DNA from: Desulfobacca acetoxidans DSM 11109
GTDB taxonomy: Bacteria > Desulfobacterota > Desulfobaccia > Desulfobaccales > Desulfobaccaceae
Reading direction: 5' to 3'
Length of the DNA stretch: 64,000 nucleotides
Assembly (NCBI RefSeq): GCF_000195295.1
Contig: NC_015388.1
Span: forward strand, 3,038,001 to 3,102,000
The number at the start of each line of letters is the position of its first letter. The stretch's first letter is position 1. The position numbers and the translations under genes are program-made. The notes under the pieces are model-generated. The model did no database searches. It saw only the letters and a program-made list of their open reading frames with translations, and was not told the origin of the DNA. Of this stretch, positions 1 to 64,000 are shown piece after piece.

Positions 1-496
1 CGAAGAGCACCCCCAGGGCAAGTACCGTTCCCAGGTCAGTGACAAAGCAGGCGGCCAGGATAAGCTTGCCTATATCAACTTCATTAAGCCGAGTTTCGAT
101 CATCACGGCGTAGACGACGGCCACCGAAGTGGTGGACAGGGCGACGCCAGCGATCTGCGCCGCCCGCAGGTCCCAGCCATTGACAAAATAAGTAAAGGCC
201 ATGGCTCCCAGGAACGGCGCCAAAAAGGATATGCCACCGATAACCAGGCTGGGTTTGAGATGTTTGCGAAAAGAGACGGGGTCGATCTCGGCCCCGGCCA
301 GAAAGGTGAGCATCATGGAGCCGAAGGCGGCTAACACATCGATCCAGGGGACGGTATGGAAACCCAAAAAATTACCACCAACCATCCCTAAAAAAATCTC
401 CACTAGGGCCACGGAAACCCCGGTGCGGATGGAGATAAGGCTGGCCAGTAAAGCCAGGCCGATCCAACTTGCTGCCGTGAACCAGACATGTTCCAC
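1..496 (-). CDS. Cation:proton antiporter (Kef/NhaP type), N-terminal part
   Basis: Translating the minus strand from a GTG at 496 gives about 165 residues that run off the window edge. The protein is strongly hydrophobic with several membrane spans. It contains stretches such as LTFLAGAEIDP and GVALSTTSVAVVYAVM, typical of the Na+/H+ exchanger (CPA2/Kef) fold, where the acidic residue after LAGAE lies in the ion path. It is the third gene of a leftward run after crcB and the DUF190/CBS gene (gap of about 78 bases), so it probably shares the fluoride-responsive transcript. Sodium/proton antiporters are a known class of fluoride-riboswitch-controlled genes. The exact substrate ion cannot be read from the sequence. 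The start is chosen because a GGGGGGGAG stretch precedes the GTG. The C-terminus is outside the window. Confidence 0.85.
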   Translation of the reverse strand, partial: MEHVWFTAASWIGLALLASLISIRTGVSVALVEIFLGMVGGNFLGFHTVPWIDVLAAFGSMMLTFLAGAEIDPVSFRKHLKPSLVIGGISFLAPFLGAMAFTYFVNGWDLRAAQIAGVALSTTSVAVVYAVMIETRLNEVDIGKLILAACFVTDLGTVLALGVLF

Positions 497-574
497 GGTA
501 AGCTCCCCCCCCTTGATATACAGTTTCAGAGCAAGTTCCCGTTTTATTTTCTAACGATTCGTTTTATCCAGGCG

Positions 575-1855
575 TTAAGAAGAGGCAAAACCGGTGCGCA
601 ACAGGGCCTCCCGGCTGACCATGCCTTTAAATTTTCCCTGGGCATCGAGAACCGGCAGCCGTTTAATGCAATTTTCCAACATCAGCCGGATGGCTTCATT
701 AATTGGAGCATCTTCCTCAATGGTGATAATATGGGTATTCATAACTTCGGAGGCAGTTTTCACCTCCAGGTGCCGCTGGAGGTGCTTATGCCGACGTCTC
801 CGCTCGGTAAAAGGCAGTTTGCTGACAAAGTAATCCCAGATCCCGGGATGCCTGTCGGCAAAGGCCACCAGCAGATCGCGATCCGAAATCAATCCCAGGA
901 AATTGCCTTGCTGGTCTACGACACAAACCCGCTGTATATCCCCGCAGTCGATCAAGCGAATCACCTCCTCCACCGGTGTCTCAGGAAGAACCGTAGTAGT
1001 TTCACGACGCATGATGTCCGAAACAAAGCGCAGGTTCTCCACGTTGATTTTCTGTTTCTGAAAGGTCTGCCAATCCGGGCACTCCCGTAGGATGCTATGA
1101 AATATATCCACCCGTGAGAGGTTGCCCACGAGCTTCCCTTCGGCATCAACTACTGGTAGACGCTTCACCTTTTTTTCCAGCATGAGATTCACGGCCTCGG
1201 TAACCCTTTGCTCCTGCCCTATGGTCACCGCCGGTTTGGTCATAATTTCTCTGGCCTGTCTCGAACCCAGAGCCTCCAGTACCGCATCCACTTTTTCGTC
1301 GGCTGATTCGGATAGCAATCCCAACCGCATCGGCATCCCTGCTTTGTAGATTAGATCGGTCTGGGAGATGACGCCTACCGGATGTTTCTCTGCGTCCACC
1401 ACCGGAAGGCCGGTAAAGGTGGAGGAGAGCAGCAGGCGTGTCACTTCGGCCAGCGAAGTCTCCAGATTGACCTTTCTCGGCTGTAAAGTCATCAGTTCCC
1501 GCACCTGGGTCTGCCTGGGAATGAGCAGACCCCGAGTCCTATGGGAGATTACTTGCACATCCTGAACCACCACAATACCGTCAGTGACCATCTCCTGCAT
1601 TTTGATCAGAATATTCTCAGCTCCACTTAACGGGGCGATAATCGTAATCTGCACCGGCATGTTGTAGGACAGAACCTCAATACTGCGGGTGGCGATCTCG
1701 CCGCTTTCGTAAGAACCCTCAATCCCTCCGGTTACCATAGTGCGCGCTGCGATTTTCAGGTCGTGGACATACTGCACAATGGCCTTATAAAGAGGCTCCC
1801 CCCGCCAGCGGGCTTCTTCATCAGTAAAGATTTCAATGAGCTTATAGTGCTGCAT
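575..1855 (-). CDS. DUF190 (PII-like) protein with four CBS domains
   Basis: 426 residues. Residues 1-108 match the DUF190 family, a PII-like fold that begins with the shape MQHYKLIEIFTDE. Four CBS motifs follow at about 120-180, 205-265, 280-340 and 365-426, i.e. two Bateman modules. CBS pairs usually bind adenine nucleotides and gate transporters or enzymes. The gene starts 12 bases after crcB ends and precedes the antiporter, so it is a likely nucleotide-sensing regulator of one of these two transporters. DUF190 genes commonly neighbour crcB. The ATG at 1855 has GGAG 8 bases upstream, inside the end of crcB, suggesting translational coupling. The ligand is unknown. That it acts in fluoride resistance is inferred from position. 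Confidence 0.85.
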   Translation of the reverse strand: MQHYKLIEIFTDEEARWRGEPLYKAIVQYVHDLKIAARTMVTGGIEGSYESGEIATRSIEVLSYNMPVQITIIAPLSGAENILIKMQEMVTDGIVVVQDVQVISHRTRGLLIPRQTQVRELMTLQPRKVNLETSLAEVTRLLLSSTFTGLPVVDAEKHPVGVISQTDLIYKAGMPMRLGLLSESADEKVDAVLEALGSRQAREIMTKPAVTIGQEQRVTEAVNLMLEKKVKRLPVVDAEGKLVGNLSRVDIFHSILRECPDWQTFQKQKINVENLRFVSDIMRRETTTVLPETPVEEVIRLIDCGDIQRVCVVDQQGNFLGLISDRDLLVAFADRHPGIWDYFVSKLPFTERRRRHKHLQRHLEVKTASEVMNTHIITIEEDAPINEAIRLMLENCIKRLPVLDAQGKFKGMVSREALLRTGFASS

Positions 1856-1867
1856 ACATGGACTCCG

Positions 1868-2245
1868 TTACCGCAGCCGACCCACCACAAGGCCCAAGAA
1901 AACCAGGGCCGAACCGATGACATTGTTGGTTAGAATGTTGGCCGTCGAGACGATATATCTTCCTTCTCGGAAAGCATTTACCGTCTCCAGGCCAAACGTG
2001 GAAAACGTTGTCAACGCCCCGAGATACCCGGTCATAAAAAAAAGACGCATAGAGGGATTCATGATGCCCAAACCGCGGTCTGCGAGAGCGAAAGCCAGAC
2101 CGATGAGGAAGCACCCTAAAAGGTTAACGATGAGCGTTCCATAAGGGAATTTGGCACCAAATAGTTTTACGGCGAACAAAGAAACCCCATAGCGCGAAAG
2201 AGCTCCCAGGCTGCCGCCAGCCATCACCAAGAGTATTTTCATCAT
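1868..2245 (-). CDS. crcB: Fluoride channel CrcB/Fluc
   Basis: 125 residues from the ATG at 2245 (a second ATG at 2242 is equally possible), the usual Fluc length. Family motifs are visible: GGSLGALSRY near the N-terminus, PYGTLIVNLLGCFLIG in the second helix and the break motif GYLGALTTFSTF in the third. These residues line the fluoride pathway and the central Na+ site of the dual-topology dimer. Four membrane helices are expected. The protein exports fluoride passively across the inner membrane. The open frame extends upstream to 2371, but those residues look unlike the family and overlap leader RNA, so the shorter start is preferred. A fluoride riboswitch about 190 bases upstream on the same strand supports both identity and regulation. 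Confidence 0.95.
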   Translation of the reverse strand: MMKILLVMAGGSLGALSRYGVSLFAVKLFGAKFPYGTLIVNLLGCFLIGLAFALADRGLGIMNPSMRLFFMTGYLGALTTFSTFGLETVNAFREGRYIVSTANILTNNVIGSALVFLGLVVGRLR

Positions 2246-2435
2246 CCAACTCTCGAACGAAATCAACCGTCGAAAACAATTTATATTGAGCAGTTTGCGG
2301 AAGCGCACTATCTTGCAGACCCCAAAGAATAGTCTTGGCCAGGATAAGTCTTTGTAAAAGTTTAAACGCATATCATCATGATATAATTAGCTGATTTAAC
2401 TGAAACGGAAATCTTCGGCCCGTTTCGCCCCCCCA

Positions 2436-2529
2436 AAAAAAAAATTCTACTGAAATCATGGAATCCCAGTAGAAGTCATCATCCCGAAAACATTTGCTTC
2501 AGGCGGTTGAAGGCGGACCCCATCGCCAG
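2436..2529 (-). promoter_or_regulatory. Fluoride riboswitch (crcB motif) with intrinsic terminator, controlling crcB
   Basis: On the minus strand the aptamer begins with GGCGATGGGGTCCGCC (from 2527), continues with AACCGCC and ends with GATGATGACTTCTACTG (to about 2467). This matches the crcB RNA: P1 is GGCG/CGCC, and GGGGTC can pair with GACTTC as the pseudoknot. The 3' end TTCTACTG (2452-2445) is also the 5' arm of a perfect 8 bp hairpin (other arm 2474-2467 on the + strand) followed by nine Ts. Fluoride binding should therefore block termination and turn crcB on. Confidence 0.95.
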
Positions 2530-2541
2530 TTTACATTTTTC

Positions 2542-2570
2542 AAATTACCAATATGAAATAAAAAAAGCAA
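2542..2570 (-). promoter_or_regulatory. Sigma-70-type promoter for crcB leader
   Basis: On the minus strand TTGCTT (2570-2565) and TAATTT (2547-2542) are separated by 17 bases. Transcription would start near 2535, about 8 bases before the riboswitch aptamer. Confidence 0.65.
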
Positions 2571-2608
2571 TCTTTTTCCCGCTTTTATCTTTTTTAGGGT
2601 TTTTCCGG

Positions 2609-2637
2609 TTGACTGATATATATAGAAACGGTAATAT
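2609..2637 (+). promoter_or_regulatory. Sigma-70-type promoter for the GTPase leader
   Basis: TTGACT at 2609-2614 and TAATAT at 2632-2637 are separated by 17 bases, close to consensus. Initiation near 2644 would place the transcript start just before the second fluoride riboswitch at 2649. Confidence 0.8.
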
Positions 2638-2647
2638 TAGTGCAAAT

Positions 2648-2734
2648 AGGTGATGAGGTCCACCATAACTGCCTTGCCGAGGAATTGGCCGGGATGATGA
2701 CTTCTGCCCCACACTTAGGGCAGAAGTTTTTTTT
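2648..2734 (+). promoter_or_regulatory. Fluoride riboswitch with terminator, upstream of the dynamin-like GTPase
   Basis: The aptamer starts GGTGATGAGGTCCACC (2649-2664), continues AACTGCC and ends GATGATGACTTCTGCCCC. P1 is GGTG/CACC, and GAGGTC pairs with GACTTC as the crcB-motif pseudoknot. CTTCTGCCC (2701-2709) pairs perfectly with GGGCAGAAG (2718-2726), followed by eight Ts. This is a terminator whose 5' arm overlaps the aptamer's 3' end, so fluoride should permit read-through. The GTPase ATG follows 18 bases after the T tract. Confidence 0.93.
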
Positions 2735-2752
2735 GTGCTGAGGTTTTAGTAA

Positions 2753-4507
2753 ATGAGTATTTATAAGCAGTTTCAGCAATCTCTGGAACAACAACTGAAA
2801 AATCTAGCACGCTTCCCAGAAATCAGCCGAACCAATATTTCTTTTATTTTGGATAAACTGCGCCAGAATCGCTTTAATCTGGTTATGTTGGGTGCATTTA
2901 AGAGGGGCAAAAGCACCCTGATCAACGCCCTCCTGGGTGAATCCTTACTGCCCACTGCGGTTATTCCCCTAACTTCGGTGGTTACGATCATCGGCTATGG
3001 CGAAAAACTACGAATTGATGTCCTCTTTCATAATGGTCAGCGGCGGCAGATAGCCGGTAGCGAATTAGCAGCCTATATAACGGAAAGGGGCAATCCTCAT
3101 AATAAGAAAGGTGTGCTGGAAGTCGATATCGCCTACCCGTCGGCATATCTTAAAGACGGCGTCCGGATCATCGATACTCCCGGAGTCGGTTCAGTTTACA
3201 GCCACAATACCGAGGTCGCCTATAACTACCTGCCGCAGGTGGATGCCGCCATTTTTGTGGTCACGGTGGACCCGCCACTATCAGCCTCTGAGGAAGAGTT
3301 TTTAAAGGATATTCGGGAATATGTCCATAAGCTCTTTTTTGTGCTGAATAAAATCGATTATGTAGCCGAAGCGGAACGGCAGGAGGCCCTGGACTTTACC
3401 CGGCAGGTATTAACAACTAGTTTAGGGACGGACAATCTCCAGATCTTTCCCCTAACCGCCAAGCTTGCCCTTGAAGGCAAACAGGCCGGGCAACCCAAGC
3501 TGCTGGAAGAAAGCCTGCTGCCCCAATTTGAAGATCATTTGCGGACCTTCCTCTATCAAGAAAAGGGTCGGGTTCTGTTGATTTCGTGCGTCACCGGGGC
3601 CCTGAAGTCCATCACCGACTCAACCCTGGCTCTGAAGGTGGAACGGCATGCCAGCTCCATGCCTCTCAAGGAGTTGGAAGAAAAGATCGGACGGTTCAAT
3701 CTTGAGTTGCAGGGCCTGGAAAAAGAGCGTGAAATGTCCCTGCTCCTGTTGGACGGACGCATGAAGGGGGTAATTGAGGAAGTCAACACCGATCTGGAAA
3801 CCTTTAAAAATGAAACCATGACCCGACTGCGTCGAGAAGTGCAGGAGGCCTTCCAACAGAAACTTCAAGCCTCGGGAGATCTGCGCCAGGAGATGGAGAA
3901 GTTTCTCTTTGGCACCCTCCGCAACCTTTTCACCTTATGGCGCAGCAGTGAAATCGAAAAAATTACTCAGAATCTGGCGGGCGTCCATCAGGAATTCGCC
4001 GACCGCATAAATTCTATCCTGGAGCGGTTGACCGAACTTACGGCCCGGATTTTTGACTTTTCTCTTCGGGGATTTAGCGCCGAAACCGCCCTGACCGAAA
4101 AAAGTCATTTTTGGTTTAAGTTTAAAGAAGACCCGGTTGGCCTGGAAATCATTCAAATAACAATAACCTCTCTACTTCCGCGGGCCTTGACCAAAGGGAT
4201 GCTCCTCAAAAAACTTTTGGAAAACGTCGACGAACTGGTGGACAAACATTGTGGCCGCTTGCGCTATGATTTTCAAAACAGGCTCAACGACATGGCCCGT
4301 GAATTTCGGCAAACTTGGCTGGCCAAAATCGATTACACCACAGACAGTATCCGTCAAGCTCTTGAACGCGCCCTGGCTCAAAAAAAGGACAATAGCCAAA
4401 CTGTTGCAACCCGACTGGGGGAACTGGACAGGCGATTGGAGGCTATCCTGCAGGCCGAAGCAGCTCTATTAACTTTAAAAGAGCAGATCTCTGCTACTTT
4501 ACATTAA
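2753..4507 (+). CDS. Dynamin-like GTPase
   Basis: 584 residues. G1 is GAFKRGKST at about residues 47-55, a threonine for G2 lies in the PLTSVVT stretch, G3 is DTPG near 140 and G4 is NKID near 198. Behind the GTPase domain lies a long helical region with coiled-coil character and a hydrophobic patch near 465-485 (EIIQITITSLLP) that could be a membrane paddle. This is the architecture of bacterial dynamin-like proteins that remodel or repair the inner membrane. It stands alone on the + strand, divergent from crcB, directly after a fluoride riboswitch, so it is predicted to be induced by fluoride. A GAGG element lies about 10 bases before the ATG. The family assignment is firm. A role in fluoride-linked membrane stress is inference from the riboswitch. 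Confidence 0.85.
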   Translation: MSIYKQFQQSLEQQLKNLARFPEISRTNISFILDKLRQNRFNLVMLGAFKRGKSTLINALLGESLLPTAVIPLTSVVTIIGYGEKLRIDVLFHNGQRRQIAGSELAAYITERGNPHNKKGVLEVDIAYPSAYLKDGVRIIDTPGVGSVYSHNTEVAYNYLPQVDAAIFVVTVDPPLSASEEEFLKDIREYVHKLFFVLNKIDYVAEAERQEALDFTRQVLTTSLGTDNLQIFPLTAKLALEGKQAGQPKLLEESLLPQFEDHLRTFLYQEKGRVLLISCVTGALKSITDSTLALKVERHASSMPLKELEEKIGRFNLELQGLEKEREMSLLLLDGRMKGVIEEVNTDLETFKNETMTRLRREVQEAFQQKLQASGDLRQEMEKFLFGTLRNLFTLWRSSEIEKITQNLAGVHQEFADRINSILERLTELTARIFDFSLRGFSAETALTEKSHFWFKFKEDPVGLEIIQITITSLLPRALTKGMLLKKLLENVDELVDKHCGRLRYDFQNRLNDMAREFRQTWLAKIDYTTDSIRQALERALAQKKDNSQTVATRLGELDRRLEAILQAEAALLTLKEQISATLH

Positions 4508-4614
4508 GACTGCCCAGTATTAAATTTAAATTATTGTATAAGACGGCCATAGGGGCCACGGGTGAAATCTTAATCTTTTTTATTTCCTAACCTTCCCATT
4601 CAAAGGAGGTCGCT

Positions 4615-4899
4615 ATGAAAGAGTACGATCAAATCATTGCCGAAAAGGGTCTCCCCCATGTCGGGCAGACAGTACGCAGCAAAAAGTATGGTACCAGATG
4701 GCGGGTCATGGAAAAGCGGGAAGTCTGGAATAATATCGATCCTGACCCAAAGAGCGGAGAACCTCGCATGATTCCAGCCATCTATTTGAGCTATTGGAAG
4801 ATCGAGGAGGGCAGTCCCCCGGGCGTCGGCAAGATGATGGGGTTCTTGTATACTTTGTACGACAATACTTTTTTGTTGAATTGGGATATTATTGCATGA
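4615..4899 (+). CDS. Small conserved-type protein, tandem paralogue 1
   Basis: 94 residues, soluble, no signal peptide, rich in aromatic and charged residues. I do not recognise a family. It is clearly related to the next gene: both share GLP.VGQ, SKKY, WRVMEKREVW, the AIYL.YW segment and GFLYTL.DNTF..NWDI at the C-terminus. A strong AAGGAGG sits 7 bases before the ATG. The paralogue conservation along the whole length shows that this is a real protein under selection. The WRVMEKREVW and NWD signatures suggest a compact beta-rich fold, but no function can be assigned. Confidence 0.8.
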   Translation: MKEYDQIIAEKGLPHVGQTVRSKKYGTRWRVMEKREVWNNIDPDPKSGEPRMIPAIYLSYWKIEEGSPPGVGKMMGFLYTLYDNTFLLNWDIIA

Positions 4900-4983
4900 T
4901 GATAGAATTTCATCTTTATTGTTCCGCTTCTTTGTGGTCGAGATTGCTACCGGCCTCAAAAGAGCATGAGTCAGGAGGCGGCC

Positions 4984-5268
4984 ATGCAGGAATATGATGA
5001 AATTGTTAGGAAAAAGGGTCTGCCGAACGTTGGGCAGTTGGTGAAGAGCAAAAAGTACCACACTATCTGGCGGGTCATGGAAAAGCGGGAAGTCTGGCAG
5101 CCCCTGGAAGATGATCCGGCAACCAAAGAACCTCGCTGGACCTACGCCATCTATCTCAATTACTGGCGCGTTCAGAAAGACATGGAACCAGGCATGGGAA
5201 AGACCATGGGATTCTTATATACCCTAGATGACAATACTTTTCAGGAGAATTGGGATATTCTGTCCTGA
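4984..5268 (+). CDS. Small conserved-type protein, tandem paralogue 2
   Basis: 94 residues from the ATG at 4984, which has AGGAGG 5 bases upstream. An ATG at 4966 is in frame but lacks a ribosome site and would break the length match with the preceding paralogue. The two proteins align without gaps over almost their full length. The most conserved blocks are WRVMEKREVW in the first half and GFLYTLDDNTF near the end. The pair lies 85 bases apart and is followed by a clear terminator, so they form a two-gene transcript. Function unknown. Confidence 0.8.
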   Translation: MQEYDEIVRKKGLPNVGQLVKSKKYHTIWRVMEKREVWQPLEDDPATKEPRWTYAIYLNYWRVQKDMEPGMGKTMGFLYTLDDNTFQENWDILS

Positions 5269-5296
5269 GAGGGGTAGCACGAATGGTTAACTAAGA

Positions 5297-5330
5297 GCGG
5301 GGGGATCGTTTATTCGACCCCCTTTTTTTT
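5297..5330 (+). terminator. Intrinsic terminator
   Basis: A GC-rich hairpin (GGGGGATCG against CGACCCCC with a short loop) followed by eight Ts, 30 bases after the second small paralogue. Confidence 0.85.
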
Positions 5331-5365
5331 GACCGGTTTCCGGTTGTTGGTCAAAAAATAAGTTT

Positions 5366-5436
5366 TGTACAGGCTAGAAAGCTTGTGCCACCAGGAAGCC
5401 ATTTTCATGGTTGACGGGTGATTCATAAATAATGAC
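5366..5436 (+). repeat. Intergenic repeat with hairpin, copy 1
   Basis: About 70 bases aligning at roughly 75% identity with 10228-10298. The core is a small palindrome (ACAGG..AGAAAG..CTTGT here, CACAGG..CCTGTG in the other copy), followed by a shared TTGACnGGTGATT segment. Probably a dispersed non-coding element. Otherwise I see only a possible promoter for the next gene in 5331-5520. Confidence 0.55.
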
Positions 5437-5520
5437 AATTATATTCTAACGAAAATTTTGCCATCCAAAGCTACTCATATCGTATTATGATGCATCGCAT
5501 CCCGATGGAGGAATAGGACA

Positions 5521-6156
5521 ATGACTAAAATCATCCTGGTGCGCCATGGCCAGACCCCGTGGAATAAGGACAAGATTTTTCGCGGCTCCAAGGATATCCC
5601 ATTGAATGAGCAGGGCCGGGAGGAAGCCCGCCTGGCCGGGGAATGGCTGCAGGAAGAAACCATCCACGCCGCCTATACTTCACCCCTCTCCCGCTCCCGG
5701 GATACGGCTCGGGCTATTGCTCAACATCACTATGTCGAAGTCCAAGACCTTCCCGGCCTCACCGACCTCTGTTATGGGGATTGGGAGGGATTGCCCTTGA
5801 CGGAGGTCAAGGTCAATTATGCCGACCTTTACCGGCAATGGGAGGCAACACCGCATATGGTGCGGTTTCCTCAAGGGGAGACCTTAGCAGAAGTGCGCGG
5901 CCGCGCCTGGTCGGCAGTGGCCAAGGTAGTCGCCCGGCATCCGGATGAAACCGTATTGCTATCGGCTCACCGCGCCGTCAATAAGGTGCTTATCGCCGCC
6001 TTTATCGGCCTGGATGACTCCCACTTCTGGCGCATCGGCCAGGACACCACCGCGGTCAACCGGTTTATCTGGACCGGCGCCACCTGGCAGATTATTTCCC
6101 TGAACGACGTCTCGCACCTGCGCGGTATGGCTCGAGGGGAGTACGTCGATTTTTAA
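5521..6156 (+). CDS. Histidine phosphatase family protein (phosphoglycerate mutase-like)
   Basis: 211 residues. The branch-1 signature LVRHGQTPWN at residues 6-15 carries the nucleophilic histidine. ELSRSRDTA-like phosphate-binding residues appear as SPLSRSRDTA near 58-67, and the second histidine is in LLSAHRAV near 146-153. The pattern with YGDWEG fits the cobC/alpha-ribazole phosphatase and broad-specificity phosphatase branch rather than glycolytic GpmA. No cobalamin genes are nearby, so the substrate is open. GGAGG precedes the ATG at 5521 by about 9 bases. It is a single gene, convergent with alaS. Confidence 0.85.
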   Translation: MTKIILVRHGQTPWNKDKIFRGSKDIPLNEQGREEARLAGEWLQEETIHAAYTSPLSRSRDTARAIAQHHYVEVQDLPGLTDLCYGDWEGLPLTEVKVNYADLYRQWEATPHMVRFPQGETLAEVRGRAWSAVAKVVARHPDETVLLSAHRAVNKVLIAAFIGLDDSHFWRIGQDTTAVNRFIWTGATWQIISLNDVSHLRGMARGEYVDF

Positions 6157-6358
6157 GGCCGGCGGACTGCAAAACTTGAAATATGGCTTGTTATAGCACA
6201 ACATCCATGCCATTTTGTTACTTATGATTATTTCCTTCAAAAAAGAGGGAAATGAAGATATCTCAACGGGAAGCACACCAAAGCAGCCCGCATGATCTGC
6301 CCGGAAAGGTTATGGATACAACATGGCCTTGACAGACCGAATCAGATATCGTGATAAA

Positions 6359-8995
6359 TCACATTAACTTAGCAACGACACCATAGGCTTCTGACAATAC
6401 CTCCGGCAGCTTCTCTTTAGCAGGCCCACCGGCCTGAGCCATATCAGGCCGACCGCCGCCCTTCCCTCCTAGTCTGGCGGCCAGCTCACCAACAATCTTG
6501 CCGGCATGCAACCGGTCCGTCAGGTCTTTGGTGACCACGGTGATGAGCATCGCCTTATCGCCCCGACCGCTCCCCAAGATGATAACCCCGCTCTGAAGCC
6601 GGTCTTTGAGCTTATCGGCAAAATCCCTGAGACCTTTGGGATCGGCAACGTCCACCTCCAGGGCCAGTACTTTGACCCCATCCACGTGGCGCACCCGTTC
6701 CAGCAGGTCGCCGGAGCGGGCTGCGGCCAACTGTCCCTGCAGGGCTTCCACCTCTTTTTCCAACTCCCGCTGACGTTGCAGGAGCTTATCAAGCCTGGCA
6801 AGAATCTCCCCCTTACCGGCTTTGAGCCGCTGACCTACAGCGGAAAGTTCCTGGCTCTCTTCCTGAAGGTAACGCAGCGCCGCAGCACCGCACACGGCTT
6901 CAATGCGCCGGATGCCGGCCGCAACGCTGGATTCTGAAATAATCTTGCAGAATCCGATATCGCCGGTTTGGTCCACGTGAGCCCCGCCGCATAATTCTAG
7001 ACTTACTCCCGGCACCGCCACCAGACGCACGATGTTGCCGTATTTTTCATCGAAGAGGGCCATGGCGCCGGTTTCCAGGGCCTCGGACATTGGCATATAG
7101 CTGACATTCACCGGTAGATTCTGTTGGATATCGTGCAGGAGATCGACTTCCAGCTGGGCCAGGACCGCATCGCTGAGGCCGGTAAAATGGCTATAATCAA
7201 AGCGGAACCGGTCCGGCGCCACCAGAGAGCCGGCCTGCTTGACATGGTCGCCCAAACGATGGCGCAAGGCGGCATGCAACAGATGCGTGGCGGTGTGGTG
7301 ACAGGCGATCTGGCGGCGGCGACCGGCGTCTATAGCCAGTACCACCTTTTTTCCGACCCTGATCTCTCCCTGTTTAATTTCACCCTTATGAATAACCACA
7401 TCATTGGGCAGCCGCTGGACATCGGTGATCGTGATCAAAAAATCGGGACCGCGGATCGTGCCGGTGTCAGCCACCTGGCCGCCGGATTCCGCATAAAAAG
7501 GTGTGGTTTCAACGACAATTTCCACCGACCGGCCGGCCTTGGCCCCGCTCACCGTCGCACCTTCCTGGATGATGGCCAGGATCTGGGATTCCGCCTCAAA
7601 TTGGTCATAGCCCACAAATACCGTGGCCTCCAAGTCCTGAAGGACTTGATAGACCGGAGGAAGTTCACCCGGCAAGCCCCCCTTCCAGGATTGCCGCGAA
7701 CTTTCCCGCTGACGGGACATGTGCTCATTGAAACCGCTGAGGTCCAACTCGAGCTGCTGTTCCTGCAGGACATCGGTAATCAAGTCCAGGGGGAAACCAT
7801 ACGTATCGTAGAGTTTGAAAGCGATATCACCGGGAAGCCGACGCTCCCCTCTGGCCTTGAGGTCCTCCAGATTGTCGGTGAGAATCTTCAAGCCGTGATC
7901 CAGGGTTTCAGCAAACCGCTCTTCTTCATTGTGTACCACCTGGTCAATAAAGGATCGGGCGTCCAGCAATTCGGGGTAATCTCCTCCCATCAGCTCAATT
8001 ACCTTCTGGCCCACCGGCGCCAGGAACGGCTGCTTGAAGCCTAGGAGGCGGCCAAAACGCACCGCCCGGCGCAGGATGCGCCGCAGTACGTAGCCCCGAC
8101 CTTCGTTGCTAGGCAGAACGCCATCCGTAATCAGGAAGGTAATAGCCCGGCAATGATCGGCAATGACCTTGAAAGCCACGTCCAAAGCCGGATCTTGACC
8201 ATAGGCTATCCCAGCCAGCTCTTCGGTGCGGGCAATGACCGGCCGGATGAGGTCGGTATCAAAATTTGTAGGAACGCCCTGAATAACCGCCGTGAGGCGC
8301 TCCAACCCCATACCGGTGTCGATGCTCGGTTTGGGCAGAGGCGTCAGATTGCCCTGTTCATCCCGGTTGAACTGCATGAAGACCAGATTCCAGATCTCCA
8401 GGTAGCGGTCGCAGTCACAGCGGCCGATACCGCAGTCAGGACCGCAGGCCCGTTCTTCCCCCTGGTCGATGATAATCTCCGAACAGGGGCCACAAGGACC
8501 GGTGTCGCCCATAGCCCAGAAATTATCCTTCTCTCCCAACCGGACGATCCGCTCCCGGGGAAGGTGAATGACATCGTGCCACAGGTCGGCAGCCTCATCA
8601 TCATCATGATAGACCGTAGCCCATAAGCGTTCGGTGGGCAGTTTATAATGTTCCGTCAGAAGCTCCCATGCCATTTCGATGGCCCCGGCTTTGAAATAAT
8701 CGCCAAAGGAAAAATTGCCTAACATCTCAAAAAAGGTGTGGTGGCGGGCGGTTTTGCCGACGTTCTCCAGGTCGTTGTGTTTGCCACCGGCCCGGACGCA
8801 TTTCTGGGCCGAAGCGGCGCGAGAATAGCCACGCTGTTCTTCTCCCAAAAAAAGCCGCTTAAACTGCACCATACCCGCATTGGTAAACAACAGAGTCGGA
8901 TCATGGGCCGGAACCAGAGAGGAGCTGGCCACCCTCACATGACGTTTACTCTCAAAATAGGCCAAGAATTTTTCACGGATTTCTTTTCCGGTCAT
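6359..8995 (-). CDS. alaS: Alanine--tRNA ligase
   Basis: 878 residues, the normal AlaRS length. The class II catalytic core occupies about 1-240 (ALIGNED motifs include [10 protein letters not shown] and [18 protein letters not shown]). Editing-domain zinc ligands are H566-H570 in HHTATHLLH and the later CGGAHV. The C-terminal DHHA1/C-Ala region ends with [15 protein letters not shown]. The enzyme charges tRNA-Ala in the cytoplasm and removes mischarged Ser/Gly. The start codon overlaps the recA stop by 4 bases, so the two are co-transcribed from the recA side, an arrangement common in this group. No recX lies between them. Confidence 0.98.
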
Positions 8996-10041
8996 GCCGT
9001 TTCTCCCTTAACCGCCTCTGATTCGGACCCCGGATTTTTCGTAACGCCGAATTTTGCCCTTACTTGAGTATCAAGCTCGGCCAATACCTCCGGATGTTCC
9101 CGCAGGAAGGCCTTGGCATTTTCCCGGCCCTGAGCCATCCTTTCAGAGCCATAGCTGTACCAGGAGCCGCTCTTTTGGACCAGGTTCAGATCTGCAGCTA
9201 GGTCTAGAAGATCCCCCTCCCTGGAAATGCCCTGGCCAAAGATGACGTCGAATTCACATTCCCGGAAGGGCGCCGCCAGTTTGTTTTTGACCACCCGGAC
9301 CTTGGTGCGCGAACCGATAATCTCATTGCCGTCTTTGAGCGGCAGCCCCTTGCGAATATCCAACCGCTGAGAGGCGTAGAATTTCAGGGCATTACCGCCG
9401 GTGGTGGTCTCCGGATTGCCGTAGACCAGACCGATCTTCATGCGGATCTGATTGATGAAGATCACCGAGGTCTGGGATTTGCTGATCGCCGCGGTGAGCT
9501 TGCGCAGGGCCTGCGACATCAACCGGGCCTGGGAACCCATCTGGGCGTCTCCCATGTCGCCCTCGATCTCGGAACGGGGCACCAACGCCGCTACCGAATC
9601 CACCACAATGGCGTCCAAGGCATTGGAGCGCACCAGGATTTCGGCAATCTCCAGGGCCTGCTCGCCGGTATCCGGCTGGGAAATGAGCAGATCCTCGGTC
9701 TTGACTCCCAACCGCCGGGCATAATTAAGATCCAAAGCGTGCTCGGCATCGATGAAGGCGGCCACTCCTCCCAACTTCTGCGCTTCGGCAATGATGTGCA
9801 AGGCCAGTGTAGTCTTGCCGGACGATTCGGGGCCGAAAATTTCTACAACCCGGCCTCGGGGGATGCCGCCGATGCCCAGAGCCAGATCGAGAGAGAGGGA
9901 CCCGGTTGGGATCACCCCAATATCCGCCGTTCTTTCATCGGCACCCAACCGCATGATAGAGCCCCGACCGTATTGTTTTTCGATCTGGTTCAAGGCCTGC
10001 TCCAGGGCCTTGGATTTGTCATTCGCCAACGCGGTGGCCAT
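8992..10041 (-). CDS. recA: Recombinase RecA
   Basis: 349 residues. Walker A is GPESSGKTT at residues 70-78. The conserved IDAEHALD and [10 protein letters not shown], the L2-region [16 protein letters not shown] and the C-terminal acidic tail region are all present. It forms the ATP-dependent filament on single-stranded DNA for homologous recombination and SOS induction. AlaS follows with a 4-base overlap. I searched the roughly 290 bases upstream by eye and saw no convincing LexA operator, only direct AGTTTCTAGTTTC repeats just before the gene. Confidence 0.99.
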
Positions 10042-10227
10042 AGTAGAATACCCTCTTGGTTAAATAAAAAGTTTCTAGTTTCTAGTTTCCGGTTTCAGAC
10101 TTTAAGACTGATTGTCATGACCTCTCAATCACCCGCGCACCATGGAAAGGTTTTTATTATTACCCTCACCTTAACTCTCTCCCAGAGGAAGAGGAATTTT
10201 AGGAAGTTATTTAATGACCGATAACTT

Positions 10228-10298
10228 TGGCACAGGTTAGAAAGCCTGTGCTACCGGCAAATGATTTTTATGATTGACAGGTGATTTATAACTATGAA
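10228..10298 (+). repeat. Intergenic repeat with hairpin, copy 2
   Basis: Counterpart of the element at 5366. It begins with the palindrome CACAGG..CCTGTG (10231-10250) and continues with TTGACAGGTGATTTATAA. It sits between recA and thpR. The rest of 10042-10330 shows no gene. Confidence 0.55.
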
Positions 10299-10330
10299 TG
10301 GATAATTTACCTTGCAATCAAGCATCTTAG

Positions 10331-10915
10331 TCAGCACCCAGCAGTCAATGTGTCACCATTTAACTTTATCTCCTGCAGCACGGTGTAGAGCGATCCCTGA
10401 GGGCGTAGAGTGCTGCGATAAAGAACTACACAAGTTACCGAAAAATCGTCAAACTTGGGGAGGACGACGCCCTCCAGCAGTTGCTGCAACTGCTCCCGCC
10501 CTCGGTTGGAACGGACCCGGCCCAGGGTCAGGTGCGGGGTAAACTTCCGCTTTTCAGCAGGAAATCCGAGGAGAGCAAAAACCTGCTCCAAACTCCGATG
10601 CAGGCGCGTCAAGCTCTCGGTCTGGCCGTTGAGGCCCAGCCAGATCACCCGGGGATTGCGGAAACTGGGGAATGCCCCCACTCCCTCTGCTCCCAACAGA
10701 AAAGGCGGGGTAGTCCGGGCGATACCGGCTGCCGCTTGGATAATCGCCTCGATCTGAGAGGCATCGATGTCTCCGAAAAACTTCAATGTCAGATGGATAT
10801 TATCCACCGACGACCACCGCACGTCGGCGCCGCTCTTTTTGAGATAACCCTGTACCTCTGACAACCCGTTCCGGTAACTCTTGGGCAGATCAACGGCTAA
10901 AAAGGCCCGGATCAT
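10331..10915 (-). CDS. thpR: RNA 2',3'-cyclic phosphodiesterase (2H family)
   Basis: 194 residues with both HxTx motifs of the 2H phosphoesterase superfamily: HLTLKFFGD at residues 41-49 and HLTL at 128-131. The N-terminus MIRAFLAVDLP is typical of ThpR/LigT. The family opens 2',3'-cyclic phosphate RNA ends, and some members show 2'-5' RNA ligase activity. The gene starts by overlapping the cinA stop (4 bases), giving a pgpA-cinA-thpR operon. This trio, often with recA nearby, is a recurring arrangement in delta-proteobacterial genomes, to my knowledge. Confidence 0.92.
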   Translation of the reverse strand: MIRAFLAVDLPKSYRNGLSEVQGYLKKSGADVRWSSVDNIHLTLKFFGDIDASQIEAIIQAAAGIARTTPPFLLGAEGVGAFPSFRNPRVIWLGLNGQTESLTRLHRSLEQVFALLGFPAEKRKFTPHLTLGRVRSNRGREQLQQLLEGVVLPKFDDFSVTCVVLYRSTLRPQGSLYTVLQEIKLNGDTLTAGC

Positions 10916-12159
10916 TGCAGTTCTCGCCGGAGCCAGTCCATGGCGGTCTGGGCCGTGAGTATTTTGATTTCCTCGCGGCTGCCCTGGAAGAGACAGTGTC
11001 GGGTTTTGACCCCCTGAGGTCCGGCCAGACCCAGGTAAACGGTGCCGACGGGTTTTTTGGGCGATCCTCCCGTAGGCCCGGCGATACCGGTGACTGCCAG
11101 GCTGTACGACACCCCGAAAACATCCCGGACACCCACCGCCATGGCCGCTGCTGTCGGTCCGCTGACGGCGCCGTGGGTGTGCAGAGTTGACTCCGGAACA
11201 TGCAGGAGGTTTACTTTCGCCCGATTGCTGTAAGTCACTACCCCACCTTGAAAGTAGTCGGAACTGCCAGGGATATTCGTCAGCCGGTGGCAGATCAGGC
11301 CGCCGCTGCAGGATTCGGCCACTGCCAGGGTCAACTGCCGAACCCGCAGTTGTCGACCCAGAATTTCCTCCAGGGTGTCGTCGCTTCCACCCAAAAAGGC
11401 GTCGCCAGCCTGAGCGGCAAGCTCTTGGGCTACAGCCTCCAGCTTTTTTTCCAGTGCCTCCGACTTGGGCCCGCGCACAGTCAGGGTAAGGTGGTTCTCG
11501 GGAAAATTGGGATAGTAGCCAACGCTGACCCCCTGATGGTCCTGGGCCAAGTTCTGGAAAAGGTCCTCCAGTTCGGTTTCGTGCAGCCCGAAAAAACGCA
11601 GGGTACGTTCACAGACCGCTTCGCCCCCGGCGGCTGCCAGGAGGAGGGCCGGCAAGACATAGTTGTCGAATAACAGGCGCATTTCCCGAGGCACGCCGGG
11701 AAGAAAATAGAGCCTCGCCCCCTGATGGTTCAGGTAGAAGCCGCAGGCGGCGCCATTAGGATCCAAGATACAAGCGCCCTGCGGTACCAGGGCCAGACGG
11801 GCAAACCGCTCCTCCCAAGGAAGCCCCCGCAAACGAAAACACTCCCTTAGGCGCGCCAGCAGATATTCATCCTGACGCAGCGGTAGATGCAGCACTTCCG
11901 CCGCTGCCGCGGCGGTGATGTCATCCTCCGTCGGCCCCAAACCACCGGTAACGATAATGAACCGGGAACGGCTGAGCCCCCGGGACAGGGTATCTTGAAA
12001 CAGCGGGGCGGCGTCGCCCAGGATGGTGATGACCTGAACCTTGAGTCCCGCAGCATGGAGGCGGACGGCGGCATAACGCGCATTGGCATCGGCGATCCGA
12101 CCGCTAAGAAGCTCATTGCCGGTAGTGATTATCTCTCCTAAGAAATCTGCAGTACTCAC
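10912..12159 (-). CDS. cinA: CinA-family protein (nicotinamide-nucleotide amidase / ADP-ribose pyrophosphatase domains)
   Basis: 415 residues, full length for a two-domain CinA. The N-terminal molybdopterin-binding-like (COG1058) domain spans about 1-250 with ITTGNELLSGRI and VTGGLGPTEDD. The C-terminal NMN deamidase (PncC) domain begins near 262 and shows AESCSGGLICHRLT and TGIAGPTGG. The enzyme recycles NMN in NAD metabolism. It overlaps pgpA by 4 bases upstream and thpR by 4 bases downstream, so the three genes are translationally coupled. Confidence 0.93.
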   Translation of the reverse strand: MSTADFLGEIITTGNELLSGRIADANARYAAVRLHAAGLKVQVITILGDAAPLFQDTLSRGLSRSRFIIVTGGLGPTEDDITAAAAAEVLHLPLRQDEYLLARLRECFRLRGLPWEERFARLALVPQGACILDPNGAACGFYLNHQGARLYFLPGVPREMRLLFDNYVLPALLLAAAGGEAVCERTLRFFGLHETELEDLFQNLAQDHQGVSVGYYPNFPENHLTLTVRGPKSEALEKKLEAVAQELAAQAGDAFLGGSDDTLEEILGRQLRVRQLTLAVAESCSGGLICHRLTNIPGSSDYFQGGVVTYSNRAKVNLLHVPESTLHTHGAVSGPTAAAMAVGVRDVFGVSYSLAVTGIAGPTGGSPKKPVGTVYLGLAGPQGVKTRHCLFQGSREEIKILTAQTAMDWLRRELQ

Positions 12160-12620
12160 GGAATCATAAACCTTATCAGTGCAGTCAGCACGAGCCAGGC
12201 ATAGAGTCCGGCCACTACATCGTCCAGCATGATCCCCAGCCCCCCGGTCAGACGGGTATTTATCAGACCGGCGGGAAAAGGTTTGACAATATCAAACAGC
12301 CGGAACAGCGCCAGGCTCATAAGCATAAAGAAAACATTCCTGGGACAGCCCGCCAGGGCGATAAGCTGCCCCACAACCTCATCAATAACGATAACCGGCG
12401 CATCATGCTGCTTCAGCAGCGTCTCCGCCCTGCCGCTCAGGTAGATTCCGCCAATGAGCAGTACTATGATCGTCAGGCTGTACTTTAGAATACTTAGGGG
12501 TTGGAGAAGCCACCACAAAGGCAGGACCGCCAATGATCCCCAGGTGCCGGGCGCCAGCGGCAGCCTGCCCGCCCCAAACCAGGAGGCTAGTAACACGATT
12601 AGCTTATCCTGCCGACTCAT
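12156..12620 (-). CDS. pgpA: Phosphatidylglycerophosphatase A
   Basis: 154 residues with four predicted hydrophobic segments. The family signature GAGRLPLAPGTWGS is at about 17-30 and VIDEVVGQ near 78-85. The conserved acidic residues here coordinate the catalytic metal. It dephosphorylates phosphatidylglycerophosphate to phosphatidylglycerol at the inner membrane. First gene of the pgpA-cinA-thpR run. The 240 bases between it and the divergent lnt gene must hold both promoters, but I could not single out either one. Confidence 0.92.
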   Translation of the reverse strand: MSRQDKLIVLLASWFGAGRLPLAPGTWGSLAVLPLWWLLQPLSILKYSLTIIVLLIGGIYLSGRAETLLKQHDAPVIVIDEVVGQLIALAGCPRNVFFMLMSLALFRLFDIVKPFPAGLINTRLTGGLGIMLDDVVAGLYAWLVLTALIRFMIP

Positions 12621-12862
12621 GCCGAAGTATCTAAGCGCCCGGCCAAATCTAGACTTTCTAGTTGAAAATACATGGATATGCCTCTTCTGTCAAGGGCTGT
12701 TGCAGCAACCGGCAGTGCTAGCGGCAAAAGCTCCGCCAGGAGAGATTAACGGTTGTGCCGACTCCAGAAATACCGCATAATAATATATACGGCCAGAGCA
12801 ATTATAGCGTCAACTAGCTCAATGGTTCAAGGTCATTTAATCTGCAGAGGATTTCTATCTCT

Positions 12863-14383
12863 ATGCTTTTCAAACTTCTCGCGGCCGCTCTTTCCGGTCT
12901 GTTGCTGGCCATAGCGCTGCCAAAATTCAATATTGCCTATTGCCTGTGGATCGGACTCATACCATTGCTCTGGGCCCTCCAGGGAACCAGCGGCCGCAAG
13001 GCCTTTCTGGTCGGTTTGATCAACGGACTGGCCCAAAACCTGGGCACCCTTTATTGGATCATGTACGTCACCGTGGTGTATGGCAAGCTACCGGCACCCG
13101 TGGGGGGAATCATTCTTCTCCTGCTGGCCGCCTATATCAGTTTATACCGCGGTCTTTGGGCCTGGCTCTACACCTGGGGAGAAACCCGCGGACTGGCCGG
13201 CTACTGGTGGGGTCCAGCCCTGTGGGTGAGTCTGGAGTTTGTGCAGACCTATATGTTCTCCGGCTTCCCCTGGATGCTGTTAGGCTACGGGTTGCACCAA
13301 TCCCCCTATCTCATACAAGTTGTAGATATAACAGGTACATACGGTCTGGCCGCCCTCATCGTCATGGTTAATATCGGTCTGTATCAATTGCTGCAAGGCT
13401 GGGCCGTCGGTCGCGCCAGGTTCCGCCCGCTGGCCATCAGCCTGGTTTTTCTTGGTATTGCCCTGGGGTATGGCTACTTCCGCCTGCCGCAGGTGCAGCA
13501 GCAGATGGCCCAGAGCCCTACGGCGAAGCTCTCGGTGGTTCAAGGAAATATCGAGCAGGGGCGGAAATGGGATCCTCACTATCAGGGAGAGACAATCAAT
13601 ATTTACGGTGAATTAACCCGAAAAAGCAGCATTCAGCAGCCACAGGTGATTGTCTGGCCGGAGACCGCCGCACCCTTCTTTTTCCTGCGTGATAAAGAAC
13701 TGTCAGCCCGGCTGATTAACATTGCCCGGCAGAACGGGTCTTATCTTTTCTTCGGCAGCCCGGCCTTTGAATTCGGCCCCGCTGGAGAGTTCTTTTTTAA
13801 CCGGGCGTACCTGTTGTCGCCGGACGGCGAGGTAGTTGGTTCATATGATAAGGCCCACCTGGTACCGTATGGCGAATATGTCCCCCTGAGGCGTCTTTTT
13901 CCCTTTATCGGCAAAATGGTACCGATGGTGGGAGACTTTAAAGAGGGTCCCCCCGGCGTGGTGCTGGCACTACCCCAGGTCAATCTGGGATCGCTCATCT
14001 GTTTTGAATCCATCTTCCCCTATTTAAGCCGGGCAATGGTACGGAACGGGGCGAATGTCCTGGTAAACATCACCAATGACGCCTGGTTTGGCCGGACCAG
14101 CGCCCCCTATCAGCATCTGGCCATGGCCGTAGTCCGGGCAGTGGAAAATCGCGTGGCGCTGGCCCGAGCCGCCAACACCGGCGTCAGCGCCTTAGCAACC
14201 CCGGACGGCGGCATTCTCTGGACCTCCGAACTCTATACAACTGCGGCCCACACCGCCGCCCTACCGTTGCTTTCGGGCGGCAGTTTCTATACCCGCTATG
14301 GCGATATTTTTTCCTGGTCGGCTATTGGCCTGACTATTTTGGGGCTGGCCAGCGGTCTGGCCCTTGGAAGACGGCGGCGATGA
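12863..14383 (+). CDS. lnt: Apolipoprotein N-acyltransferase
   Basis: 506 residues. The N-terminal half has about seven membrane helices, followed by the periplasmic nitrilase-fold domain from about 220. The catalytic triad is visible: Glu in VWPETAAPFF, Lys in YDKAHLVPYGEYVP and Cys in LICFESIFPYL. A final helix precedes the C-terminal GRRRR. It adds the third acyl chain to lipoproteins, which implies a diderm cell. The end overlaps era by 4 bases, so the two form an operon. Confidence 0.96.
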   Translation: MLFKLLAAALSGLLLAIALPKFNIAYCLWIGLIPLLWALQGTSGRKAFLVGLINGLAQNLGTLYWIMYVTVVYGKLPAPVGGIILLLLAAYISLYRGLWAWLYTWGETRGLAGYWWGPALWVSLEFVQTYMFSGFPWMLLGYGLHQSPYLIQVVDITGTYGLAALIVMVNIGLYQLLQGWAVGRARFRPLAISLVFLGIALGYGYFRLPQVQQQMAQSPTAKLSVVQGNIEQGRKWDPHYQGETINIYGELTRKSSIQQPQVIVWPETAAPFFFLRDKELSARLINIARQNGSYLFFGSPAFEFGPAGEFFFNRAYLLSPDGEVVGSYDKAHLVPYGEYVPLRRLFPFIGKMVPMVGDFKEGPPGVVLALPQVNLGSLICFESIFPYLSRAMVRNGANVLVNITNDAWFGRTSAPYQHLAMAVVRAVENRVALARAANTGVSALATPDGGILWTSELYTTAAHTAALPLLSGGSFYTRYGDIFSWSAIGLTILGLASGLALGRRRR

Positions 14384-15300
14384 GTCAGACGGAAAGGGAA
14401 AGAGTCAAAACCGAATTCCGCTGTGGCTATGTGGCTCTAGGCGGCGTTCCCAACGTCGGCAAATCGACCCTCCTCAACCGCCTGGTGGCGGAAAAACTGG
14501 CCATCACCTCACCCAAACCCCAAACCACCCGTCACCGTCTCCTGGGAATAGTTCATCTCCCCCGGGCTCAACTGCTGTTTATGGACATGCCCGGCATTAT
14601 CGACCCTGGCTCCCTCTTGAATGAGAGCCTGGTCAACACCGCCCTCGGAACCTTAAAAGATGCCGACGTAGTGGTCTGGCTGGTAACGCCTCAGGAAACC
14701 GCGGCCGAAAGCCGGGTGATCCTTCCCCACATACGCCTGCTGGCCAAACCGGTGGTCATCGCCATCAATAAAATCGACACAATCCCGAAGTTGGAGATTC
14801 TCCCCCTTATTGAGTTTTACCACTCTCTTCTACCCGAAGCGCCAGTGACGCCAGTGGCCGCCCTTACCGGGGATGGCCTGCCCCATCTCTTAACTGAAAT
14901 TATTAACCTGTTGCCGAAAGCGCCCCCTCTCTACCCCGATGATCAGCTCACCGACCAGACCGAGCGCTTTCTGGCCGCGGAATTTATCCGGGAACGGGTT
15001 TTTCACCACACTGCCGAGGAAATTCCCTATGCCGCTGCAGTACAGCTCGAAGAATTTGACGAAAAGGATCGCCCCCGCCTGATCCGCCTGCGGGCCGTCA
15101 TCTATGTGGAGCGCGACTCTCAAAAGGCCATCATGATCGGCAGAAAGGGCGCCCGCTTGAAAGCCATCGGCCAGGAGGCCCGGATCGATCTGGAAATTCT
15201 TTTGGGATGCAAGGTCTATCTCGAACTATGGGTCAAGGTCTGGAAAAATTGGCGTAAGGACCCGCGAGCCCTCAAGGAACTAGGATATTTAATTTCCTGA
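14380..15300 (+). CDS. era: GTPase Era
   Basis: 306 residues. G1 is GGVPNVGKST at 21-30, the G2 region KPQTTRHR follows, G3 is DMPG and G4 is NKID near 132. The C-terminal KH domain has GRKGARLKAIGQEAR near 253-267. Era binds the 3' end of 16S rRNA and assists 30S subunit maturation at the membrane. It is translationally coupled to lnt. Confidence 0.97.
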   Translation: MSQTERERVKTEFRCGYVALGGVPNVGKSTLLNRLVAEKLAITSPKPQTTRHRLLGIVHLPRAQLLFMDMPGIIDPGSLLNESLVNTALGTLKDADVVVWLVTPQETAAESRVILPHIRLLAKPVVIAINKIDTIPKLEILPLIEFYHSLLPEAPVTPVAALTGDGLPHLLTEIINLLPKAPPLYPDDQLTDQTERFLAAEFIRERVFHHTAEEIPYAAAVQLEEFDEKDRPRLIRLRAVIYVERDSQKAIMIGRKGARLKAIGQEARIDLEILLGCKVYLELWVKVWKNWRKDPRALKELGYLIS

Positions 15301-15432
15301 CCGAAAAGTTCGATAAATATGTATTAGGCCAATCTGAGAATCCGGAAGGCGGGATGCGCTTCGCTTTCCCGTCCACGTTTTCTACAGTTCTTGTCTTTAC
15401 TCAAGATCAAGCACCCGGCACTCAATAAGATT

Positions 15433-15906
15433 ATGTCATTCTCTGCTTCTCAGATAAAATCGGTGATCATCTTGTTGGGCGGTTGCCTTACGCTGGCCCC
15501 GCGGGCGGCTGGCGCGATTCAGACGCATGGTCCTCCCGAGGGCTTGTATGTCCATCAACTAGGACATCTGTGCTTTCTTACCGCTATGGTGTTTATCTGC
15601 TTGGTCATCTGGAGGCGGGGCCTGCGCCGCCAGCGCGGTTTCCGTTATATCTTTCGTGCCGGCATTCTTCTGGCGCTCTGGAACTTATTGACTTTTTGGG
15701 GGCATTGGGCTGAAGAGCGGCTCAGTCCGACCGCAGTAAGCGATCAGGCGGGATACTTTTCCAGGCAGATACAGATTACTGACCTCCCTACCCTACTCTA
15801 TTACCTGGCTAAATTGGACCATTTGATTCTGGTGCCAGCTATGTTGATGTTTTATCTGGGTCTGAGGGCTTTCGCTTCCGAAGGGCAATTCCTGGAGGAC
15901 AGATGA
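15433..15906 (+). CDS. Membrane protein of unknown function, upstream of a histidine kinase-like gene
   Basis: 157 residues from the ATG at 15433. An in-frame TTG at 15391 would add 14 residues but lacks a ribosome site. The chosen start gives a signal-like N-terminus ending AAGA, then helices around residues 45-65, 72-92 and 125-145. It overlaps the next gene by 4 bases, so the two are translated together. No enzymatic motif is seen. The pairing suggests that it supplies a membrane input for the adjacent kinase-like protein, but that rests only on position. Confidence 0.7.
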   Translation: MSFSASQIKSVIILLGGCLTLAPRAAGAIQTHGPPEGLYVHQLGHLCFLTAMVFICLVIWRRGLRRQRGFRYIFRAGILLALWNLLTFWGHWAEERLSPTAVSDQAGYFSRQIQITDLPTLLYYLAKLDHLILVPAMLMFYLGLRAFASEGQFLEDR

Positions 15907-17012
15907 TTTGGTCGCTGACTCCGGTCCTGTTCGTTGATATTATCGGCTCGCTGCTGGTCATGACCCTGGCCGGCCTCAGTTTCATAACGGCGCGTCGCCT
16001 GCTGCGGCGGGAACCGGACAACGCTACCTGGATATTCTTGTTCTGGTTAAGTCTGGCCCTGATGACCTTCGCCATCTCCCGCTCCCTGGGCCACATCCTG
16101 AGCCACACCTTGATTATGGCCGAACATCCTGAAATCTGGGGAATTCTGGCACCCTTCAGCGGCTCCCTCAATACCTTTACCTTTATCCTGATCACCAGCG
16201 TTACGGCCTTCTTTTATCATTTCCGGCGCATCTATCAACGCATGTCCGCCAACCACGCAGAGCTGGAGAATTTCAGCCGTGATATTTTAAACCTCAACCG
16301 CGACCTGGAAACTATGGTGATGGAACGCACTATGGCGGAAATGGCCCTGGGCGTGGCGGATGGCATCCGCAACCCCATCTGCGTCATCGGGGGCTTCAGC
16401 CGCCTGCTTCTACGCCGGTTGGAACCTGATGACCCGACGCGCGAGTGGCTGACGAGCATAGCTGCAGAAACCAAACGCATGGAAGAAATGGTGGCCAAAT
16501 TCGAGGCCCTGGCAGAAAAACGGGATTATTTCTTCAGTCAGGAGGACCTCAATTACGTGGCGCAGAACACCCTCACGACCCTCAGACCGGAATTCGACAA
16601 CAAGTTGATTGATGTTCAGACCTCCTGGTGGCCTCAGCCGCTTATCGGCAAGATCAATGCCCATCTCTTGCGGGTGGCCCTATCGCATCTGCTGCGCAAT
16701 GCCATTGAAGCCACCCCTCCCGGCGGCGTCATCACAGTGTCCACCACCGTACAGGGTGAGCTGGCCCATCTGGAAATCCAAGATACCGGCCGGGGAATGC
16801 CGGCCGAAGTGGTAGAGAGAATTTTCACCCCCTTCTACACCACCAAAATCGGCGGTACCGGTCTGGGTCTGGTCTTTGTCCAACAGATCATCGAAGAACA
16901 CCGGGGGACGATTAAAATTGAAAGCGAAGTTGGCCGCGGCGCCCGAGTGCTGATCGATTTGCCGCAACGGTTTGGCCCCCGGAAAGAGTCGGATTTTCGC
17001 CCCTCAGAGTGA
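15903..17012 (+). CDS. Histidine-kinase-like sensor lacking the phosphoacceptor histidine
   Basis: 369 residues. Three to four membrane helices fill residues 1-105, then a coiled coil at about 108-145, a dimerisation helix pair and an ATP-binding domain. The H-box region reads GVADGIRNPICVIGGFSRLL, where kinases normally have HE before IRNP. Here D153-G154 replaces them (codons GAT GGC at 16359-16364). The catalytic domain looks intact: N-box LLRNAIEATPPGG, D-box DTGRGMP and GGTGLGL. It may phosphorylate another protein or act as a non-phosphorylating regulator. No response regulator is adjacent. The gene overlaps the preceding membrane protein by 4 bases. Confidence 0.85.
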   Translation: MIWSLTPVLFVDIIGSLLVMTLAGLSFITARRLLRREPDNATWIFLFWLSLALMTFAISRSLGHILSHTLIMAEHPEIWGILAPFSGSLNTFTFILITSVTAFFYHFRRIYQRMSANHAELENFSRDILNLNRDLETMVMERTMAEMALGVADGIRNPICVIGGFSRLLLRRLEPDDPTREWLTSIAAETKRMEEMVAKFEALAEKRDYFFSQEDLNYVAQNTLTTLRPEFDNKLIDVQTSWWPQPLIGKINAHLLRVALSHLLRNAIEATPPGGVITVSTTVQGELAHLEIQDTGRGMPAEVVERIFTPFYTTKIGGTGLGLVFVQQIIEEHRGTIKIESEVGRGARVLIDLPQRFGPRKESDFRPSE

Positions 17013-17086
17013 ACGTAATCCGGTGGAGTAAGGCTTACCAACTTCATACCCTGCTACCGGATATACTCACTGGCAGCTACCGCCAA

Positions 17087-18286
17087 CTAAGCAATCCGAT
17101 TCAATGCCTGATTCAGATCGGCCCGGAGGTCCTCTATGGCCTCGCACCCCACGGACAGGCGTACCAAATCATCGGTCAGGCCGACCTGTTCCCGTTCCTG
17201 GCGGGGCAGGCTGGCGTGGGTCATGGAAGCCGGGTGTTGGATGAGTGATTCGACCCCGCCTAAAGAAACCGCCACAGTGATCAGTTTGAGGTGATTCATC
17301 AGGATTCGCCCCCCCTCAAGACCACTTTTGACCCCGAAACTGAGCATAAAGCCGAACCCCTCCATCTGCCGCCGGGCAATCCGGTACTGCGGATGATTGG
17401 GGAGACCCGGATAACTCACCCAGGCAACTTTTGGATGATTCTGTAAAAATTCCGCCAGATTCAAGGCATTGGCCTGGGCCCGCTCGAGGCGCAGGGCCAA
17501 GGTACGCATCCCCCGCCAGATCAGCCAGCCCTGATGCGGATCCATTGTCGCGCCGGTCAGGGTCACGAATTTTTTTATCTTCTTCTCTAGGCCATCATCC
17601 CGGCCCACAATCATACCCCCCAGGACATCGCTGTGGCCGTTTAAGGCCTTGGTCAGACTATGCACCACCAGGTCCGCCCCCAACTCCAGCGGACGCTGAC
17701 AATACGGGGTGGCAAAGGTGTTGTCCACTATGAGCAAGGCACCTACCGCATGGGCCAGGCGGGCGGCGGCGGCTACGTCGGTAATTTTCATGGTAGGATT
17801 GGCCGGCGTCTCCAGAAACACCAGCTTCGGTCGGGTACCCAGGATTTCCTCCAATAACTCCGGGTTCGAAGTGTCGACAAAGAACGATCGGATGCCAAAT
17901 CGTGGCAGTTCCCGTTGTATGACCACGCGAGTCGGACCGTAGAGGCAGTCTCCAGCCGCTACCCCTTCCCCCTGGCTCAATAAACTCAGTAACACGGTAG
18001 AAATGGCCGCCATGCCGGTGGCGGCAGCTACGGCCCAGGTACCGTTTTCCAAGACCGCCACGGCGTCTTCCAGGGCATTGACGGTGGGATTGTTCATCCG
18101 GGTATAAATATACCCCGACTGTTCCCCGGCAAACCGGGCCGCTCCCTCTTCGGCGCTGGTGAAGCCGAAGGTGGAGGTCTGAAAAATAGGAGGCGACACT
18201 TCTCCGAAGATGGCCTCTTTCATGCCGCCAGCATGAACCGCTAGAGTCTCTTTTCTCCATTCAGACGTCGCTTTTTCTTCGGCCAT
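17087..18286 (-). CDS. Trans-sulfuration PLP enzyme (cystathionine gamma-synthase/lyase family)
   Basis: 399 residues of the Cys/Met metabolism PLP-dependent family. The substrate-loop motif YIYTRMNNPT (about 59-68), the Asp-containing VDNTFATPY and the Schiff-base lysine in HSLTKALNGHSD (near 208) are present, with the C-terminal SLGGVESLIQHPASMTHA. The residue corresponding to the special cysteine of methionine gamma-lyase (YGCT) is YGPT here, which points to synthase or cystathionine lyase activity and away from a classical methionine gamma-lyase. Exact specificity cannot be fixed. An AGGAGGGGG element precedes the ATG. Confidence 0.88.
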   Translation of the reverse strand: MAEEKATSEWRKETLAVHAGGMKEAIFGEVSPPIFQTSTFGFTSAEEGAARFAGEQSGYIYTRMNNPTVNALEDAVAVLENGTWAVAAATGMAAISTVLLSLLSQGEGVAAGDCLYGPTRVVIQRELPRFGIRSFFVDTSNPELLEEILGTRPKLVFLETPANPTMKITDVAAAARLAHAVGALLIVDNTFATPYCQRPLELGADLVVHSLTKALNGHSDVLGGMIVGRDDGLEKKIKKFVTLTGATMDPHQGWLIWRGMRTLALRLERAQANALNLAEFLQNHPKVAWVSYPGLPNHPQYRIARRQMEGFGFMLSFGVKSGLEGGRILMNHLKLITVAVSLGGVESLIQHPASMTHASLPRQEREQVGLTDDLVRLSVGCEAIEDLRADLNQALNRIA

Positions 18287-18332
18287 GAGCTAACCCCCTC
18301 CTGTTGGACCTGGTCATAACTCCAAAAACCAG

Positions 18333-18365
18333 AAAGGGGAAAGCGGTCTTAACCGTTTCCCCCTT
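18333..18365 (-). terminator. Hairpin terminator after tRNA-Val
   Basis: GGGGAAAGCGGT (18336-18347) pairs with ACCGTTTCCCC (18352-18362) with one bulge. T-rich sequence lies on both sides, so it could work in either direction. It follows the 3' end of tRNA-Val on the minus strand. Confidence 0.6.
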
Positions 18366-18376
18366 ATTCTTTTTTA

Positions 18377-18451
18377 TGGTAGGCGGTGCTGGATTTGAAC
18401 CAGCGGCTTCCACCGTGTGAGGATGGCACTCTACCCCTGAGTTAACCGCCC
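18377..18451 (-). tRNA. tRNA-Val (anticodon CAC)
   Basis: Cloverleaf on the minus strand: acceptor stem GGGCGGT/ACCGCCT, D arm ACTC..GAGT, anticodon stem CCATC/GGTGG with loop CTCACAC giving anticodon CAC, T arm GCTGG-TTCAAAT-CCAGC. The CCA end is encoded. Confidence 0.95.
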
Positions 18452-18532
18452 TTAAATAAGGCTATGTGTAACATGAAGCTCTCGGTTTGGCAAGATTTTT
18501 ATCCGATAAAAGTATAACCGCCTTTCCCCTGA

Positions 18533-18994
18533 TCATTGGGGTTGAGTGGGACCTCCGGGGCGTTGGCGGCCTCCCCCCTGGCCCCTCCAGACCGGCGTTC
18601 CCTGAGCATCGCGTAGCTTCAAGGTCTTACCGTGCCAGGTAACTTCAGCCGCCATGATGACTTCCCCTCGGCGGGTAGAAACCTTGGACCCGGTTACTTC
18701 CAGAGAGTCTCCTACCTGAGGGGCAAGTTTCTGCTGTTCCATGAACCAGGATGGCCCCAGGTGTATGAGAAAGGTGCCCTGAGCGGTCTTGAGCTGGATT
18801 AACTGCACCTGCCGGCCTGAGGGCGCCGCCCCGCCACGTCGGTTGATCACCTCCAGTTTTTCCACCTGTCCTTTCACAGTAACAACGGTCTGCGGATCAT
18901 AAAAACGCCCGCCTTGAGCCCAGGCTTCTGATCCCAAACCCAGGACCAGCGCCAGGAAAAACGCTGGCAGAACCAGTCTGAACTCGCATGGCAT
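18533..18994 (-). CDS. Secreted protein of unknown function (OB-fold-like)
   Basis: 153 residues from the ATG at 18994, which has GGAGG 6 bases upstream. A TTG two codons earlier is less likely. A signal peptide runs to about residue 27 (cleavage after AWA). The mature part alternates beta-like segments (VTVKGQVEKLEVI, GTFLIHLGPSWFM, SLEVTGSKVS), resembling small periplasmic OB-fold proteins that carry a V.G.V start and a GD.L.V.GS turn. The C-terminus is Gly/Gln/Pro-rich. It lies last in a leftward group with a small secreted protein, a metal-resistance-like protein and an anti-sigma-like protein. Confidence 0.75.
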   Translation of the reverse strand: MPCEFRLVLPAFFLALVLGLGSEAWAQGGRFYDPQTVVTVKGQVEKLEVINRRGGAAPSGRQVQLIQLKTAQGTFLIHLGPSWFMEQQKLAPQVGDSLEVTGSKVSTRRGEVIMAAEVTWHGKTLKLRDAQGTPVWRGQGGGRQRPGGPTQPQ

Positions 18995-19006
18995 AATCAA
19001 CCTCCA

Positions 19007-19294
19007 TTAATTGGCCGGAGCGGACTGCTGGGGAGTCTTCGCCGGTTGATTAGAGCAACTGCCATCCCGCAAGCGCTGCCGCTGTTTGTTGCCTTTTGAT
19101 TGACGGCTACGTTTTTGATCCGCCTGGCAGCCGCTCCCGGTTTCCTGATCAGTAGCAGCATAAGGGCAGTCGCCGCTGCGGCCGCCTCCGCCCGGGCCGC
19201 GACCTCTGGACTGCGCCCAGGAAACTTCCGTGAGCAAGAAACCTAATCCCACGGCCAACACCAGAACGCCGCCCAACCATTTTTTCAGATTCAT
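19007..19294 (-). CDS. Small secreted low-complexity protein
   Basis: 95 residues with a clear signal peptide (helix to about residue 23, cleavage near VSWA). The mature part is Gly/Arg/Gln/Ser-rich, with four cysteines (GDCPYA, GSGCQA, DGSCSN region). No family is recognised. GGAGG lies before the ATG. The conserved operon position between two other exported proteins argues that it is real. The spaced cysteines could hold a metal or disulphides, which would fit the metal-stress flavour of the upstream gene. Confidence 0.65.
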   Translation of the reverse strand: MNLKKWLGGVLVLAVGLGFLLTEVSWAQSRGRGPGGGGRSGDCPYAATDQETGSGCQADQKRSRQSKGNKQRQRLRDGSCSNQPAKTPQQSAPAN

Positions 19295-19447
19295 TGGTTT
19301 CCTCCGACTGTTAAAAAACCTTTTTATTGAAATTAACCCAACCCGAACAGATCGGCCGGATTAAAAGTATAAAGCCCGGGGTGATGATTGTTTGACCTCG
19401 CCTTATGGGAACAAACCCTGATCCCCAGGTTGTCCAACAGAGCATCT

Positions 19448-19951
19448 TTACCTCGGCCCCCCCAGCCCCCTACCCCGGTGGGGAGGCGGCCCACAGGAAC
19501 CGGGCCCACAGAGTCGCTGGCCGACCCGATGCAACAATTCCTGTTGCTGCTCCGGCCGCAGGATTTTTTTGGCTTCCAGCAGAAAACCGACCATCTGCTG
19601 CTCCAAGGCATGCTGATTCTCATTGATCGTTCTGACGGTAGCGAAGATCTGTTCTTCGTTCGGCTTCTCCGCCTGTAACAGATGAAAGAGTTGCAGCCGC
19701 TGTTGGGCCAACTTTCCCAGGAGATCATGGCCCTTCTGACGATTGAGACGGAGCCGTTGCTCCAGGTCCAGTTTCTGCTGCTCATCGAGATTTAAAGCGT
19801 GCAAAACCTTACCCAGATGTGGTCTGGGGGGCCTGACTTCCATCCTATGGGCCAAGGTATCCTGGGTACGGAAGTAAATCAGAGCCCCGATGGTACCGAA
19901 GTTGAGGGCCAGGGAAAAAATTACCAGATAAAGCAGCCAATTTTTTTTCAT
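19448..19951 (-). CDS. Periplasmic heavy-metal sensor/resistance-like protein (CpxP/ZraP-like)
   Basis: 167 residues: one N-terminal membrane anchor (about 5-27), then a long helical domain with the pattern LNLDEQQKLDLEQRLRLNR and LRPEQQQELLHRV. These are the two LTxxQ-like helices of the periplasmic metal-resistance/CpxP superfamily. The C-terminal Pro/Gly/His-rich tail with CGPGSCGPPPHRGRG could bind metal. It overlaps the upstream zinc-finger gene by 4 bases. Together they resemble the sigma/anti-sigma/CnrX-type envelope metal-stress modules, though no ECF sigma factor is present here. Confidence 0.75.
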   Translation of the reverse strand: MKKNWLLYLVIFSLALNFGTIGALIYFRTQDTLAHRMEVRPPRPHLGKVLHALNLDEQQKLDLEQRLRLNRQKGHDLLGKLAQQRLQLFHLLQAEKPNEEQIFATVRTINENQHALEQQMVGFLLEAKKILRPEQQQELLHRVGQRLCGPGSCGPPPHRGRGLGGPR

Positions 19952-20379
19952 AGACTATTGCCGTTGTCCGGGTCATAAGAAGCAAGCATAGCGCCTAATG
20001 ACTGTGAGGGAATTGCTTCTAACTCCTCCTCCCAGGCCACTTGAGACCCATTAAGCCCCTGGGGATTGGCAACTTCATGCAGACTCATCCCCAACTGACT
20101 TCCGAGAAATATTCCGACTACCAGCGAAGCCGCCAGGGCCAGAGAAGGCCACCACGAACGGCAGCGGGAGGGCAGCCGAGTTAGCACCCGGTCTGCTAAA
20201 TCCGCCGGAGCTCGCACCTGCTCCGCCGCCAGGGCTTCCCACAGTCGGCACCAGGCTTCGTACTCCCGTCGGCATTGGCTGCAGACGGCCAGGTGACTGC
20301 TGACCGAATCCCGCTGGCTCTCGGAAAGCTCCCCGTCTAAATAGGCCGAGAAATAATCCTGGATTTTTTGGCAATCCAT
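19948..20379 (-). CDS. Anti-sigma factor-like membrane protein with zinc-finger (zf-HC2)
   Basis: 143 residues from the ATG at 20379, chosen because AAGGAG lies 8 bases upstream. A GTG three codons earlier is too close to that site. The N-terminal zinc-binding anti-sigma motif is DCQKIQDYFSAYLDGEL followed by HLAVCSQCRREY (H-x3-C-x2-C), and one membrane helix lies near 88-108. Such proteins hold ECF sigma factors inactive at the membrane. No sigma-factor gene is found within several kilobases, so its partner must be encoded elsewhere or this is a solitary regulator. It is the first gene of a leftward cluster of exported proteins. Confidence 0.8.
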   Translation of the reverse strand: MDCQKIQDYFSAYLDGELSESQRDSVSSHLAVCSQCRREYEAWCRLWEALAAEQVRAPADLADRVLTRLPSRCRSWWPSLALAASLVVGIFLGSQLGMSLHEVANPQGLNGSQVAWEEELEAIPSQSLGAMLASYDPDNGNSL

Positions 20380-20388
20380 GCTGGCCAC

Positions 20389-20659
20389 TCCTTAACTGTA
20401 AAGTGAAACTGACCGCGTAGCCCTCCAGGTCCCTACCCACCACGTGAGGCTCTACGGACATCGACTTTCCCCTGGCGGTCATCCGGATAATACCGCGAAG
20501 AATCTTGTTGCTATGAAACGTGCGGCGATCCTTCGAGATGTTTCAGGCGGCAGAAAACCATCTCACCAAAGGCACTATAAAAATTGGCGATGGGTGTTGC
20601 TAACTAAAACACTTATAGATCACCCATCCGGCGCCGTATCAGCTATTATACGATATAAA
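20389..20659. other. Intergenic stretch without a recognised gene
   Basis: Between the anti-sigma-like gene and the Hsp20 terminator. I see no coding sequence with a ribosome site and no RNA structure. It should contain the promoter of the anti-sigma-led cluster. Confidence 0.5.
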
Positions 20660-20690
20660 AAATGAAAAAGGGAGGCCCCCTGGCCTCCCC
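20660..20690 (-). terminator. Intrinsic terminator of the Hsp20 operon
   Basis: Perfect stem GGGAGGCC (20670-20677) with GGCCTCCC (20682-20689), followed on the minus strand by TTTTTCATTTTTT. It lies 20 bases after the end of the second Hsp20 gene. Confidence 0.9.
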
Positions 20691-20710
20691 GAAAGGTTGA
20701 ATTGATGGGA

Positions 20711-21121
20711 TTATGCAGTCTTGACTTCAATTTTGCGAGGTTTAGCGCGCTCCACTTTGGGCAACACCAGCCGCAGGACACCATCTTTCATAGCAGCCTC
20801 GATGCGGCTCTGATCTACTATCTGGCCCAGGGTAAATTCCCGGAGAAAGTTCCCGGTGTCATACTCCCGAACCAGGAGATGTTCCCCTTGACCCATAGGC
20901 GGGCTGATCTCACCGCTGATAGTCAATTGATCTTCTTTCAAATCGATATTAACCTTATCCGATGCTACCCCTGGCATGTCTGCCAGCAGGACGATGGCTT
21001 CAGGGGTCTCGTAGATATCTACTGCCGGTAGAAAAACCCTTCCCGGGCGGGTGGTCTCCATCTTGACCGGTGCGGCTTCTTTCTCTTTGGGTTGTAGTTC
21101 CTTATCAGCCATAAAGCTCAC
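20711..21121 (-). CDS. Hsp20/alpha-crystallin small heat-shock protein
   Basis: 136 residues. The alpha-crystallin domain spans about 33-130 with ETPEAIVLLADMPGV, the DQLTISGEI strand and the end motif DGVLRLVLPKVE, followed by a basic IEV tail (KIEVKTA) that can anchor oligomer contacts. It is an ATP-independent holdase in the cytoplasm. It lies 6 bases after the other Hsp20 gene and is clearly a different subclass, so hetero-oligomers are possible. A terminator closes the pair. Confidence 0.93.
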   Translation of the reverse strand: MSFMADKELQPKEKEAAPVKMETTRPGRVFLPAVDIYETPEAIVLLADMPGVASDKVNIDLKEDQLTISGEISPPMGQGEHLLVREYDTGNFLREFTLGQIVDQSRIEAAMKDGVLRLVLPKVERAKPRKIEVKTA

Positions 21122-21127
21122 CTCCTG

Positions 21128-21577
21128 TCAGACGCACTTCACAGTAATCTGTTTGGGTTTTACCTCTTCCGGTTTTGCCAGGGTGACGGTGAGAATACCG
21201 TTCTTAAAGGCTGCTTCCACTTTGGCGGCATCCAGACGTTCGGGCAGGCGGATGACGCGGCGGAAAGAGCCGGCCTCCCGCTCCCGGCGGTGATAGCCCA
21301 CGACCTTTTCTTCAGTCGGAATCTTGCGTTCACCCCGAACCCTGAGCTTACAATCCTCTAGAGTGATTTCAATATCTTCGGGATGGACGCCGGCCAGTTC
21401 AGCCCGGACGTAAAAATTTTCTTTATCTTCCGAGATGTTTAAGAGAGGGAAAACCCCAACCCGGCGGCGATAACGCTCCGGACCAATAGCCTGTTCCCAT
21501 AACCGGTCCATTTCCCGACGCAATTGATCCAGATCGCGAAAAGGTTCCCAGGACGGCTCAAAGGTATACCACGGCAT
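21128..21577 (-). CDS. Hsp20/alpha-crystallin small heat-shock protein
   Basis: 149 residues. A WEPFRDLDQLRREMDRLWE N-terminus is typical of class A bacterial Hsp20. The crystallin domain follows with NFYVRAELAGVHPEDIEI, the VVGYHRREREAGSFRRVIRLP motif and NGILTVTLAKPEE, then the tail KQITVKCV. It prevents protein aggregation. It is first of the two-gene operon. About 220 bases upstream are non-coding, and I saw neither a CIRCE element nor a clear sigma-32 promoter there. Confidence 0.95.
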   Translation of the reverse strand: MPWYTFEPSWEPFRDLDQLRREMDRLWEQAIGPERYRRRVGVFPLLNISEDKENFYVRAELAGVHPEDIEITLEDCKLRVRGERKIPTEEKVVGYHRREREAGSFRRVIRLPERLDAAKVEAAFKNGILTVTLAKPEEVKPKQITVKCV

Positions 21578-21797
21578 ATCTTTATACCCTCCTTATCTTT
21601 AAGATATATTTGATTAAATCGGTTTTTGAGTCGTATATTTATTAGGTAAGCACGAGGCGGCCGAGCGTCAAGAGGCGCATAAGCTCAAAAGGGAAAAAGA
21701 CGTTAGACCAATATCGATGGTTTGGATGAAGGTAGTCGGGGCGTTATCAGGAAGCCAGTCTTTCAACCCCAAGCGCCGGTCAAGCCGTTTCAGTTCC

Positions 21798-22358
21798 TCA
21801 AACCGACAACAGACGCCGCCGGGAGGTAATTTCGCTTAGAGCCGGTACGACGTTGGCCAGCGTTTCAGGACTGATGACAAGCTGCTGGTAGACGGAAAAT
21901 CCGGCTTCCCAGACCGCCTGCCGCCGCCAGTAGCGATCGCGGTCGGCGTCTTTGGAGTCATAACCCAACTCGAAGTAGACCCGGTCGATCTGGGCCGTGG
22001 CCAACAGCTTGAGACAGACATAGCAGGGCTCCAGAGTGACGTATAGGGAAGCCCCCTTGATAGCGACACCGTGCCGGGCGGCCTGGGCAATGGCATTGGC
22101 TTCGGCATGGGAAGCCCGACAGAAGTTATATTTATCCGAATCAGCCACCTGCAAAGCCCGGCGATGGCAATAGGGACTGCCATCCGGCATGGTCTGGTCG
22201 GTGCAATGGGGTGCGCCGGGCATGGAACCGTTATAGCCGGTGGCCAGAATCTGCCGGTCCTTGACTAACACCGCCCCAGTCGGCCGGGAGTTACAGGTGG
22301 AACGGGTACTCACCAGCTTGGCGATCAGCATAAAATATTCATCCCAGGAAGGGCGCAT
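21798..22358 (-). CDS. dCMP deaminase / ComEB-type zinc deaminase
   Basis: 186 residues. The zinc site is HAEANAI (about 79-85) with the catalytic Glu, and the PCYVC ligand pair (about 110-114). The N-terminal motif STRSTCNSRPTGAVLVKD and GYNGSMPGAPHC are typical of deoxycytidylate deaminases. It converts dCMP to dUMP for dTTP synthesis. It is a single gene. The region to the next gene (22359-22791) contains two dispersed-repeat fragments only. Confidence 0.9.
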   Translation of the reverse strand: MRPSWDEYFMLIAKLVSTRSTCNSRPTGAVLVKDRQILATGYNGSMPGAPHCTDQTMPDGSPYCHRRALQVADSDKYNFCRASHAEANAIAQAARHGVAIKGASLYVTLEPCYVCLKLLATAQIDRVYFELGYDSKDADRDRYWRRQAVWEAGFSVYQQLVISPETLANVVPALSEITSRRRLLSV

Positions 22359-22416
22359 CTCTTAGAAACCACTTATCATTATCGGCTCTTGCAAGATTAA
22401 TCTTTCCCTCCTTGGT

Positions 22417-22490
22417 CATTCTGAGCTGAGCGAATAATCTAATGTCCCTAAGAGGCAAAGATTTCCCACTTTGTCAAGGATGACCAAGAC
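22417..22490. repeat. Degenerate intergenic repeat
   Basis: Contains TCATTCTGAGCTGAGCGAA and ends GGATGACCAAG. It resembles the element at 62922-63000 (CATTCTGAGCCTTCGG..TCAGGGTGACA), a type of imperfect palindrome widely scattered in bacterial intergenic regions. Confidence 0.4.
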
Positions 22491-22539
22491 AGCTATTTGG
22501 CACGAGGTTCATTATGTTTAAAAACCACAACGGATCCTG

Positions 22540-22612
22540 CAAACCGAACCTTGGCAGTACTCACAATAATGCTTTTTCCACTTACTGCCCACTGCCCACT
22601 GCTTTCACATGA
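22540..22612 (+). repeat. Dispersed intergenic repeat, copy 1
   Basis: Contains the shared core TCACAATAATGCTTTTTC and TGCCCACTGCCCACTG. Related copies lie at 25035-25140 and, inverted, at 58611-58718. Confidence 0.6.
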
Positions 22613-22791
22613 GAATGGTATACAAAAAAAGTCAGCAGGTCAATCTCCTACAAATTATGACTCCAATGCTGGCAGCTAGCAGCCTGGCCAAGAAAACTTC
22701 TTGTAGACCGACAGATCAAAAACATGATACATTCGGTTAGCAATTTATTTCGGTTCTTCTTGTCTCGGCTTGATTCAATTCCAAGAGATAG

Positions 22792-24978
22792 ATGAGCCTT
22801 TTTAGGGTGAGGAATCTATATAGAACGATTATGAAAAAGACCCGCCAACGCCAGCGCCGCCTCTTGGAGGCAGTCATGCAGGTTTTCCGGGAGGTCCAGC
22901 ATCCCCTTGGTCTGGAGGAGCTGGCCGCGCGGTTGGGAGAGCGCCCTTCCAAAAAGCGACAATTAGAGGAGTATCTTCAAGAGCTCATCAACGGGGGCAA
23001 GCTGGTAGCTCTGGAGGGAGGCCGCTACGGACTGACTGCCGCCATGAACCTCGTTGTCGGCCAGGTTTCGGTTCATCCCGACGGTTTCGGCTTTGTCACC
23101 CCCGAGAGCCAAACCGGAGATATCTTCATCAATCCTGGCAATCTCACCGAGGCCCTGCACGGTGACAAAGTGGTCGTGCGCCTGGAGCGCCGGGGGCGGC
23201 GGGGCAAACAGGAGGGTCGGATCATCCGGGTCCTGGAGCGCCGCGTGACGCGGGTTGTGGGGATTCTGCATGAGACCGGCAGCAGGTATTTTGTCGCTCC
23301 CGAAGACGAACACCTGCTTTTTGATCTAGTCATCCCGGATGATCACTCCCTGGCGCCGGTGGTGGGCCAGATGGTGGTTGCCGAAATTACCGACTACCCC
23401 TCGGCGCGGCTCAATCCCCTGGGCAAAATCGTGGAAGTCTTAGGTCCCCCGGAAGACCCCGCAGTGCAGGTCAAAGTGGTCATCCTGAAATACGAACTTC
23501 CTCACGAGTTTCCTGCTGCCGCTCAGCGGCAGGCCCTGGCTGCACCTCAAGATATACCGGAATCAGCCCGTTCAGGACGTCTGGACCTTACCCACCTGCC
23601 CATCATTACCATTGATCCTTTGCGGGCGCGGGATTTTGACGACGGCGTCGCCCTCATCAAAAAACCCGGCGGCGTTTCGGTGCTCTACGTTTCTATTGCC
23701 GATGTCAGCTACTACGTTCAACCCGGTTCGGCCCTGGACCAGGAGGCGGCCAAACGGGGGACCAGCGTCTACTTCCCTCAGCGGGTCCTGCCGATGCTTC
23801 CTCCGGAGCTGTCTACCGGCATCTGCAGTCTGAATCCGGGGGTGGAACGGTTGGCTGTAACGGTCATTCTCACCTATGACCGGCACGGACGGCTGAAGAC
23901 CAAAGAATTTGCCCGCAGCATCATTCGCAGCCAGGACCGGTTGACCTATGACGAAGTGGAGCAGATTCTCCAGGGAGACCGCCAACTCCGACGGGGGCGT
24001 AAATCTCTGGTCAAAATGCTCACCCAGATGTCCGACCTCTGCCTCCTGCTGCGGGAGCACCGCCGTCAGCGAGGCAGCCTCCTGCTTACTATACCCGAGG
24101 CCGAAGTGCTGCTCAATGATCAGGGTATACCCTACCATATCCGCCGCCTGGATCACCTGCTCTCTCATCAGTTGATTGAAGAATTCATGATCGCCGCCAA
24201 TGAGGCGGTAGCCGAATTTTTAGGCGAGCCTTGCATCTTCCGGGTGCATGATGTCCCCGAGGGTGATAAGTTGGCCGCTTTCCGACAATTCCTCGCCAAA
24301 CTCGGGTTTGTCCTGCCCAAAGAGGTTGACCGCGACCCCCGCGCTTTAGTAAATTTTCTGGACAGCATCAAGGACCTGCCCCTGGCCTTCATGGTGCAGG
24401 TCATGCTCCTGCGCTCCCTGAAGCAGGCCCGGTATTCCAGTCACAACGTCGGCCACTACGGTCTGGCGTCTTCTTCCTATACCCATTTTACCTCCCCCAT
24501 CCGGCGGTATCCTGATCTATTGGTCCACCGGTTGCTGTTAAGACGCCTCGAGAGTAAAACCATCTCCCCGCAGGAGGCCGAACAACTAGGGGAACAGGCC
24601 GAACAGCTTACCGTTCGGGAGCGGGTGGCAATCGAGGCCGAACGGGGAATGTTGGCCCGCATGCAGGTCCGGTGCCTGGCGGAGCACGTGGGCGAAATCT
24701 TCCACGGCGTCATCGTCGGCGTTACCGCCTTCGGATTTTTCGTCGCCCTGGACGAGATTTTTGCCGAGGGCCTGGTGCGGCTGGTCGACCTGCCCAACGA
24801 CTACTATGCCTTTCAAGAATCCCGCATGCGATTGGTTGGCCGACGCACCGGCCGCAGCTTCCACATCGGCGACAAGGTCACCGTTCAGGTAGCCCGCGTG
24901 GACCTCCGCCGGCGGCATATCAACCTGCACCTGATTGAGGCAGAGGAACAGGAAAAGCAGGCAATGCATCTGCCCTGA
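22792..24978 (+). CDS. rnr: Ribonuclease R
   Basis: 728 residues. Order: N-terminal winged-helix region (about 20-75), two cold-shock/OB domains (about 80-230), RNB catalytic domain (about 265-590) with the metal-binding cluster PLRARDFDDGVAL, and a C-terminal S1 domain (about 635-715). It degrades structured RNA 3' to 5'. An in-frame ATG at 22831 (MKKTRQRQRR) is an equally natural start; neither has a strong ribosome site. It stands alone. Confidence 0.95.
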   Translation: MSLFRVRNLYRTIMKKTRQRQRRLLEAVMQVFREVQHPLGLEELAARLGERPSKKRQLEEYLQELINGGKLVALEGGRYGLTAAMNLVVGQVSVHPDGFGFVTPESQTGDIFINPGNLTEALHGDKVVVRLERRGRRGKQEGRIIRVLERRVTRVVGILHETGSRYFVAPEDEHLLFDLVIPDDHSLAPVVGQMVVAEITDYPSARLNPLGKIVEVLGPPEDPAVQVKVVILKYELPHEFPAAAQRQALAAPQDIPESARSGRLDLTHLPIITIDPLRARDFDDGVALIKKPGGVSVLYVSIADVSYYVQPGSALDQEAAKRGTSVYFPQRVLPMLPPELSTGICSLNPGVERLAVTVILTYDRHGRLKTKEFARSIIRSQDRLTYDEVEQILQGDRQLRRGRKSLVKMLTQMSDLCLLLREHRRQRGSLLLTIPEAEVLLNDQGIPYHIRRLDHLLSHQLIEEFMIAANEAVAEFLGEPCIFRVHDVPEGDKLAAFRQFLAKLGFVLPKEVDRDPRALVNFLDSIKDLPLAFMVQVMLLRSLKQARYSSHNVGHYGLASSSYTHFTSPIRRYPDLLVHRLLLRRLESKTISPQEAEQLGEQAEQLTVRERVAIEAERGMLARMQVRCLAEHVGEIFHGVIVGVTAFGFFVALDEIFAEGLVRLVDLPNDYYAFQESRMRLVGRRTGRSFHIGDKVTVQVARVDLRRRHINLHLIEAEEQEKQAMHLP

Positions 24979-25034
24979 TCGGCGCTCATATCATAATGTT
25001 CTCATATTCCCGCCGCCCATCAAAATTCCGCCCA

Positions 25035-25140
25035 AGTTGTCACGTTCTGATGATCACAACGAAATATAAAAACCGAACCGTAGCGGCTGCTCACAATAAT
25101 GTTTTTTCTGCCCACTGCCCACCGCTCACTGTTTTTATAT
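25035..25140 (+). repeat. Dispersed intergenic repeat, copy 2
   Basis: About 105 bases matching the reverse complement of 58611-58718. Shared landmarks are GATCACAACGA, GAACCGT, CTCACAATAATG and CTGCCCACTGCCCACCG. A further half copy follows at 25141-25186 (ACACAACGAAGCATGAAAAC). The rest of 24979-25622 has no gene that I can support. Confidence 0.7.
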
Positions 25141-25194
25141 AAGTTCACATGTTCTGCCGAACACAACGAAGCATGAAAACAGAGGCGTAGAGGC

Positions 25195-25218
25195 GTAGGT
25201 GGACATTGCCCACCCTAC
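25195..25218. repeat. REP-like palindrome
   Basis: GTAGG..TGCCCACCCTAC, an imperfect palindrome also found at 26488-26507. Confidence 0.4.
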
Positions 25219-25622
25219 TACAAATACATTCTGTTTTTATATAAGTCATCCAACCTGGCTGCCCGTCATCCTGCCGCTCTTCCGCCATCCGGAAAAGTTC
25301 TAATAATTTCATAATCTTCACTATTGTAAAATTCTTTTTATTAGTTATTATCTGTGTTAATCTTTTTAAACATATCATCTACTTGATATGATTATATATA
25401 TTAATATTATCGCAAATTTATGTTTAAAAATTAATACATTAATAGGCGTTGGGTAATTGGACAGGAATATAACCCATTGAATTATTAGCCTCTTTTTACT
25501 GGCGTAATTATTGCAGCAGGTCACGGTATAGTTTTTATTTTTCCCAAAGGAGGTGAAAGTATTTCATTGTTTTAACGTTCTTTCGAGATTTAACTGAAGG
25601 TATTCATTTCGGGAGGGAGATT

Positions 25623-26267
25623 ATGAAAAGAAGGTGTTTAACCGGTTTAGTTTTATTAGGTTTTATTCTGATTCTCGCCGGAAGCGCTTCGGCCTTCTTC
25701 ATGAACTTCGAAGAGGGTCTGGGCAATGACGGTGGCCAAATCGTCGGTATCCCGGGGGTAACCTTTACTAATTCCGCCGGCTTGAACTGGAGGTATTGCG
25801 ACATCACTACCGGCGGCTACAATGTTACGTCTGTAAATAAAGGCGTTAGCTATGGCACCGGCTATTACAACATGTATGATTATGTCTGCGCCTGGTTGGG
25901 AACCTCGGGTAATTGGGGCCGGATTGATTTTGACGATCAGAACGGCACCTGGTTCCAAACCGGCGTCAGCAGCTACTCGAATTTCTCTGTAGAGGCTTAT
26001 GACGCCGCTGATAATCTCCTCGACAGTGCATCAACCGGGCCTTGTACCCGCCAGCAGGGTTATACCGATATGGTATGGCTGCGGGTAGATGCGCCGGTTG
26101 GCCAAAACATTTCTTACGTCATTGTCCATGATAGCGGCAATTATTGGGAAGTTGACAATATGACCGGTGATATGGCCGGCGGGACGGTCCCGCTGCCGGG
26201 CAGCCTACTGCTTCTGGCCAGCGGCATGATCATTCTCTTGGGATATAGGAAGGTCAACAAGGTCTAA
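25623..26267 (+). CDS. PEP-CTERM-type secreted protein
   Basis: 214 residues. A signal peptide occupies residues 1-23 (cleavage after SASA). The middle is beta-rich and rich in Gly, Asn, Tyr and Trp. The C-terminus has the sorting signal VPLPGSLLLLASG, a hydrophobic helix and a basic tail (YRKVNKV), the layout recognised by exosortase. It is likely exported, processed and tied to extracellular polysaccharide or biofilm. No exosortase is in the window. Strong GGGAGGGAG precedes the ATG. A terminator follows 35 bases after the stop. Confidence 0.85.
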   Translation: MKRRCLTGLVLLGFILILAGSASAFFMNFEEGLGNDGGQIVGIPGVTFTNSAGLNWRYCDITTGGYNVTSVNKGVSYGTGYYNMYDYVCAWLGTSGNWGRIDFDDQNGTWFQTGVSSYSNFSVEAYDAADNLLDSASTGPCTRQQGYTDMVWLRVDAPVGQNISYVIVHDSGNYWEVDNMTGDMAGGTVPLPGSLLLLASGMIILLGYRKVNKV

Positions 26268-26301
26268 GCACCTCCCCACACCAGCGGAAGGATATGATAA
26301 A

Positions 26302-26328
26302 GGGCAGGCGCTTTTAGCCTGCCCTTTC
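26302..26328 (+). terminator. Intrinsic terminator
   Basis: GGGCAGGC (26302-26309) pairs with GCCTGCCC (26317-26324), followed by TTTCCT. It ends the PEP-CTERM transcript. Confidence 0.8.
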
Positions 26329-26404
26329 CTATCAGTATACCGGGGTGTCGCTAAAAAAGAAAAAAGGTTAGCTCCGGTAAACTTAGCCCTTCGATTCTAG
26401 GCTT

Positions 26405-26450
26405 TGGTGGAGCTGGACGGAGTCGAATCGACGACCGCTTGAATGCAATT
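26405..26450 (-). other. tRNA-Ala 3' fragment, putative attachment site (island left end)
   Basis: 46 bases matching the 3' half of the intact tRNA-Ala at 49653-49698 with three mismatches, in the same orientation, including the CCA end and the whole T arm. The match ends inside the anticodon arm. A direct repeat of a tRNA 3' end is the classic scar of a site-specific integrative element. The 23 kb between the two copies is the CRISPR-Cas island. Confidence 0.75.
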
Positions 26451-26487
26451 TTATTGAAATGTCCTTCTGAGAATAGATCTAGGAATA

Positions 26488-26507
26488 GTAGGCAGTGCCC
26501 ACCCTAC
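26488..26507. repeat. REP-like palindrome
   Basis: GTAGGCAGTGCCCACCCTAC, second copy of the element at 25195. Confidence 0.4.
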
Positions 26508-26608
26508 ATGTAAAAACCTCGATGGCTCGATAATTGCCCTTGCCTGTAGGTCACCCGCAAACCATGAAAATCGGTGTCGGACCATTCCAGCAGGCGGGGT
26601 GCGCTCCG

Positions 26609-26728
26609 CTCCCCCTTCGTGGCAACCAGGTACACCGCCTTCGCCAGCTACCGAGCCTTCTGCCAAGCAATCAAATCTTCGAAGCGTTGTATTTTACTCA
26701 GTCCTCGCTACTCGTACCTGGCTTTATC
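26609..26728 (-). pseudogene. 5' fragment of a 23S rRNA intervening-sequence (IVP/four-helix bundle) cassette
   Basis: Matches the 5' coding end and right terminus of the full cassettes further right. The frame reads SKIQRFEDLIAWQKAR, a stop (TAG), then LAKAVYLVATKG, where it is cut off. It ends in CTGGCTTTATC and is followed directly by a degenerate CRISPR repeat (26729-26750). Confidence 0.8.
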
Positions 26729-26746
26729 GTCGCAATCCCTTCTAAT

Positions 26747-27391
26747 CAGGCCAAGGGCAGTAACGAGGGCCGAGGACTGAGGACTGAGTGGTGAAGCTTC
26801 CTCAACCCTTCTGCTTCTCCACGGACGCCCGCAGACCTCCTAAAATGCGGGAGAGTTCCTCGGTCATGGCATGCAGCCGGGTAAATGTTTCTTGATCAAG
26901 ATAGCCAATATCAAGGGCGAGATAGAGATGCGACCGTAATTCGGCGCAAGAGGATTTGGCACAGGCCAAGGGCAGTAACGAGGGCCGAGGACTGAGGACT
27001 GAGTGGTGAAGCTTCCTCAACCCTTCTGCTTCTCCACGGACGCCCCCAAACCTCCTAAAATGCGGGAGGGTTCCTCGGTCATAGCATGCAGCCGGGAAAA
27101 TGTTTCTTGATCAAGATAGCCAATATCAAGGGCGAGATAGAGATGCGACCGTAATTCGGCGCAAGAGGATTTGGCACAGGCCAAGGGCAGCAACGAGGGC
27201 CGAGGACTGAGGACTGAGTGGTGAAGCTTCCTCAACCCTTCTGCTTCTCCACGGACGCCCGGAGACCTCCTAAAATGCGGGAGAGTTCCTCGGTCATAGC
27301 ATGCAGCCGGGAAAATGTTTCTTAATCAAGATAGCCAATATCAAGGGCGAGATAGAGATGCGACCGTAATTCGGCGCAAGAGGATTTGGCA
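26747..27391 (-). repeat. Three tandem 215 bp truncated IVP cassette units
   Basis: Units begin at 26747, 26962 and 27177, with an exact 215-base period. Each holds the 3' part of the IVP gene (from AKSSCAELRSHLYLALDIGYLD to the stop) joined at its 5' end to cassette-terminal sequence, with ...GGATTTGGCA abutting CAGGCCAAGGGCAG. This gives chimeric 72-residue frames starting MRKLHHSVLSPRPS. The third unit carries a TAA inside the frame. They look like unequal-recombination products, not functional genes. Confidence 0.85.
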
Positions 27392-27852
27392 CAGGCCAAG
27401 GGCAGTAACGAGGGCCGAGGACTGAGGACTGAGTGGTGAAGCTTCCTCAACCCTTCTGCTTCTCCACGGACGCCCCCAAACCTCCTAAAATGCGGGAGAG
27501 TTCCTCGGTCATAGCATGCAGCCGGGTAAATGTTTCTTGATCAAGATAGCCAATATCAAGGGCGAGATAGAGATGCGACCGTAATTCGGCGCAAGAGGAT
27601 TTGGCAATGGAAATAAACTGATGGAATTCGGTCCGTCGGCCCCGTTCAAACCCTTCCGCCAAATTGGCCATGACTGATACGGCCGACCGCCTGATCTGAT
27701 CCCGAAACCCAAAATCCCGAGACAATTCCCCCTTCGTGGCAACCAGGTACACCGCCTTAGCCAGCTACCGAGCCTTCTGCCAAGCAATCAAATCTTCGAA
27801 GCGTTGTATTTTACTCAGTCCTCAGTCCTCGCTACTCGTACCTGGCTTTATC
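27392..27852 (-). pseudogene. Full IVP (four-helix bundle) cassette in CRISPR spacer position
   Basis: The minus strand encodes a 23S_rRNA_IVP/Avd-like four-helix-bundle protein: SKIQRFEDLIAWQKAR, TAG, LAKAVYLVATKGELSRDFG and the family signature QIRRSAVSVMANLAEGFERG. It lacks an ATG (CTG precedes SKI) and has an in-frame TAG, so only a GTG-initiated 101-residue product (27447-27752) is open. The ends carry the complementary core CGAGGACTGAGGACTGAGT. A degenerate CRISPR repeat (27853-27874) follows. Confidence 0.85.
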
Positions 27853-27870
27853 GTCACAATCCCTTCTAAT

Positions 27871-28085
27871 CAGGCCAAGGGCAGTAACGAGGGCCGAGGA
27901 CTGAGGACTGAGTGGTGAAGCTTCCTCAACCCTTCTGCTTCTCCACGGACGCCCGGAGACCTCCTAAAATTCGGGAGAGTTCCTCGGTCATGGCATGCAG
28001 CCGGGTAAATGTTTCTTGATCAAGATAGCCAATATCAAGGGCGAGATAGAGATGCGACCGTAATTCGGCGCAAGAGGATTTGGCA
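27871..28085 (-). repeat. Truncated IVP cassette unit
   Basis: Another 215 bp unit of the type seen at 26747-27391, between the degenerate CRISPR repeat and the next full cassette. Confidence 0.8.
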
Positions 28086-28546
28086 CAGGCCAAGGGCAGT
28101 AACGAGGGCCGAGGACTGAGGACCGAGTGGTGAAGCTTCCTCAACCCTTCTGCTTCTCCACGGACGCCCGGAGACCTCCTAAAATTCGGGAGAGTTCCTC
28201 GGTCATGGCATGCAGCCGGGAAAATGTTTCTTGATCAAGATAGCCAATATCAAGGGCGAGATAGAGATGCGACCGTAATTCGGCGCAAGAGGATTTGGCA
28301 ATGGAAATAAACTGATGGAATTCGGTCCGTCGGCCCCGTTCAAACCCTTCCGCCAAATTGGCCATGACTGATACGGCCGACCGCCTGATCTGATCCCGAA
28401 ACCCAAAATCCCGAGACAATTCCCCCTTCGTGGCAACCAGGTACACCGCCTTAGCCAGCTACCGAGCCTTCTGCCAAGCAATCAAATCTTCGAAGCGTTG
28501 TATTTTACTCAGTCCTCAGTCCTCGCTACTCGTACCTGGCTTTATC
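28086..28546 (-). pseudogene. Full IVP (four-helix bundle) cassette abutting CRISPR array 1
   Basis: Same structure as 27392-27852, with the same missing ATG and the same TAG. The 101-residue open part is 28141-28446. Its right end CTGGCTTTATC directly joins the first intact CRISPR repeat at 28547. Confidence 0.85.
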
Positions 28547-29046
28547 GTCGCAATCCCTTCGTAATCAGGTCAATGAAGCAGAGTATGGGCCGTGGAAAAC
28601 GTCAATTTGATTGAGAAAATCCTGGTCGCAATCCCTTCGTAATCAGGTCAATGAAGCAGAGCGGTCTCTTGTTCCTCGGGTAGTGCCGGGATTTGGTCTT
28701 GTCGCAATCCCTTCGTAATCAGGTCAATGAAGCAGAGTCACATATTCACAGGGATTTCAATGCAGCCTTGATCTCGGCGTCGCAATCCCTTCGTAATCAG
28801 GTCAATGAAGCAGAGGAAAGCCAAAGCTGCTGCTGAGGGGATCAGCTACGAAGAGCTGAGTCGCAATCCCTTCGTAATCAGGTCAATGAAGCAGAGAGAG
28901 AGCAAGTGGAAACTGCGCTTCGGAATAGAGCCAAAGGTCGCAATCCCTTCGTAATCAGGTCAATGAAGCAGAGACCATTTGGGGGCTAGAGTCCCTGGAG
29001 GCCACTGGCGTCGCAATCCCTTCGTAATCAGGTCAATGAAGCAGAG
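28547..29046 (-). CRISPR. CRISPR array 1 (7 repeats, 6 spacers)
   Basis: Seven identical 37-base repeats start at 28547, 28625, 28701, 28779, 28860, 28937 and 29010. On the + strand they begin GTCGCAATCCCTTCG and end CAATGAAGCAGAG. Spacers are 41, 39, 41, 44, 40 and 36 bases, all different. Read on the minus strand the repeat ends GGGATTGCGAC, giving a type III-like 8-base tag ATTGCGAC, and the conserved leader lies on the right. Transcription and spacer addition are therefore leftward from 29047. The left (old) end runs into IVP cassettes. Confidence 0.97.
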
Positions 29047-29564
29047 AGCAGGTTTTATGCCGCTCAGCGAGCATCCTTGCTTTTTAGCTAACCACAACCA
29101 TAGAGGACATGTCAAGAGAAAAATTGCTCTTTTCGTTATTCCCGAAATAAGTTTGAAGATGTCCCGGAATAAAATGCCGACTTCGCAGAGTGCATGTTCA
29201 CAATCTCGATATCTATTGATTAATACTAGTATATTAGGATTATTGAATATTTGAAGATCCCAAAAATATTTCCTGAAAAGGACATCTTCAAACTTTTGGC
29301 GCTTGTGAGCTTGTATCTATTTTTTGTCATGGCTACCATATTGAATTATTTATAGATATAGATGCGATTGTTGGGCCTTGAGGGGCCAAAACCAAAAAGT
29401 TTGAAGATCCCCTAACGCCCGGTCCCGAGGGGGGGGATCTTCAAACTTTTTGACCCAAGACCAAAATCGGCTTTTATCGGCTCCAACCTATTGGTATTCA
29501 AAGAGAAAGAACCTCATTGGACCGATTTTCGAAAAGTTTGAAGATGTCCGGCCCGTTAAATGCC
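29047..29564 (-). promoter_or_regulatory. CRISPR leader 1, with six GTTTGAAGAT motifs
   Basis: This 518-base non-coding region links the RT-Cas1 stop to array 1 and is more than 95% identical to 48810-49328. It is AT-rich near the array. A motif (A)AGTTTGAAGATnnCC occurs six times: forward at 29149, 29249, 29394 and 29532, reverse at 29280-29297 and 29433-29451. Some pairs are inverted. The duplication with the array shows that it belongs to the CRISPR unit. Confidence 0.8.
29394..29451. terminator. Long perfect hairpin in the leader, possible bidirectional terminator
   Basis: AAAAAGTTTGAAGATCCCC (29394-29412) is exactly complementary to the arm ending at 29451, with a loop of about 20 bases and Ts at both outer ends. 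The arms are preserved in the second leader while the loop differs. It could end the cas transcript before the array or bind a protein. Confidence 0.6.
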
Positions 29565-32207
29565 TCAATAGCGGCCCCGAAAAGAGCGGTAGCGTTTCTT
29601 GCCCTCCAGGTGGTCGGCCAACAGGCGGGCTTGTCGCCGAATAATCTCCTCCAGCGAGACTTTCTGGCCTCGATACGGATGCAGGGATCCTAAACGCTCC
29701 ACCACCTGGGTAATGACTTTGCGTCGGGTCTCCTGCGTCAGCAGTGCCCCCGATTTTATCTGCGTCAGTTTTTCGCCCCGGGTCAACATGCTGAGAATGG
29801 CTCGGTCCACCACCTGGGAGCGGAATTCTTCAATGAGATCAAAGGCTAAAGTGGGCTTCTGTTCCTGGAAGGAATGCAAGAAACTGATGTGGGGATTCAG
29901 ACCGGCCAGCAGCAGGGCCCGCCACACCCGGGGATAGAGCATACCGTAACCATAGTTTAACAAAGAGTTAACCAGATCAACGGCGCCGCGCCGTTCTCGG
30001 CCGGGATAGTCTATCTCGGGAGCCAGCAAGGTTTTGATCATGGCCCAATAAGCAGCACCGGCCTGTCCCTCGAGGGCGAATAAGCGCTTGCGTCCGGTAT
30101 CATAGTCTTCGTCAAGTTGTAACTTTCCTAATTCTTGTTGGCAACGCTGCAGGATGGACGATTTTTCAGGATAGAGGCTGGTGTAAGGATCCTCAGTCTC
30201 GGCCTGACGCGATCGAAGATAATATTTCAGGAGATTAAGTTGATTGCGAATTTTGCCGTCAACAAATTCTTTGGCCAGCTCTAAACCGGTACGGGATTGC
30301 GACGCAGTGAGCTGCAACCGGCTTAAAGTTGCCTGGGGGGAGATGGGGGCGTGCAGCAGGGCATAGGGTTCGCCTCCCGGAGTGCAGAAGTGGATGGCCA
30401 GTTTCTTATCGCTCAGGGCTTTGATAAGATCGCTGGAAAGGGTTACCCCGGAGCTGTGTACGTTCAGCCCCCGTACCTTGATGAGGGGAATGCTGTAGAC
30501 CTGTTTACGCTCCCGGCGGATAAACAGACGCCCCCCCTGTTTGCCGACAAAGGTCCCGGGGCTTGTGACCGCCACCTCGGTTTCAACTGCCAGTTTTTTG
30601 ATATATTTTCGTTTTTTACGGGCTACGGCCTGATCCGCCTGGGCCAGGGCGGCCTGCGGCGTCTCGTCCCAGGGGGCCGCCTCCGAAATCTCGGAAATAC
30701 CGGGAGCAGCTGGGGCTGCCCCAGACCCTGCGGTATCTGTCCGGGCAGACTTCCCAGCCTGTTGGTCAGGTTTCTGATCTGCGGCCGGGGTTGGGAAGGG
30801 AGGCGTTGCACCATCTGCCTGGCCGCCGTTCTGGTAGGCTGCGGCCGCAGGGTCAGTCGCCGGGACAGACGTTGGGATCGGCGTGGGAACAGACCTGGAG
30901 GTCTGTTCTACTGCTCTATCTCTTTTTTCTTTCGGGGGTTTGGAAATGGACTGCAGGGCGGCATTGCTACCGGGAGCGCCCTTGAACTCACGGGCCATTT
31001 CCCGGCCCTGACGGGCTACTTCCTGGGCTTTTTGGGCCTGGGCCTCGGGGTCCGGCCGGGCCAGCCAGGTGAGAGGGGTCAAGATGTTGGCGGCATCACT
31101 GATCTTTTTGAAAGTTCCCCGGCGGAAATGTTCTGCCACTAGTTGGCTGAGGCGATTTCTAAGATGCTTTTCCAACTGCTGAAACTGGGCCTGGGGATTG
31201 ATCACCGTGTAGTAACGCCGGATGCCGTCCAGAGCTTCTTGCAGGTCGGCAACAATTTTCGTCAGGTCCCGACGTTGGCGCCTGTTGGTCAGCCAATCGA
31301 TTTTCCGATGGATTTTTTCCATTTTGGGGTCACTCAAGCGGCGGTGGCGACCTTTGAAATGGATACCCAAAAAGGTGAAGCCATCGGCCACGTGCCGCAG
31401 GGGCTTGGCCTCGGGATTAAGTCGCAGTTTCAACATTTCCTGGGAAAAATAGATTAAATCATTGAGACCCTCTGTCCCCCGGGGCTGGCTGTCGGCCAGG
31501 ATGAGGACGTTGTCGGCGTAGCGTATATAACGGTGGCCTTTGTCGGTAAGGTAAACGTCCAACGGATGAACATAAATATTTGAGAGGAGGGGTGAGAGGA
31601 TGCCGCCCTGGCCAACGCCCAGATCCGCATCATCATAGGTTCCCTTGGCGCCGATACTGCCGGTGCGCAGCCACATGCGGACGAGTTTGAGGACCGGTAG
31701 CTCCTTGATCTTTTCCTGGAGACGCCGCAGCAGAACTTCGTGATCCAGAGTATCAAAGAATTTATCAAAGTCGGCATGTACGGCCCACCGGCATTTATCA
31801 TGCTCCAGGTAATGAATAGCCCTGCCAATAGCCCGCCGGGGACCCTGGCCGGGTCGGTAGGCATAGCTGCAGGGAAGAAACTCCGGTTCGAACAACGGTT
31901 CGATAATGCGCCGCACCGCCTCCTGGACAATTTTATCTTTAATGGTGGGCAGAGACAGGGGGCGCAACTCGCCGGAGCCGTCCAGTTTCGGCACTTTAAT
32001 TCTCTGGTGCGGTTCGGGTGTGTAGTTTCCAGCCTGGAGCGCCTGCCGCAGGTCTTCGAGATGGCTGGCGGCCTGGTCGCCGAAAGATTGGACACTGACG
32101 CCGTCCAAACCTCCCCGGGCCCCCTTTTTTTGAATCCGCCGCCAGGCATCCAGGAGGACTGTAATGGAGCAGATCTCTAAAAACAGCGAGGTCGGTGCCG
32201 CCATCAT
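29565..32207 (-). CDS. cas1: Reverse transcriptase-Cas1 fusion
   Basis: 880 residues. Residues 1-370 form a group II intron-like RT: KVPKLDGSGELRPLSLPTIKDKIVQEA, ADFDKFFDTLDHEVLLRRL (motif A), GVGQGGILSPLLSNIYVHPLD and the active-site motif YADN at 230-233, where YADD is usual. A Pro/Ala/Gln-rich linker fills about 400-525. Cas1 follows (about 530-870) with NYGYGMLYPRVWRALLLAGLNP, HISFLH and AFDLIEEFR carrying the metal-binding Glu, His and Asp/Glu. The protein should integrate spacers, possibly from RNA. It is the last gene of the leftward cas operon, next to the leader. No Cas6 domain and no cas2 gene accompany it. Confidence 0.95.
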   Translation of the reverse strand: MMAAPTSLFLEICSITVLLDAWRRIQKKGARGGLDGVSVQSFGDQAASHLEDLRQALQAGNYTPEPHQRIKVPKLDGSGELRPLSLPTIKDKIVQEAVRRIIEPLFEPEFLPCSYAYRPGQGPRRAIGRAIHYLEHDKCRWAVHADFDKFFDTLDHEVLLRRLQEKIKELPVLKLVRMWLRTGSIGAKGTYDDADLGVGQGGILSPLLSNIYVHPLDVYLTDKGHRYIRYADNVLILADSQPRGTEGLNDLIYFSQEMLKLRLNPEAKPLRHVADGFTFLGIHFKGRHRRLSDPKMEKIHRKIDWLTNRRQRRDLTKIVADLQEALDGIRRYYTVINPQAQFQQLEKHLRNRLSQLVAEHFRRGTFKKISDAANILTPLTWLARPDPEAQAQKAQEVARQGREMAREFKGAPGSNAALQSISKPPKEKRDRAVEQTSRSVPTPIPTSVPATDPAAAAYQNGGQADGATPPFPTPAADQKPDQQAGKSARTDTAGSGAAPAAPGISEISEAAPWDETPQAALAQADQAVARKKRKYIKKLAVETEVAVTSPGTFVGKQGGRLFIRRERKQVYSIPLIKVRGLNVHSSGVTLSSDLIKALSDKKLAIHFCTPGGEPYALLHAPISPQATLSRLQLTASQSRTGLELAKEFVDGKIRNQLNLLKYYLRSRQAETEDPYTSLYPEKSSILQRCQQELGKLQLDEDYDTGRKRLFALEGQAGAAYWAMIKTLLAPEIDYPGRERRGAVDLVNSLLNYGYGMLYPRVWRALLLAGLNPHISFLHSFQEQKPTLAFDLIEEFRSQVVDRAILSMLTRGEKLTQIKSGALLTQETRRKVITQVVERLGSLHPYRGQKVSLEEIIRRQARLLADHLEGKKRYRSFRGRY

Positions 32208-32280
32208 GATAAGGACCCCTCTGGCAAGTTCCCGCCGGCAGAACCTTTCTGTCAGGAAAAGGTAGACCTCCCCCCTGGCA

Positions 32281-33408
32281 TTACAGGACCCAACGTTTTC
32301 CCGTGATCTGTTCCAGGGCCGGCAGCACTTCCACGTGCCTTTGGATCGATCTGGCCAAAAAGACGGCTTCGGGATCGGCCTGTTCTCCGGCTACCGGCAG
32401 CAACAATTCCAGCCTCAGCCGGGACTCTTCCCATTCCTGGACTTTTTTCCGGCTCCAGACGGCGTCCAGGACCGCCACCGGCAGGGTGCCTACCGCCAGG
32501 GTGATGCGGCCATAGTGGAGACCAAGGATATAAAGCCAGGTCAGAAACTGGTCCCAGCCCATTTCCAGGGTGTCCGGTAGGTCTTCGCCCTGAACCAGGG
32601 CCAGGGGAATGACATTATCCTCACCGGTCATAAGGCGGATGATTTCCTGGTCTCGAGACAAGAAGACTACTTTGCGCCCGGCCTCCACAAAATTACTGTA
32701 GGCATCCCGGATCAGGCGATCAGCCGACATTCCCGGCAAAGGCGGCGGGGAATCCAACTCCACGCAACCGGTCTCTTCCCGCAAGCGGTTATATTCCAGA
32801 AATCCCAGGTAACGCAGGCGGTCCTCCAGGTGGTTTTGATTGCTGAACAGTCCCCGGAAAAACGGAAAATTCAGGACGTCGAACTCCTGCAAGGCTTTGC
32901 GGCTGAATTTGGCCCGACGGTTTTTCAACTCCTCCCGAACCGTATCGCACAGGACAAAATCGATGCCGGGCCGCTGGCGGAGTTGGCGCAGATAGGTGGA
33001 ATAGAACCGATCCCGCAACAGATTGGTGTCCAAGGCCAGATAATACACGTCTCCTCCCTGAGTCAGGGGGCGGCGGCCGGCCTCCTGTATCAGATTCGCC
33101 AGGGTTTCGCAGCCCTGGGGCAGCAGGGCGCCGCATTGGTAAAAGCTGTCCCGAAAACGGCGGTAGTCCGGGATTTCCTCCCGTATACTTTCCCTCAATA
33201 CCCTGGTTATCTGCTGATGCCTGTTTTCGTAGGTCTTAGGAGAGACCAGGTTCTCCAGATGCATCCCCCCAGCCCCGGCTTGACAATGGACTAGGGTCAG
33301 GTCCCGCAACAATGGGACCTGGAGTCTCAGGTCGCGGGCAAACTCCAAATCACAGAGCGCATTGAATAGCAGGATGGCCTGGGGCGCCGGGAGCACAAAA
33401 CTTTTCAT
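32281..33408 (-). CDS. PIN-nuclease-like protein, putative CRISPR ancillary effector
   Basis: 375 residues, soluble. The middle holds a PIN-like pattern: LALDTNLLRDRF (Asp, Asn), CDTVREELKNRR (Glu), SADRLIRDAYSNF and FLSRDQEIIRLM (Asp) in the correct order and spacing for the acidic metal site. The N-terminal 120 residues and the C-terminal helical region are unfamiliar. The start codon overlaps the stop of the CARF-like gene by 4 bases, a tight coupling. I infer a cyclic-oligoadenylate-controlled RNase made of two polypeptides. It is not Cas2, being far too long and of a different fold. The PIN assignment rests on motifs alone. Confidence 0.6.
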   Translation of the reverse strand: MKSFVLPAPQAILLFNALCDLEFARDLRLQVPLLRDLTLVHCQAGAGGMHLENLVSPKTYENRHQQITRVLRESIREEIPDYRRFRDSFYQCGALLPQGCETLANLIQEAGRRPLTQGGDVYYLALDTNLLRDRFYSTYLRQLRQRPGIDFVLCDTVREELKNRRAKFSRKALQEFDVLNFPFFRGLFSNQNHLEDRLRYLGFLEYNRLREETGCVELDSPPPLPGMSADRLIRDAYSNFVEAGRKVVFLSRDQEIIRLMTGEDNVIPLALVQGEDLPDTLEMGWDQFLTWLYILGLHYGRITLAVGTLPVAVLDAVWSRKKVQEWEESRLRLELLLPVAGEQADPEAVFLARSIQRHVEVLPALEQITGKRWVL

Positions 33409-33920
33409 GGGGTCTCTTCCTCACTGTGCCATCCTGAAACTGGCACCTGATGCAGCCGCACGGCCTGTCGGGGTATCAGGGGATAAGGCCGCTGCCGGAA
33501 CAGGTGGCTGCCGTACTGGAGATAGATGATCTGACACGGCGGCTGCAGGTTGGCGGCCTGGCCCACCAGTATCAGCGGCACGAAGCTCCAGGTGGTAGGC
33601 GAGATGTCCAGTATTACTTGAGGAGAATCTGCTTGCAGGCGGCTGAACAGTTGCCGCACCTGACCGGCAAACTGGTCCACGTCTTCTTCATCGAAGGCAT
33701 GGAACTCCAGTTTAAAATTCACGTGATAATGTTTGCCCAGAAGAATCAGGGCAGCCTGCAGCTGTTGCTGTAGATCGGCCTGCTCTGGGGTGATCCAGAG
33801 ATGCAGGCTTTTGGGTTTAGCCAGTTGCTGGTCCAGGTGCAGCCAGAACGGGTTCAAGGTCTCATAAAGATGGTGGCCGGACAGGGTAATCCAGGTGTGG
33901 GGGAAGGCTTTAGAAGGCAT
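33405..33920 (-). CDS. CARF-like sensor protein paired with the PIN protein
   Basis: 171 residues from the ATG at 33920, which has AAGGA 7 bases upstream. The open frame continues to 33980 without a ribosome site. The fold pattern alternates beta and alpha: TWITLSGHHLYETLNPFWLHL, KSLHLWITPE, then VILDISPTTWSFVPLILVGQAA in the position of the CARF N-TGGTK motif, and IIYLQYG near the end. The GG of the classic motif is replaced by PT, so the fit is partial. The 4-base overlap with the PIN-like gene suggests sensor and effector subunits. Confidence 0.5.
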   Translation of the reverse strand: MPSKAFPHTWITLSGHHLYETLNPFWLHLDQQLAKPKSLHLWITPEQADLQQQLQAALILLGKHYHVNFKLEFHAFDEEDVDQFAGQVRQLFSRLQADSPQVILDISPTTWSFVPLILVGQAANLQPPCQIIYLQYGSHLFRQRPYPLIPRQAVRLHQVPVSGWHSEEETP

Positions 33921-34018
33921 TGTGTTTCCTTTACAGTATAATGTTATCCTGCTTCTGTCGTCTGCCAGCCTCGCTCTCACGCCACCATAAAGGCGCTGTT
34001 GGTTTCGAATAAGGACTA

Positions 34019-35881
34019 TTATAACGGCTTTAAAGAGACGTTACGGTTGTGGACATACCACTGAAACCCAGGATAATCAGGGTTGGCTGGCACCTGGGAC
34101 GGATCCAGGACTTTTTTCAACTTTTGGATGTTTGAAAGCTCATCAAAAGGTTTTGCCTCGTCGTTGCTCGTGGCTACGGCCGCTTTGAAGGCGTCAATAT
34201 ATGTTTGCAAATCAGTAGTGGCATCTTGGGGAGTGGTTTCAAGAGAGCTGTAGCGGTCTCCGTCTTGATAAAGCTGCAAAGATTGGCAGGTAATCTTCAC
34301 GGTCCCGAAACCCACGGCCCGGGCCAGCCCCAGTTTGTGCCGGAGGTTGTCTTCAAGCACCAGGCAATACAAGAGCAGGCCGAGCTCTATCTCGCTGAGG
34401 TTGCGGAAATTCACCCTGAATTTAAAGGTGTTATTAGACTTAAGGGGTTTGACTTCGTTGATGACTTTTCGGAATTGCTGAGGATCCGGACATCGGTACG
34501 CGGCCCAGTCTTTTCTCGGGTGGTGGAAATATAACTTCCGGCCCCGGAGCTGCACCTCACCGGTGACCTGTTCATTTATCCGTCCTCTAGTGTCGGTAAC
34601 GGGGTGGCCGTCATAGTTGCGAACCTGTTCAGGGTTGGTGGGATCAATGAGATAAAAGTTGTAGGACGTGGGGTGCGGTTCGCCCAATACTTTCAAGGGG
34701 AAGAACTGGTCAAGTTCGCCCGGACCGGAAAGCCATTCGGCATCGCTGACGCTGACCCGCCCCCGGGCGCTGTGCACGTCCGCTACAAACCCGAAAAGCT
34801 GGCAGGCGGCGCAGAGATTATTCGGGTCAGTACATTTATGAAACATTTGGGGCAGCAGGTCGGCCCGGCTTTTATTATACCGGGTGCGAGGGATTTCCAC
34901 CCGGCTGAGGCGCACGGCGCAGTGGCCTTCCACAAGAAAATAAACCAGGGCTCCCACGGCTAACGGTTGATCCTCGGTTATGACAAAACCGCCGCGTTTC
35001 TTCTTTTCCTCCAACTGCCCTGCCAGAACTTTATTGTAGTCCTCCACTTCGGCGTTGCCGAATGTGTAGGTAGGCGCTGGATTTTTAAAAACAAAAAACC
35101 GATCCCGCTTTTTGTTATTGATGCTGCCTGCGGTGATTTTGTAGATGGCTCTGGAAAAACCGGCGGCCCGGGTTGGAGAAACCGCCGTCACCAAGTTAAA
35201 TGAGCCACTGGGAGCACGAATGGGTATGCCGCGGGAATTAATATATTCGGTTATAGCCCTGCCCTTTACCCAAACTTCCTGCCCGCTCCTCGTACCGGCT
35301 AGAACTCGGGCGAGGGTAATATCTTGCGAAGTACCCTTTATCTTGGCCTTTACCTGATTAGGCGCTCCATTCATGGCCACCCAGGCCCGGTCCATTTCCT
35401 CAATTTCCCCATCCTGACCATGGGCTGGCATCTTGGTGATGCGGCCGGCTTTCAGACGAAGGGCGTTTTGGGTGGCCATGCGGTAGTCCAGGCGCTCGCC
35501 GTCAAAAATGGCGAAACAGGCATTGGTGACGGCCTCCAGGACGCTCCGGAGCATGCCTTTGAGGGCCGTGCCGGGCAGGGCCAACTTGTGCCCAATTTTG
35601 AAGTTCTCCAGTTTGGGGGGCGTTTCGTCTTCCGGATTGACCCGTTGGGCCACCAACATGGGGGTCTCGTTGGTCAGATGGAGGGTGATGGTGCCGCTGA
35701 GTCCCTGGAGGCGCTTATGGGAAGGCGGGGCCGGACGCAGCCGCACCGGCGGCCCGAAAGGAATGAAATTATAGGGGTTGTTATCGGGAAAATTACTTTC
35801 TGAGGCTGCGGGAGGAGATTGGGATGCTCCGGGATATTTCTGGGCACCCTCTTTTTTCTTTTTCTTTTTTTTGCCGTTCAT
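34019..35881 (-). CDS. Large RAMP/Cas7-superfamily protein (TIGR03986-like)
   Basis: 620 residues. After a Lys-rich start comes PYNFIPFGPPVRL, the same opening as the other large RAMP here (PYNFVPL). RAMP features are ALPGTALKGMLRSVLEAVTNAC, a cysteine cluster CTDPNNLCAACQLFGF and, near the end, the Gly-rich HKLGLARAVGFGTVKI. This fits the TIGR03986 group of CRISPR-associated RAMPs often seen with type III-D modules. It probably contributes to or associates with the crRNA effector complex. It lies between the membrane-protein gene and the CARF/PIN pair. Confidence 0.8.
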   Translation of the reverse strand: MNGKKKKKKKEGAQKYPGASQSPPAASESNFPDNNPYNFIPFGPPVRLRPAPPSHKRLQGLSGTITLHLTNETPMLVAQRVNPEDETPPKLENFKIGHKLALPGTALKGMLRSVLEAVTNACFAIFDGERLDYRMATQNALRLKAGRITKMPAHGQDGEIEEMDRAWVAMNGAPNQVKAKIKGTSQDITLARVLAGTRSGQEVWVKGRAITEYINSRGIPIRAPSGSFNLVTAVSPTRAAGFSRAIYKITAGSINNKKRDRFFVFKNPAPTYTFGNAEVEDYNKVLAGQLEEKKKRGGFVITEDQPLAVGALVYFLVEGHCAVRLSRVEIPRTRYNKSRADLLPQMFHKCTDPNNLCAACQLFGFVADVHSARGRVSVSDAEWLSGPGELDQFFPLKVLGEPHPTSYNFYLIDPTNPEQVRNYDGHPVTDTRGRINEQVTGEVQLRGRKLYFHHPRKDWAAYRCPDPQQFRKVINEVKPLKSNNTFKFRVNFRNLSEIELGLLLYCLVLEDNLRHKLGLARAVGFGTVKITCQSLQLYQDGDRYSSLETTPQDATTDLQTYIDAFKAAVATSNDEAKPFDELSNIQKLKKVLDPSQVPANPDYPGFQWYVHNRNVSLKPL

Positions 35882-35899
35882 AGAGCAACCCTCGTCCGC

Positions 35900-37111
35900 T
35901 TACAAAGGTTCGGTGATGGGCTTCTCCTCCCAGATAATCTGCAGAAAGATGCCGATGAGGAGAGCCAGTGGGACATAACCCACCAGTATTTCCCAAGGGA
36001 TTTTGCCGAGAAGACCCGGTAGCCAGGTAAGCTGGGTTTCATCAAGGAATATATGCTCATCCATTTTTTGGTAAGACAGAGCTAACATGTCTAATATGAC
36101 CAGCCCAATGCCCAGAGACCAGCCCAACCCAAGGGTATAGACCCTAAAACCTCGACAAAGAAGTTCCCATCTTTTCAAGGTGATATGCTGTATCTCTAAG
36201 ATCAGGTAGCCGAAAGCTGCCGCCGCCGCAAGACCGATGAGAAACAACATTTGCCAGGAAGAGGGACTTTGCGCCAAAAAACTTATCGCCTGCCAGGTTT
36301 CGATACCCACTACCAGAGGCAGATACCCGACAATAATACATCCAGCCATCCGGGGCACCAGGAGTCGGATATAAAGATTGGCCATGGGATCAGTCAGAAG
36401 CCAGATGACACCCAGCGGCAAAGCGAGATACGTCAGAGAGATAAAAAAGGTATACACATAGCGTGACCAGAGGGTGAGCAGAGGTCCAAGGGCCAGAACC
36501 AGCATGATAACCAAGAAAAGACCTTGGAAGGCCCCTCCCCATTGCCATGTTGCCGACCCACTCCCACTCGTTGGCGAGGCCTTTTTAGACTCCGGTCGGG
36601 GCTGATATTTTTTAAGCTGTTGTAGTAACCAGGAGGCGGTTTTCAAATCATAGCGCCGGATGAACCAGGTGATGAGATAGCGCAGGTGCAGTTCACCTTC
36701 TTTGTCAAGGGTTTTAATTTCGCTGCCGAAAAAGAAACTATTGAGGCCATCACCATCCCGCATCAGGTCTTTAATGCAGGTTTCTCTATCCAGGGTATAG
36801 CCCTTACCATCTTTCCCTTTGAGGGTGCACGTCTGAAAATAAAACTCATCGGGAGGCTTGGGTGAAACACATATCCTTAACCAATCATGCAGGGCACTGC
36901 GATAGTCCTCCCAATAGTCGGGCTTCTCGATAGCTTTCTGAGGAGAGGTCATATAGGCCCAGGCCAAGGCCCGGATGGCATGAAATTTTTCGAATTCCTC
37001 CCACTTTTCACTGGATAATACCCCTATCAAGGAGATTTTGCCGTCGTTCTCAGCCGAGCGCCAATCCTCCAGAGTCCAGTCAAAAGTCTTTATTGCATCT
37101 TCTCTAGTCAT
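35900..37111 (-). CDS. Six-helix membrane protein, putative CRISPR ancillary effector
   Basis: 403 residues from the ATG at 37111 (the frame opens with TTG one codon earlier). Residues 1-180 form a helical cytosolic domain (EDWRSAEN, WLRICVSPKPPDEF, YLITWFIRRYDLKTASWLLQQLKKY). Six membrane helices follow at about 195-215, 218-240, 246-272, 286-308, 323-346 and 374-395. It is not CorA: no GMN motif. Its start overlaps the CARF gene's stop region by 8 bases, so the two are coupled. I infer a membrane effector switched by the CARF partner, by analogy with fused CARF-membrane proteins such as Cam1. I do not recognise this membrane domain. Confidence 0.65.
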   Translation of the reverse strand: MTREDAIKTFDWTLEDWRSAENDGKISLIGVLSSEKWEEFEKFHAIRALAWAYMTSPQKAIEKPDYWEDYRSALHDWLRICVSPKPPDEFYFQTCTLKGKDGKGYTLDRETCIKDLMRDGDGLNSFFFGSEIKTLDKEGELHLRYLITWFIRRYDLKTASWLLQQLKKYQPRPESKKASPTSGSGSATWQWGGAFQGLFLVIMLVLALGPLLTLWSRYVYTFFISLTYLALPLGVIWLLTDPMANLYIRLLVPRMAGCIIVGYLPLVVGIETWQAISFLAQSPSSWQMLFLIGLAAAAAFGYLILEIQHITLKRWELLCRGFRVYTLGLGWSLGIGLVILDMLALSYQKMDEHIFLDETQLTWLPGLLGKIPWEILVGYVPLALLIGIFLQIIWEEKPITEPL

Positions 37112-37835
37112 CAAGCGTTCGTATTCTTTTTTGTTTTCGACTTATTTTTGATTCCTCTACAATTTTCTCATATGAAGGGAAGCAATCTACAGCTATTTTT
37201 GGAATAATGATAAGATCAGTGCTTTGTTCATATAAATAACAAACATCCATGTCTTTATTCCAAGCAAGAATAGTGGCGTATGGAATAATGGCCTTATAAC
37301 CGCCAGTAACATTAAAATAACGTCGGGTATCTTTTTTGTCGGAATTCTTACAATGTATTTCAACCGTTTCTTGGAGCTTTAATAAACCCTTTTTAAAACC
37401 TTCCGAGTCATCCAAATTGAGAAACTCAGTTTTTATAGATTTGACATTCACCGTCAACTTGGCTGGGCCATACGAAGTTTTAATCACCTCCTCCAAGACC
37501 TCAGCGCAGAGCTTGCCATCATCCGTATCGGTGTGCAGCAGGAAAAACTCGTTATCGTCGGCTTTTTCACCTTGTTCTAACATACCTTCGGTACGCTTCA
37601 TCGCCAAAAGGCTGCCCAATTCGGCAGTGTAATACCTGAAGTCTTTGGTGTCCTCGGGTCCCGAGTATCTTTTCAGATTTCCGCCGATCCGCTTGATTAA
37701 CTTGGCTTTTAGGGAATCATAATATTCTTCCTTTTTTAATTCTTTCTTCAATGCTTCCAGGGACATTTTTCCCATCAGATCAGGATTATTGGTAACTGCC
37801 GACGTCCCCACGGTCACAAACACCTGCACAGTCAT
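37104..37835 (-). CDS. CARF-domain protein (APE2256/TIGR02619-like)
   Basis: 243 residues. Typical CARF landmarks are the N-terminal strand and turn VFVTVGTSAVTNN, the HTDTDDGKLCAEVLEEVI segment and the ligand-loop motif NVTGGYKAIIPYATILAW near 175-193, followed by YLYEQSTDLIIIPK. CARF domains bind cyclic oligoadenylates made by Cas10. No HEPN, PD-(D/E)XK or other nuclease domain is attached. It may act through the overlapping membrane protein, or be a ring nuclease that removes the signal. The gene lies in the middle of the cas operon. Confidence 0.85.
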   Translation of the reverse strand: MTVQVFVTVGTSAVTNNPDLMGKMSLEALKKELKKEEYYDSLKAKLIKRIGGNLKRYSGPEDTKDFRYYTAELGSLLAMKRTEGMLEQGEKADDNEFFLLHTDTDDGKLCAEVLEEVIKTSYGPAKLTVNVKSIKTEFLNLDDSEGFKKGLLKLQETVEIHCKNSDKKDTRRYFNVTGGYKAIIPYATILAWNKDMDVCYLYEQSTDLIIIPKIAVDCFPSYEKIVEESKISRKQKRIRTLDD

Positions 37836-37853
37836 GCGGTCATCTCCTGTTTC

Positions 37854-39443
37854 TTATGAAGCCTTGCCTTTGAAATCGACTTTGAGGCGGCCATCCGGCT
37901 GTTTGTTGATCCGGACTTTGATTTTGTCCTGCGGCTTGATGTTCAGATACGAACTAATCCCGGTGACGGTCAGGGTCTGTCCGTCGAACTCAATCCTGGC
38001 CCCCTTGGCGGTAACCGCCAGCACGGTCACCACACGTTCCTTTGGTCCGGCCTTCTCCGGCTTTTTGGGGACCCGTCTGGGTGGAGGAACAGGGTCAGTT
38101 TGTACGTCATCCTGCAGCCCTTGAGGCGACCCTTCGGGCTTTGGGGGAGTGGCCGGGGGTGGGCATGGGTCAGCGAGAATGCCGTCGGCCGCCAAGTTCA
38201 CGTGGCTGCACGGGCGGAACCAGCCGTAGCCCGGATAGCGCACCGATATGGCCCGCCTGGCGGGAAAGGTGAGCAGGGTACTGAGCTGGCTCCGGTCCTG
38301 GAAGGCATCTGCAGCCCAGGTTTCTTTCAGCTCCCGTACCTGGGTACGCAGCTCATCTCCGGTCACTGAGGTCTCTAATCCGTCCTTCCCATCTTCCGGC
38401 CAGGTGAACTCACCATAACGTCGGGCCGGTTGCATCAGGGCCATGCCTGTCACCCGAATCTTAACGCTTCCCAGACCTAGAGGTTTGCCCATCCCCAGCT
38501 TATGTGCCTTGAGATCAGGGGTCCGTTTACCCTCTGCATCAAAGGGGGGCAGGTCGTCCAATTCCAGGCCCCAAAGCAGCAGGCCCAATTCCCAACCCGT
38601 GAGGTTGGTAAAGCGGATGCGGCCGGTAAACACCGCCCCCGGCAGGATGGATTCCTGGATGGTGCAGTTGCGCTCAGTCTTATCCTTCGTATTTAACTTA
38701 GTGGGATCAGGATCATAGTGCAGGTAGAATTTTCGCCCTCTAATCTGGCCGCCGGTGTCCAGGTAAAATTGGGCATGCCAGGGTTTGGGGTCGGAGAGCT
38801 CCGGCAGAGTAAAATGAGAGGTGGAGATTACTTTTTTGTCAGCATCACTCAGATAAAAATCATCAAAGGTCAATCTACCCTGCAGGGCGGTATACTCTCC
38901 TGATTCCGGTTCCGCCCCGCCGCCAGCCGCCAGACCAAAGAGGCGGCAACAGACGCAGAGGCCATCAGCCGGATTTGTAACCGGACCGCCGGTTTCAGCC
39001 CGTAGCCGGCAACGGCCGGGTTTGACCTCGGCAGAGGCTTTGTTACTATAATCTAACCGCCGTTTTTTATCGTGCTGATCCTTTTTATACTTTCCGCCGT
39101 ACAAGCCCAGACAGGAATCGCTGAGGACCTCCATGACCGACCGCACCGGCCCTTTTATCGAGGACCCCGGTATCATCTTCTTGTTGCCCACAGAATGGTA
39201 AAGGAATTTTTTATAAACCGGATGCTTGTTTTCCTGGTGTTTATCAGTCGTGATTTCCCAGCCCACATCCATCGGCCGTCGGCTGGGAATAAACAGGCGG
39301 GTGAAAACGGTGATGTCGGCCTGGAGATAGCCGCTGTAGGTGTCTTCAGCCAACCTGCCCCAGCCGGGGGCGGTTTCCACCGGCTGCCGGGGCACTGAGG
39401 CCGGCAGGGGCACGAAATTATACGGATGGATAAATCTGCTCAT
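37854..39443 (-). CDS. Large RAMP/Cas7-superfamily protein (TIGR03986-like) with C-terminal OB-like domain
   Basis: 529 residues from the ATG at 39443, which has GGGAGGAGGT directly upstream and overlaps the Csx19 stop. The opening MSRFIHPYNFVPLPA resembles the other large RAMP. KKMIPGSSIKGPVRSVMEVLSDSC, the cysteine cluster GLCVCCRLFGLAAG and HKLGMGKPLGLGSVKIRV are RAMP features. A Pro-rich linker (about 425-470) leads to a beta-rich tail VVTVLAVTAKGARIEFDGQ ending KVRINKQPDGRLKVDFKGKA, resembling a small OB/S1-type RNA-binding domain. Confidence 0.8.
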   Translation of the reverse strand: MSRFIHPYNFVPLPASVPRQPVETAPGWGRLAEDTYSGYLQADITVFTRLFIPSRRPMDVGWEITTDKHQENKHPVYKKFLYHSVGNKKMIPGSSIKGPVRSVMEVLSDSCLGLYGGKYKKDQHDKKRRLDYSNKASAEVKPGRCRLRAETGGPVTNPADGLCVCCRLFGLAAGGGAEPESGEYTALQGRLTFDDFYLSDADKKVISTSHFTLPELSDPKPWHAQFYLDTGGQIRGRKFYLHYDPDPTKLNTKDKTERNCTIQESILPGAVFTGRIRFTNLTGWELGLLLWGLELDDLPPFDAEGKRTPDLKAHKLGMGKPLGLGSVKIRVTGMALMQPARRYGEFTWPEDGKDGLETSVTGDELRTQVRELKETWAADAFQDRSQLSTLLTFPARRAISVRYPGYGWFRPCSHVNLAADGILADPCPPPATPPKPEGSPQGLQDDVQTDPVPPPRRVPKKPEKAGPKERVVTVLAVTAKGARIEFDGQTLTVTGISSYLNIKPQDKIKVRINKQPDGRLKVDFKGKAS

Positions 39444-40003
39444 ACCTCCTCCCCGCAGACTTCCTTGAGGCTGAGATAGCGTTCCAGCCACTTGGCCGGC
39501 GAGGGATCAAACTGCTCTGGATTATCGCCATTCGGCCGGGGAAGTTCCAGCACCTCCATCTCCAGCTTGACCCGGCAGGTTTTCTGGACCGGGCTGGTAT
39601 CCAGTGGATAGCCCCGAAGCCCGGTGATAACCTGGGGGATGCGGCCCTCCACCCACTCGGCTGTCGGCTGGCCTTTTGAGGTAAACTGCCTTTCGCCCCA
39701 GAGGTAAACCGAGGCGGTCTTGCATGAGTCAGTCTGTCCCACTGAGGTAAAACCTGCGGGCAGCTCCTGCGAGCTTAGGAGCATCAGATGAAAAGCTCCC
39801 CCCCGGCGTCGCCGCCACTGCAAATGGGCGGTGGGACCGAAGACGACGCCCTGCTCCCAATCGGCCCAGGAGGTAGCAGGGTCATAGGTGGTGCATTGAA
39901 TATCAGCCGGTTTTTGGAGGATCATGTATCGCCAGTCAGGTATGGCCGTGAGGACAGAGGCTAAATCGGTTATATTGGCGCCCAGACGGTAGCCCACGTT
40001 CAT
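39440..40003 (-). CDS. csx19: Csx19-like type III-D protein (TIGR03984)
   Basis: 187 residues. The segment WRYMILQKPADIQCTTYD, the central LQWRRRRGGAFHLMLLS and the position directly after a Cas7 gene fit the TIGR03984/Csx19 family, a marker of type III-D effector modules. The role is thought to be structural in the complex. It overlaps both neighbours by 4 bases. Confidence 0.7.
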   Translation of the reverse strand: MNVGYRLGANITDLASVLTAIPDWRYMILQKPADIQCTTYDPATSWADWEQGVVFGPTAHLQWRRRRGGAFHLMLLSSQELPAGFTSVGQTDSCKTASVYLWGERQFTSKGQPTAEWVEGRIPQVITGLRGYPLDTSPVQKTCRVKLEMEVLELPRPNGDNPEQFDPSPAKWLERYLSLKEVCGEEV

Positions 40004-41049
40004 GGCTGCTCCTCCACCTCCGGGACCGGCTCAGCCGCAGAGTCGGTTCCGGCCGCCCGTAAGGTTTCTAGGGAACTAAACGTACCTTGGTTTTTGGCCC
40101 AGGCCTTGGCTGCCGCGGCCCAAAATTTCTTATTTTCCTTTACCTTCCAGGAAGTGCAGTAGGGCCGATCGCTGCAGTACGTCTCTAAAAGACCAGCTTC
40201 ACCCGTGCCTGGTTTCAGGTCATATCGTTTCTTTTCCTCCTCGCCCACCAAATCTCCCATGTCCTGGAGAGGCGGCGGTGCGGTCAGCGCCGCCTGGCCG
40301 TAATAGGAAATGATGATATCCCCCACTACCCCCTGCACCTGGCCGTAGCCTTTGGTCTTGCCGTAGCCCATGCGGATCAGTCCGTCCTCCCAGCAGTAGA
40401 AATCCCGGATGACGTAGGCCAGCAGGCCCAATTGCCAAAGCTCGAAGTTGCGGATGAGGATGGCATTGTGGAATTTCACTCCGGCTTCGATGACCAGGTC
40501 CCGGAAGTTGGCCCCGGAGCAGACCCCGCCGGTAAAGCGGTCGATGCCGATATGATCCCGGTAGCTCAGCTTGTCGGCGGGAACTTGCACGGTAGGGCTG
40601 TCGGCGATGCGGATGCGGCTGGCCTGGCCGGTGCAGCCGAAGAGGCGGCAGACCACGCAGGCATGGCTATAGGCAAAGCCGGGAGGTTGCTTTTTCGCTT
40701 TCAGGTTGCCGAACCAGGTGCTGCAGCCCATTTCCGGGTCAGTTGGACTCAGAGGGTCGCAGCAGACCGGGGGATTAGGTAGCAACGTCCGCACAATGCG
40801 CTCCAGATGACTGCGCATTACTCCCCGCAACGACGTCCCGGGCAGATAGTACTCCTGATTTTTCTGAAAATCCTGGCGGTTGTCATGCCAGACCCGCCGG
40901 ATGGGCAGACTGTCCGGGTCGCCCTTCACCTTTTTGGCCTTTTCCTCCTCGGTTTCAGCTTTTTTCAGACGCCCTTCCCGAATGATAAACGGCCCCTTGG
41001 TCTCGATGGTCAAGGTGAACCGGCATTCGTTGACAAGTCGCTTGAGCAT
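40000..41049 (-). CDS. Cas7 family RAMP (Csm3-like)
   Basis: 349 residues. RAMP signature YYLPGTSLRGVMRSHLERIVRTL near the N-terminus, cysteine-rich zinc region (VCCDPLSP, CVVCRLFGCTGQASRIRI), then HIGIDRFTGGVCSGANF and a glycine-rich MGYGKTKGYGQVQG loop. These match Csm3-like Cas7 backbone subunits that bind crRNA and, when active, cleave target RNA. The usual N-terminal catalytic Asp loop is replaced by an unusual insertion (KKAETEEEKAKKVKGDP), so cleavage is uncertain. Coupled to csx19 by a 4-base overlap. Confidence 0.85.
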   Translation of the reverse strand: MLKRLVNECRFTLTIETKGPFIIREGRLKKAETEEEKAKKVKGDPDSLPIRRVWHDNRQDFQKNQEYYLPGTSLRGVMRSHLERIVRTLLPNPPVCCDPLSPTDPEMGCSTWFGNLKAKKQPPGFAYSHACVVCRLFGCTGQASRIRIADSPTVQVPADKLSYRDHIGIDRFTGGVCSGANFRDLVIEAGVKFHNAILIRNFELWQLGLLAYVIRDFYCWEDGLIRMGYGKTKGYGQVQGVVGDIIISYYGQAALTAPPPLQDMGDLVGEEEKKRYDLKPGTGEAGLLETYCSDRPYCTSWKVKENKKFWAAAAKAWAKNQGTFSSLETLRAAGTDSAAEPVPEVEEQP

Positions 41050-41063
41050 TTTCCGGTCCTCCC

Positions 41064-41888
41064 TCAGGCAGCAGCTTTTTCCAACAAATTTTTTACTTTT
41101 TCGGTCAGGAAAGCCTTGACCTGGCCGCCGTTTTTAATTACCGGCCACGCTTGCTTGAGAAGATAGTGCTTCAGCCCGGAGGATCCGTCAAAGTATTCCA
41201 GCTTTAATGAATCTTCCCGGAGCTGGCACTGGCCCAGACCGGAGGTGTTTTTCTTGCCGCCCAGCCAGAAATGGCCAGAGATCATCTCCAAAAGGCCTAT
41301 GGCCAACACCCCCCAATTGTCATCGGTCATATTTTCAGCCCAGAGCTCAAAATCGAATTTTTCCCCGGCCTCCACCACCTGATAGGTGAAGAGCAGACCC
41401 TTGGCTGCAGTCTCGGTATCCCGGTCAATGGCCACACCGAAGCGTTTCTGCCCCTGGGGATGGCAGTTGTTCTGCGGGAAAAGATCAGCCAGGCGGACCC
41501 GGGAAGACAGAAACGGTGAGCCGAAGATCTGGCAGGTGGGACAGAGATCGGTTGCGATCTTTTGGCAGATCTCCGTCTCTTTATTTTTCCCAACGAATTC
41601 ATTCATTTTTTCCTGTTTGGCGCGATTTCCCGACGGGCAAGCCAGGTCACTCATTGGGTCCAGACAGCAACTCCCATTTTTCAGCAAGACACCAATAACC
41701 CGCTCCACCGTGGACCGCAAGGCCCCTCGCAGGGAGGAGCCGGGTATAAAGTGGCGGCCCTGATGGTCACAGATAAACAAGGAATCAATTTCATCATTCC
41801 CGGCGCCGCTGCCGATATGGGCGGCCTGGTTTAACATCAGCGTACCGGTGAGATGGTAGCGGTTATACATTTTTTCAAAGGTTATCAT
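41064..41888 (-). CDS. Cas7 family RAMP (Csm3-like)
   Basis: 274 residues from the ATG at 41888, which has AAGGAG 8 bases upstream. A longer frame to 41996 overlaps the neighbour and lacks support. The loop HIGSGAGNDEIDSLFICD (about 24-41) holds candidate catalytic aspartates. FIPGSSLRGALRSTVERV, the cysteine cluster CCLDPMSDLAC and CPTCQIFGSP, and GLGQCQL near the end complete the Csm3 pattern. Likely a target-RNA-cleaving backbone subunit. It overlaps the small protein gene by 4 bases. Confidence 0.88.
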   Translation of the reverse strand: MITFEKMYNRYHLTGTLMLNQAAHIGSGAGNDEIDSLFICDHQGRHFIPGSSLRGALRSTVERVIGVLLKNGSCCLDPMSDLACPSGNRAKQEKMNEFVGKNKETEICQKIATDLCPTCQIFGSPFLSSRVRLADLFPQNNCHPQGQKRFGVAIDRDTETAAKGLLFTYQVVEAGEKFDFELWAENMTDDNWGVLAIGLLEMISGHFWLGGKKNTSGLGQCQLREDSLKLEYFDGSSGLKHYLLKQAWPVIKNGGQVKAFLTEKVKNLLEKAAA

Positions 41889-42427
41889 GAGCAGTCTCCT
41901 TGGGAATAGAGTTGCCCCTGGGTAAGAGTCACCTCCAAGACATCTCTGCTGCGGTAGAGACGGTAGAGGCAGGCCAGAAAGTTTCGGGCCAGACAATACT
42001 TGGCCATTGCTACCCGCTGCTGGTAAAGGTCGCCTTCGGGTTCGTCAAAATAATTGCGCACGTCGTCAGCCACATCCCCAGCAATGACTCTTACATTTTC
42101 AGCGAGTTTGTTCACCATCGCCAAGACGTCATCTTGTAGTTTTTTGACCAGGTTCTTGACGGTCTTCGGAAGATCGGCGGCAATCTTCCCCCAGCCGGTG
42201 ACACCCTGCCGCTCATCCCGTTTTTTTTGATGGTTAAGGAATTGTTCAAGATTTTCTTTTAAGGATGGCCAATCCGACCATTTTTCCCACTCCCCCTTTA
42301 GGATGTTCATCTGGCTGGCTTTGAGGTCTGCCAGACCGTTATGCTGTTTGAAAAAAACGCACGCCTGTTCCGCCACCGTATCGTGGGTTTGGGTCAGTAA
42401 TTCCTCTACTAATGTTTCGGCAATCAT
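41885..42427 (-). CDS. Small helical protein of the effector operon, Cas11-like candidate
   Basis: 180 residues from the ATG at 42427, whose ATGA overlaps the stop of csx10. A TTG at 42445 is possible. The sequence is almost wholly alpha-helical and charged, without enzymatic motifs, and includes a long amphipathic stretch (TVKNLVKKLQDDVLAMVNKLAENVRV in pieces). Small helical subunits (Csm2/Cmr5, Cas11) occupy this kind of position between csx10 and csm3 genes in III-D operons. The assignment is by size, composition and place only. Confidence 0.5.
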   Translation of the reverse strand: MIAETLVEELLTQTHDTVAEQACVFFKQHNGLADLKASQMNILKGEWEKWSDWPSLKENLEQFLNHQKKRDERQGVTGWGKIAADLPKTVKNLVKKLQDDVLAMVNKLAENVRVIAGDVADDVRNYFDEPEGDLYQQRVAMAKYCLARNFLACLYRLYRSRDVLEVTLTQGQLYSQGDCS

Positions 42428-43596
42428 TTGAATGGATTCTCCCAATGGAACTCGTGGCAGACCCGCAGCCGGCCGAAGCCTTCGGCGGGGCGCTCCCCCA
42501 ACCCGTTCCTTTCCAGGTCGGCCAAAATCTTCACCACCTCGGAAATCTGCTGGCTGTCGAGGGCCTGATCTATCCGATTCAGTCCGAAAACAAACACCGA
42601 GCCCCGGCGAATGGCCTGCTCCTCGGGTTTGGGAAGCTTCCAGGCAGCCTGCCAGCCACTCAGCCGCTGGACACCGCTCCAGGCGGTGAAGAGGCGAAAT
42701 TCATCCAACACTGATTTCCCGGTAACGCCAACTGCAAGCTTGAGATCCTCAATGAGGGGCTGACAGCGGTAGCCCAGCAATTCATCCAGGACTATGGCGT
42801 CACTGAGCAGGGTCAAATTGAAACACCGCAGCCGACCGTCCTGATGCAGCCCGGCGTTGAACCCGGCCAGACGCTGGCCCACGGTATACGATGCTGTATC
42901 CTCTTCCTCAGCCAGGGACAGCTCAACCTCACCTAGCCCACGGCTCCGGGCCGTGCCCAACCAGCCCCGGGATTGAGTCGCCAGCAAGGCCAAGAGCTGC
43001 TGGACCTTGTCCGACGGCGCCGCCAGGTCCCCCAAAAATTCCTGCCCCTCCTGTAAGACTTCCAGGGAGTAGAGGTCTCCGGACTTGGCCACCTCCAGGG
43101 TTTCGAGGATGGCAGTGCGGGCCAGGAGACGTTTCTTGACGGTAACCTGTCGTTCTGAGCCGCCTGCCACAAGGTAATAGCCGTTCAGTCGGTCCAGGGG
43201 GGCGCCGCAACCCTCCCATTGGCAAACTTTAGCCAGCTCTTCCAGAGGGACTTGGGAATTGAACTGGTGGCGCAGCCAGGGGAGGACCCCGTCCACGGCC
43301 CCGTGAATATCATTCATTGTCCCAAATCCAGGATGATACTTACAGGTAAGGGCCGAGAAAGGGATAACCTGGGCACCCTCGGGGTAGAGATTAGGATAGC
43401 TCACGACCTCATTGATAAAGAGATCCCGGAAGTTAGCGTCGGCGCTGCAGCCGGGTTGTTCCAGATACAACTGGGCCAGTAGACCCCGCACGGTGGATCC
43501 GGGGATATAATCTAAGGTGGGCAGGGTGTTGCCTACTCCCCGATTTTGCACCAGACAGACAGGGGACAGAAGCTTTACCGTCAGTTTCCAGGTCAT
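42424..43596 (-). CDS. csx10: Csx10 (Cas5-like RAMP of type III-D)
   Basis: 390 residues. The N-terminal RAMP fold has YIPGSTVRGLLAQLYLEQ, a middle with SRGWLGTARSRGLGEVELSL, and a second RAMP-like half ending NGLGERPAEGFGRLRVCHEFHW. Two glycine-rich loops in one protein are typical of Csx10, which caps the crRNA 5' tag side next to Cas10. Position after cas10 and cas7 agrees. Eleven bases separate it from the upstream cas7. Confidence 0.85.
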   Translation of the reverse strand: MTWKLTVKLLSPVCLVQNRGVGNTLPTLDYIPGSTVRGLLAQLYLEQPGCSADANFRDLFINEVVSYPNLYPEGAQVIPFSALTCKYHPGFGTMNDIHGAVDGVLPWLRHQFNSQVPLEELAKVCQWEGCGAPLDRLNGYYLVAGGSERQVTVKKRLLARTAILETLEVAKSGDLYSLEVLQEGQEFLGDLAAPSDKVQQLLALLATQSRGWLGTARSRGLGEVELSLAEEEDTASYTVGQRLAGFNAGLHQDGRLRCFNLTLLSDAIVLDELLGYRCQPLIEDLKLAVGVTGKSVLDEFRLFTAWSGVQRLSGWQAAWKLPKPEEQAIRRGSVFVFGLNRIDQALDSQQISEVVKILADLERNGLGERPAEGFGRLRVCHEFHWENPFK

Positions 43597-43606
43597 AGCG
43601 TCTCCC

Positions 43607-44230
43607 TTAAGTCAGACTGAGACTGCACCGGCCCAACCCCCGGGACTTGTTGGCCCCTAGATGAGTTAGGAGCTGCACTCCCCAGGTAAACAATTGTTCG
43701 GCCTGCTTATCCAGAGGTTTGACCAGAAAAACGGTGGCGGTAAAGCTGTATTCCGGAGAGATGGTCTCCCCGCAGAACAGCAATTTAGCCTCTGCTACCC
43801 CTCGGCGCCGGTTCAGGCGCACCTGGGTGCGGGCCTGCGCCACCTTGGGATCGATGCCGCCGGGGTAGAGGCACTGGCGCAGCAGCAGTTCGGTGCGCTT
43901 GGTGTCATCCAGCCGGCCGTCGCCAAAGCGCAATGCTCCCGGCCAGAACCGCGAACCAAAAAGCCGACAGATGACGCAGGGGTGAGGGGACTTACACGAT
44001 TCGGTATCAGTGGCGGTCTGGCAAACTTTGCCAAAATCCCCCGGCAGACTCAAAGCCAGGCGCTTACACATACTGCGCAGGCGGCCTTTGAGCATGGAGC
44101 CAGGAATATACGGCAGGCCGTCGGCATCCCGCACTGCGGTGTGATCCACTCCCAGACCACGGCCCAAGCCGCTGCCCACCCGAAATGGCGTGCTGAAAGT
44201 AATCTGCAAGTGGCGTTCATGCGCCGGCAT
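43607..44230 (-). CDS. Cas7 family RAMP (Csm3-like)
   Basis: 207 residues. The loop RVGSGLGRGLGVDHTAVRDADG (about 17-38) carries D29 and D35, candidates for the target-RNA-cutting residue. YIPGSMLKGRLRSMCKRL and the zinc-region cysteines (CKSPHPCVICRLFGS) follow, and ANKSRGLGRCSLSL closes the protein. It is a short, canonical Csm3-like subunit encoded immediately after cas10 (2-base gap). Confidence 0.88.
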   Translation of the reverse strand: MPAHERHLQITFSTPFRVGSGLGRGLGVDHTAVRDADGLPYIPGSMLKGRLRSMCKRLALSLPGDFGKVCQTATDTESCKSPHPCVICRLFGSRFWPGALRFGDGRLDDTKRTELLLRQCLYPGGIDPKVAQARTQVRLNRRRGVAEAKLLFCGETISPEYSFTATVFLVKPLDKQAEQLFTWGVQLLTHLGANKSRGLGRCSLSLT

Positions 44231-44232
44231 AG

Positions 44233-45741
44233 TCAGTTCTCCTCTTCTAGTATAAAATCATACAGCTCAGCTAAATCCAAAAGCGGCGTGTGGTAGGTAA
44301 AGTGATTATTTAAACGCCAGGGGAAGGGTGAAAGGCCAAAGGCCTCGGCCACCTGCAACAGCGCCTGCCGGGGTGACGGACTGCCCTGGTCGGACAGCCG
44401 GGAAAGGAGAACCAAGTAATCCAGGCTGGCGGCCAGACGCCCTTTATAAAGAGGCTGCCACAAATCGTTGATCTTGTTCCGGGGGAACCCACTCTTTTTT
44501 AATGTCCGTATCCGTTCCAACAGGATTTTGGCCTCCTCGATAGTATAGGGGCGTTGGGTCAAAGATAGGTTGTCATAGGCCAGTTCCTTCTGCCGTTGCT
44601 CCTTTACGGGCTGCAGCAGTGAACTAGACGTGGCCAGAAAATCAAGAGTGGAAACATCACCTTCCCGTTCCTTCCAGGCCCGCTGTTTGGCCAACTTCTG
44701 CAGCTCCCGGGCGGTATCGATAAGACTGTACAGAGGGTAATTCTGCTTGGCCAGGGCCACGCCGATGGCCACGGAGGCAGTATTATCCAGACCGGTGAAA
44801 AGAATTTCCCCGTTTTCATCTTTTCGGCCATTTTTATAGTATTCCCTAAATAATTCCGCGAACTTCAAGGCAATGGGAACAGCCTGGTGAGCCGGAACCG
44901 CAGCCAGCATATCATCCCCCCCGGTGATGAAAAACTGCACCGGATAGGTCCGGTTGTCCTGCGGTTGGCCCAAAACTTCGATTACCGCCTGAACCATGGC
45001 CCAGCGTGTCGCCTGATCCACACATTTACTGAACCTGGCGTAATTCTCCCGGGCCTTTTGTGGTTCTTCCTCTAAAAGTTCCTGGCGCCGCAACCCCATG
45101 CGGTTGCCGTCGGAGTAGATCAGGCCGATGTAACCCTCAGGGTCTGACTTTTCACCAATATTTGCCAGACTTTCAGGCCATTTTACACTCCCTGGCGATA
45201 AACTGTCCTCGATGGCCTGGTACATGAGTGAGTACTTGTATTTGGCCCCATTTTCCATCTGAATCTGACAGGACCTACAGATATAACCCTCATCTTTTTG
45301 GCATATTGTTGCTGGCAGCCGGCCGCAGAGCTCGCAGACTTTCTCATAGGGATTGCTTACCAAAGGTATTATCCGAACTTTTTCGTCCTTGCGGCGGCGC
45401 AAACCTCTTTCGGCACGTTCCACCCATTTCAGGAAAGATTCTCCCGCCTTCTCCGGTTCAATCCAGGAGGTTATCCCGGCAATGACTGTTTCGTCACGGT
45501 ATAACTGCTCTAATTCCTGGCAATAATTACCCGCCCGTTTGGCTTCGTCAAAGGTGGCGGCCCCGGCACCCCCGCCCACATAGATTACCTGACCTTTATA
45601 TTTTTTAATAAGGCCTAAGGTTTGCCGGTTCAAATTCAAATCTTCCAGCAGGAAACTGCCGCCCCGGATGGCCTTCAGCTTTTGAGTGGCAAAAACATAT
45701 TCCTGAATTCGATCTGTATCAAAGAGCACCAAAAATGACAT
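44233..45741 (-). CDS. cas10: Cas10, type III-D-like, without HD nuclease domain
   Basis: 502 residues. The protein starts directly with the first palm-like domain (LFDTDRIQEYVFATQKLKAIRGGS). A zinc finger CELCGRL..CRSCQ lies near 140-170, the second palm has FITGGDDMLAAVP with G274-G275-D276-D277, and a helical C-terminal domain follows. The intact GGDD predicts cyclic oligoadenylate synthesis on target RNA binding. The N-terminal HD domain of many Cas10 proteins is absent, so single-stranded DNA cutting is not expected. First gene of the leftward cas operon. Confidence 0.95.
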   Translation of the reverse strand: MSFLVLFDTDRIQEYVFATQKLKAIRGGSFLLEDLNLNRQTLGLIKKYKGQVIYVGGGAGAATFDEAKRAGNYCQELEQLYRDETVIAGITSWIEPEKAGESFLKWVERAERGLRRRKDEKVRIIPLVSNPYEKVCELCGRLPATICQKDEGYICRSCQIQMENGAKYKYSLMYQAIEDSLSPGSVKWPESLANIGEKSDPEGYIGLIYSDGNRMGLRRQELLEEEPQKARENYARFSKCVDQATRWAMVQAVIEVLGQPQDNRTYPVQFFITGGDDMLAAVPAHQAVPIALKFAELFREYYKNGRKDENGEILFTGLDNTASVAIGVALAKQNYPLYSLIDTARELQKLAKQRAWKEREGDVSTLDFLATSSSLLQPVKEQRQKELAYDNLSLTQRPYTIEEAKILLERIRTLKKSGFPRNKINDLWQPLYKGRLAASLDYLVLLSRLSDQGSPSPRQALLQVAEAFGLSPFPWRLNNHFTYHTPLLDLAELYDFILEEEN

Positions 45742-46063
45742 GCGTCATCCTTTCCCCGGATTGGCAGAAATTTTCACCATAATAATTAAGCCTCCAGACG
45801 ATGGCTTCAACAATCGGTCTGCCCCCATTTACCAATACGCTACCAAATAAGTAAACATCTGACTTCGTACGAATATCCCCATAATGGTGCCGCATCATAG
45901 CACAAAAATCCTGTTAGGGAAATATTTTTTCAGGTCTTCTTCGAAAAAAATACTCGGAAATTTACTAGGACAATAAAGGGGGAGGATCGCAAAGAAACAT
46001 AAAAGGCTCAAATACCAGGATTACGCTCCGCATGCCAGCATTAGTACGGCAATTAAGAGAAAT
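45742..46063. other. Intergenic region upstream of cas10
   Basis: About 320 AT-rich bases between cas10 and the leader-distal end of array 2. It must contain the promoter of the 16 kb cas operon. I found no promoter close to consensus, no repeat and no gene. Confidence 0.5.
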
Positions 46064-46160
46064 GTCGCAATCCCTTCGTAATCAGGTCAATGAAGCAGAG
46101 AGCGCAAAGTCCCCAACGGCAAAAGCAAGGGCAAAGGCGTCGCAATCCCTTCTAATCAGG

Positions 46161-46617
46161 CCAAGGGCAGTAACGAGGGCCGAGGACTGAGGACTGAGTG
46201 GTGAAGCTTCCTCAACCCTTCTGCTTCTCCACGGACGCCCCCAAACCTCCTAAAATGCGGGAGAGTTCCTCGGTCATAGCATGCAGCCGGGAAAATGTTT
46301 CTTGATCAAGATAGCCAATATCAAGGGCGAGATAGAGATGCGACCGTAATTCGGCGCAAGAGGATTTGGCAATGGAAATAAACTGATGGAATTCGGTCCG
46401 TCGGCCCCGTTCAAACCCTTCCGCCAAATTGGCCATGACTGATACGGCCGACCGCCTGATCTGATCCCGAAACCCAAAATCCCGAGACAATTCTCCCTTA
46501 GTGGCAACCAGGTACACCGCCTTAGCCAGCTACCGAGCCTTCTGCCAAGCAATCAAATCTTCGAAGCGTTGTATTTTACTCAGTCCTCAGTCCTCGCTAC
46601 TCGTACCTGGCTTTATC
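46161..46617 (-). pseudogene. Full IVP (four-helix bundle) cassette
   Basis: Same plan as the cassettes of array 1: complementary ends, missing ATG, in-frame TAG after QKAR. The open 101-residue part is 46212-46517. It shares the small variant CTCCCTTAGTGG with the cassette at 47756. Confidence 0.85.
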
Positions 46618-46640
46618 GTCGCAATCCCTTCGTAATCAGG

Positions 46641-47098
46641 CCAAGGGCAGCAACGAGGGCCGAGGACTGAGGACTGAGTGGTGAAGCTTCCTCAACCCTT
46701 CTGCTTCTCCACGGACGCCCGGAGACCTCCTAAAATGCGGGAGAGTTCCTCGGTCATAGCATGCAGCCGGGAAAATGTTTCTTAATCAAGATAGCCAATA
46801 TCAAGGGCGAGATAGAGATGCGACCGTAATTCGGCGCAAGAGGATTTGGCAATGGAAATAAACTGATGGAATTCGGTCCGTCGGCCCCGTTCAAACCCTT
46901 CCGCCAAATTGGCCATGACTGATACGGCCGACCGCCTGATCTGATCCCGAAACCCAAAATCCCGAGACAATTCCCCCTTCGTGGCAACCAGGTACACCGC
47001 CTTAGCCAGCTACCGAGCCTTCTGCCAAGCAATCAAAATCTTCGAAGCGTTGTATTTTACTCAGTCCTCAGTCCTCGCTACTCGTACCTGGCTTTATC
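46641..47098 (-). pseudogene. Full IVP cassette with additional stop
   Basis: As above, but with a second stop (TAA after GYLD, from CTTAATCAAG on the + strand), as in the cassette at 48240 and the truncated unit at 27177. The two pairs 46161+46641 and 47756+48240 therefore look like a duplicated block. Confidence 0.85.
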
Positions 47099-47121
47099 GT
47101 CGCAATCCCTTCGTAATCAGG

Positions 47122-47755
47122 CCAAGGGCAGTAACGAGGGCCGAGGACTGAGGACCGAGTGGTGAAGCTTCCTCAACCCTTCTGCTTCTCCACGGACGCC
47201 CGGAGACCTCCTAAAATTCGGGAGAGTTCCTCGGTCATGGCATGCAGCCGGGTAAATGTTTCTTGATCAAGATAGCCAATATCAAGGGCGAGATAGAGAT
47301 GCGACCGTAATTCGGCGCAAGAGGATTTGGCACAGGCCAAGGGCAGCAACGAGGGCCGAGGACTGAGTGGTGAAGCTTCCTCAACCCTTCTGCTTCTCCA
47401 CGGACGCCCCCAAACCTCCTAAAATGCGGGAGAGTTCCTCGGTCATAGCATGCAGCCGGGAAAATGTTTCTTGATCAAGATAGCCAATATCAAGGGCGAG
47501 ATAGAGATGCGACCGTAATTCGGCGCAAGAGGATTTGGCACAGGCCAAGGGCAGTAACGAGGGCCGAGGACTGAGGACTGAGTGGTGAAGCTTCCTCAAC
47601 CCTTCTGCTTCTCCACGGACGCCCCCAAACCTCCTAAAATGCGGGAGAGTTCCTCGGTCATAGCATGCAGCCGGGAAAATGTTTCTTGATCAAGATAGCC
47701 AATATCAAGGGCGAGATAGAGATGCGACCGTAATTCGGCGCAAGAGGATTTGGCA
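47122..47755 (-). repeat. Three tandem truncated IVP cassette units
   Basis: Units start at 47117, 47333 and 47541 with periods of 216, 208 and 215 bases. The 208 unit lacks one 7-base GGACTGA. The structure and junction are the same as at 26747-27391 in the left array. Confidence 0.85.
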
Positions 47756-48216
47756 CAGGCCAAGGGCAGCAACGAGGGCCGAGGACTGAGGACTGAGTGG
47801 TGAAGCTTCCTCAACCCTTCTGCTTCTCCACGGACGCCCCCAAACCTCCTAAAATGCGGGAGAGTTCCTCGGTCATAGCATGCAGCCGGGAAAATGTTTC
47901 TTGATCAAGATAGCCAATATCAAGGGCGAGATAGAGATGCGACCGTAATTCGGCGCAAGAGGATTTGGCAATGGAAATAAACTGATGGAATTCGGTCCGT
48001 CGGCCCCGTTCAAACCCTTCCGCCAAATTGGCCATGACTGATACGGCCGACCGCCTGATCTGATCCCGAAACCCAAAATCCCGAGACAATTCTCCCTTAG
48101 TGGCAACCAGGTACACCGCCTTAGCCAGCTACCGAGCCTTCTGCCAAGCAATCAAATCTTCGAAGCGTTGTATTTTACTCAGTCCTCAGTCCTCGCTACT
48201 CGTACCTGGCTTTATC
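47756..48216 (-). pseudogene. Full IVP (four-helix bundle) cassette
   Basis: The 101-residue open part is 47811-48116, with the same TAG and missing ATG. Followed by a degenerate CRISPR repeat (48217-48239). Confidence 0.85.
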
Positions 48217-48239
48217 GTCGCAATCCCTTCGTAATCAGG

Positions 48240-48696
48240 CCAAGGGCAGTAACGAGGGCCGAGGACTGAGGACTGAGTGGTGAAGCTTCCTCAACCCTTC
48301 TGCTTCTCCACGGACGCCCGGAGACCTCCTAAAATGCGGGAGAGTTCCTCGGTCATAGCATGCAGCCGGGAAAATGTTTCTTAATCAAGATAGCCAATAT
48401 CAAGGGCGAGATAGAGATGCGACCGTAATTCGGCGCAAGAGGATTTGGCAATGGAAATAAACTGATGGAATTCGGTCCGTCGGCCCCGTTCAAACCCTTC
48501 CGCCAAATTGGCCATGACTGATACGGCCGACCGCCTGATCTGATCCCGAAACCCAAAATCCCGAGACAATTCCCCCTTCGTGGCAACCAGGTACACCGCC
48601 TTAGCCAGCTACCGAGCCTTCTGCCAAGCAATCAAATCTTCGAAGCGTTGTATTTTACTCAGTCCTCAGTCCTCGCTACTCGTACCTGGCTTTATC
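48240..48696 (-). pseudogene. Full IVP cassette with additional stop, next to an intact CRISPR repeat
   Basis: The terminal arms are CGAGGACTGAGGACTGAGT at 48260-48278 and its exact complement at 48657-48675. The internal TAA splits the frame (open part 48381-48596). The intact CRISPR repeat at 48697 follows immediately. Confidence 0.85.
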
Positions 48697-48809
48697 GTCG
48701 CAATCCCTTCGTAATCAGGTCAATGAAGCAGAGCTTTCGAGTTTGACGTTGATCAAGACCATCACGGGCGGTGTCGCAATCCCTTCGTAATCAGGTCAAT
48801 GAAGCAGAG

Positions 48810-49328
48810 AGCAGGTTTTATGCCGCTCAGCGAGCATCCTTGCTTTTTAGCTAACCACAACCATAGAGGACATGTCAAGAGAAAAATTGCTCTTTTCGTT
48901 ATTCCCGAAATAAGTTTGAAGATGTCCCGGAATAAAATGCCGACTTCGCAGAGTGCATGTTCACAATCTCGATATCTATTGATTAATACTAGTATATTAG
49001 GATTATTGAATATTTGAAGATCCCAAAAAATATTTCCTGAAAAGGACATCTTCAAACTTTTGGCGCTTGTGAGCTTGTATCTATTTTTTGTCATGGCTAT
49101 CATATTGATTTATTTATAGATATAGATGCGATTGTTGGGCCTTGAGGGGCCAAAACCAAAAAGTTTGAAGATCCCCTAACGGCCGGTCCCGAAAGGGGGG
49201 ATCTTCAAACTTTTTGACCCAAGACCAAAATCGGCTTTTATCGGCTCCAACCTATTGGTATTCAAAGAGAAAAAACCTCATTGGACCGATTTTCGAAAAG
49301 TTTGAAGATGTCCGGCCCGTTAAATGCC
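48810..49328 (-). promoter_or_regulatory. CRISPR leader 2
   Basis: Nearly identical to 29047-29564, differing at only about ten positions by eye. All six GTTTGAAGAT motifs and the 19 bp hairpin arms are kept. Leads array 2 leftward. Confidence 0.8.
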
Positions 49329-49520
49329 TCAATAGCGGCCCCGAAAAGAGCGGTAGCTTTCCGGGTCAACATGCTGAGAATGGCTCGGTCCACCACCTGG
49401 GAGCGGAATTCTTCAATGAGATCAAAGGCTAAAGTGGGCTTCTGTTCCTGGAAGGAATGCAAGAAACTGATGTGGGGATTCAGACCGGCCAGCAGCAGGG
49501 CCCGCCACACCCGGGGATAG
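49329..49520 (-). pseudogene. Remnant of a second cas1 3' end
   Basis: Duplicate of the C-terminal end of the RT-Cas1 gene: the last codons (matching 29565-29593), an internal deletion of about 180 bases, then a stretch equal to about 29779-29937 (AFDLIEEFRSQVVDRAILSMLTR region). It breaks off at a sequence unrelated to cas1. It shows that the whole leader plus cas1 end was copied. Confidence 0.9.
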
Positions 49521-49595
49521 TTTTTAAGAGCACTGCTTTCATGCAAGTTTACATGGTCTCCGGAGCACAACGAAGCATAAGAATGCTTTCCAAAT

Positions 49596-49640
49596 AGAAA
49601 AAGGCAAGCTCAGGTTCTATCCCCGTAACTTGCCTTTATC
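49596..49640 (-). terminator. Terminator after tRNA-Ala
   Basis: AAGGCAAG (49601-49608) pairs with CTTGCCTT (49629-49636), with TTTTTCT following on the minus strand. Lies 12 bases beyond the tRNA-Ala 3' end. A half copy of a dispersed repeat (ACAACGAAGCATAAGAATGC) lies just left of it. Confidence 0.65.
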
Positions 49641-49652
49641 ACTGGCATTATA

Positions 49653-49728
<76 letters not shown>

Positions 49729-49847
49729 ACGTCGATTCTCTTTTCTTATTAACAGATCAGTTTTACTCTGTCAAGCGTTTGCCGACTTAAAAACTGCACT
49801 TTTTCAAATGGCCTCGGGAGGCAGAAAAACTCCGAGCGAACCTGTTA

Positions 49848-51560
49848 TTAGCTTACAGCCTTCCCCAGATCGAGAACCCTGAGCTCCGGTTGATTGCGGC
49901 CCTGGAAAAAGTTCAGCCGCGTGCCAAAGGCCACATCGTAGCAGCCCCGCAGAGGATGGAGGGAGGCCTGATCAAAAGCAATAGCGGTCATAATCCGCCC
50001 TTCGCTGGCCAGCTTTAATTTCAGGTGTTTCTCCCCCACCACCCAGGAGTCGACAAGCTGGGCCGACAGGCAGGCCAGCACCGGCTCAGGATTGCCCTGT
50101 CCGAATGGACGCAGTCGATCAAGGTGAAAAAAGAATTCGTCGTCAAGCTCCGCCAGCGTCACTACGGCGTCCACCGCCAGTTCCGGCCGTTTGGGTTCAG
50201 ACCCCAACTCCTGCAAAACTGTAGCCTCAAAGGCCTGGCGAAAATCGCCGACTCTGTCCGGGGCCAGGGTGAAGCCAGCGGCCGCAGCATGGCCCCCGAA
50301 CTGGAGGAGGTGTTCCTGACAGGAGGTTAGACCCTTATACAGATCGAATGCTTCCACCGACCGGGCCGAGCCCCGACCAACCCCGTTTTTTAAGGTTAAC
50401 AGCGCTACCGGTCGGAAGAAACGCTCCGCCAGTTTAGCGGCCACGATGCCGATAACGCCGGGATGCCAGTCTTCGCCGGCCAACACCAGGGCCGGGCGGT
50501 TTCCGAACCCCTGCTGCAGTATCTGGGTTTCCGCGTCGCGGATAATCTTTGCCTCCAACGACTGGCGCTCCCGATTCAGCCGGTCCAATGCTCCGGCCAA
50601 CAGCCGGGCCTTATCCCGGTCCTCGGTAAGCAGCAGCTCTAAAGCCGCCTGGGCCTGGCCCATCCGACCGGCGGCATTCAATCGGGGGGCCAAACGAAAG
50701 ACTACCTCCCGCAGCGACACCGGCCGATCTTCCAGATGGGTAACGGCCTTGAGGGCTTCGATCCCCGGACGCCGACTTTTCGCCAATACTTTCAGTCCCT
50801 GACTCACCAGGATGCGGTTCACCCCTGCGAGCGGCACCACGTCCGCCGCAGTTCCCAGGGCCACCAGGTCAAGATAGGCCTTGAGGTTAGGTTCCGGGCG
50901 CCTGGCAAACCAACCCATCTCCCGCAGGTAGGCCCGCAGACCCAGGGCCAGATTCAAGGCTACTCCTACTCCGGCCAGTTCTTTAAAGGCATAGCCGCAA
51001 TCCGGCCGCTTGGGGTTGAGTATCGCGATGGCCGGCGGCAGGGTGGCAGGGACCTCATGGTGATCGGTAATAATGACGTCCAGACCCAAATCTCGTGCCA
51101 CCCTGGCTTCCGAAGCATTGCTGATGCCGCAATCGACGGTGACTACGACCTGCGCCCTCCGGGCCAACTCGGACAATGCCGATTCATGCAGGCCATAGCC
51201 CTGGTTCAATCGGTTGGGGATATAGCTGATGACTGCCGCCCCCAGACTTTCAAGGAAATGCCGCAGCAGGGCGGTGGCGGTGAGGCCGTCAACGTCGTAA
51301 TCCCCATAGATGGCGATGGTCTCACCCTTTTCCAAGGCCTGGACCAAACGCGCCGCCGCCGATGGCAGGTCTTGCAGACCTCCCGGCGGCAATAACCGGT
51401 TCAGGGACGGATCCAGAAAAGAGTCAATCTCCCCCGCCTGGGCCAACCCTCGATTCAAGAGGATCTGGGCCACCAGTTCCGGCACCTGATGCCGACGGCT
51501 CACATCCCGTACCAACTCGGGCTGGGAGGGGTATGGCCGCCATCGCTGCCGCCGCCTCAT
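49848..51560 (-). CDS. recJ: Single-stranded-DNA exonuclease RecJ
   Basis: 570 residues. DHH-family motifs: IYGDYDVDGLTATALL (about 79-94), VVTVDCGISN, IITDHHEVP and the DHHA1 part with GGHAAAAGFTL near 424. A C-terminal OB-like domain completes the usual RecJ length. It degrades 5' ends of single-stranded DNA in recombination and repair. It starts 39 bases after the upstream MBL hydrolase gene in a leftward run with the K+ channel gene. Confidence 0.95.
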   Translation of the reverse strand: MRRRQRWRPYPSQPELVRDVSRRHQVPELVAQILLNRGLAQAGEIDSFLDPSLNRLLPPGGLQDLPSAAARLVQALEKGETIAIYGDYDVDGLTATALLRHFLESLGAAVISYIPNRLNQGYGLHESALSELARRAQVVVTVDCGISNASEARVARDLGLDVIITDHHEVPATLPPAIAILNPKRPDCGYAFKELAGVGVALNLALGLRAYLREMGWFARRPEPNLKAYLDLVALGTAADVVPLAGVNRILVSQGLKVLAKSRRPGIEALKAVTHLEDRPVSLREVVFRLAPRLNAAGRMGQAQAALELLLTEDRDKARLLAGALDRLNRERQSLEAKIIRDAETQILQQGFGNRPALVLAGEDWHPGVIGIVAAKLAERFFRPVALLTLKNGVGRGSARSVEAFDLYKGLTSCQEHLLQFGGHAAAAGFTLAPDRVGDFRQAFEATVLQELGSEPKRPELAVDAVVTLAELDDEFFFHLDRLRPFGQGNPEPVLACLSAQLVDSWVVGEKHLKLKLASEGRIMTAIAFDQASLHPLRGCYDVAFGTRLNFFQGRNQPELRVLDLGKAVS

Positions 51561-51599
51561 GCGGAGGTCCCGGACCCGGTCAGCCCGGTTCCAAAGCCG

Positions 51600-52316
51600 C
51601 TACGCAACGGACTCTCCCGGCCGCAGGGCGATGATGGTTATCCGGGGCTGATCCTGCAGGTGGGCCGCCAGCTCCTCGGGGGTGCCGGTCAGCACCGGAA
51701 AGGTGCCATAGTGCATCGGGATGACAAACTCCGGCTGCAACATCCGGCAGGCCAGGGCCGCCTCCGCCGGGCTCATGACATAATGGCTGCCGATGGGCAG
51801 CATGGCCACCTGTGGCCGGTAGAGCTCCCGGATGAGCTCCATGTCTTTAAAAACTGCGGTATCGCCGGCGTGATAGACCGTAAAACCATTGGCAAACTTC
51901 ACTATAAAACCTGCTGCTTCACCGGCCGGAAGAAGTTGCCCCCTTTCTTCGATCGAAGAGGAGTGAACGGCGTGGGTCATGGTCACCGTCACCCCGCCGG
52001 TCGTCATACTCCCCCCTTTATTCATGCCGATGACTTTTTTCAGGCCTCTGCCAAGCAGGTACTGAGCCAACTCGTGGATAGCCGCCACTTCGGCGCCGGT
52101 GGCCTGGGCAATTTCGACCGTCTGTCCCAGGTGGTCGAAGTGTCCGTGGGTCACTAAAATTAACTGCACCGTTCCCAGGGCCGCAATGGGTGTGGTAAGC
52201 AGGGGGTTGCTGATCCAGGGATCAATGAGGACGCTGGCCCCGACCCCTTCCAGTTTCACGGCCGAGTGGCCATAGAACGTAATTTTGACGCCTTTACCGA
52301 TAACCGACTGACTCAT
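51600..52316 (-). CDS. Metal-dependent hydrolase, MBL fold (UPF0173-like)
   Basis: 238 residues from the ATG at 52316, with GGGAGG 5 bases upstream. The longer frame to 52382 overlaps the next gene. Metallo-beta-lactamase landmarks: ILVTHGHFDHLG with the metal-binding His/Asp cluster, AVHSSS, YHAGDTAVFKDM and IPMHYGTFPVL. The UPF0173 family is made of soluble hydrolases with unknown natural substrate. The substrate cannot be told here. Confidence 0.88.
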   Translation of the reverse strand: MSQSVIGKGVKITFYGHSAVKLEGVGASVLIDPWISNPLLTTPIAALGTVQLILVTHGHFDHLGQTVEIAQATGAEVAAIHELAQYLLGRGLKKVIGMNKGGSMTTGGVTVTMTHAVHSSSIEERGQLLPAGEAAGFIVKFANGFTVYHAGDTAVFKDMELIRELYRPQVAMLPIGSHYVMSPAEAALACRMLQPEFVIPMHYGTFPVLTGTPEELAAHLQDQPRITIIALRPGESVA

Positions 52317-52326
52317 GAAACCTCCC

Positions 52327-53322
52327 TCAAGCCTGCAACAGACGCATAAGCTTGTCCAGGTTAGCTTTGGCCCCCAGAGCAATCAAGGTATCCCCCTGTA
52401 GGATGGGCGTATCGGACTGGGGGTTAAAAAGCATGGCGCCATCCAATCTTTTGATGGCAACAATGATCAGATCCAGGTTCTGCCGGATGCCGGAGTCTTT
52501 GATTGCCCGCCCGATAATGTCGCTGCCCCCGCCCACGGGAATCTCCTCCAGACTCAGATCGATGCCCTCTCCCAGGGCCACGTCCATAAAGTCCACCACC
52601 GTTGGCCGCAAGATAGTCTGGGCCATGCGCTGCCCGCCTAATTCATACGGTGAGATGACCTCGTTGGCCCCCGCTCGCCTGAGCTTCTGTTCGGAGCCGG
52701 CCTCACCGGCGCGGGCCACAATAATCAGGTTCGGATTCAGGCTCCGGGCGCTCAGTACGATATAGACATTATCGGCATCAGAGGTGACCACCGAGATCAA
52801 GCCCCGGGCCTGCTCGATACCCGCCGCCAGCAATACCTCCTCCTGGGTGGCGTTGCCGATGACATAGAGGTAGTGCGACCGTTCCATGATCTGGGTGTGC
52901 TGCGGGCGGTTATCGACTACTACCAGGGGAATGTGGTTATGACGAAGCTCCCGGGCAATAACTTCGCCAATACGGCCAAAGCCGCAGATAATATAATGGT
53001 TTTTTAAACCGTGAATTTCTCTTTCCAAACGTCGCCTTCCAAAAACATCTCGAAGTTGCCCTTCCACCACTACCTGGGCCAGCGCTCCGGCTACATAGAA
53101 CATAAAGCCAAGACCCGAAAAGATCAACAGCATTGTGAAGAACCGTCCGTATTCCGACAGTGGCCGCACCTCGCCATACCCCACGGTAGTCAGGGTGATG
53201 ACCGTCATGTACAGTCCTTCAAAGAAATGCCAGCCTTCGAGGACCATGTAGCCGAAACTTCCTGCCAAGAGGATAACGGTCAGCCATATGAGGCCAATGA
53301 CAATGCTCCTGAGGGGATTCAT
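52327..53322 (-). CDS. Potassium channel protein with RCK (TrkA-N/C) domains
   Basis: 331 residues. Two membrane helices flank a pore loop with the selectivity filter TVGYGE (about 46-51). An RCK N-domain follows (HYIICGFGRIGEVIARELR, Rossmann GxGxxG, from about 108) and a TrkA-C domain to the end (about 245-330). This is the MthK-like architecture of a ligand-gated K+ channel. Eleven bases separate it from the MBL hydrolase gene downstream, so these form an operon. Confidence 0.93.
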   Translation of the reverse strand: MNPLRSIVIGLIWLTVILLAGSFGYMVLEGWHFFEGLYMTVITLTTVGYGEVRPLSEYGRFFTMLLIFSGLGFMFYVAGALAQVVVEGQLRDVFGRRRLEREIHGLKNHYIICGFGRIGEVIARELRHNHIPLVVVDNRPQHTQIMERSHYLYVIGNATQEEVLLAAGIEQARGLISVVTSDADNVYIVLSARSLNPNLIIVARAGEAGSEQKLRRAGANEVISPYELGGQRMAQTILRPTVVDFMDVALGEGIDLSLEEIPVGGGSDIIGRAIKDSGIRQNLDLIIVAIKRLDGAMLFNPQSDTPILQGDTLIALGAKANLDKLMRLLQA

Positions 53323-53382
53323 TTTTCTCCGCCGCCCGTCTTCCGGGTTGTCAGTCGGCTGACATATGTGATATGAAAAAAC

Positions 53383-54009
53383 ATGCTGACGCGAACCGCC
53401 AAAGTTTTAGCTAGCTGCCTGCTGGGAATGATGCTGTTATCGGCCTGCACTTCATCCTGGCATCCGTCCGGGCTTTCCGGCGCACCGTTGCAGTCGGGAC
53501 GCTTCTTGCAGAAATTTTACCGCAGCCCCGATCTGGCACCAGTTGGCGCCATTTTTCAAGTGGAACCCTTTTCGGTGGAACAGGTATCCGGATTTGACGC
53601 TGAGGCCGGCGGCCGCCTCTTTAACGAAGAATTGCTGCAGGCGATCCAGGCCAACGGTCTGACAGTAAGCGGGAACAACCCCCGTTATATCCTCAGTGGC
53701 CAAGTCCGCCGCTTCGCTATCCGTTCGCCCGCCCTGCGCTTTTTTACCGGCAAAGGCCGGGCCGATTTACGAATCGAAGGGGAAATCCGCCAGGGACAGG
53801 AAGTTGTCTTTGCCTTTCAGGATGAGGTGACCATTGCCCCGGCCATTAACCCGCGCTGTCGTCCAACCTTGGAGCCAGAGCTTATCGCCCGCCAGGCGGC
53901 CCGGCGTTTTGCCATCAACCTCCTGAACGAAATGCTGCTGCCGCCGACGCCTTTGGAGCCCGTAATCATCCCCTCCGCCCCTCAGGGTGCCCCGGCCGAC
54001 GAAGGATAA
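53383..54009 (+). CDS. Lipoprotein of unknown function
   Basis: 208 residues. Signal peptide with lipobox LLSACTSS: the cysteine near residue 22 is the lipidation site. The mature part (FSVEQVSGFDAEAGGRLFNEELLQAIQANGL, YILSGQVRRFAI, LRIEGEIRQGQEVVFAFQDEVTI) resembles periplasmic lipoproteins of the ABC-transport-auxiliary/DUF4410-like type that form a beta sheet with two helices. It is anchored to a membrane. The gene ends in a 28-base overlap with the convergent DUF1573-like gene. Confidence 0.8.
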   Translation: MLTRTAKVLASCLLGMMLLSACTSSWHPSGLSGAPLQSGRFLQKFYRSPDLAPVGAIFQVEPFSVEQVSGFDAEAGGRLFNEELLQAIQANGLTVSGNNPRYILSGQVRRFAIRSPALRFFTGKGRADLRIEGEIRQGQEVVFAFQDEVTIAPAINPRCRPTLEPELIARQAARRFAINLLNEMLLPPTPLEPVIIPSAPQGAPADEG

Positions 54010-54704
54010 AGATCGGCAAACACCCGTAAGATCAGACGCGGCCGTTTGTCACTCGAGGTCAAGATCTCAATCTTGCCTTTATAGTGGGCCGGGTTTTTAA
54101 TTTTATTAGCCACTTCCACGTTAAAAATCTTCCCCGGCTTTTCAGGCTTGACAGTTACGGTCACCTTGTCATCCAGATCCGTCTCAATTCCATTGATTTT
54201 GAGCGGCGCCTGTTGGTGAGAGATCAGGCGCACTATGGCGTTCATACTTTCCTGAGGATTACCCACAAACCGGATAATGTGCGAGGGCTGAATCTCGATG
54301 AACGGTTTGGCCCTGCCGCACAATTGAATCACCACTACCGGCTTTTCGGGATCATTGCTAAAAACCTCACCTTTTTTGCAGAACTGGTGAATGACGGAAT
54401 ATGGTTTGATCTTAAAGACTATTCTGCCAACACCGTGAGGAGGAATCTGCCGATCATAGTTTACCAGGCTGCAAGCGCAGTCTAACTCTATCTTCCGGAT
54501 CTGCAGCCATTCTTCACCGGTATTTTTCAGCATAAAGGTATGCTCCAGGGGCTGATCTTCGAAAACCTCTCCCAGATTATATACCGGCTGGTCAATCTCC
54601 AATCTGGGCGCCGCGGCCGCCGCCGTTGGAATGACTAATAGACTGCCTAAACCGATCCACCCTCCCCACATCAAAAATAATGCTAACCAAACAACCCGCA
54701 ACAT
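53982..54704 (-). CDS. DUF1573-type exported protein
   Basis: 240 residues from the ATG at 54704. An upstream TTG (54737) is possible, but the hydrophobic signal segment starts right after this ATG. After the signal peptide (cleavage near AAAA) comes the DUF1573 pattern YNLGEVFEDQPLEHTFMLKNTGEEWLQIRKIELDCACSLV, with GVGRIVFKIKP after it, an immunoglobulin-like domain. A second Ig-like half follows to the end. Such proteins are exported and structural or binding. No partner is apparent. Convergent with the lipoprotein gene. Confidence 0.82.
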   Translation of the reverse strand: MLRVVWLALFLMWGGWIGLGSLLVIPTAAAAAPRLEIDQPVYNLGEVFEDQPLEHTFMLKNTGEEWLQIRKIELDCACSLVNYDRQIPPHGVGRIVFKIKPYSVIHQFCKKGEVFSNDPEKPVVVIQLCGRAKPFIEIQPSHIIRFVGNPQESMNAIVRLISHQQAPLKINGIETDLDDKVTVTVKPEKPGKIFNVEVANKIKNPAHYKGKIEILTSSDKRPRLILRVFADLYPSSAGAP

Positions 54705-54914
54705 ATTGCTTTTAATTTCCTCCGCTATACGCCCCAAGAGTTAACAGCGGGATGCGCGATGCCTTCCCACCCTCCGTTTTCTCTCTGCACTCAGGACTCT
54801 ACACTTTTTTATATTTTGGACTATGCTTACAGCTCAAAATATGCCACTTATTATAGCAGCAGGGAAGATTTCGCCAACTTATAAAACAATCCGATCAGCA
54901 AGGAGAACCCGCCT

Positions 54915-55499
54915 ATGACCGCTCAGAGCCGTATCGCCCGCACCACCCGTGAGACTGATATCGTTTTGGAACTGCGCCTGGATGGCAGTGGCCAGGTTGA
55001 GATCGATTCCGGCATCCCCTTCCTGGATCATATGCTCCATCTCTTTGCGGCGCACGGTTTTTTCGATCTGAACCTCCGAGCCAAAGGCGACTTGGAGGTC
55101 GACGATCACCATACGGTAGAGGACATCGGCATCTGCCTGGGTCAGGCCTTCCGGCAGGCCCTTCAGGTATTGCCAAGGTTTAAACGTTACGGCTTTGCTC
55201 GGGTGCCGATGGATGAGGCCGTGGCCCAGGTTACAGTGGATTTGAGCAACCGCCCTTTCCTGGTCTATAACGTCAATTTCCTTGCCGGCGGCGGTCGCTT
55301 CGACCCCCAGTTAGTCAAGGAGTTCTGGCGGGCCACGGCCCAACACGGCGGCATGACCCTGCATATCGAAGCCCCTTACGGAGAGAATACTCACCACCTC
55401 ATCGAGGCCATCTTTAAGGCTGCCGGCCGCGCCTTAGACCAGGCTACTTTGCCTGAACCCCGCCTTAGCGGCACACCCTCCACCAAAGGAGTGCTTTAA
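54915..55499 (+). CDS. hisB: Imidazoleglycerol-phosphate dehydratase
   Basis: 194 residues. The metal-binding motifs are HDHHTVED-type: DDHHTVEDIG near 66-75 and TLHIEAPYGENTHHLIEAIFKAAGRAL near 152-178, with GIPFLDHMLHLFAAHG early. It carries out the sixth step of histidine synthesis. Length is that of the monofunctional HisB. It is isolated from other his genes. AGGAG lies about 9 bases before the ATG. Confidence 0.97.
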   Translation: MTAQSRIARTTRETDIVLELRLDGSGQVEIDSGIPFLDHMLHLFAAHGFFDLNLRAKGDLEVDDHHTVEDIGICLGQAFRQALQVLPRFKRYGFARVPMDEAVAQVTVDLSNRPFLVYNVNFLAGGGRFDPQLVKEFWRATAQHGGMTLHIEAPYGENTHHLIEAIFKAAGRALDQATLPEPRLSGTPSTKGVL

Positions 55500-55573
55500 A
55501 GATTTCGCCCCAACGAATAAACTACTTCTACAAATGACAGTTAATCGGCTAGGAATAGAATAGGTATGGGTTA

Positions 55574-56416
55574 TCAGGGGAGAGAAAGAAGAAACCAGGT
55601 CTCACCGGGACGACTTTTTACCGTAATAACGCCCCCGTAAGGAGAGAGCAATCGCTGTGCCATAAAAAGCCCCAGACCGGCGCGGGGTTTTTCGGGATTG
55701 CCTTTGGTTGTGACAAAAGGGGTAAACAAAATATCTCGGATCTCCGGAGCCAGACCCGGACCGTTGTCACCCACGGCGATTATCCGGCGGTTTGCATCCA
55801 ATCTGGTTTCGATGGTCAAAGATGGCTTATCGACCGATGAGAGGGCCTCCAAGGCGTTATCCACGATGTTGCGGAAGCTTTGGCTAAAGTCAATATAGAA
55901 ACCCGAAATGGGGGGCAGCCGGTCCCGCCACTGCAAGTGTTTTTCCACCCGGTATTTAAAGAACCACTCTGTCTGGTAGGCGGCCAATTCTTCCCGCACC
56001 AGCTCATTGAGGTCAATATTTTGTACCCCCTGGTCATCTTCGTGGAAACTCTGATATCTTATAAGATGCACCAATCGTTGTAATTGGGCCAATTCCTCCT
56101 GAAGTTGGCGGTTTTTCTTCCGGCGGTAGTCGAAAAACTTTTGCCACTCCGCTTTGAGTTCCGGAGACAGGCGAGGAGCAAAGGTATTTTCTTCTTCTTG
56201 GAGTTTCCGCACCATTAATTCGGACTGCATGAGGATGGCCTGCAGGGGGGTGTTAAAATGGTGGATAATGCCGGTAGTGCGCCGCCCGACGGCGGAATGC
56301 CGATAATAGACCCTTAGCTCTTGAAAAAGACGATCCCAATCATCGGTGTTATTTACCTGTTTTCGGGTGTTCAGGTTCACCTCCATACGCCTTCGCGCTA
56401 AAGCATGCAAAACCAT
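55574..56416 (-). CDS. Sensor histidine kinase (soluble)
   Basis: 280 residues with no membrane helix. The H-box TGIIHHFNTPLQAILMQSELM (about 48-68) contains the phosphoacceptor histidine. A coiled coil follows, then the ATP-binding domain with FRNIVDNALEALSS, VGDNGPGL and RAGLGLFMAQRLL. It lies 70 bases after the HD-GYP regulator on the same strand, so the two are likely partners. Without a sensing domain of its own, it may take its input from other proteins. Confidence 0.87.
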   Translation of the reverse strand: MVLHALARRRMEVNLNTRKQVNNTDDWDRLFQELRVYYRHSAVGRRTTGIIHHFNTPLQAILMQSELMVRKLQEEENTFAPRLSPELKAEWQKFFDYRRKKNRQLQEELAQLQRLVHLIRYQSFHEDDQGVQNIDLNELVREELAAYQTEWFFKYRVEKHLQWRDRLPPISGFYIDFSQSFRNIVDNALEALSSVDKPSLTIETRLDANRRIIAVGDNGPGLAPEIRDILFTPFVTTKGNPEKPRAGLGLFMAQRLLSPYGGVITVKSRPGETWFLLSLP

Positions 56417-56486
56417 TTCGGTAAGTCTCAGGCGCTATTCGACCAGTCCGCCGGGAAAATTCCGGTAAACCGTTGGCCGGTAAGAC

Positions 56487-58142
56487 TCATTTTATCTCAG
56501 TCCGGGCAGCAGCGGATTGCTCCGGGGCCGCCGAACTCCTTTTGTGGTCCTTCAATGGGATTATTTTACTATGATATTTCTTTTTTAGCATGTCAAATTG
56601 TTGTCGGGACAACAATAGCTCCGTAGATTGAGGTACCGGCGCCATATCACCGCTGATTTCGTCAGCCGCTCCCAATTGGCCCATAATATCGACGAAACGT
56701 CCTGCCAGTTCCGGATCAAACTGGGTCCCGGCGCAGGCCTGAATTTCCGCCAAGGCTTCCATACTGGTACGACGCAGACGATATGGCCGATCGGTGGTTA
56801 TAGCGTCATAGGCGTCCGCCAAAGCTATGATGCGGGCCAGATAAGGGATATTCTCACCGGCTAAACCCATGGGATAACCCAGACCATCCCACCGCTCATG
56901 GTGGTGTAAAATAATAGATCTCTCTCTCGGGAGAAGATTAAGCGGGGCCACGATGTTATCCCCGACAACGGGATGCTGGCGCATAATTTCGATTTCTTCC
57001 GGTACTAACGCATCCTGTTTCAGCAGGATGGCGTCGGGAATGCCGATCTTGCCGATATCGTGCAACGGGCCGGCCAGGTTGATCGAATCAATCATTTCGG
57101 CGGAAAGACCCATCTTTTCGGCAAAGTAGGCGGCGATGCGGGTCACCCGCACAGAGTGATGACGACTGTAAGGATCTCGGGCCTCCAGAGAATTAATAAG
57201 CGCCCTCAAGGTATCATAGAGATTAGCAGAAGCGCTTTCATGCAGGGTGAGATTCTCCAGAGTCATGAGTGAGCGATCTATCAGGAGCTGAAGCGGGGCG
57301 ATATCCTCCGGTTTAATATCCTTACCCGGAGCGCCATTGACATGCAGCACTCCTAACAGCTCTCCTCGCAGCCTGATGGGAAGACTTATGCTCGATAGCG
57401 ATGCCCGTTGCTTCCCTGATCCTTTCTCTGCCGGAAGATAAAGAGGATCACTCTGCGAAATTGCCTGGCTGGCCACCTTCAAGACATTATCACTGCTGGT
57501 TTGGTCTCCGGTGTGAGTTACTGCCCGGAGACGACCAAGAACCTGATCGTAGAGGAAAAAAGTCGATTGAATACCGCCGGTAAGAATCAACGCCATGTTC
57601 GCCAGATTGGCATAAAATTCTTCGGTATTGCGAATATTCGCTAATTGCTCCCCTAAGGCATGCAGCGTATATTGCTCCTGCATTTTTTGGTGTACCTGCT
57701 CGGTCATGGTTTTTAGACTCAACTGCTCCGATCTGGAAGCTGGTTCTTTCTGCTGTTGCGCCTGCTCTTTCTGCTGCTTGAGTTTATCTAGTATTTTTCT
57801 CAATTCAGATAAGGAAATCGGTTTGGCCAGGAAATCCGTAGCACCTAAGCGGAGGGCCTCCAGAACAATATCATAAGACGGCTGGCCGGTGATAATCACT
57901 ACCATAAGATCCCGATATTTCGGGCGAATCTTTTTTAAGAAGTCTAAGCCGTTCAATCCGGGCATAAATATATCAACCAGAATACAATCTATTGGCATAC
58001 TTCGCAGGAAATGGAGGGCTTCGAAGCTGTCAGCCACCGGGTAGACATTATATTCATCACCCAACGCCAGGATCAAGTCCTTCAAGATTTCTCGGACGGA
58101 TGGTTCGTCATCTGCCACCATGATGTGATATTTTTTTTCCAT
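56487..58142 (-). CDS. Response regulator with GAF and HD-GYP domains
   Basis: 551 residues. Receiver domain 1-120 with phospho-acceptor Asp in DCILVDIFMPGLNGL. A coiled-coil region and a GAF-like domain span about 155-310. An HD-GYP domain spans about 315-500, with HDIGKIGIPD, HHERWDGLGYPMGL and DRPYR. The complete HD and GYP motifs predict cyclic-di-GMP phosphodiesterase activity controlled by phosphorylation, probably by the kinase encoded downstream. Confidence 0.92.
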   Translation of the reverse strand: MEKKYHIMVADDEPSVREILKDLILALGDEYNVYPVADSFEALHFLRSMPIDCILVDIFMPGLNGLDFLKKIRPKYRDLMVVIITGQPSYDIVLEALRLGATDFLAKPISLSELRKILDKLKQQKEQAQQQKEPASRSEQLSLKTMTEQVHQKMQEQYTLHALGEQLANIRNTEEFYANLANMALILTGGIQSTFFLYDQVLGRLRAVTHTGDQTSSDNVLKVASQAISQSDPLYLPAEKGSGKQRASLSSISLPIRLRGELLGVLHVNGAPGKDIKPEDIAPLQLLIDRSLMTLENLTLHESASANLYDTLRALINSLEARDPYSRHHSVRVTRIAAYFAEKMGLSAEMIDSINLAGPLHDIGKIGIPDAILLKQDALVPEEIEIMRQHPVVGDNIVAPLNLLPRERSIILHHHERWDGLGYPMGLAGENIPYLARIIALADAYDAITTDRPYRLRRTSMEALAEIQACAGTQFDPELAGRFVDIMGQLGAADEISGDMAPVPQSTELLLSRQQFDMLKKKYHSKIIPLKDHKRSSAAPEQSAAARTEIK

Positions 58143-58610
58143 ATCTCAATGACCCTATCGAGCTATCTCGGCGTAGGGGGGGAAGGCAAGAAACGGTTTT
58201 CTCAGGAGACAACCTTAATGAAACTGCAGAACAGTTGGCAGAAACGCGCCCTATTTTTACATATCGGTTTTTTTTCAGACTTCTTAAATATCGCCGGTTT
58301 GATCCCTCTCACTGGAAGTATTCAGATTTCTGCGTCAGAAGCAGACATCGCGTCATAAATACTCGGACGAAATCTCACGATTGTGCCACCCCGGACCGGG
58401 GGTGAAGGGTCTCTTGACCACAGCCAAAGAGCTCATCCCGATATCCCGATAATATTCTTTTCCCTTGACAATAATGGTTAAATTGTAGAAAAAGTATAAC
58501 GTTTGGTACCTCTTTTATCAGGTTCCGATTCATATTCGGTACCCGTCATAAAAAATTTTTCTAAAGACTTGCACCTTCAGGTTTTCGTGATCATATTCTT
58601 AGCGAATTGT
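58143..58610. other. Intergenic stretch before the transcarboxylase cluster
   Basis: No gene or RNA recognised. It contains AT-rich segments (around 58440-58500) that could hold the promoter for the downstream carboxyltransferase cluster. No specific element can be named. Confidence 0.4.
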
Positions 58611-58718
58611 TATATGACAACAGTGGGCAGTGGGCGGTGAGCAGAAAAAGCATTATTGTGAACAGCAGCCACGGTTCTGTTTTCACGCCTCGTTGTGATC
58701 ACCAGAACATGCCAATTT
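58611..58718 (-). repeat. Dispersed intergenic repeat, copy 3 (inverted)
   Basis: The reverse complement matches 25035-25140 over about 105 bases and part of 22540-22612 (shared CACAATAATGCTTTTTC and CCCACTGCCCACTG). Confidence 0.7.
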
Positions 58719-58823
58719 ATATATACTTTGTCTAAAACCGGTGAATCCGGAAAGGCCGGCGCTCAGCACAAAGCTTTTACATCAAGACGATATCTGGCGT
58801 CCGGAGCGAAAGGAGTGGAATGT

Positions 58824-60377
58824 ATGAAATCAGTGGCCGAACGCCTAGCTGAATTACAAGCGAAAGAGGCCGTAATCAAAGCCATGGGAGGCGCCAAGGC
58901 GGTTGAGAAACAACGCCAGACCGGCAAGTTGGCCGCCCGGGAGCGCCTTGAGCTCTTTTACGATCCGGGCACATTCCGGGAAACGGACATGTTCGTCAAA
59001 CACCGCTCGGTCAATTTTGGCATGGACCGCATGGACATCCCGGCGGACGGCGTCATCACCGGTTACGGCCGGGTCAACGGCCGTCCGGTCTTTGCTTTTG
59101 CGCAGGATTTTACCTCCCGGGCCGGGACTCTGGGTGAGATGCATAGCCGTAAGATCTGCAAGGTCATGGACCTGGCATTGAAAGCCGGGGTCCCGTTCGT
59201 CGGTTTTAATGATTCCGGGGGTGCCCGCATTCAGGAGGGTGTTGACTCCCTCACCGGCTACGGCCAGATTTTTTACCGCAATGCTATTGCCTCCGGCGTC
59301 ATTCCCCAACTTTCAGCCATTATGGGTCCTTGTGCCGGCGGGGCAGTGTATTCCCCGGCCATGACCGACTACGTCTTCATGGTTGACAAGACCAGCTACA
59401 TGTTTATCACCGGACCGGACGTGATCAAAAGCGTTACCGGCGAGGTCATCACCCAGGAGGACTTAGGCGGTGCCATGGCGCACAACACCAAGAGTGGCGT
59501 GGCGCATTTTATCGCCGCCAATGATACCGAAGCTATAGAGCAGATCAAGCGGTTGCTCAGTTTCCTGCCCAATAACAATATGGAGGATCCGCCTATCTCT
59601 TCCTGCAGCGATCCGGTGGAGCGGCAGGATGCCGCCCTGGATGCCATTATCCCCGACAATCCCAATATGGGTTACGATATGAAGGATGTCATCCGGGCCA
59701 TTGTCGATGATGGAGACTTCTTCGAACCCCACGAAATCTTCGCCCAAAACATCATTACCGGGTTTGCCCGGCTCAACGGCCGGCCGATCGGCATCATTGC
59801 CAACCAACCGATTGTCCTGGCCGGCTGCCTCGATGTCAACGCTTCGGACAAGGCCACCCGTTTTATCCGCTTCTGCGACGCCTTCAACATCCCACTATTA
59901 ACCATCGCCGATGTTCCGGGCTATCTACCCGGCAGTGATCAGGAATGGAGCGGTATCATCCGGCATGGGGCCAAGCTCCTGTGGTGCTACTCCGAGGCCA
60001 CCGTACCAAAAATTACCTTGGTAACCCGGAAAGATTACGGCGGGTCTTATCTGGCCATGTGTTCCCGGGACCTGGGGGCTGATATGGTCCTGGCCTGGCC
60101 CACTGCCGAGATCGCCGTTATGGGAGCCGAAGGCGCGGCCAACATTATCTTCCGCAAAGAAATCCAGGAAGCGTCCGACCCCAAGATTAAACGGGAGGAG
60201 AAGATCGAGGAGTATAAAGGTCTGCTCTATAATCCCTACATTGCCGCCAGCCGGGGCTATATTGACCAGGTCATTATTCCTCGGGAAACCCGCCCCCGTC
60301 TGATCGACGCTCTGGAACTGCTGTGCACCAAGCGGGAAAATCTGCCGCCGAAGAAGCACGGCAATATTCCGATGTAA
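58824..60377 (+). CDS. Acyl-CoA carboxyltransferase (methylmalonyl-CoA/propionyl-CoA carboxylase beta, 12S-like)
   Basis: 517 residues from the ATG at 58824, which has AGGAG about 9 bases upstream. The frame extends to 58695 without support and through a repeat. Crotonase-fold carboxyltransferase halves are marked by NDSGGARIQEGVDSL and GPCAGGAVYSPAMTDY in the N-terminal half, and KATRFIRFCDAFNIPLLTIADVPG in the second half. Such subunits move CO2 between biotin and propionyl-CoA. Followed by a small subunit gene and a 5S/biotin fusion: the set for methylmalonyl-CoA:pyruvate transcarboxylase or a related decarboxylase. Confidence 0.92.
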   Translation: MKSVAERLAELQAKEAVIKAMGGAKAVEKQRQTGKLAARERLELFYDPGTFRETDMFVKHRSVNFGMDRMDIPADGVITGYGRVNGRPVFAFAQDFTSRAGTLGEMHSRKICKVMDLALKAGVPFVGFNDSGGARIQEGVDSLTGYGQIFYRNAIASGVIPQLSAIMGPCAGGAVYSPAMTDYVFMVDKTSYMFITGPDVIKSVTGEVITQEDLGGAMAHNTKSGVAHFIAANDTEAIEQIKRLLSFLPNNNMEDPPISSCSDPVERQDAALDAIIPDNPNMGYDMKDVIRAIVDDGDFFEPHEIFAQNIITGFARLNGRPIGIIANQPIVLAGCLDVNASDKATRFIRFCDAFNIPLLTIADVPGYLPGSDQEWSGIIRHGAKLLWCYSEATVPKITLVTRKDYGGSYLAMCSRDLGADMVLAWPTAEIAVMGAEGAANIIFRKEIQEASDPKIKREEKIEEYKGLLYNPYIAASRGYIDQVIIPRETRPRLIDALELLCTKRENLPPKKHGNIPM

Positions 60378-60391
60378 GGAAAGGGGAGCGT

Positions 60392-60601
60392 ATGGCCATC
60401 AATCCAAAAGTGGGAGCAGTCATTGCAGCCGCCGTTCAGGCCTACATCCAGGATGAAGAGGCCTGGCTGGCCTCCCAGGCGGCCGCCCCAGCCATGGTGG
60501 CGGCACCGGTTCCCTCCACTACCCATAATATCTGGGGTCTGGCCGGTCGGCAGCACGGTATGCAGATGCGTTATCTGATTCAGAGGCGGAGCTTGACATA
60601 A
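60392..60601 (+). CDS. Small OadG-like subunit of the carboxyltransferase complex
   Basis: 69 residues from the ATG at 60392, which has GGGGAG 5 bases upstream. An Ala-rich helix (VGAVIAAAVQAYIQDEE) is followed by a Pro/Ala linker and a C-terminal tail IWGLAGRQHGMQMRYLIQRR. That tail closely resembles the cytosolic C-terminus of oxaloacetate decarboxylase gamma/methylmalonyl-CoA decarboxylase delta subunits, which hold the complex together. It lacks the usual membrane helix, so a soluble complex is suggested. Sits between the 12S-like and 5S/biotin genes. Confidence 0.75.
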   Translation: MAINPKVGAVIAAAVQAYIQDEEAWLASQAAAPAMVAAPVPSTTHNIWGLAGRQHGMQMRYLIQRRSLT

Positions 60602-60788
60602 TGTTTGATCCTCAGCGGTTAGCTGTCGACAGACACTAGTAAAAGTGATCTTCATATTTTTGATAATGAAACCTGATCTTTTGCATGGCCTCAGACAGGT
60701 GCCAGCTCATGGCCGATATGAGAAATACATTGAAAAACTACACCCTGAAGGGTTTATCACTTTAGTTTGAAAGATTGAGGAGATTATC

Positions 60789-62756
60789 ATGGCAGGAAAG
60801 AATCCGATCCGATTTACCGATACCACCTTGCGCGACGGGCACCAGTCCTCATTGGCCACCCGGATGCGCACCGAAGACATGCTAGGCCTGGCGGAAAGAT
60901 TGGATAACGCCGGTTTTTGGGCCATCGAGGTCTGGGGCGGCGCTACCTTTGATGTCACCCACCGTTTCCTGGGTGAAGATCCCTGGGAGCGGTTGCGCAC
61001 CCTGAAAAAATTTATCAAAAAAACCCCCTTGATGATGCTGCTCCGGGGTCAGAACCTGGTGGGTTATCGCCACTATCCCGATGATGTAGTTGACGCCTTT
61101 GTGAAATATACCGCCGACTGCGGGATGAACGTCTTCCGGGTTTTCGACGCCTTAAATGACATCCGCAACTTTGAGGCCTCCTTCAAAGCCCTCCAGGACT
61201 GCAAGAAACAGGGGCTGGACGTGCATATTCAGGCCGCTGTCTGCTACTCCTTGACCCAGCGGCGAATGGGCGGGGAGGTCTTCACGAAGGAATATTACGT
61301 CGATTTCGCCAAACGCTCCGAAGCCATGGGCGCCGATTCCTTCTGTCTGAAAGATATGGCTGGCATGGTCTCTCCCTACGACGCTTTCGAACTGATTTCC
61401 GCCCTGAAGGCGGCGGTCAAGATCCCGGTGGAATTTCACACCCATTACACCAGCGGCCAGGGTTCCATGAGTTACCTCAAGGCCATCGAAGCCGGGGTGG
61501 ACATCATCGACACCGCCCTCTCTCCCTTCGCCCTGCGGACCTCACAGCCGGCTATCGAACCTATCCTGGTTACCGTAGAGGGCACCGAGCGGGAATCCGC
61601 CATCGATCTGGCCACCATGATTGGATTAGGCCAGGATCTGGAAAAAGTGGCCCCCAAGTACCGCGACTTTCTGGACACCAGCAAGATGTCGATCATCGAT
61701 ACCGGCGTCCTCCTCCACCAGATCCCCGGCGGCATGTATTCCAACCTGGTCTCCCAGCTAAAACAGGCCGATGCCCTGGATCGCATCCTCGAGGTGATGG
61801 AAGACCTGCCCCGCACCCGGAAAGAACTGGGCTACCCGCCGCTGGTCACCCCCACCAGCCAGATTGTCGGCATCCAGGCGGTACAGAACGTACTTTTTGG
61901 CCGTTACAAGATGATCACCGGCGAGGTCAAAGGCATGGCCTACGGCTTATACGGCAGGACTCCGGCCCCGATGGACAAAGAAGTCCAAAAGATCTGCCTG
62001 AAGGGGTACGAACGCGGTGAAGAACCTATCTCCTGTCGGGCGGCCGACGAGATAGAGCCGGAACTGGAAAAGGCCCGGGAAGCCACCAAAGGTCTGGCCA
62101 AAAACATCGGCGACGTTCTCATCTACGCCATCTATCCTACTACCGGCCTGCGTTATCTGAAATGGAAGTACGGCGTCGAACCCGTTCCCGAAGAGGTCAA
62201 GCCCATAGAGCTGGACCGCATCAAGATGCAGGATGACGTCTACAACCGCATCAAGCAGAAAAACCTCTTCGCCAAAGTTCAGGAATACCTCGACCGTTTG
62301 GAAAAAACCCCTCCAGCCAAAGGTGAAGGCCTGCGCACCTTCAACGTCTTTGTGGATGGCGACTACTATGAGGTAGAGGTCGAATGTACCTCCGGCGCTC
62401 CGGTCATCAGCGCCGTTACCCCGATGGCGGCGGCTACGGCCCCGCGTCCGGCGGCGCCACCTAAACCTACCCCGGCGGCGGCCCCGGCTCCGCCCAAACC
62501 TGCCGCCCCGGCAGCCAAAGAAGAAGTGGCGGCCGGCGAAGTGGCCCTGCGCGCCCCCATGCCGGGCATGATCATCAGTTACAGCGTCGCCCTGGGCGAT
62601 AAGGTCGAAGCCGGTAGCCCGGTGTGTATCCTTGAAGCCATGAAGATGCAGAACAATCTCCCCTCCCCGGCAACCGGCACGGTGAAGGCTATCAACTACG
62701 AACCCGGTGCTTCGGTGGCCAAGGATGCCGTCTTGCTGATTATCGCCACCTCCTAG
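60789..62756 (+). CDS. Pyruvate/oxaloacetate carboxyltransferase fused to biotin carrier (5S-1.3S / OadA-like)
   Basis: 655 residues. The carboxyltransferase TIM barrel (about 1-300) begins FTDTTLRDGHQS and has metal-binding HTHYTSGQG. The conserved carboxylase domain spans about 310-460. A Pro/Ala linker (about 555-585) leads to a biotinyl domain with EAMKMQNN, where the Lys carries biotin. In the same run with the 12S-like gene and the small subunit, and without an OadB membrane pump nearby, it fits a methylmalonyl-CoA:pyruvate transcarboxylase. A pyruvate carboxylase B subunit is the alternative. Confidence 0.92.
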   Translation: MAGKNPIRFTDTTLRDGHQSSLATRMRTEDMLGLAERLDNAGFWAIEVWGGATFDVTHRFLGEDPWERLRTLKKFIKKTPLMMLLRGQNLVGYRHYPDDVVDAFVKYTADCGMNVFRVFDALNDIRNFEASFKALQDCKKQGLDVHIQAAVCYSLTQRRMGGEVFTKEYYVDFAKRSEAMGADSFCLKDMAGMVSPYDAFELISALKAAVKIPVEFHTHYTSGQGSMSYLKAIEAGVDIIDTALSPFALRTSQPAIEPILVTVEGTERESAIDLATMIGLGQDLEKVAPKYRDFLDTSKMSIIDTGVLLHQIPGGMYSNLVSQLKQADALDRILEVMEDLPRTRKELGYPPLVTPTSQIVGIQAVQNVLFGRYKMITGEVKGMAYGLYGRTPAPMDKEVQKICLKGYERGEEPISCRAADEIEPELEKAREATKGLAKNIGDVLIYAIYPTTGLRYLKWKYGVEPVPEEVKPIELDRIKMQDDVYNRIKQKNLFAKVQEYLDRLEKTPPAKGEGLRTFNVFVDGDYYEVEVECTSGAPVISAVTPMAAATAPRPAAPPKPTPAAAPAPPKPAAPAAKEEVAAGEVALRAPMPGMIISYSVALGDKVEAGSPVCILEAMKMQNNLPSPATGTVKAINYEPGASVAKDAVLLIIATS

Positions 62757-62786
62757 CGATCAGTGGCAGTCGGGCTGTTTTAACAC

Positions 62787-62826
62787 AAAACCAGGGGCGG
62801 CTGGATGAGGTCACCCCTGGTTTTTT
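62787..62826 (+). terminator. Intrinsic terminator
   Basis: ACCAGGGG (62790-62797) pairs with CCCCTGGT (62814-62821), followed by a run of six Ts. It ends the carboxyltransferase cluster. Confidence 0.88.
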
Positions 62827-62921
62827 AATGAATGAGCCTAAGAGAAAATAAGGCCGATACTTTTTTTAACTGACAAACAGTATCCAGCCTTACTACATCA
62901 TTTTATATATTCAATCTTGAC

Positions 62922-63000
62922 ATTCTGAGCCTTCGGAAACAGCGCAGAATCTTAAAACCACGACCTAAGACCCTTCGCCTTCGGCTCAGGGTGACAGAAA
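62922..63000. repeat. Intergenic repeat (CATTCTGAGC..CTCAGGGTGACA type)
   Basis: An imperfect palindromic element, with CATTCTGAGCCTTCGG at one end and TTCGGCTCAGGGTGACA at the other. A degenerate relative lies at 22417-22490. Nothing else is seen in 62827-63061. Confidence 0.5.
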
Positions 63001-63061
63001 AATGCGGTAGTGAATTTATGAACTGCTGTATTCAGTATCCGCCATTAAAACCGAGGAACTC

Positions 63062-64000
63062 ATGCACCTCACCCTGATTGAACACCTGCGGCGGCGGGTT
63101 CAGGCGGAGCCGCACCGGACGGCCATCATCAACGTGGTCGGTAAGACGGTTCAGCAGATTTCCTACGGGGAACTCTATCAACAGACCCTCCGGACCGCCG
63201 GTTGGCTGCGGCAGAGCGGTATCGGCAAAAATGACTGCGGCCTGCTCATCATGGAAAACCGGCCGGAGTGGCCTATCTGCTATTTCGGGCTGCTGCTTGC
63301 CGGGGGGACGGCCGTACCGGTGGACCTCCAGTCCCGACCGGAGTTTGTCGCTTATGTTTTAGAACAGACGCAGGCCCGAGTGGTCTTCGCCTCGGCCAAG
63401 GCGCCGCTAGCCGAGATTGCCGCGGCACCGTCGGTTAAACATATTGTGATAGTGGGAGATTTCCTTGCTCACCCTGGTCTTTGGCCCACGAGCCGAGAGA
63501 ATCGAAATGCTAAAATCCCTGGCGGCGATCGGCCTCACCCCCGGATTATCGACTTTGATGAACTCCGGAAAACGCCGGAAGCTAATGATCTGCCGCTTGT
63601 GCAATTAAATGACCTGGCCTCCATCATCTTTACTTCGGGCACTACCGGACCGCCGAAAGGCGTCATGCTGACCCAAAGAAATTTTGCCGCCAACTACGTC
63701 GGCATTGCCGCCCTCGAGGCTATTACCGGCAGGGACAACTTTTTAGCTATTCTGCCCCTGTTCCACGCCTTTCCTTTTATCACCATGATCAGCTCGCTCT
63801 TTTCCGGCGCCACGGTAACCTTTATCGACACCCTGAAGGCCGAAGCCATAATCCGCTGTATCAAAGAACAGCAGGTCACCATCCTGCCGGTCACTCCCAT
63901 GGTGCTCCAGCATTTTTATCGGGGTATCGCCAAAAAGCTGGAGGAGTTGCCATTAGGACTGGGCCGGCTTCTCAACCTGGGACTTGATCTGGCTCAACGC
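63062..64000 (+). CDS. AMP-dependent acyl-CoA synthetase / ligase, N-terminal part
   Basis: 313 residues visible, open at the window edge. Starts MHLTLIEHLRRRV with GAGGAA just upstream. Hallmarks of the ANL superfamily: ISYGELYQQTLRTAGWL, the A3 motif IIFTSGTTGPPKGVMLTQ near 200 and ILPLFHAFPF. Activates a carboxylic acid, probably a fatty acid, as acyl-AMP and then acyl-CoA. The C-terminal domain and anything fused to it lie beyond the window. Confidence 0.92.
   Translation, partial: MHLTLIEHLRRRVQAEPHRTAIINVVGKTVQQISYGELYQQTLRTAGWLRQSGIGKNDCGLLIMENRPEWPICYFGLLLAGGTAVPVDLQSRPEFVAYVLEQTQARVVFASAKAPLAEIAAAPSVKHIVIVGDFLAHPGLWPTSRENRNAKIPGGDRPHPRIIDFDELRKTPEANDLPLVQLNDLASIIFTSGTTGPPKGVMLTQRNFAANYVGIAALEAITGRDNFLAILPLFHAFPFITMISSLFSGATVTFIDTLKAEAIIRCIKEQQVTILPVTPMVLQHFYRGIAKKLEELPLGLGRLLNLGLDLAQR

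Follow-up and report, generated by a model that had tools for sequence, protein, structure and literature searches.

A fluoride riboswitch in front of a dynamin-like GTPase gene in Desulfobacca acetoxidans and the conservation of this pairing

Introduction

In the literature consulted, the genes described behind fluoride riboswitches (RF01734) encode exporters, Na+/H+ antiporters, pyrophosphatase (PPase), enolase, HAD phosphatases, formate hydrogen lyase, chorismate mutase and MutS. The switch analyzed here is located in a stretch of 64,000 nucleotides of the Desulfobacca acetoxidans DSM 11109 genome, which was analyzed as a whole and is called the window in the following. It resembles the known switches of this class in its full-length covariance-model match above the cut-off, its pseudoknot and the terminator overlapping the aptamer, and differs from the reported ones, as far as this literature goes, in that the gene behind it codes for a dynamin-like GTPase. 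A dynamin in a fluoride regulon was not found in the literature searched, which does not include the gene list and supplement of Baker et al. (2012). Within this scope, a known riboswitch class is combined with a protein class not previously reported for it.

Results and Discussion

Fluoride riboswitch in the leader of the GTPase gene

A sequence-only reading of this DNA had proposed a complete crcB-motif aptamer, an overlapping terminator and a near-consensus promoter upstream of the GTPase gene. The elements of this leader and the gene itself are the following:

2609..2637, + strand: promoter-like site TTGACT-N17-TAATAT just 5' of the aptamer (consensus match only)
2640..2713, + strand: fluoride riboswitch aptamer (RF01734) in the leader of the GTPase mRNA (covariance model, 41.8 bits)
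2655..2660, + strand: 5' strand of the pseudoknot, GAGGUC, with its partner at 2699-2704 (sequence)
2699..2735, + strand: intrinsic terminator, GACUUCUGCCC / GGGCAGAAGUU and a U run (terminator scan, folding)
2753..4507, + strand: dynamin-like GTPase, 584 aa (Dynamin_N, PF00350, E 1.7e-27)

Using the Rfam covariance model we obtained an end-to-end match at 2640-2713, and its score lies well above the cut-off of 34 bits, with an E-value of 3.4e-8 for the whole window and 2.3e-10 for a stretch of 421 bases. The aptamer is therefore complete, as had been proposed, and the leader does not score as noise. The pairing of the pseudoknot in the window was read directly from the sequence. Its 3' strand GACUUC (2699-2704) also forms the first six nucleotides of the terminator stem (2699-2728), which comprises 11 bp and is followed by a T run, and this shared strand bears out the proposed overlap of aptamer and terminator. 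In addition, the leader folds with -38.6 kcal/mol (z -3.4), a stability that none of 200 shuffled sequences reached. Expression platform and aptamer are predicted to be mutually exclusive, which is the classic anatomy of an ON switch. Because pseudoknot and terminator cannot coexist, an aptamer stabilized by its ligand would allow transcription to continue, and the assumption that fluoride would lift termination is strongly supported by this anatomy together with the conservation described below. A chance match to RF01734 was ruled out by the score, the switch anatomy and the conservation. The promoter claim stands in part: the near-consensus site is present, but such matches also arise by chance, with 8 observed in the region versus 3.5 expected.

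The GTPase and its relatives

For most bacterial dynamins, the cellular task is, to our knowledge, unclear. That the leader is followed by a dynamin-like GTPase was confirmed by a Dynamin_N score of 96.9 bits (Pfam cut-off 27). The motifs G1 (GAFKRGKST), G3 (DTPG) and G4 (NKID) are intact, and the motif residues are conserved throughout the orthologue alignment. Comparing a profile of the family with solved structures revealed matches to BDLP (6e-37) and IniA (7e-23) as well as to the Campylobacter DLPs and mitofusins. The closest solved structure by this profile, BDLP of Nostoc punctiforme (2j68/2j69), shares with the window protein a GTPase domain and a long helical trunk; in contrast to this overall likeness, the profile match reaches no further than position 326 and leaves the C-terminal trunk and tip without a match in sequence. 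IniA of Mycobacterium (6j72/6j73) is matched over positions 27-412. A Foldseek search with the structure model also returned IniA, the top hit, and BDLP as best matches, with the caveat that only the helical trunk is well modeled: the helices predicted after the GTPase domain (256-434 and 481-582) mostly reach a pLDDT of 75-93, whereas the part covering the GTPase domain, modeled from 8 aligned sequences, stays under 50. The identity to IniA in the structural alignment is only ~15%, and IniA is, according to its PDB molecule name, induced by isoniazid and not by fluoride. The Cj-DLP pair (5owv), SynDLP (7zw6) and the mitofusins are more distant relatives found by the same profile; their similarity is low, and they act as pairs or are eukaryotic fusion factors. 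Judged from these profile and model matches, the GTPase is a BDLP/IniA-like bacterial dynamin.

Neither a clear transmembrane segment nor a paddle could be assigned in the protein. Its most hydrophobic stretch lies within the GTPase domain, and outside this domain no strongly hydrophobic stretch is present; the loop 445-463 is modeled with low confidence. Therefore, a membrane action of the GTPase is assumed from family kinship. An assignment to the DynA (NF052648) or LeoA (NF041922) equivalogs was rejected, as the NCBIfam scores of 72.9 of 1600 bits and 24.7 of 325 bits, respectively, are far under the cut-offs.

Conservation of the pairing in the host phylum

A profile of 20 orthologues was used to search 395 genomes of the host phylum (E 1e-30 or better), and the dynamin family was detected in 81 of them. 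RF01734 was searched both in the dynamin-carrying genomes and in the whole 395-genome sample. A match less than 450 nt upstream on the same strand precedes 71 of the 92 tabulated homologues, from 69 genomes and 25 families. Eight further homologues are located 0.7-3 kb downstream of a same-strand fluoride riboswitch, and 13, some of which lie at contig ends, have no fluoride riboswitch nearby. A fluoride riboswitch is present in 75 of the 81 genomes with the dynamin versus 83 of the 314 without it (Fisher p 8e-29, ignoring relatedness), the latter having been scanned under stricter filters. For comparison, we inspected 29 other dynamin-type loci (PF00350) from 40 of the same genomes, and none of them has a fluoride riboswitch within 5 kb, which rules out that fluoride switches are found near all dynamins. 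A single-genome accident is ruled out by the linkage in 25 families. By its position behind RF01734 matches and by its neighbors, which include CrcB, enolase, exchangers and PPase, the GTPase is linked to the fluoride regulon.

In a tree of 64 proteins, where the Burkholderia, Anabaena and Paenibacillus rows form long branches of unsure placement, the riboswitch-linked label is strongly clustered. Five of the 13 copies without a nearby riboswitch fall together in a single supported clade, whose sister is a nine-row group including the window protein and other riboswitch-linked members.

The leaders themselves are conserved in structure. All six pseudoknot pairs are formed in each of the 50 parseable dynamin leaders; nine further leaders, the one of the window included, escaped the simple search pattern and are not part of this set. 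Pair 2 is A-U in 24 and G-C in 26 of these leaders, a compensatory change, and pair 6 covaries between C-G (31), U-A (10) and U-G (9). A hairpin of at least 8 bp competing with the pseudoknot strand was found in 32 leaders, whereas shuffles gave 3.1 on average and never more than 10, and a competing hairpin of 6 bp or more is followed by a T-rich tail in 20 of the 50. Many distant dynamin leaders have no T-run terminator. In several of them, AGGAG just before the start codon is the competing strand, which suggests that these leaders may act as translational rather than transcriptional switches.

Two genomes in this sample deserve mention. The dynamin gene of genome G039 (L071:5996-7915) contains an in-frame TAA behind an intact riboswitch and is either a pseudogene or affected by a sequencing error. 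In genome G014 of the host order (L073, L074), 11 fluoride riboswitches are present, and each of its two dynamin copies is riboswitch-linked.

Related dynamins outside the host phylum

Phyla beyond that of the host were sampled via plasmids only. Two plasmids, from Burkholderia cenocepacia and B. multivorans, carry a dynamin with an RF01734 match of its own, which scores 50.9 and 50.7 bits. As in the window, these plasmid dynamins (L220, L223, L224) lie behind their own fluoride riboswitch within a fluoride gene cluster; unlike the window protein, the Burkholderia dynamin comprises 701 aa (size in B. cenocepacia) and is preceded by a partner gene of 206-238 aa, and its GTPase domain is about 28-31% identical to that of the window dynamin. 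Two stretches of 20 kb each (L223, L224) contain six fluoride riboswitches apiece. The dynamin is surrounded by a gene for a HAD hydrolase or hypothetical protein together with inorganic pyrophosphatase, MutS-type genes and two enolases, and the clusters also include DUF190 genes and hydrogenase/NuoB-H-like subunits. On a plasmid of Lichenicola cladoniae, the dynamin is oriented divergently from a riboswitch-linked crcB and has no fluoride riboswitch on its own strand. The stretches examined around the dynamins on Anabaena, Paenibacillus and Nonomuraea plasmids contained no RF01734 match, and a search for relatives on viral contigs found none.

The persistence of the fluoride-gene linkage in 25 families and in Burkholderia also bears on the idea that the GTPase comes from a module of the LeoA/LeoBC type for general stress or phage defense and was placed behind the switches by chance. 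The PADLOC models for LeoA/LeoBC do match the protein at 1e-22 and 2e-17. Against this stand the linkage itself, the low NCBIfam scores for LeoA and DynA given above and the loci examined, among which no defense-gene context was seen, and we consider such a passenger extremely improbable. The core of the broader claim of the sequence-only reading, namely that the riboswitch controls the dynamin-like GTPase and that the pair represents a new branch of the fluoride response, is strongly supported by the occurrence in 25 families, by the lack of such switches at the 29 other dynamins and by the Burkholderia plasmid islands. The reasons it had offered for the linkage, namely mimicry by AlFx or MgFx at the GTPase site and membrane stress, have the status of hypotheses.

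Proposed role of the switch and the GTPase

Without fluoride, the strand 2699-2704 would pair into the terminator and transcription would halt before the GTPase gene. With Mg-bound fluoride, this strand would be captured by the pseudoknot (2655-2660 with 2699-2704), no terminator would form, and read-through would lead to expression of the GTPase and of two small downstream genes. A dynamin of the BDLP/IniA type would then probably act at the inner membrane and seal, tether or remodel it, alone or together with ion pumps, in a cell into which HF enters, in which proton-driven export is burdened and phosphate enzymes are inhibited. To this reading as a whole, a fluoride-activated transcription switch combined with a dynamin that maintains or remodels the stressed inner membrane, we assign a probability of about 0.6. 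Induction in the cell, the action at the membrane and a benefit under fluoride are the steps that we infer. It is also conceivable that fluoride acts twice, in that the RNA switches the gene on and fluoride-metal complexes lock the GTPase with GDP in a transition-like state, assembled at the membrane; we regard this as very unlikely.

As the pairing occurs in 25 families and on plasmids of two Burkholderia species, membrane remodeling is probably part of the bacterial fluoride response. On this view, part of the toxicity of fluoride would arise at the membrane, and the response would include more than export, the control of pH and the supply of enzymes. Furthermore, a large and widespread dynamin family receives a defined chemical cue, which makes its role directly testable, and enolase, H+-PPase, the Na+/H+ exchanger and the candidate new ~95-aa domain described below, which recur as its partners, are concrete targets.

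Neighboring genes

The remaining features around the GTPase gene are a divergent crcB operon and the genes downstream of the GTPase:

1..496, - strand: N-terminal part of a Na+/H+ exchanger, truncated by the window edge, next gene in the crcB operon (clustering)
575..1855, - strand: 426-aa protein combining DUF190 with four CBS domains, encoded behind crcB (domain search)
1868..2251, - strand: crcB (Fluc fluoride channel), 127 aa, CRCB 3.1e-27; the ORF possibly starts further upstream at 2371
2445..2474, - strand: terminator-like hairpin with T run, which overlaps the aptamer on the crcB side at its 3' end (terminator scan)
2463..2536, - strand: second, divergent fluoride riboswitch facing crcB (RF01734, 52.5 bits)
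4615..4899, + strand: small protein, 94 aa, encoded by the next gene after the GTPase (family comparison)
4966..5268, + strand: another member of this small-protein family, 100 aa (family comparison)
5299..5330, + strand: G/C hairpin followed by 8 T, probable end of the GTPase transcription unit (by eye only)

The two aptamers point apart, and the one on the crcB side outscores the one in front of the GTPase (52.5 vs 41.8 bits). The riboswitch at 2463-2536 (-) and the two ~95-aa paralogous genes had been missed in the first reading. The exchanger fragment clusters with L080:2007-3212, a protein matching PF00999 at 7.4e-33. Beyond both riboswitches of the window, the genome holds only one further RF01734 signal, a weak match of 24.2 bits (L003:1501-1575) inside a gene read as rpoC, which is probably a false positive. 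The gene at 4615..4899 is probably the next one of the GTPase transcription unit; the hairpin assigned to the end of this unit was seen by sequence inspection only and is absent from the list of the terminator scan.

In the host order, riboswitch-linked genes include CrcB, DUF190-CBS proteins, two kinds of Na+/H+ exchangers, formate-tetrahydrofolate ligase and hydrogenase-like subunits, and in one of these genomes an enolase gene is located directly upstream of the riboswitch of the GTPase. Genes found repeatedly in the vicinity of the dynamin in distant genomes are those for enolase, a Na+/H+ exchanger, USP-like proteins, MFS transporters and MutS-like proteins. The fluoride-sensitive phosphate enzymes among the neighbors and regulon mates (enolase, H+-PPase, soluble PPase, PEPCK and formate-THF ligase) fit the main rival to our reading, that a dynamin blocked by fluoride is simply made in excess, as has been proposed for riboswitch-linked enolase and pyrophosphatase. 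The block would be caused by GDP with AlFx or MgFx mimicking the transition state, which is compatible with the conserved GTPase motif residues, and over-expression of enolase is described as such a response in a review (PMC11139923). Against such a compensation speaks that the dynamin is accessory, being confined to about a fifth of the host-phylum genomes, mostly ones with fluoride riboswitches. Moreover, other dynamins in the same genomes lack fluoride control, so that being a fluoride-sensitive dynamin is not sufficient, and we rate this explanation as rather unlikely.

The small proteins downstream of the GTPase have no Pfam or NCBIfam match. Their ~95-aa family, noted also at L081:5818-6081, is encoded behind the GTPase gene at most orthologous loci of the host order. 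It recurs as the C-terminal domain of Na+/H+ exchangers of ~500 aa, several of which are located behind fluoride riboswitches; the identity between the small protein downstream of the GTPase and this domain of riboswitch-linked exchangers is 43%. The family is a candidate for a new fluoride-associated domain. This similarity is one argument for a role of the GTPase as scaffold or regulator that clusters or protects the H+-PPase, the Na+/H+ exchanger and Fluc, with the ~95-aa proteins as link to the exchangers. A second argument is that all five dynamins without riboswitch in the sister clade of the group of the window protein (L173, L174, L176, L185, L187) adjoin a H+-translocating pyrophosphatase (H+-PPase). 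Both arguments are drawn from gene neighborhood, and as free proteins, members of this small family are found mostly in the host order, whereas the dynamin is distributed far wider. We consider a pump scaffold distinctly unlikely and prefer a dynamin that maintains or remodels the inner membrane under fluoride stress.

Two further arrangements were observed among the loci compared. At L070:9038-14292, a GTP-dependent PEP carboxykinase, a fluoride riboswitch, a MutS-like pair, a second fluoride riboswitch and the dynamin follow each other on one strand. In five other loci (L075, L077, L080, L082, L083), a riboswitch is followed by a ~95-aa protein, a short ORF and formate-tetrahydrofolate ligase (PF01268); these riboswitch-led runs hint that one-carbon metabolism might take part in the fluoride response.
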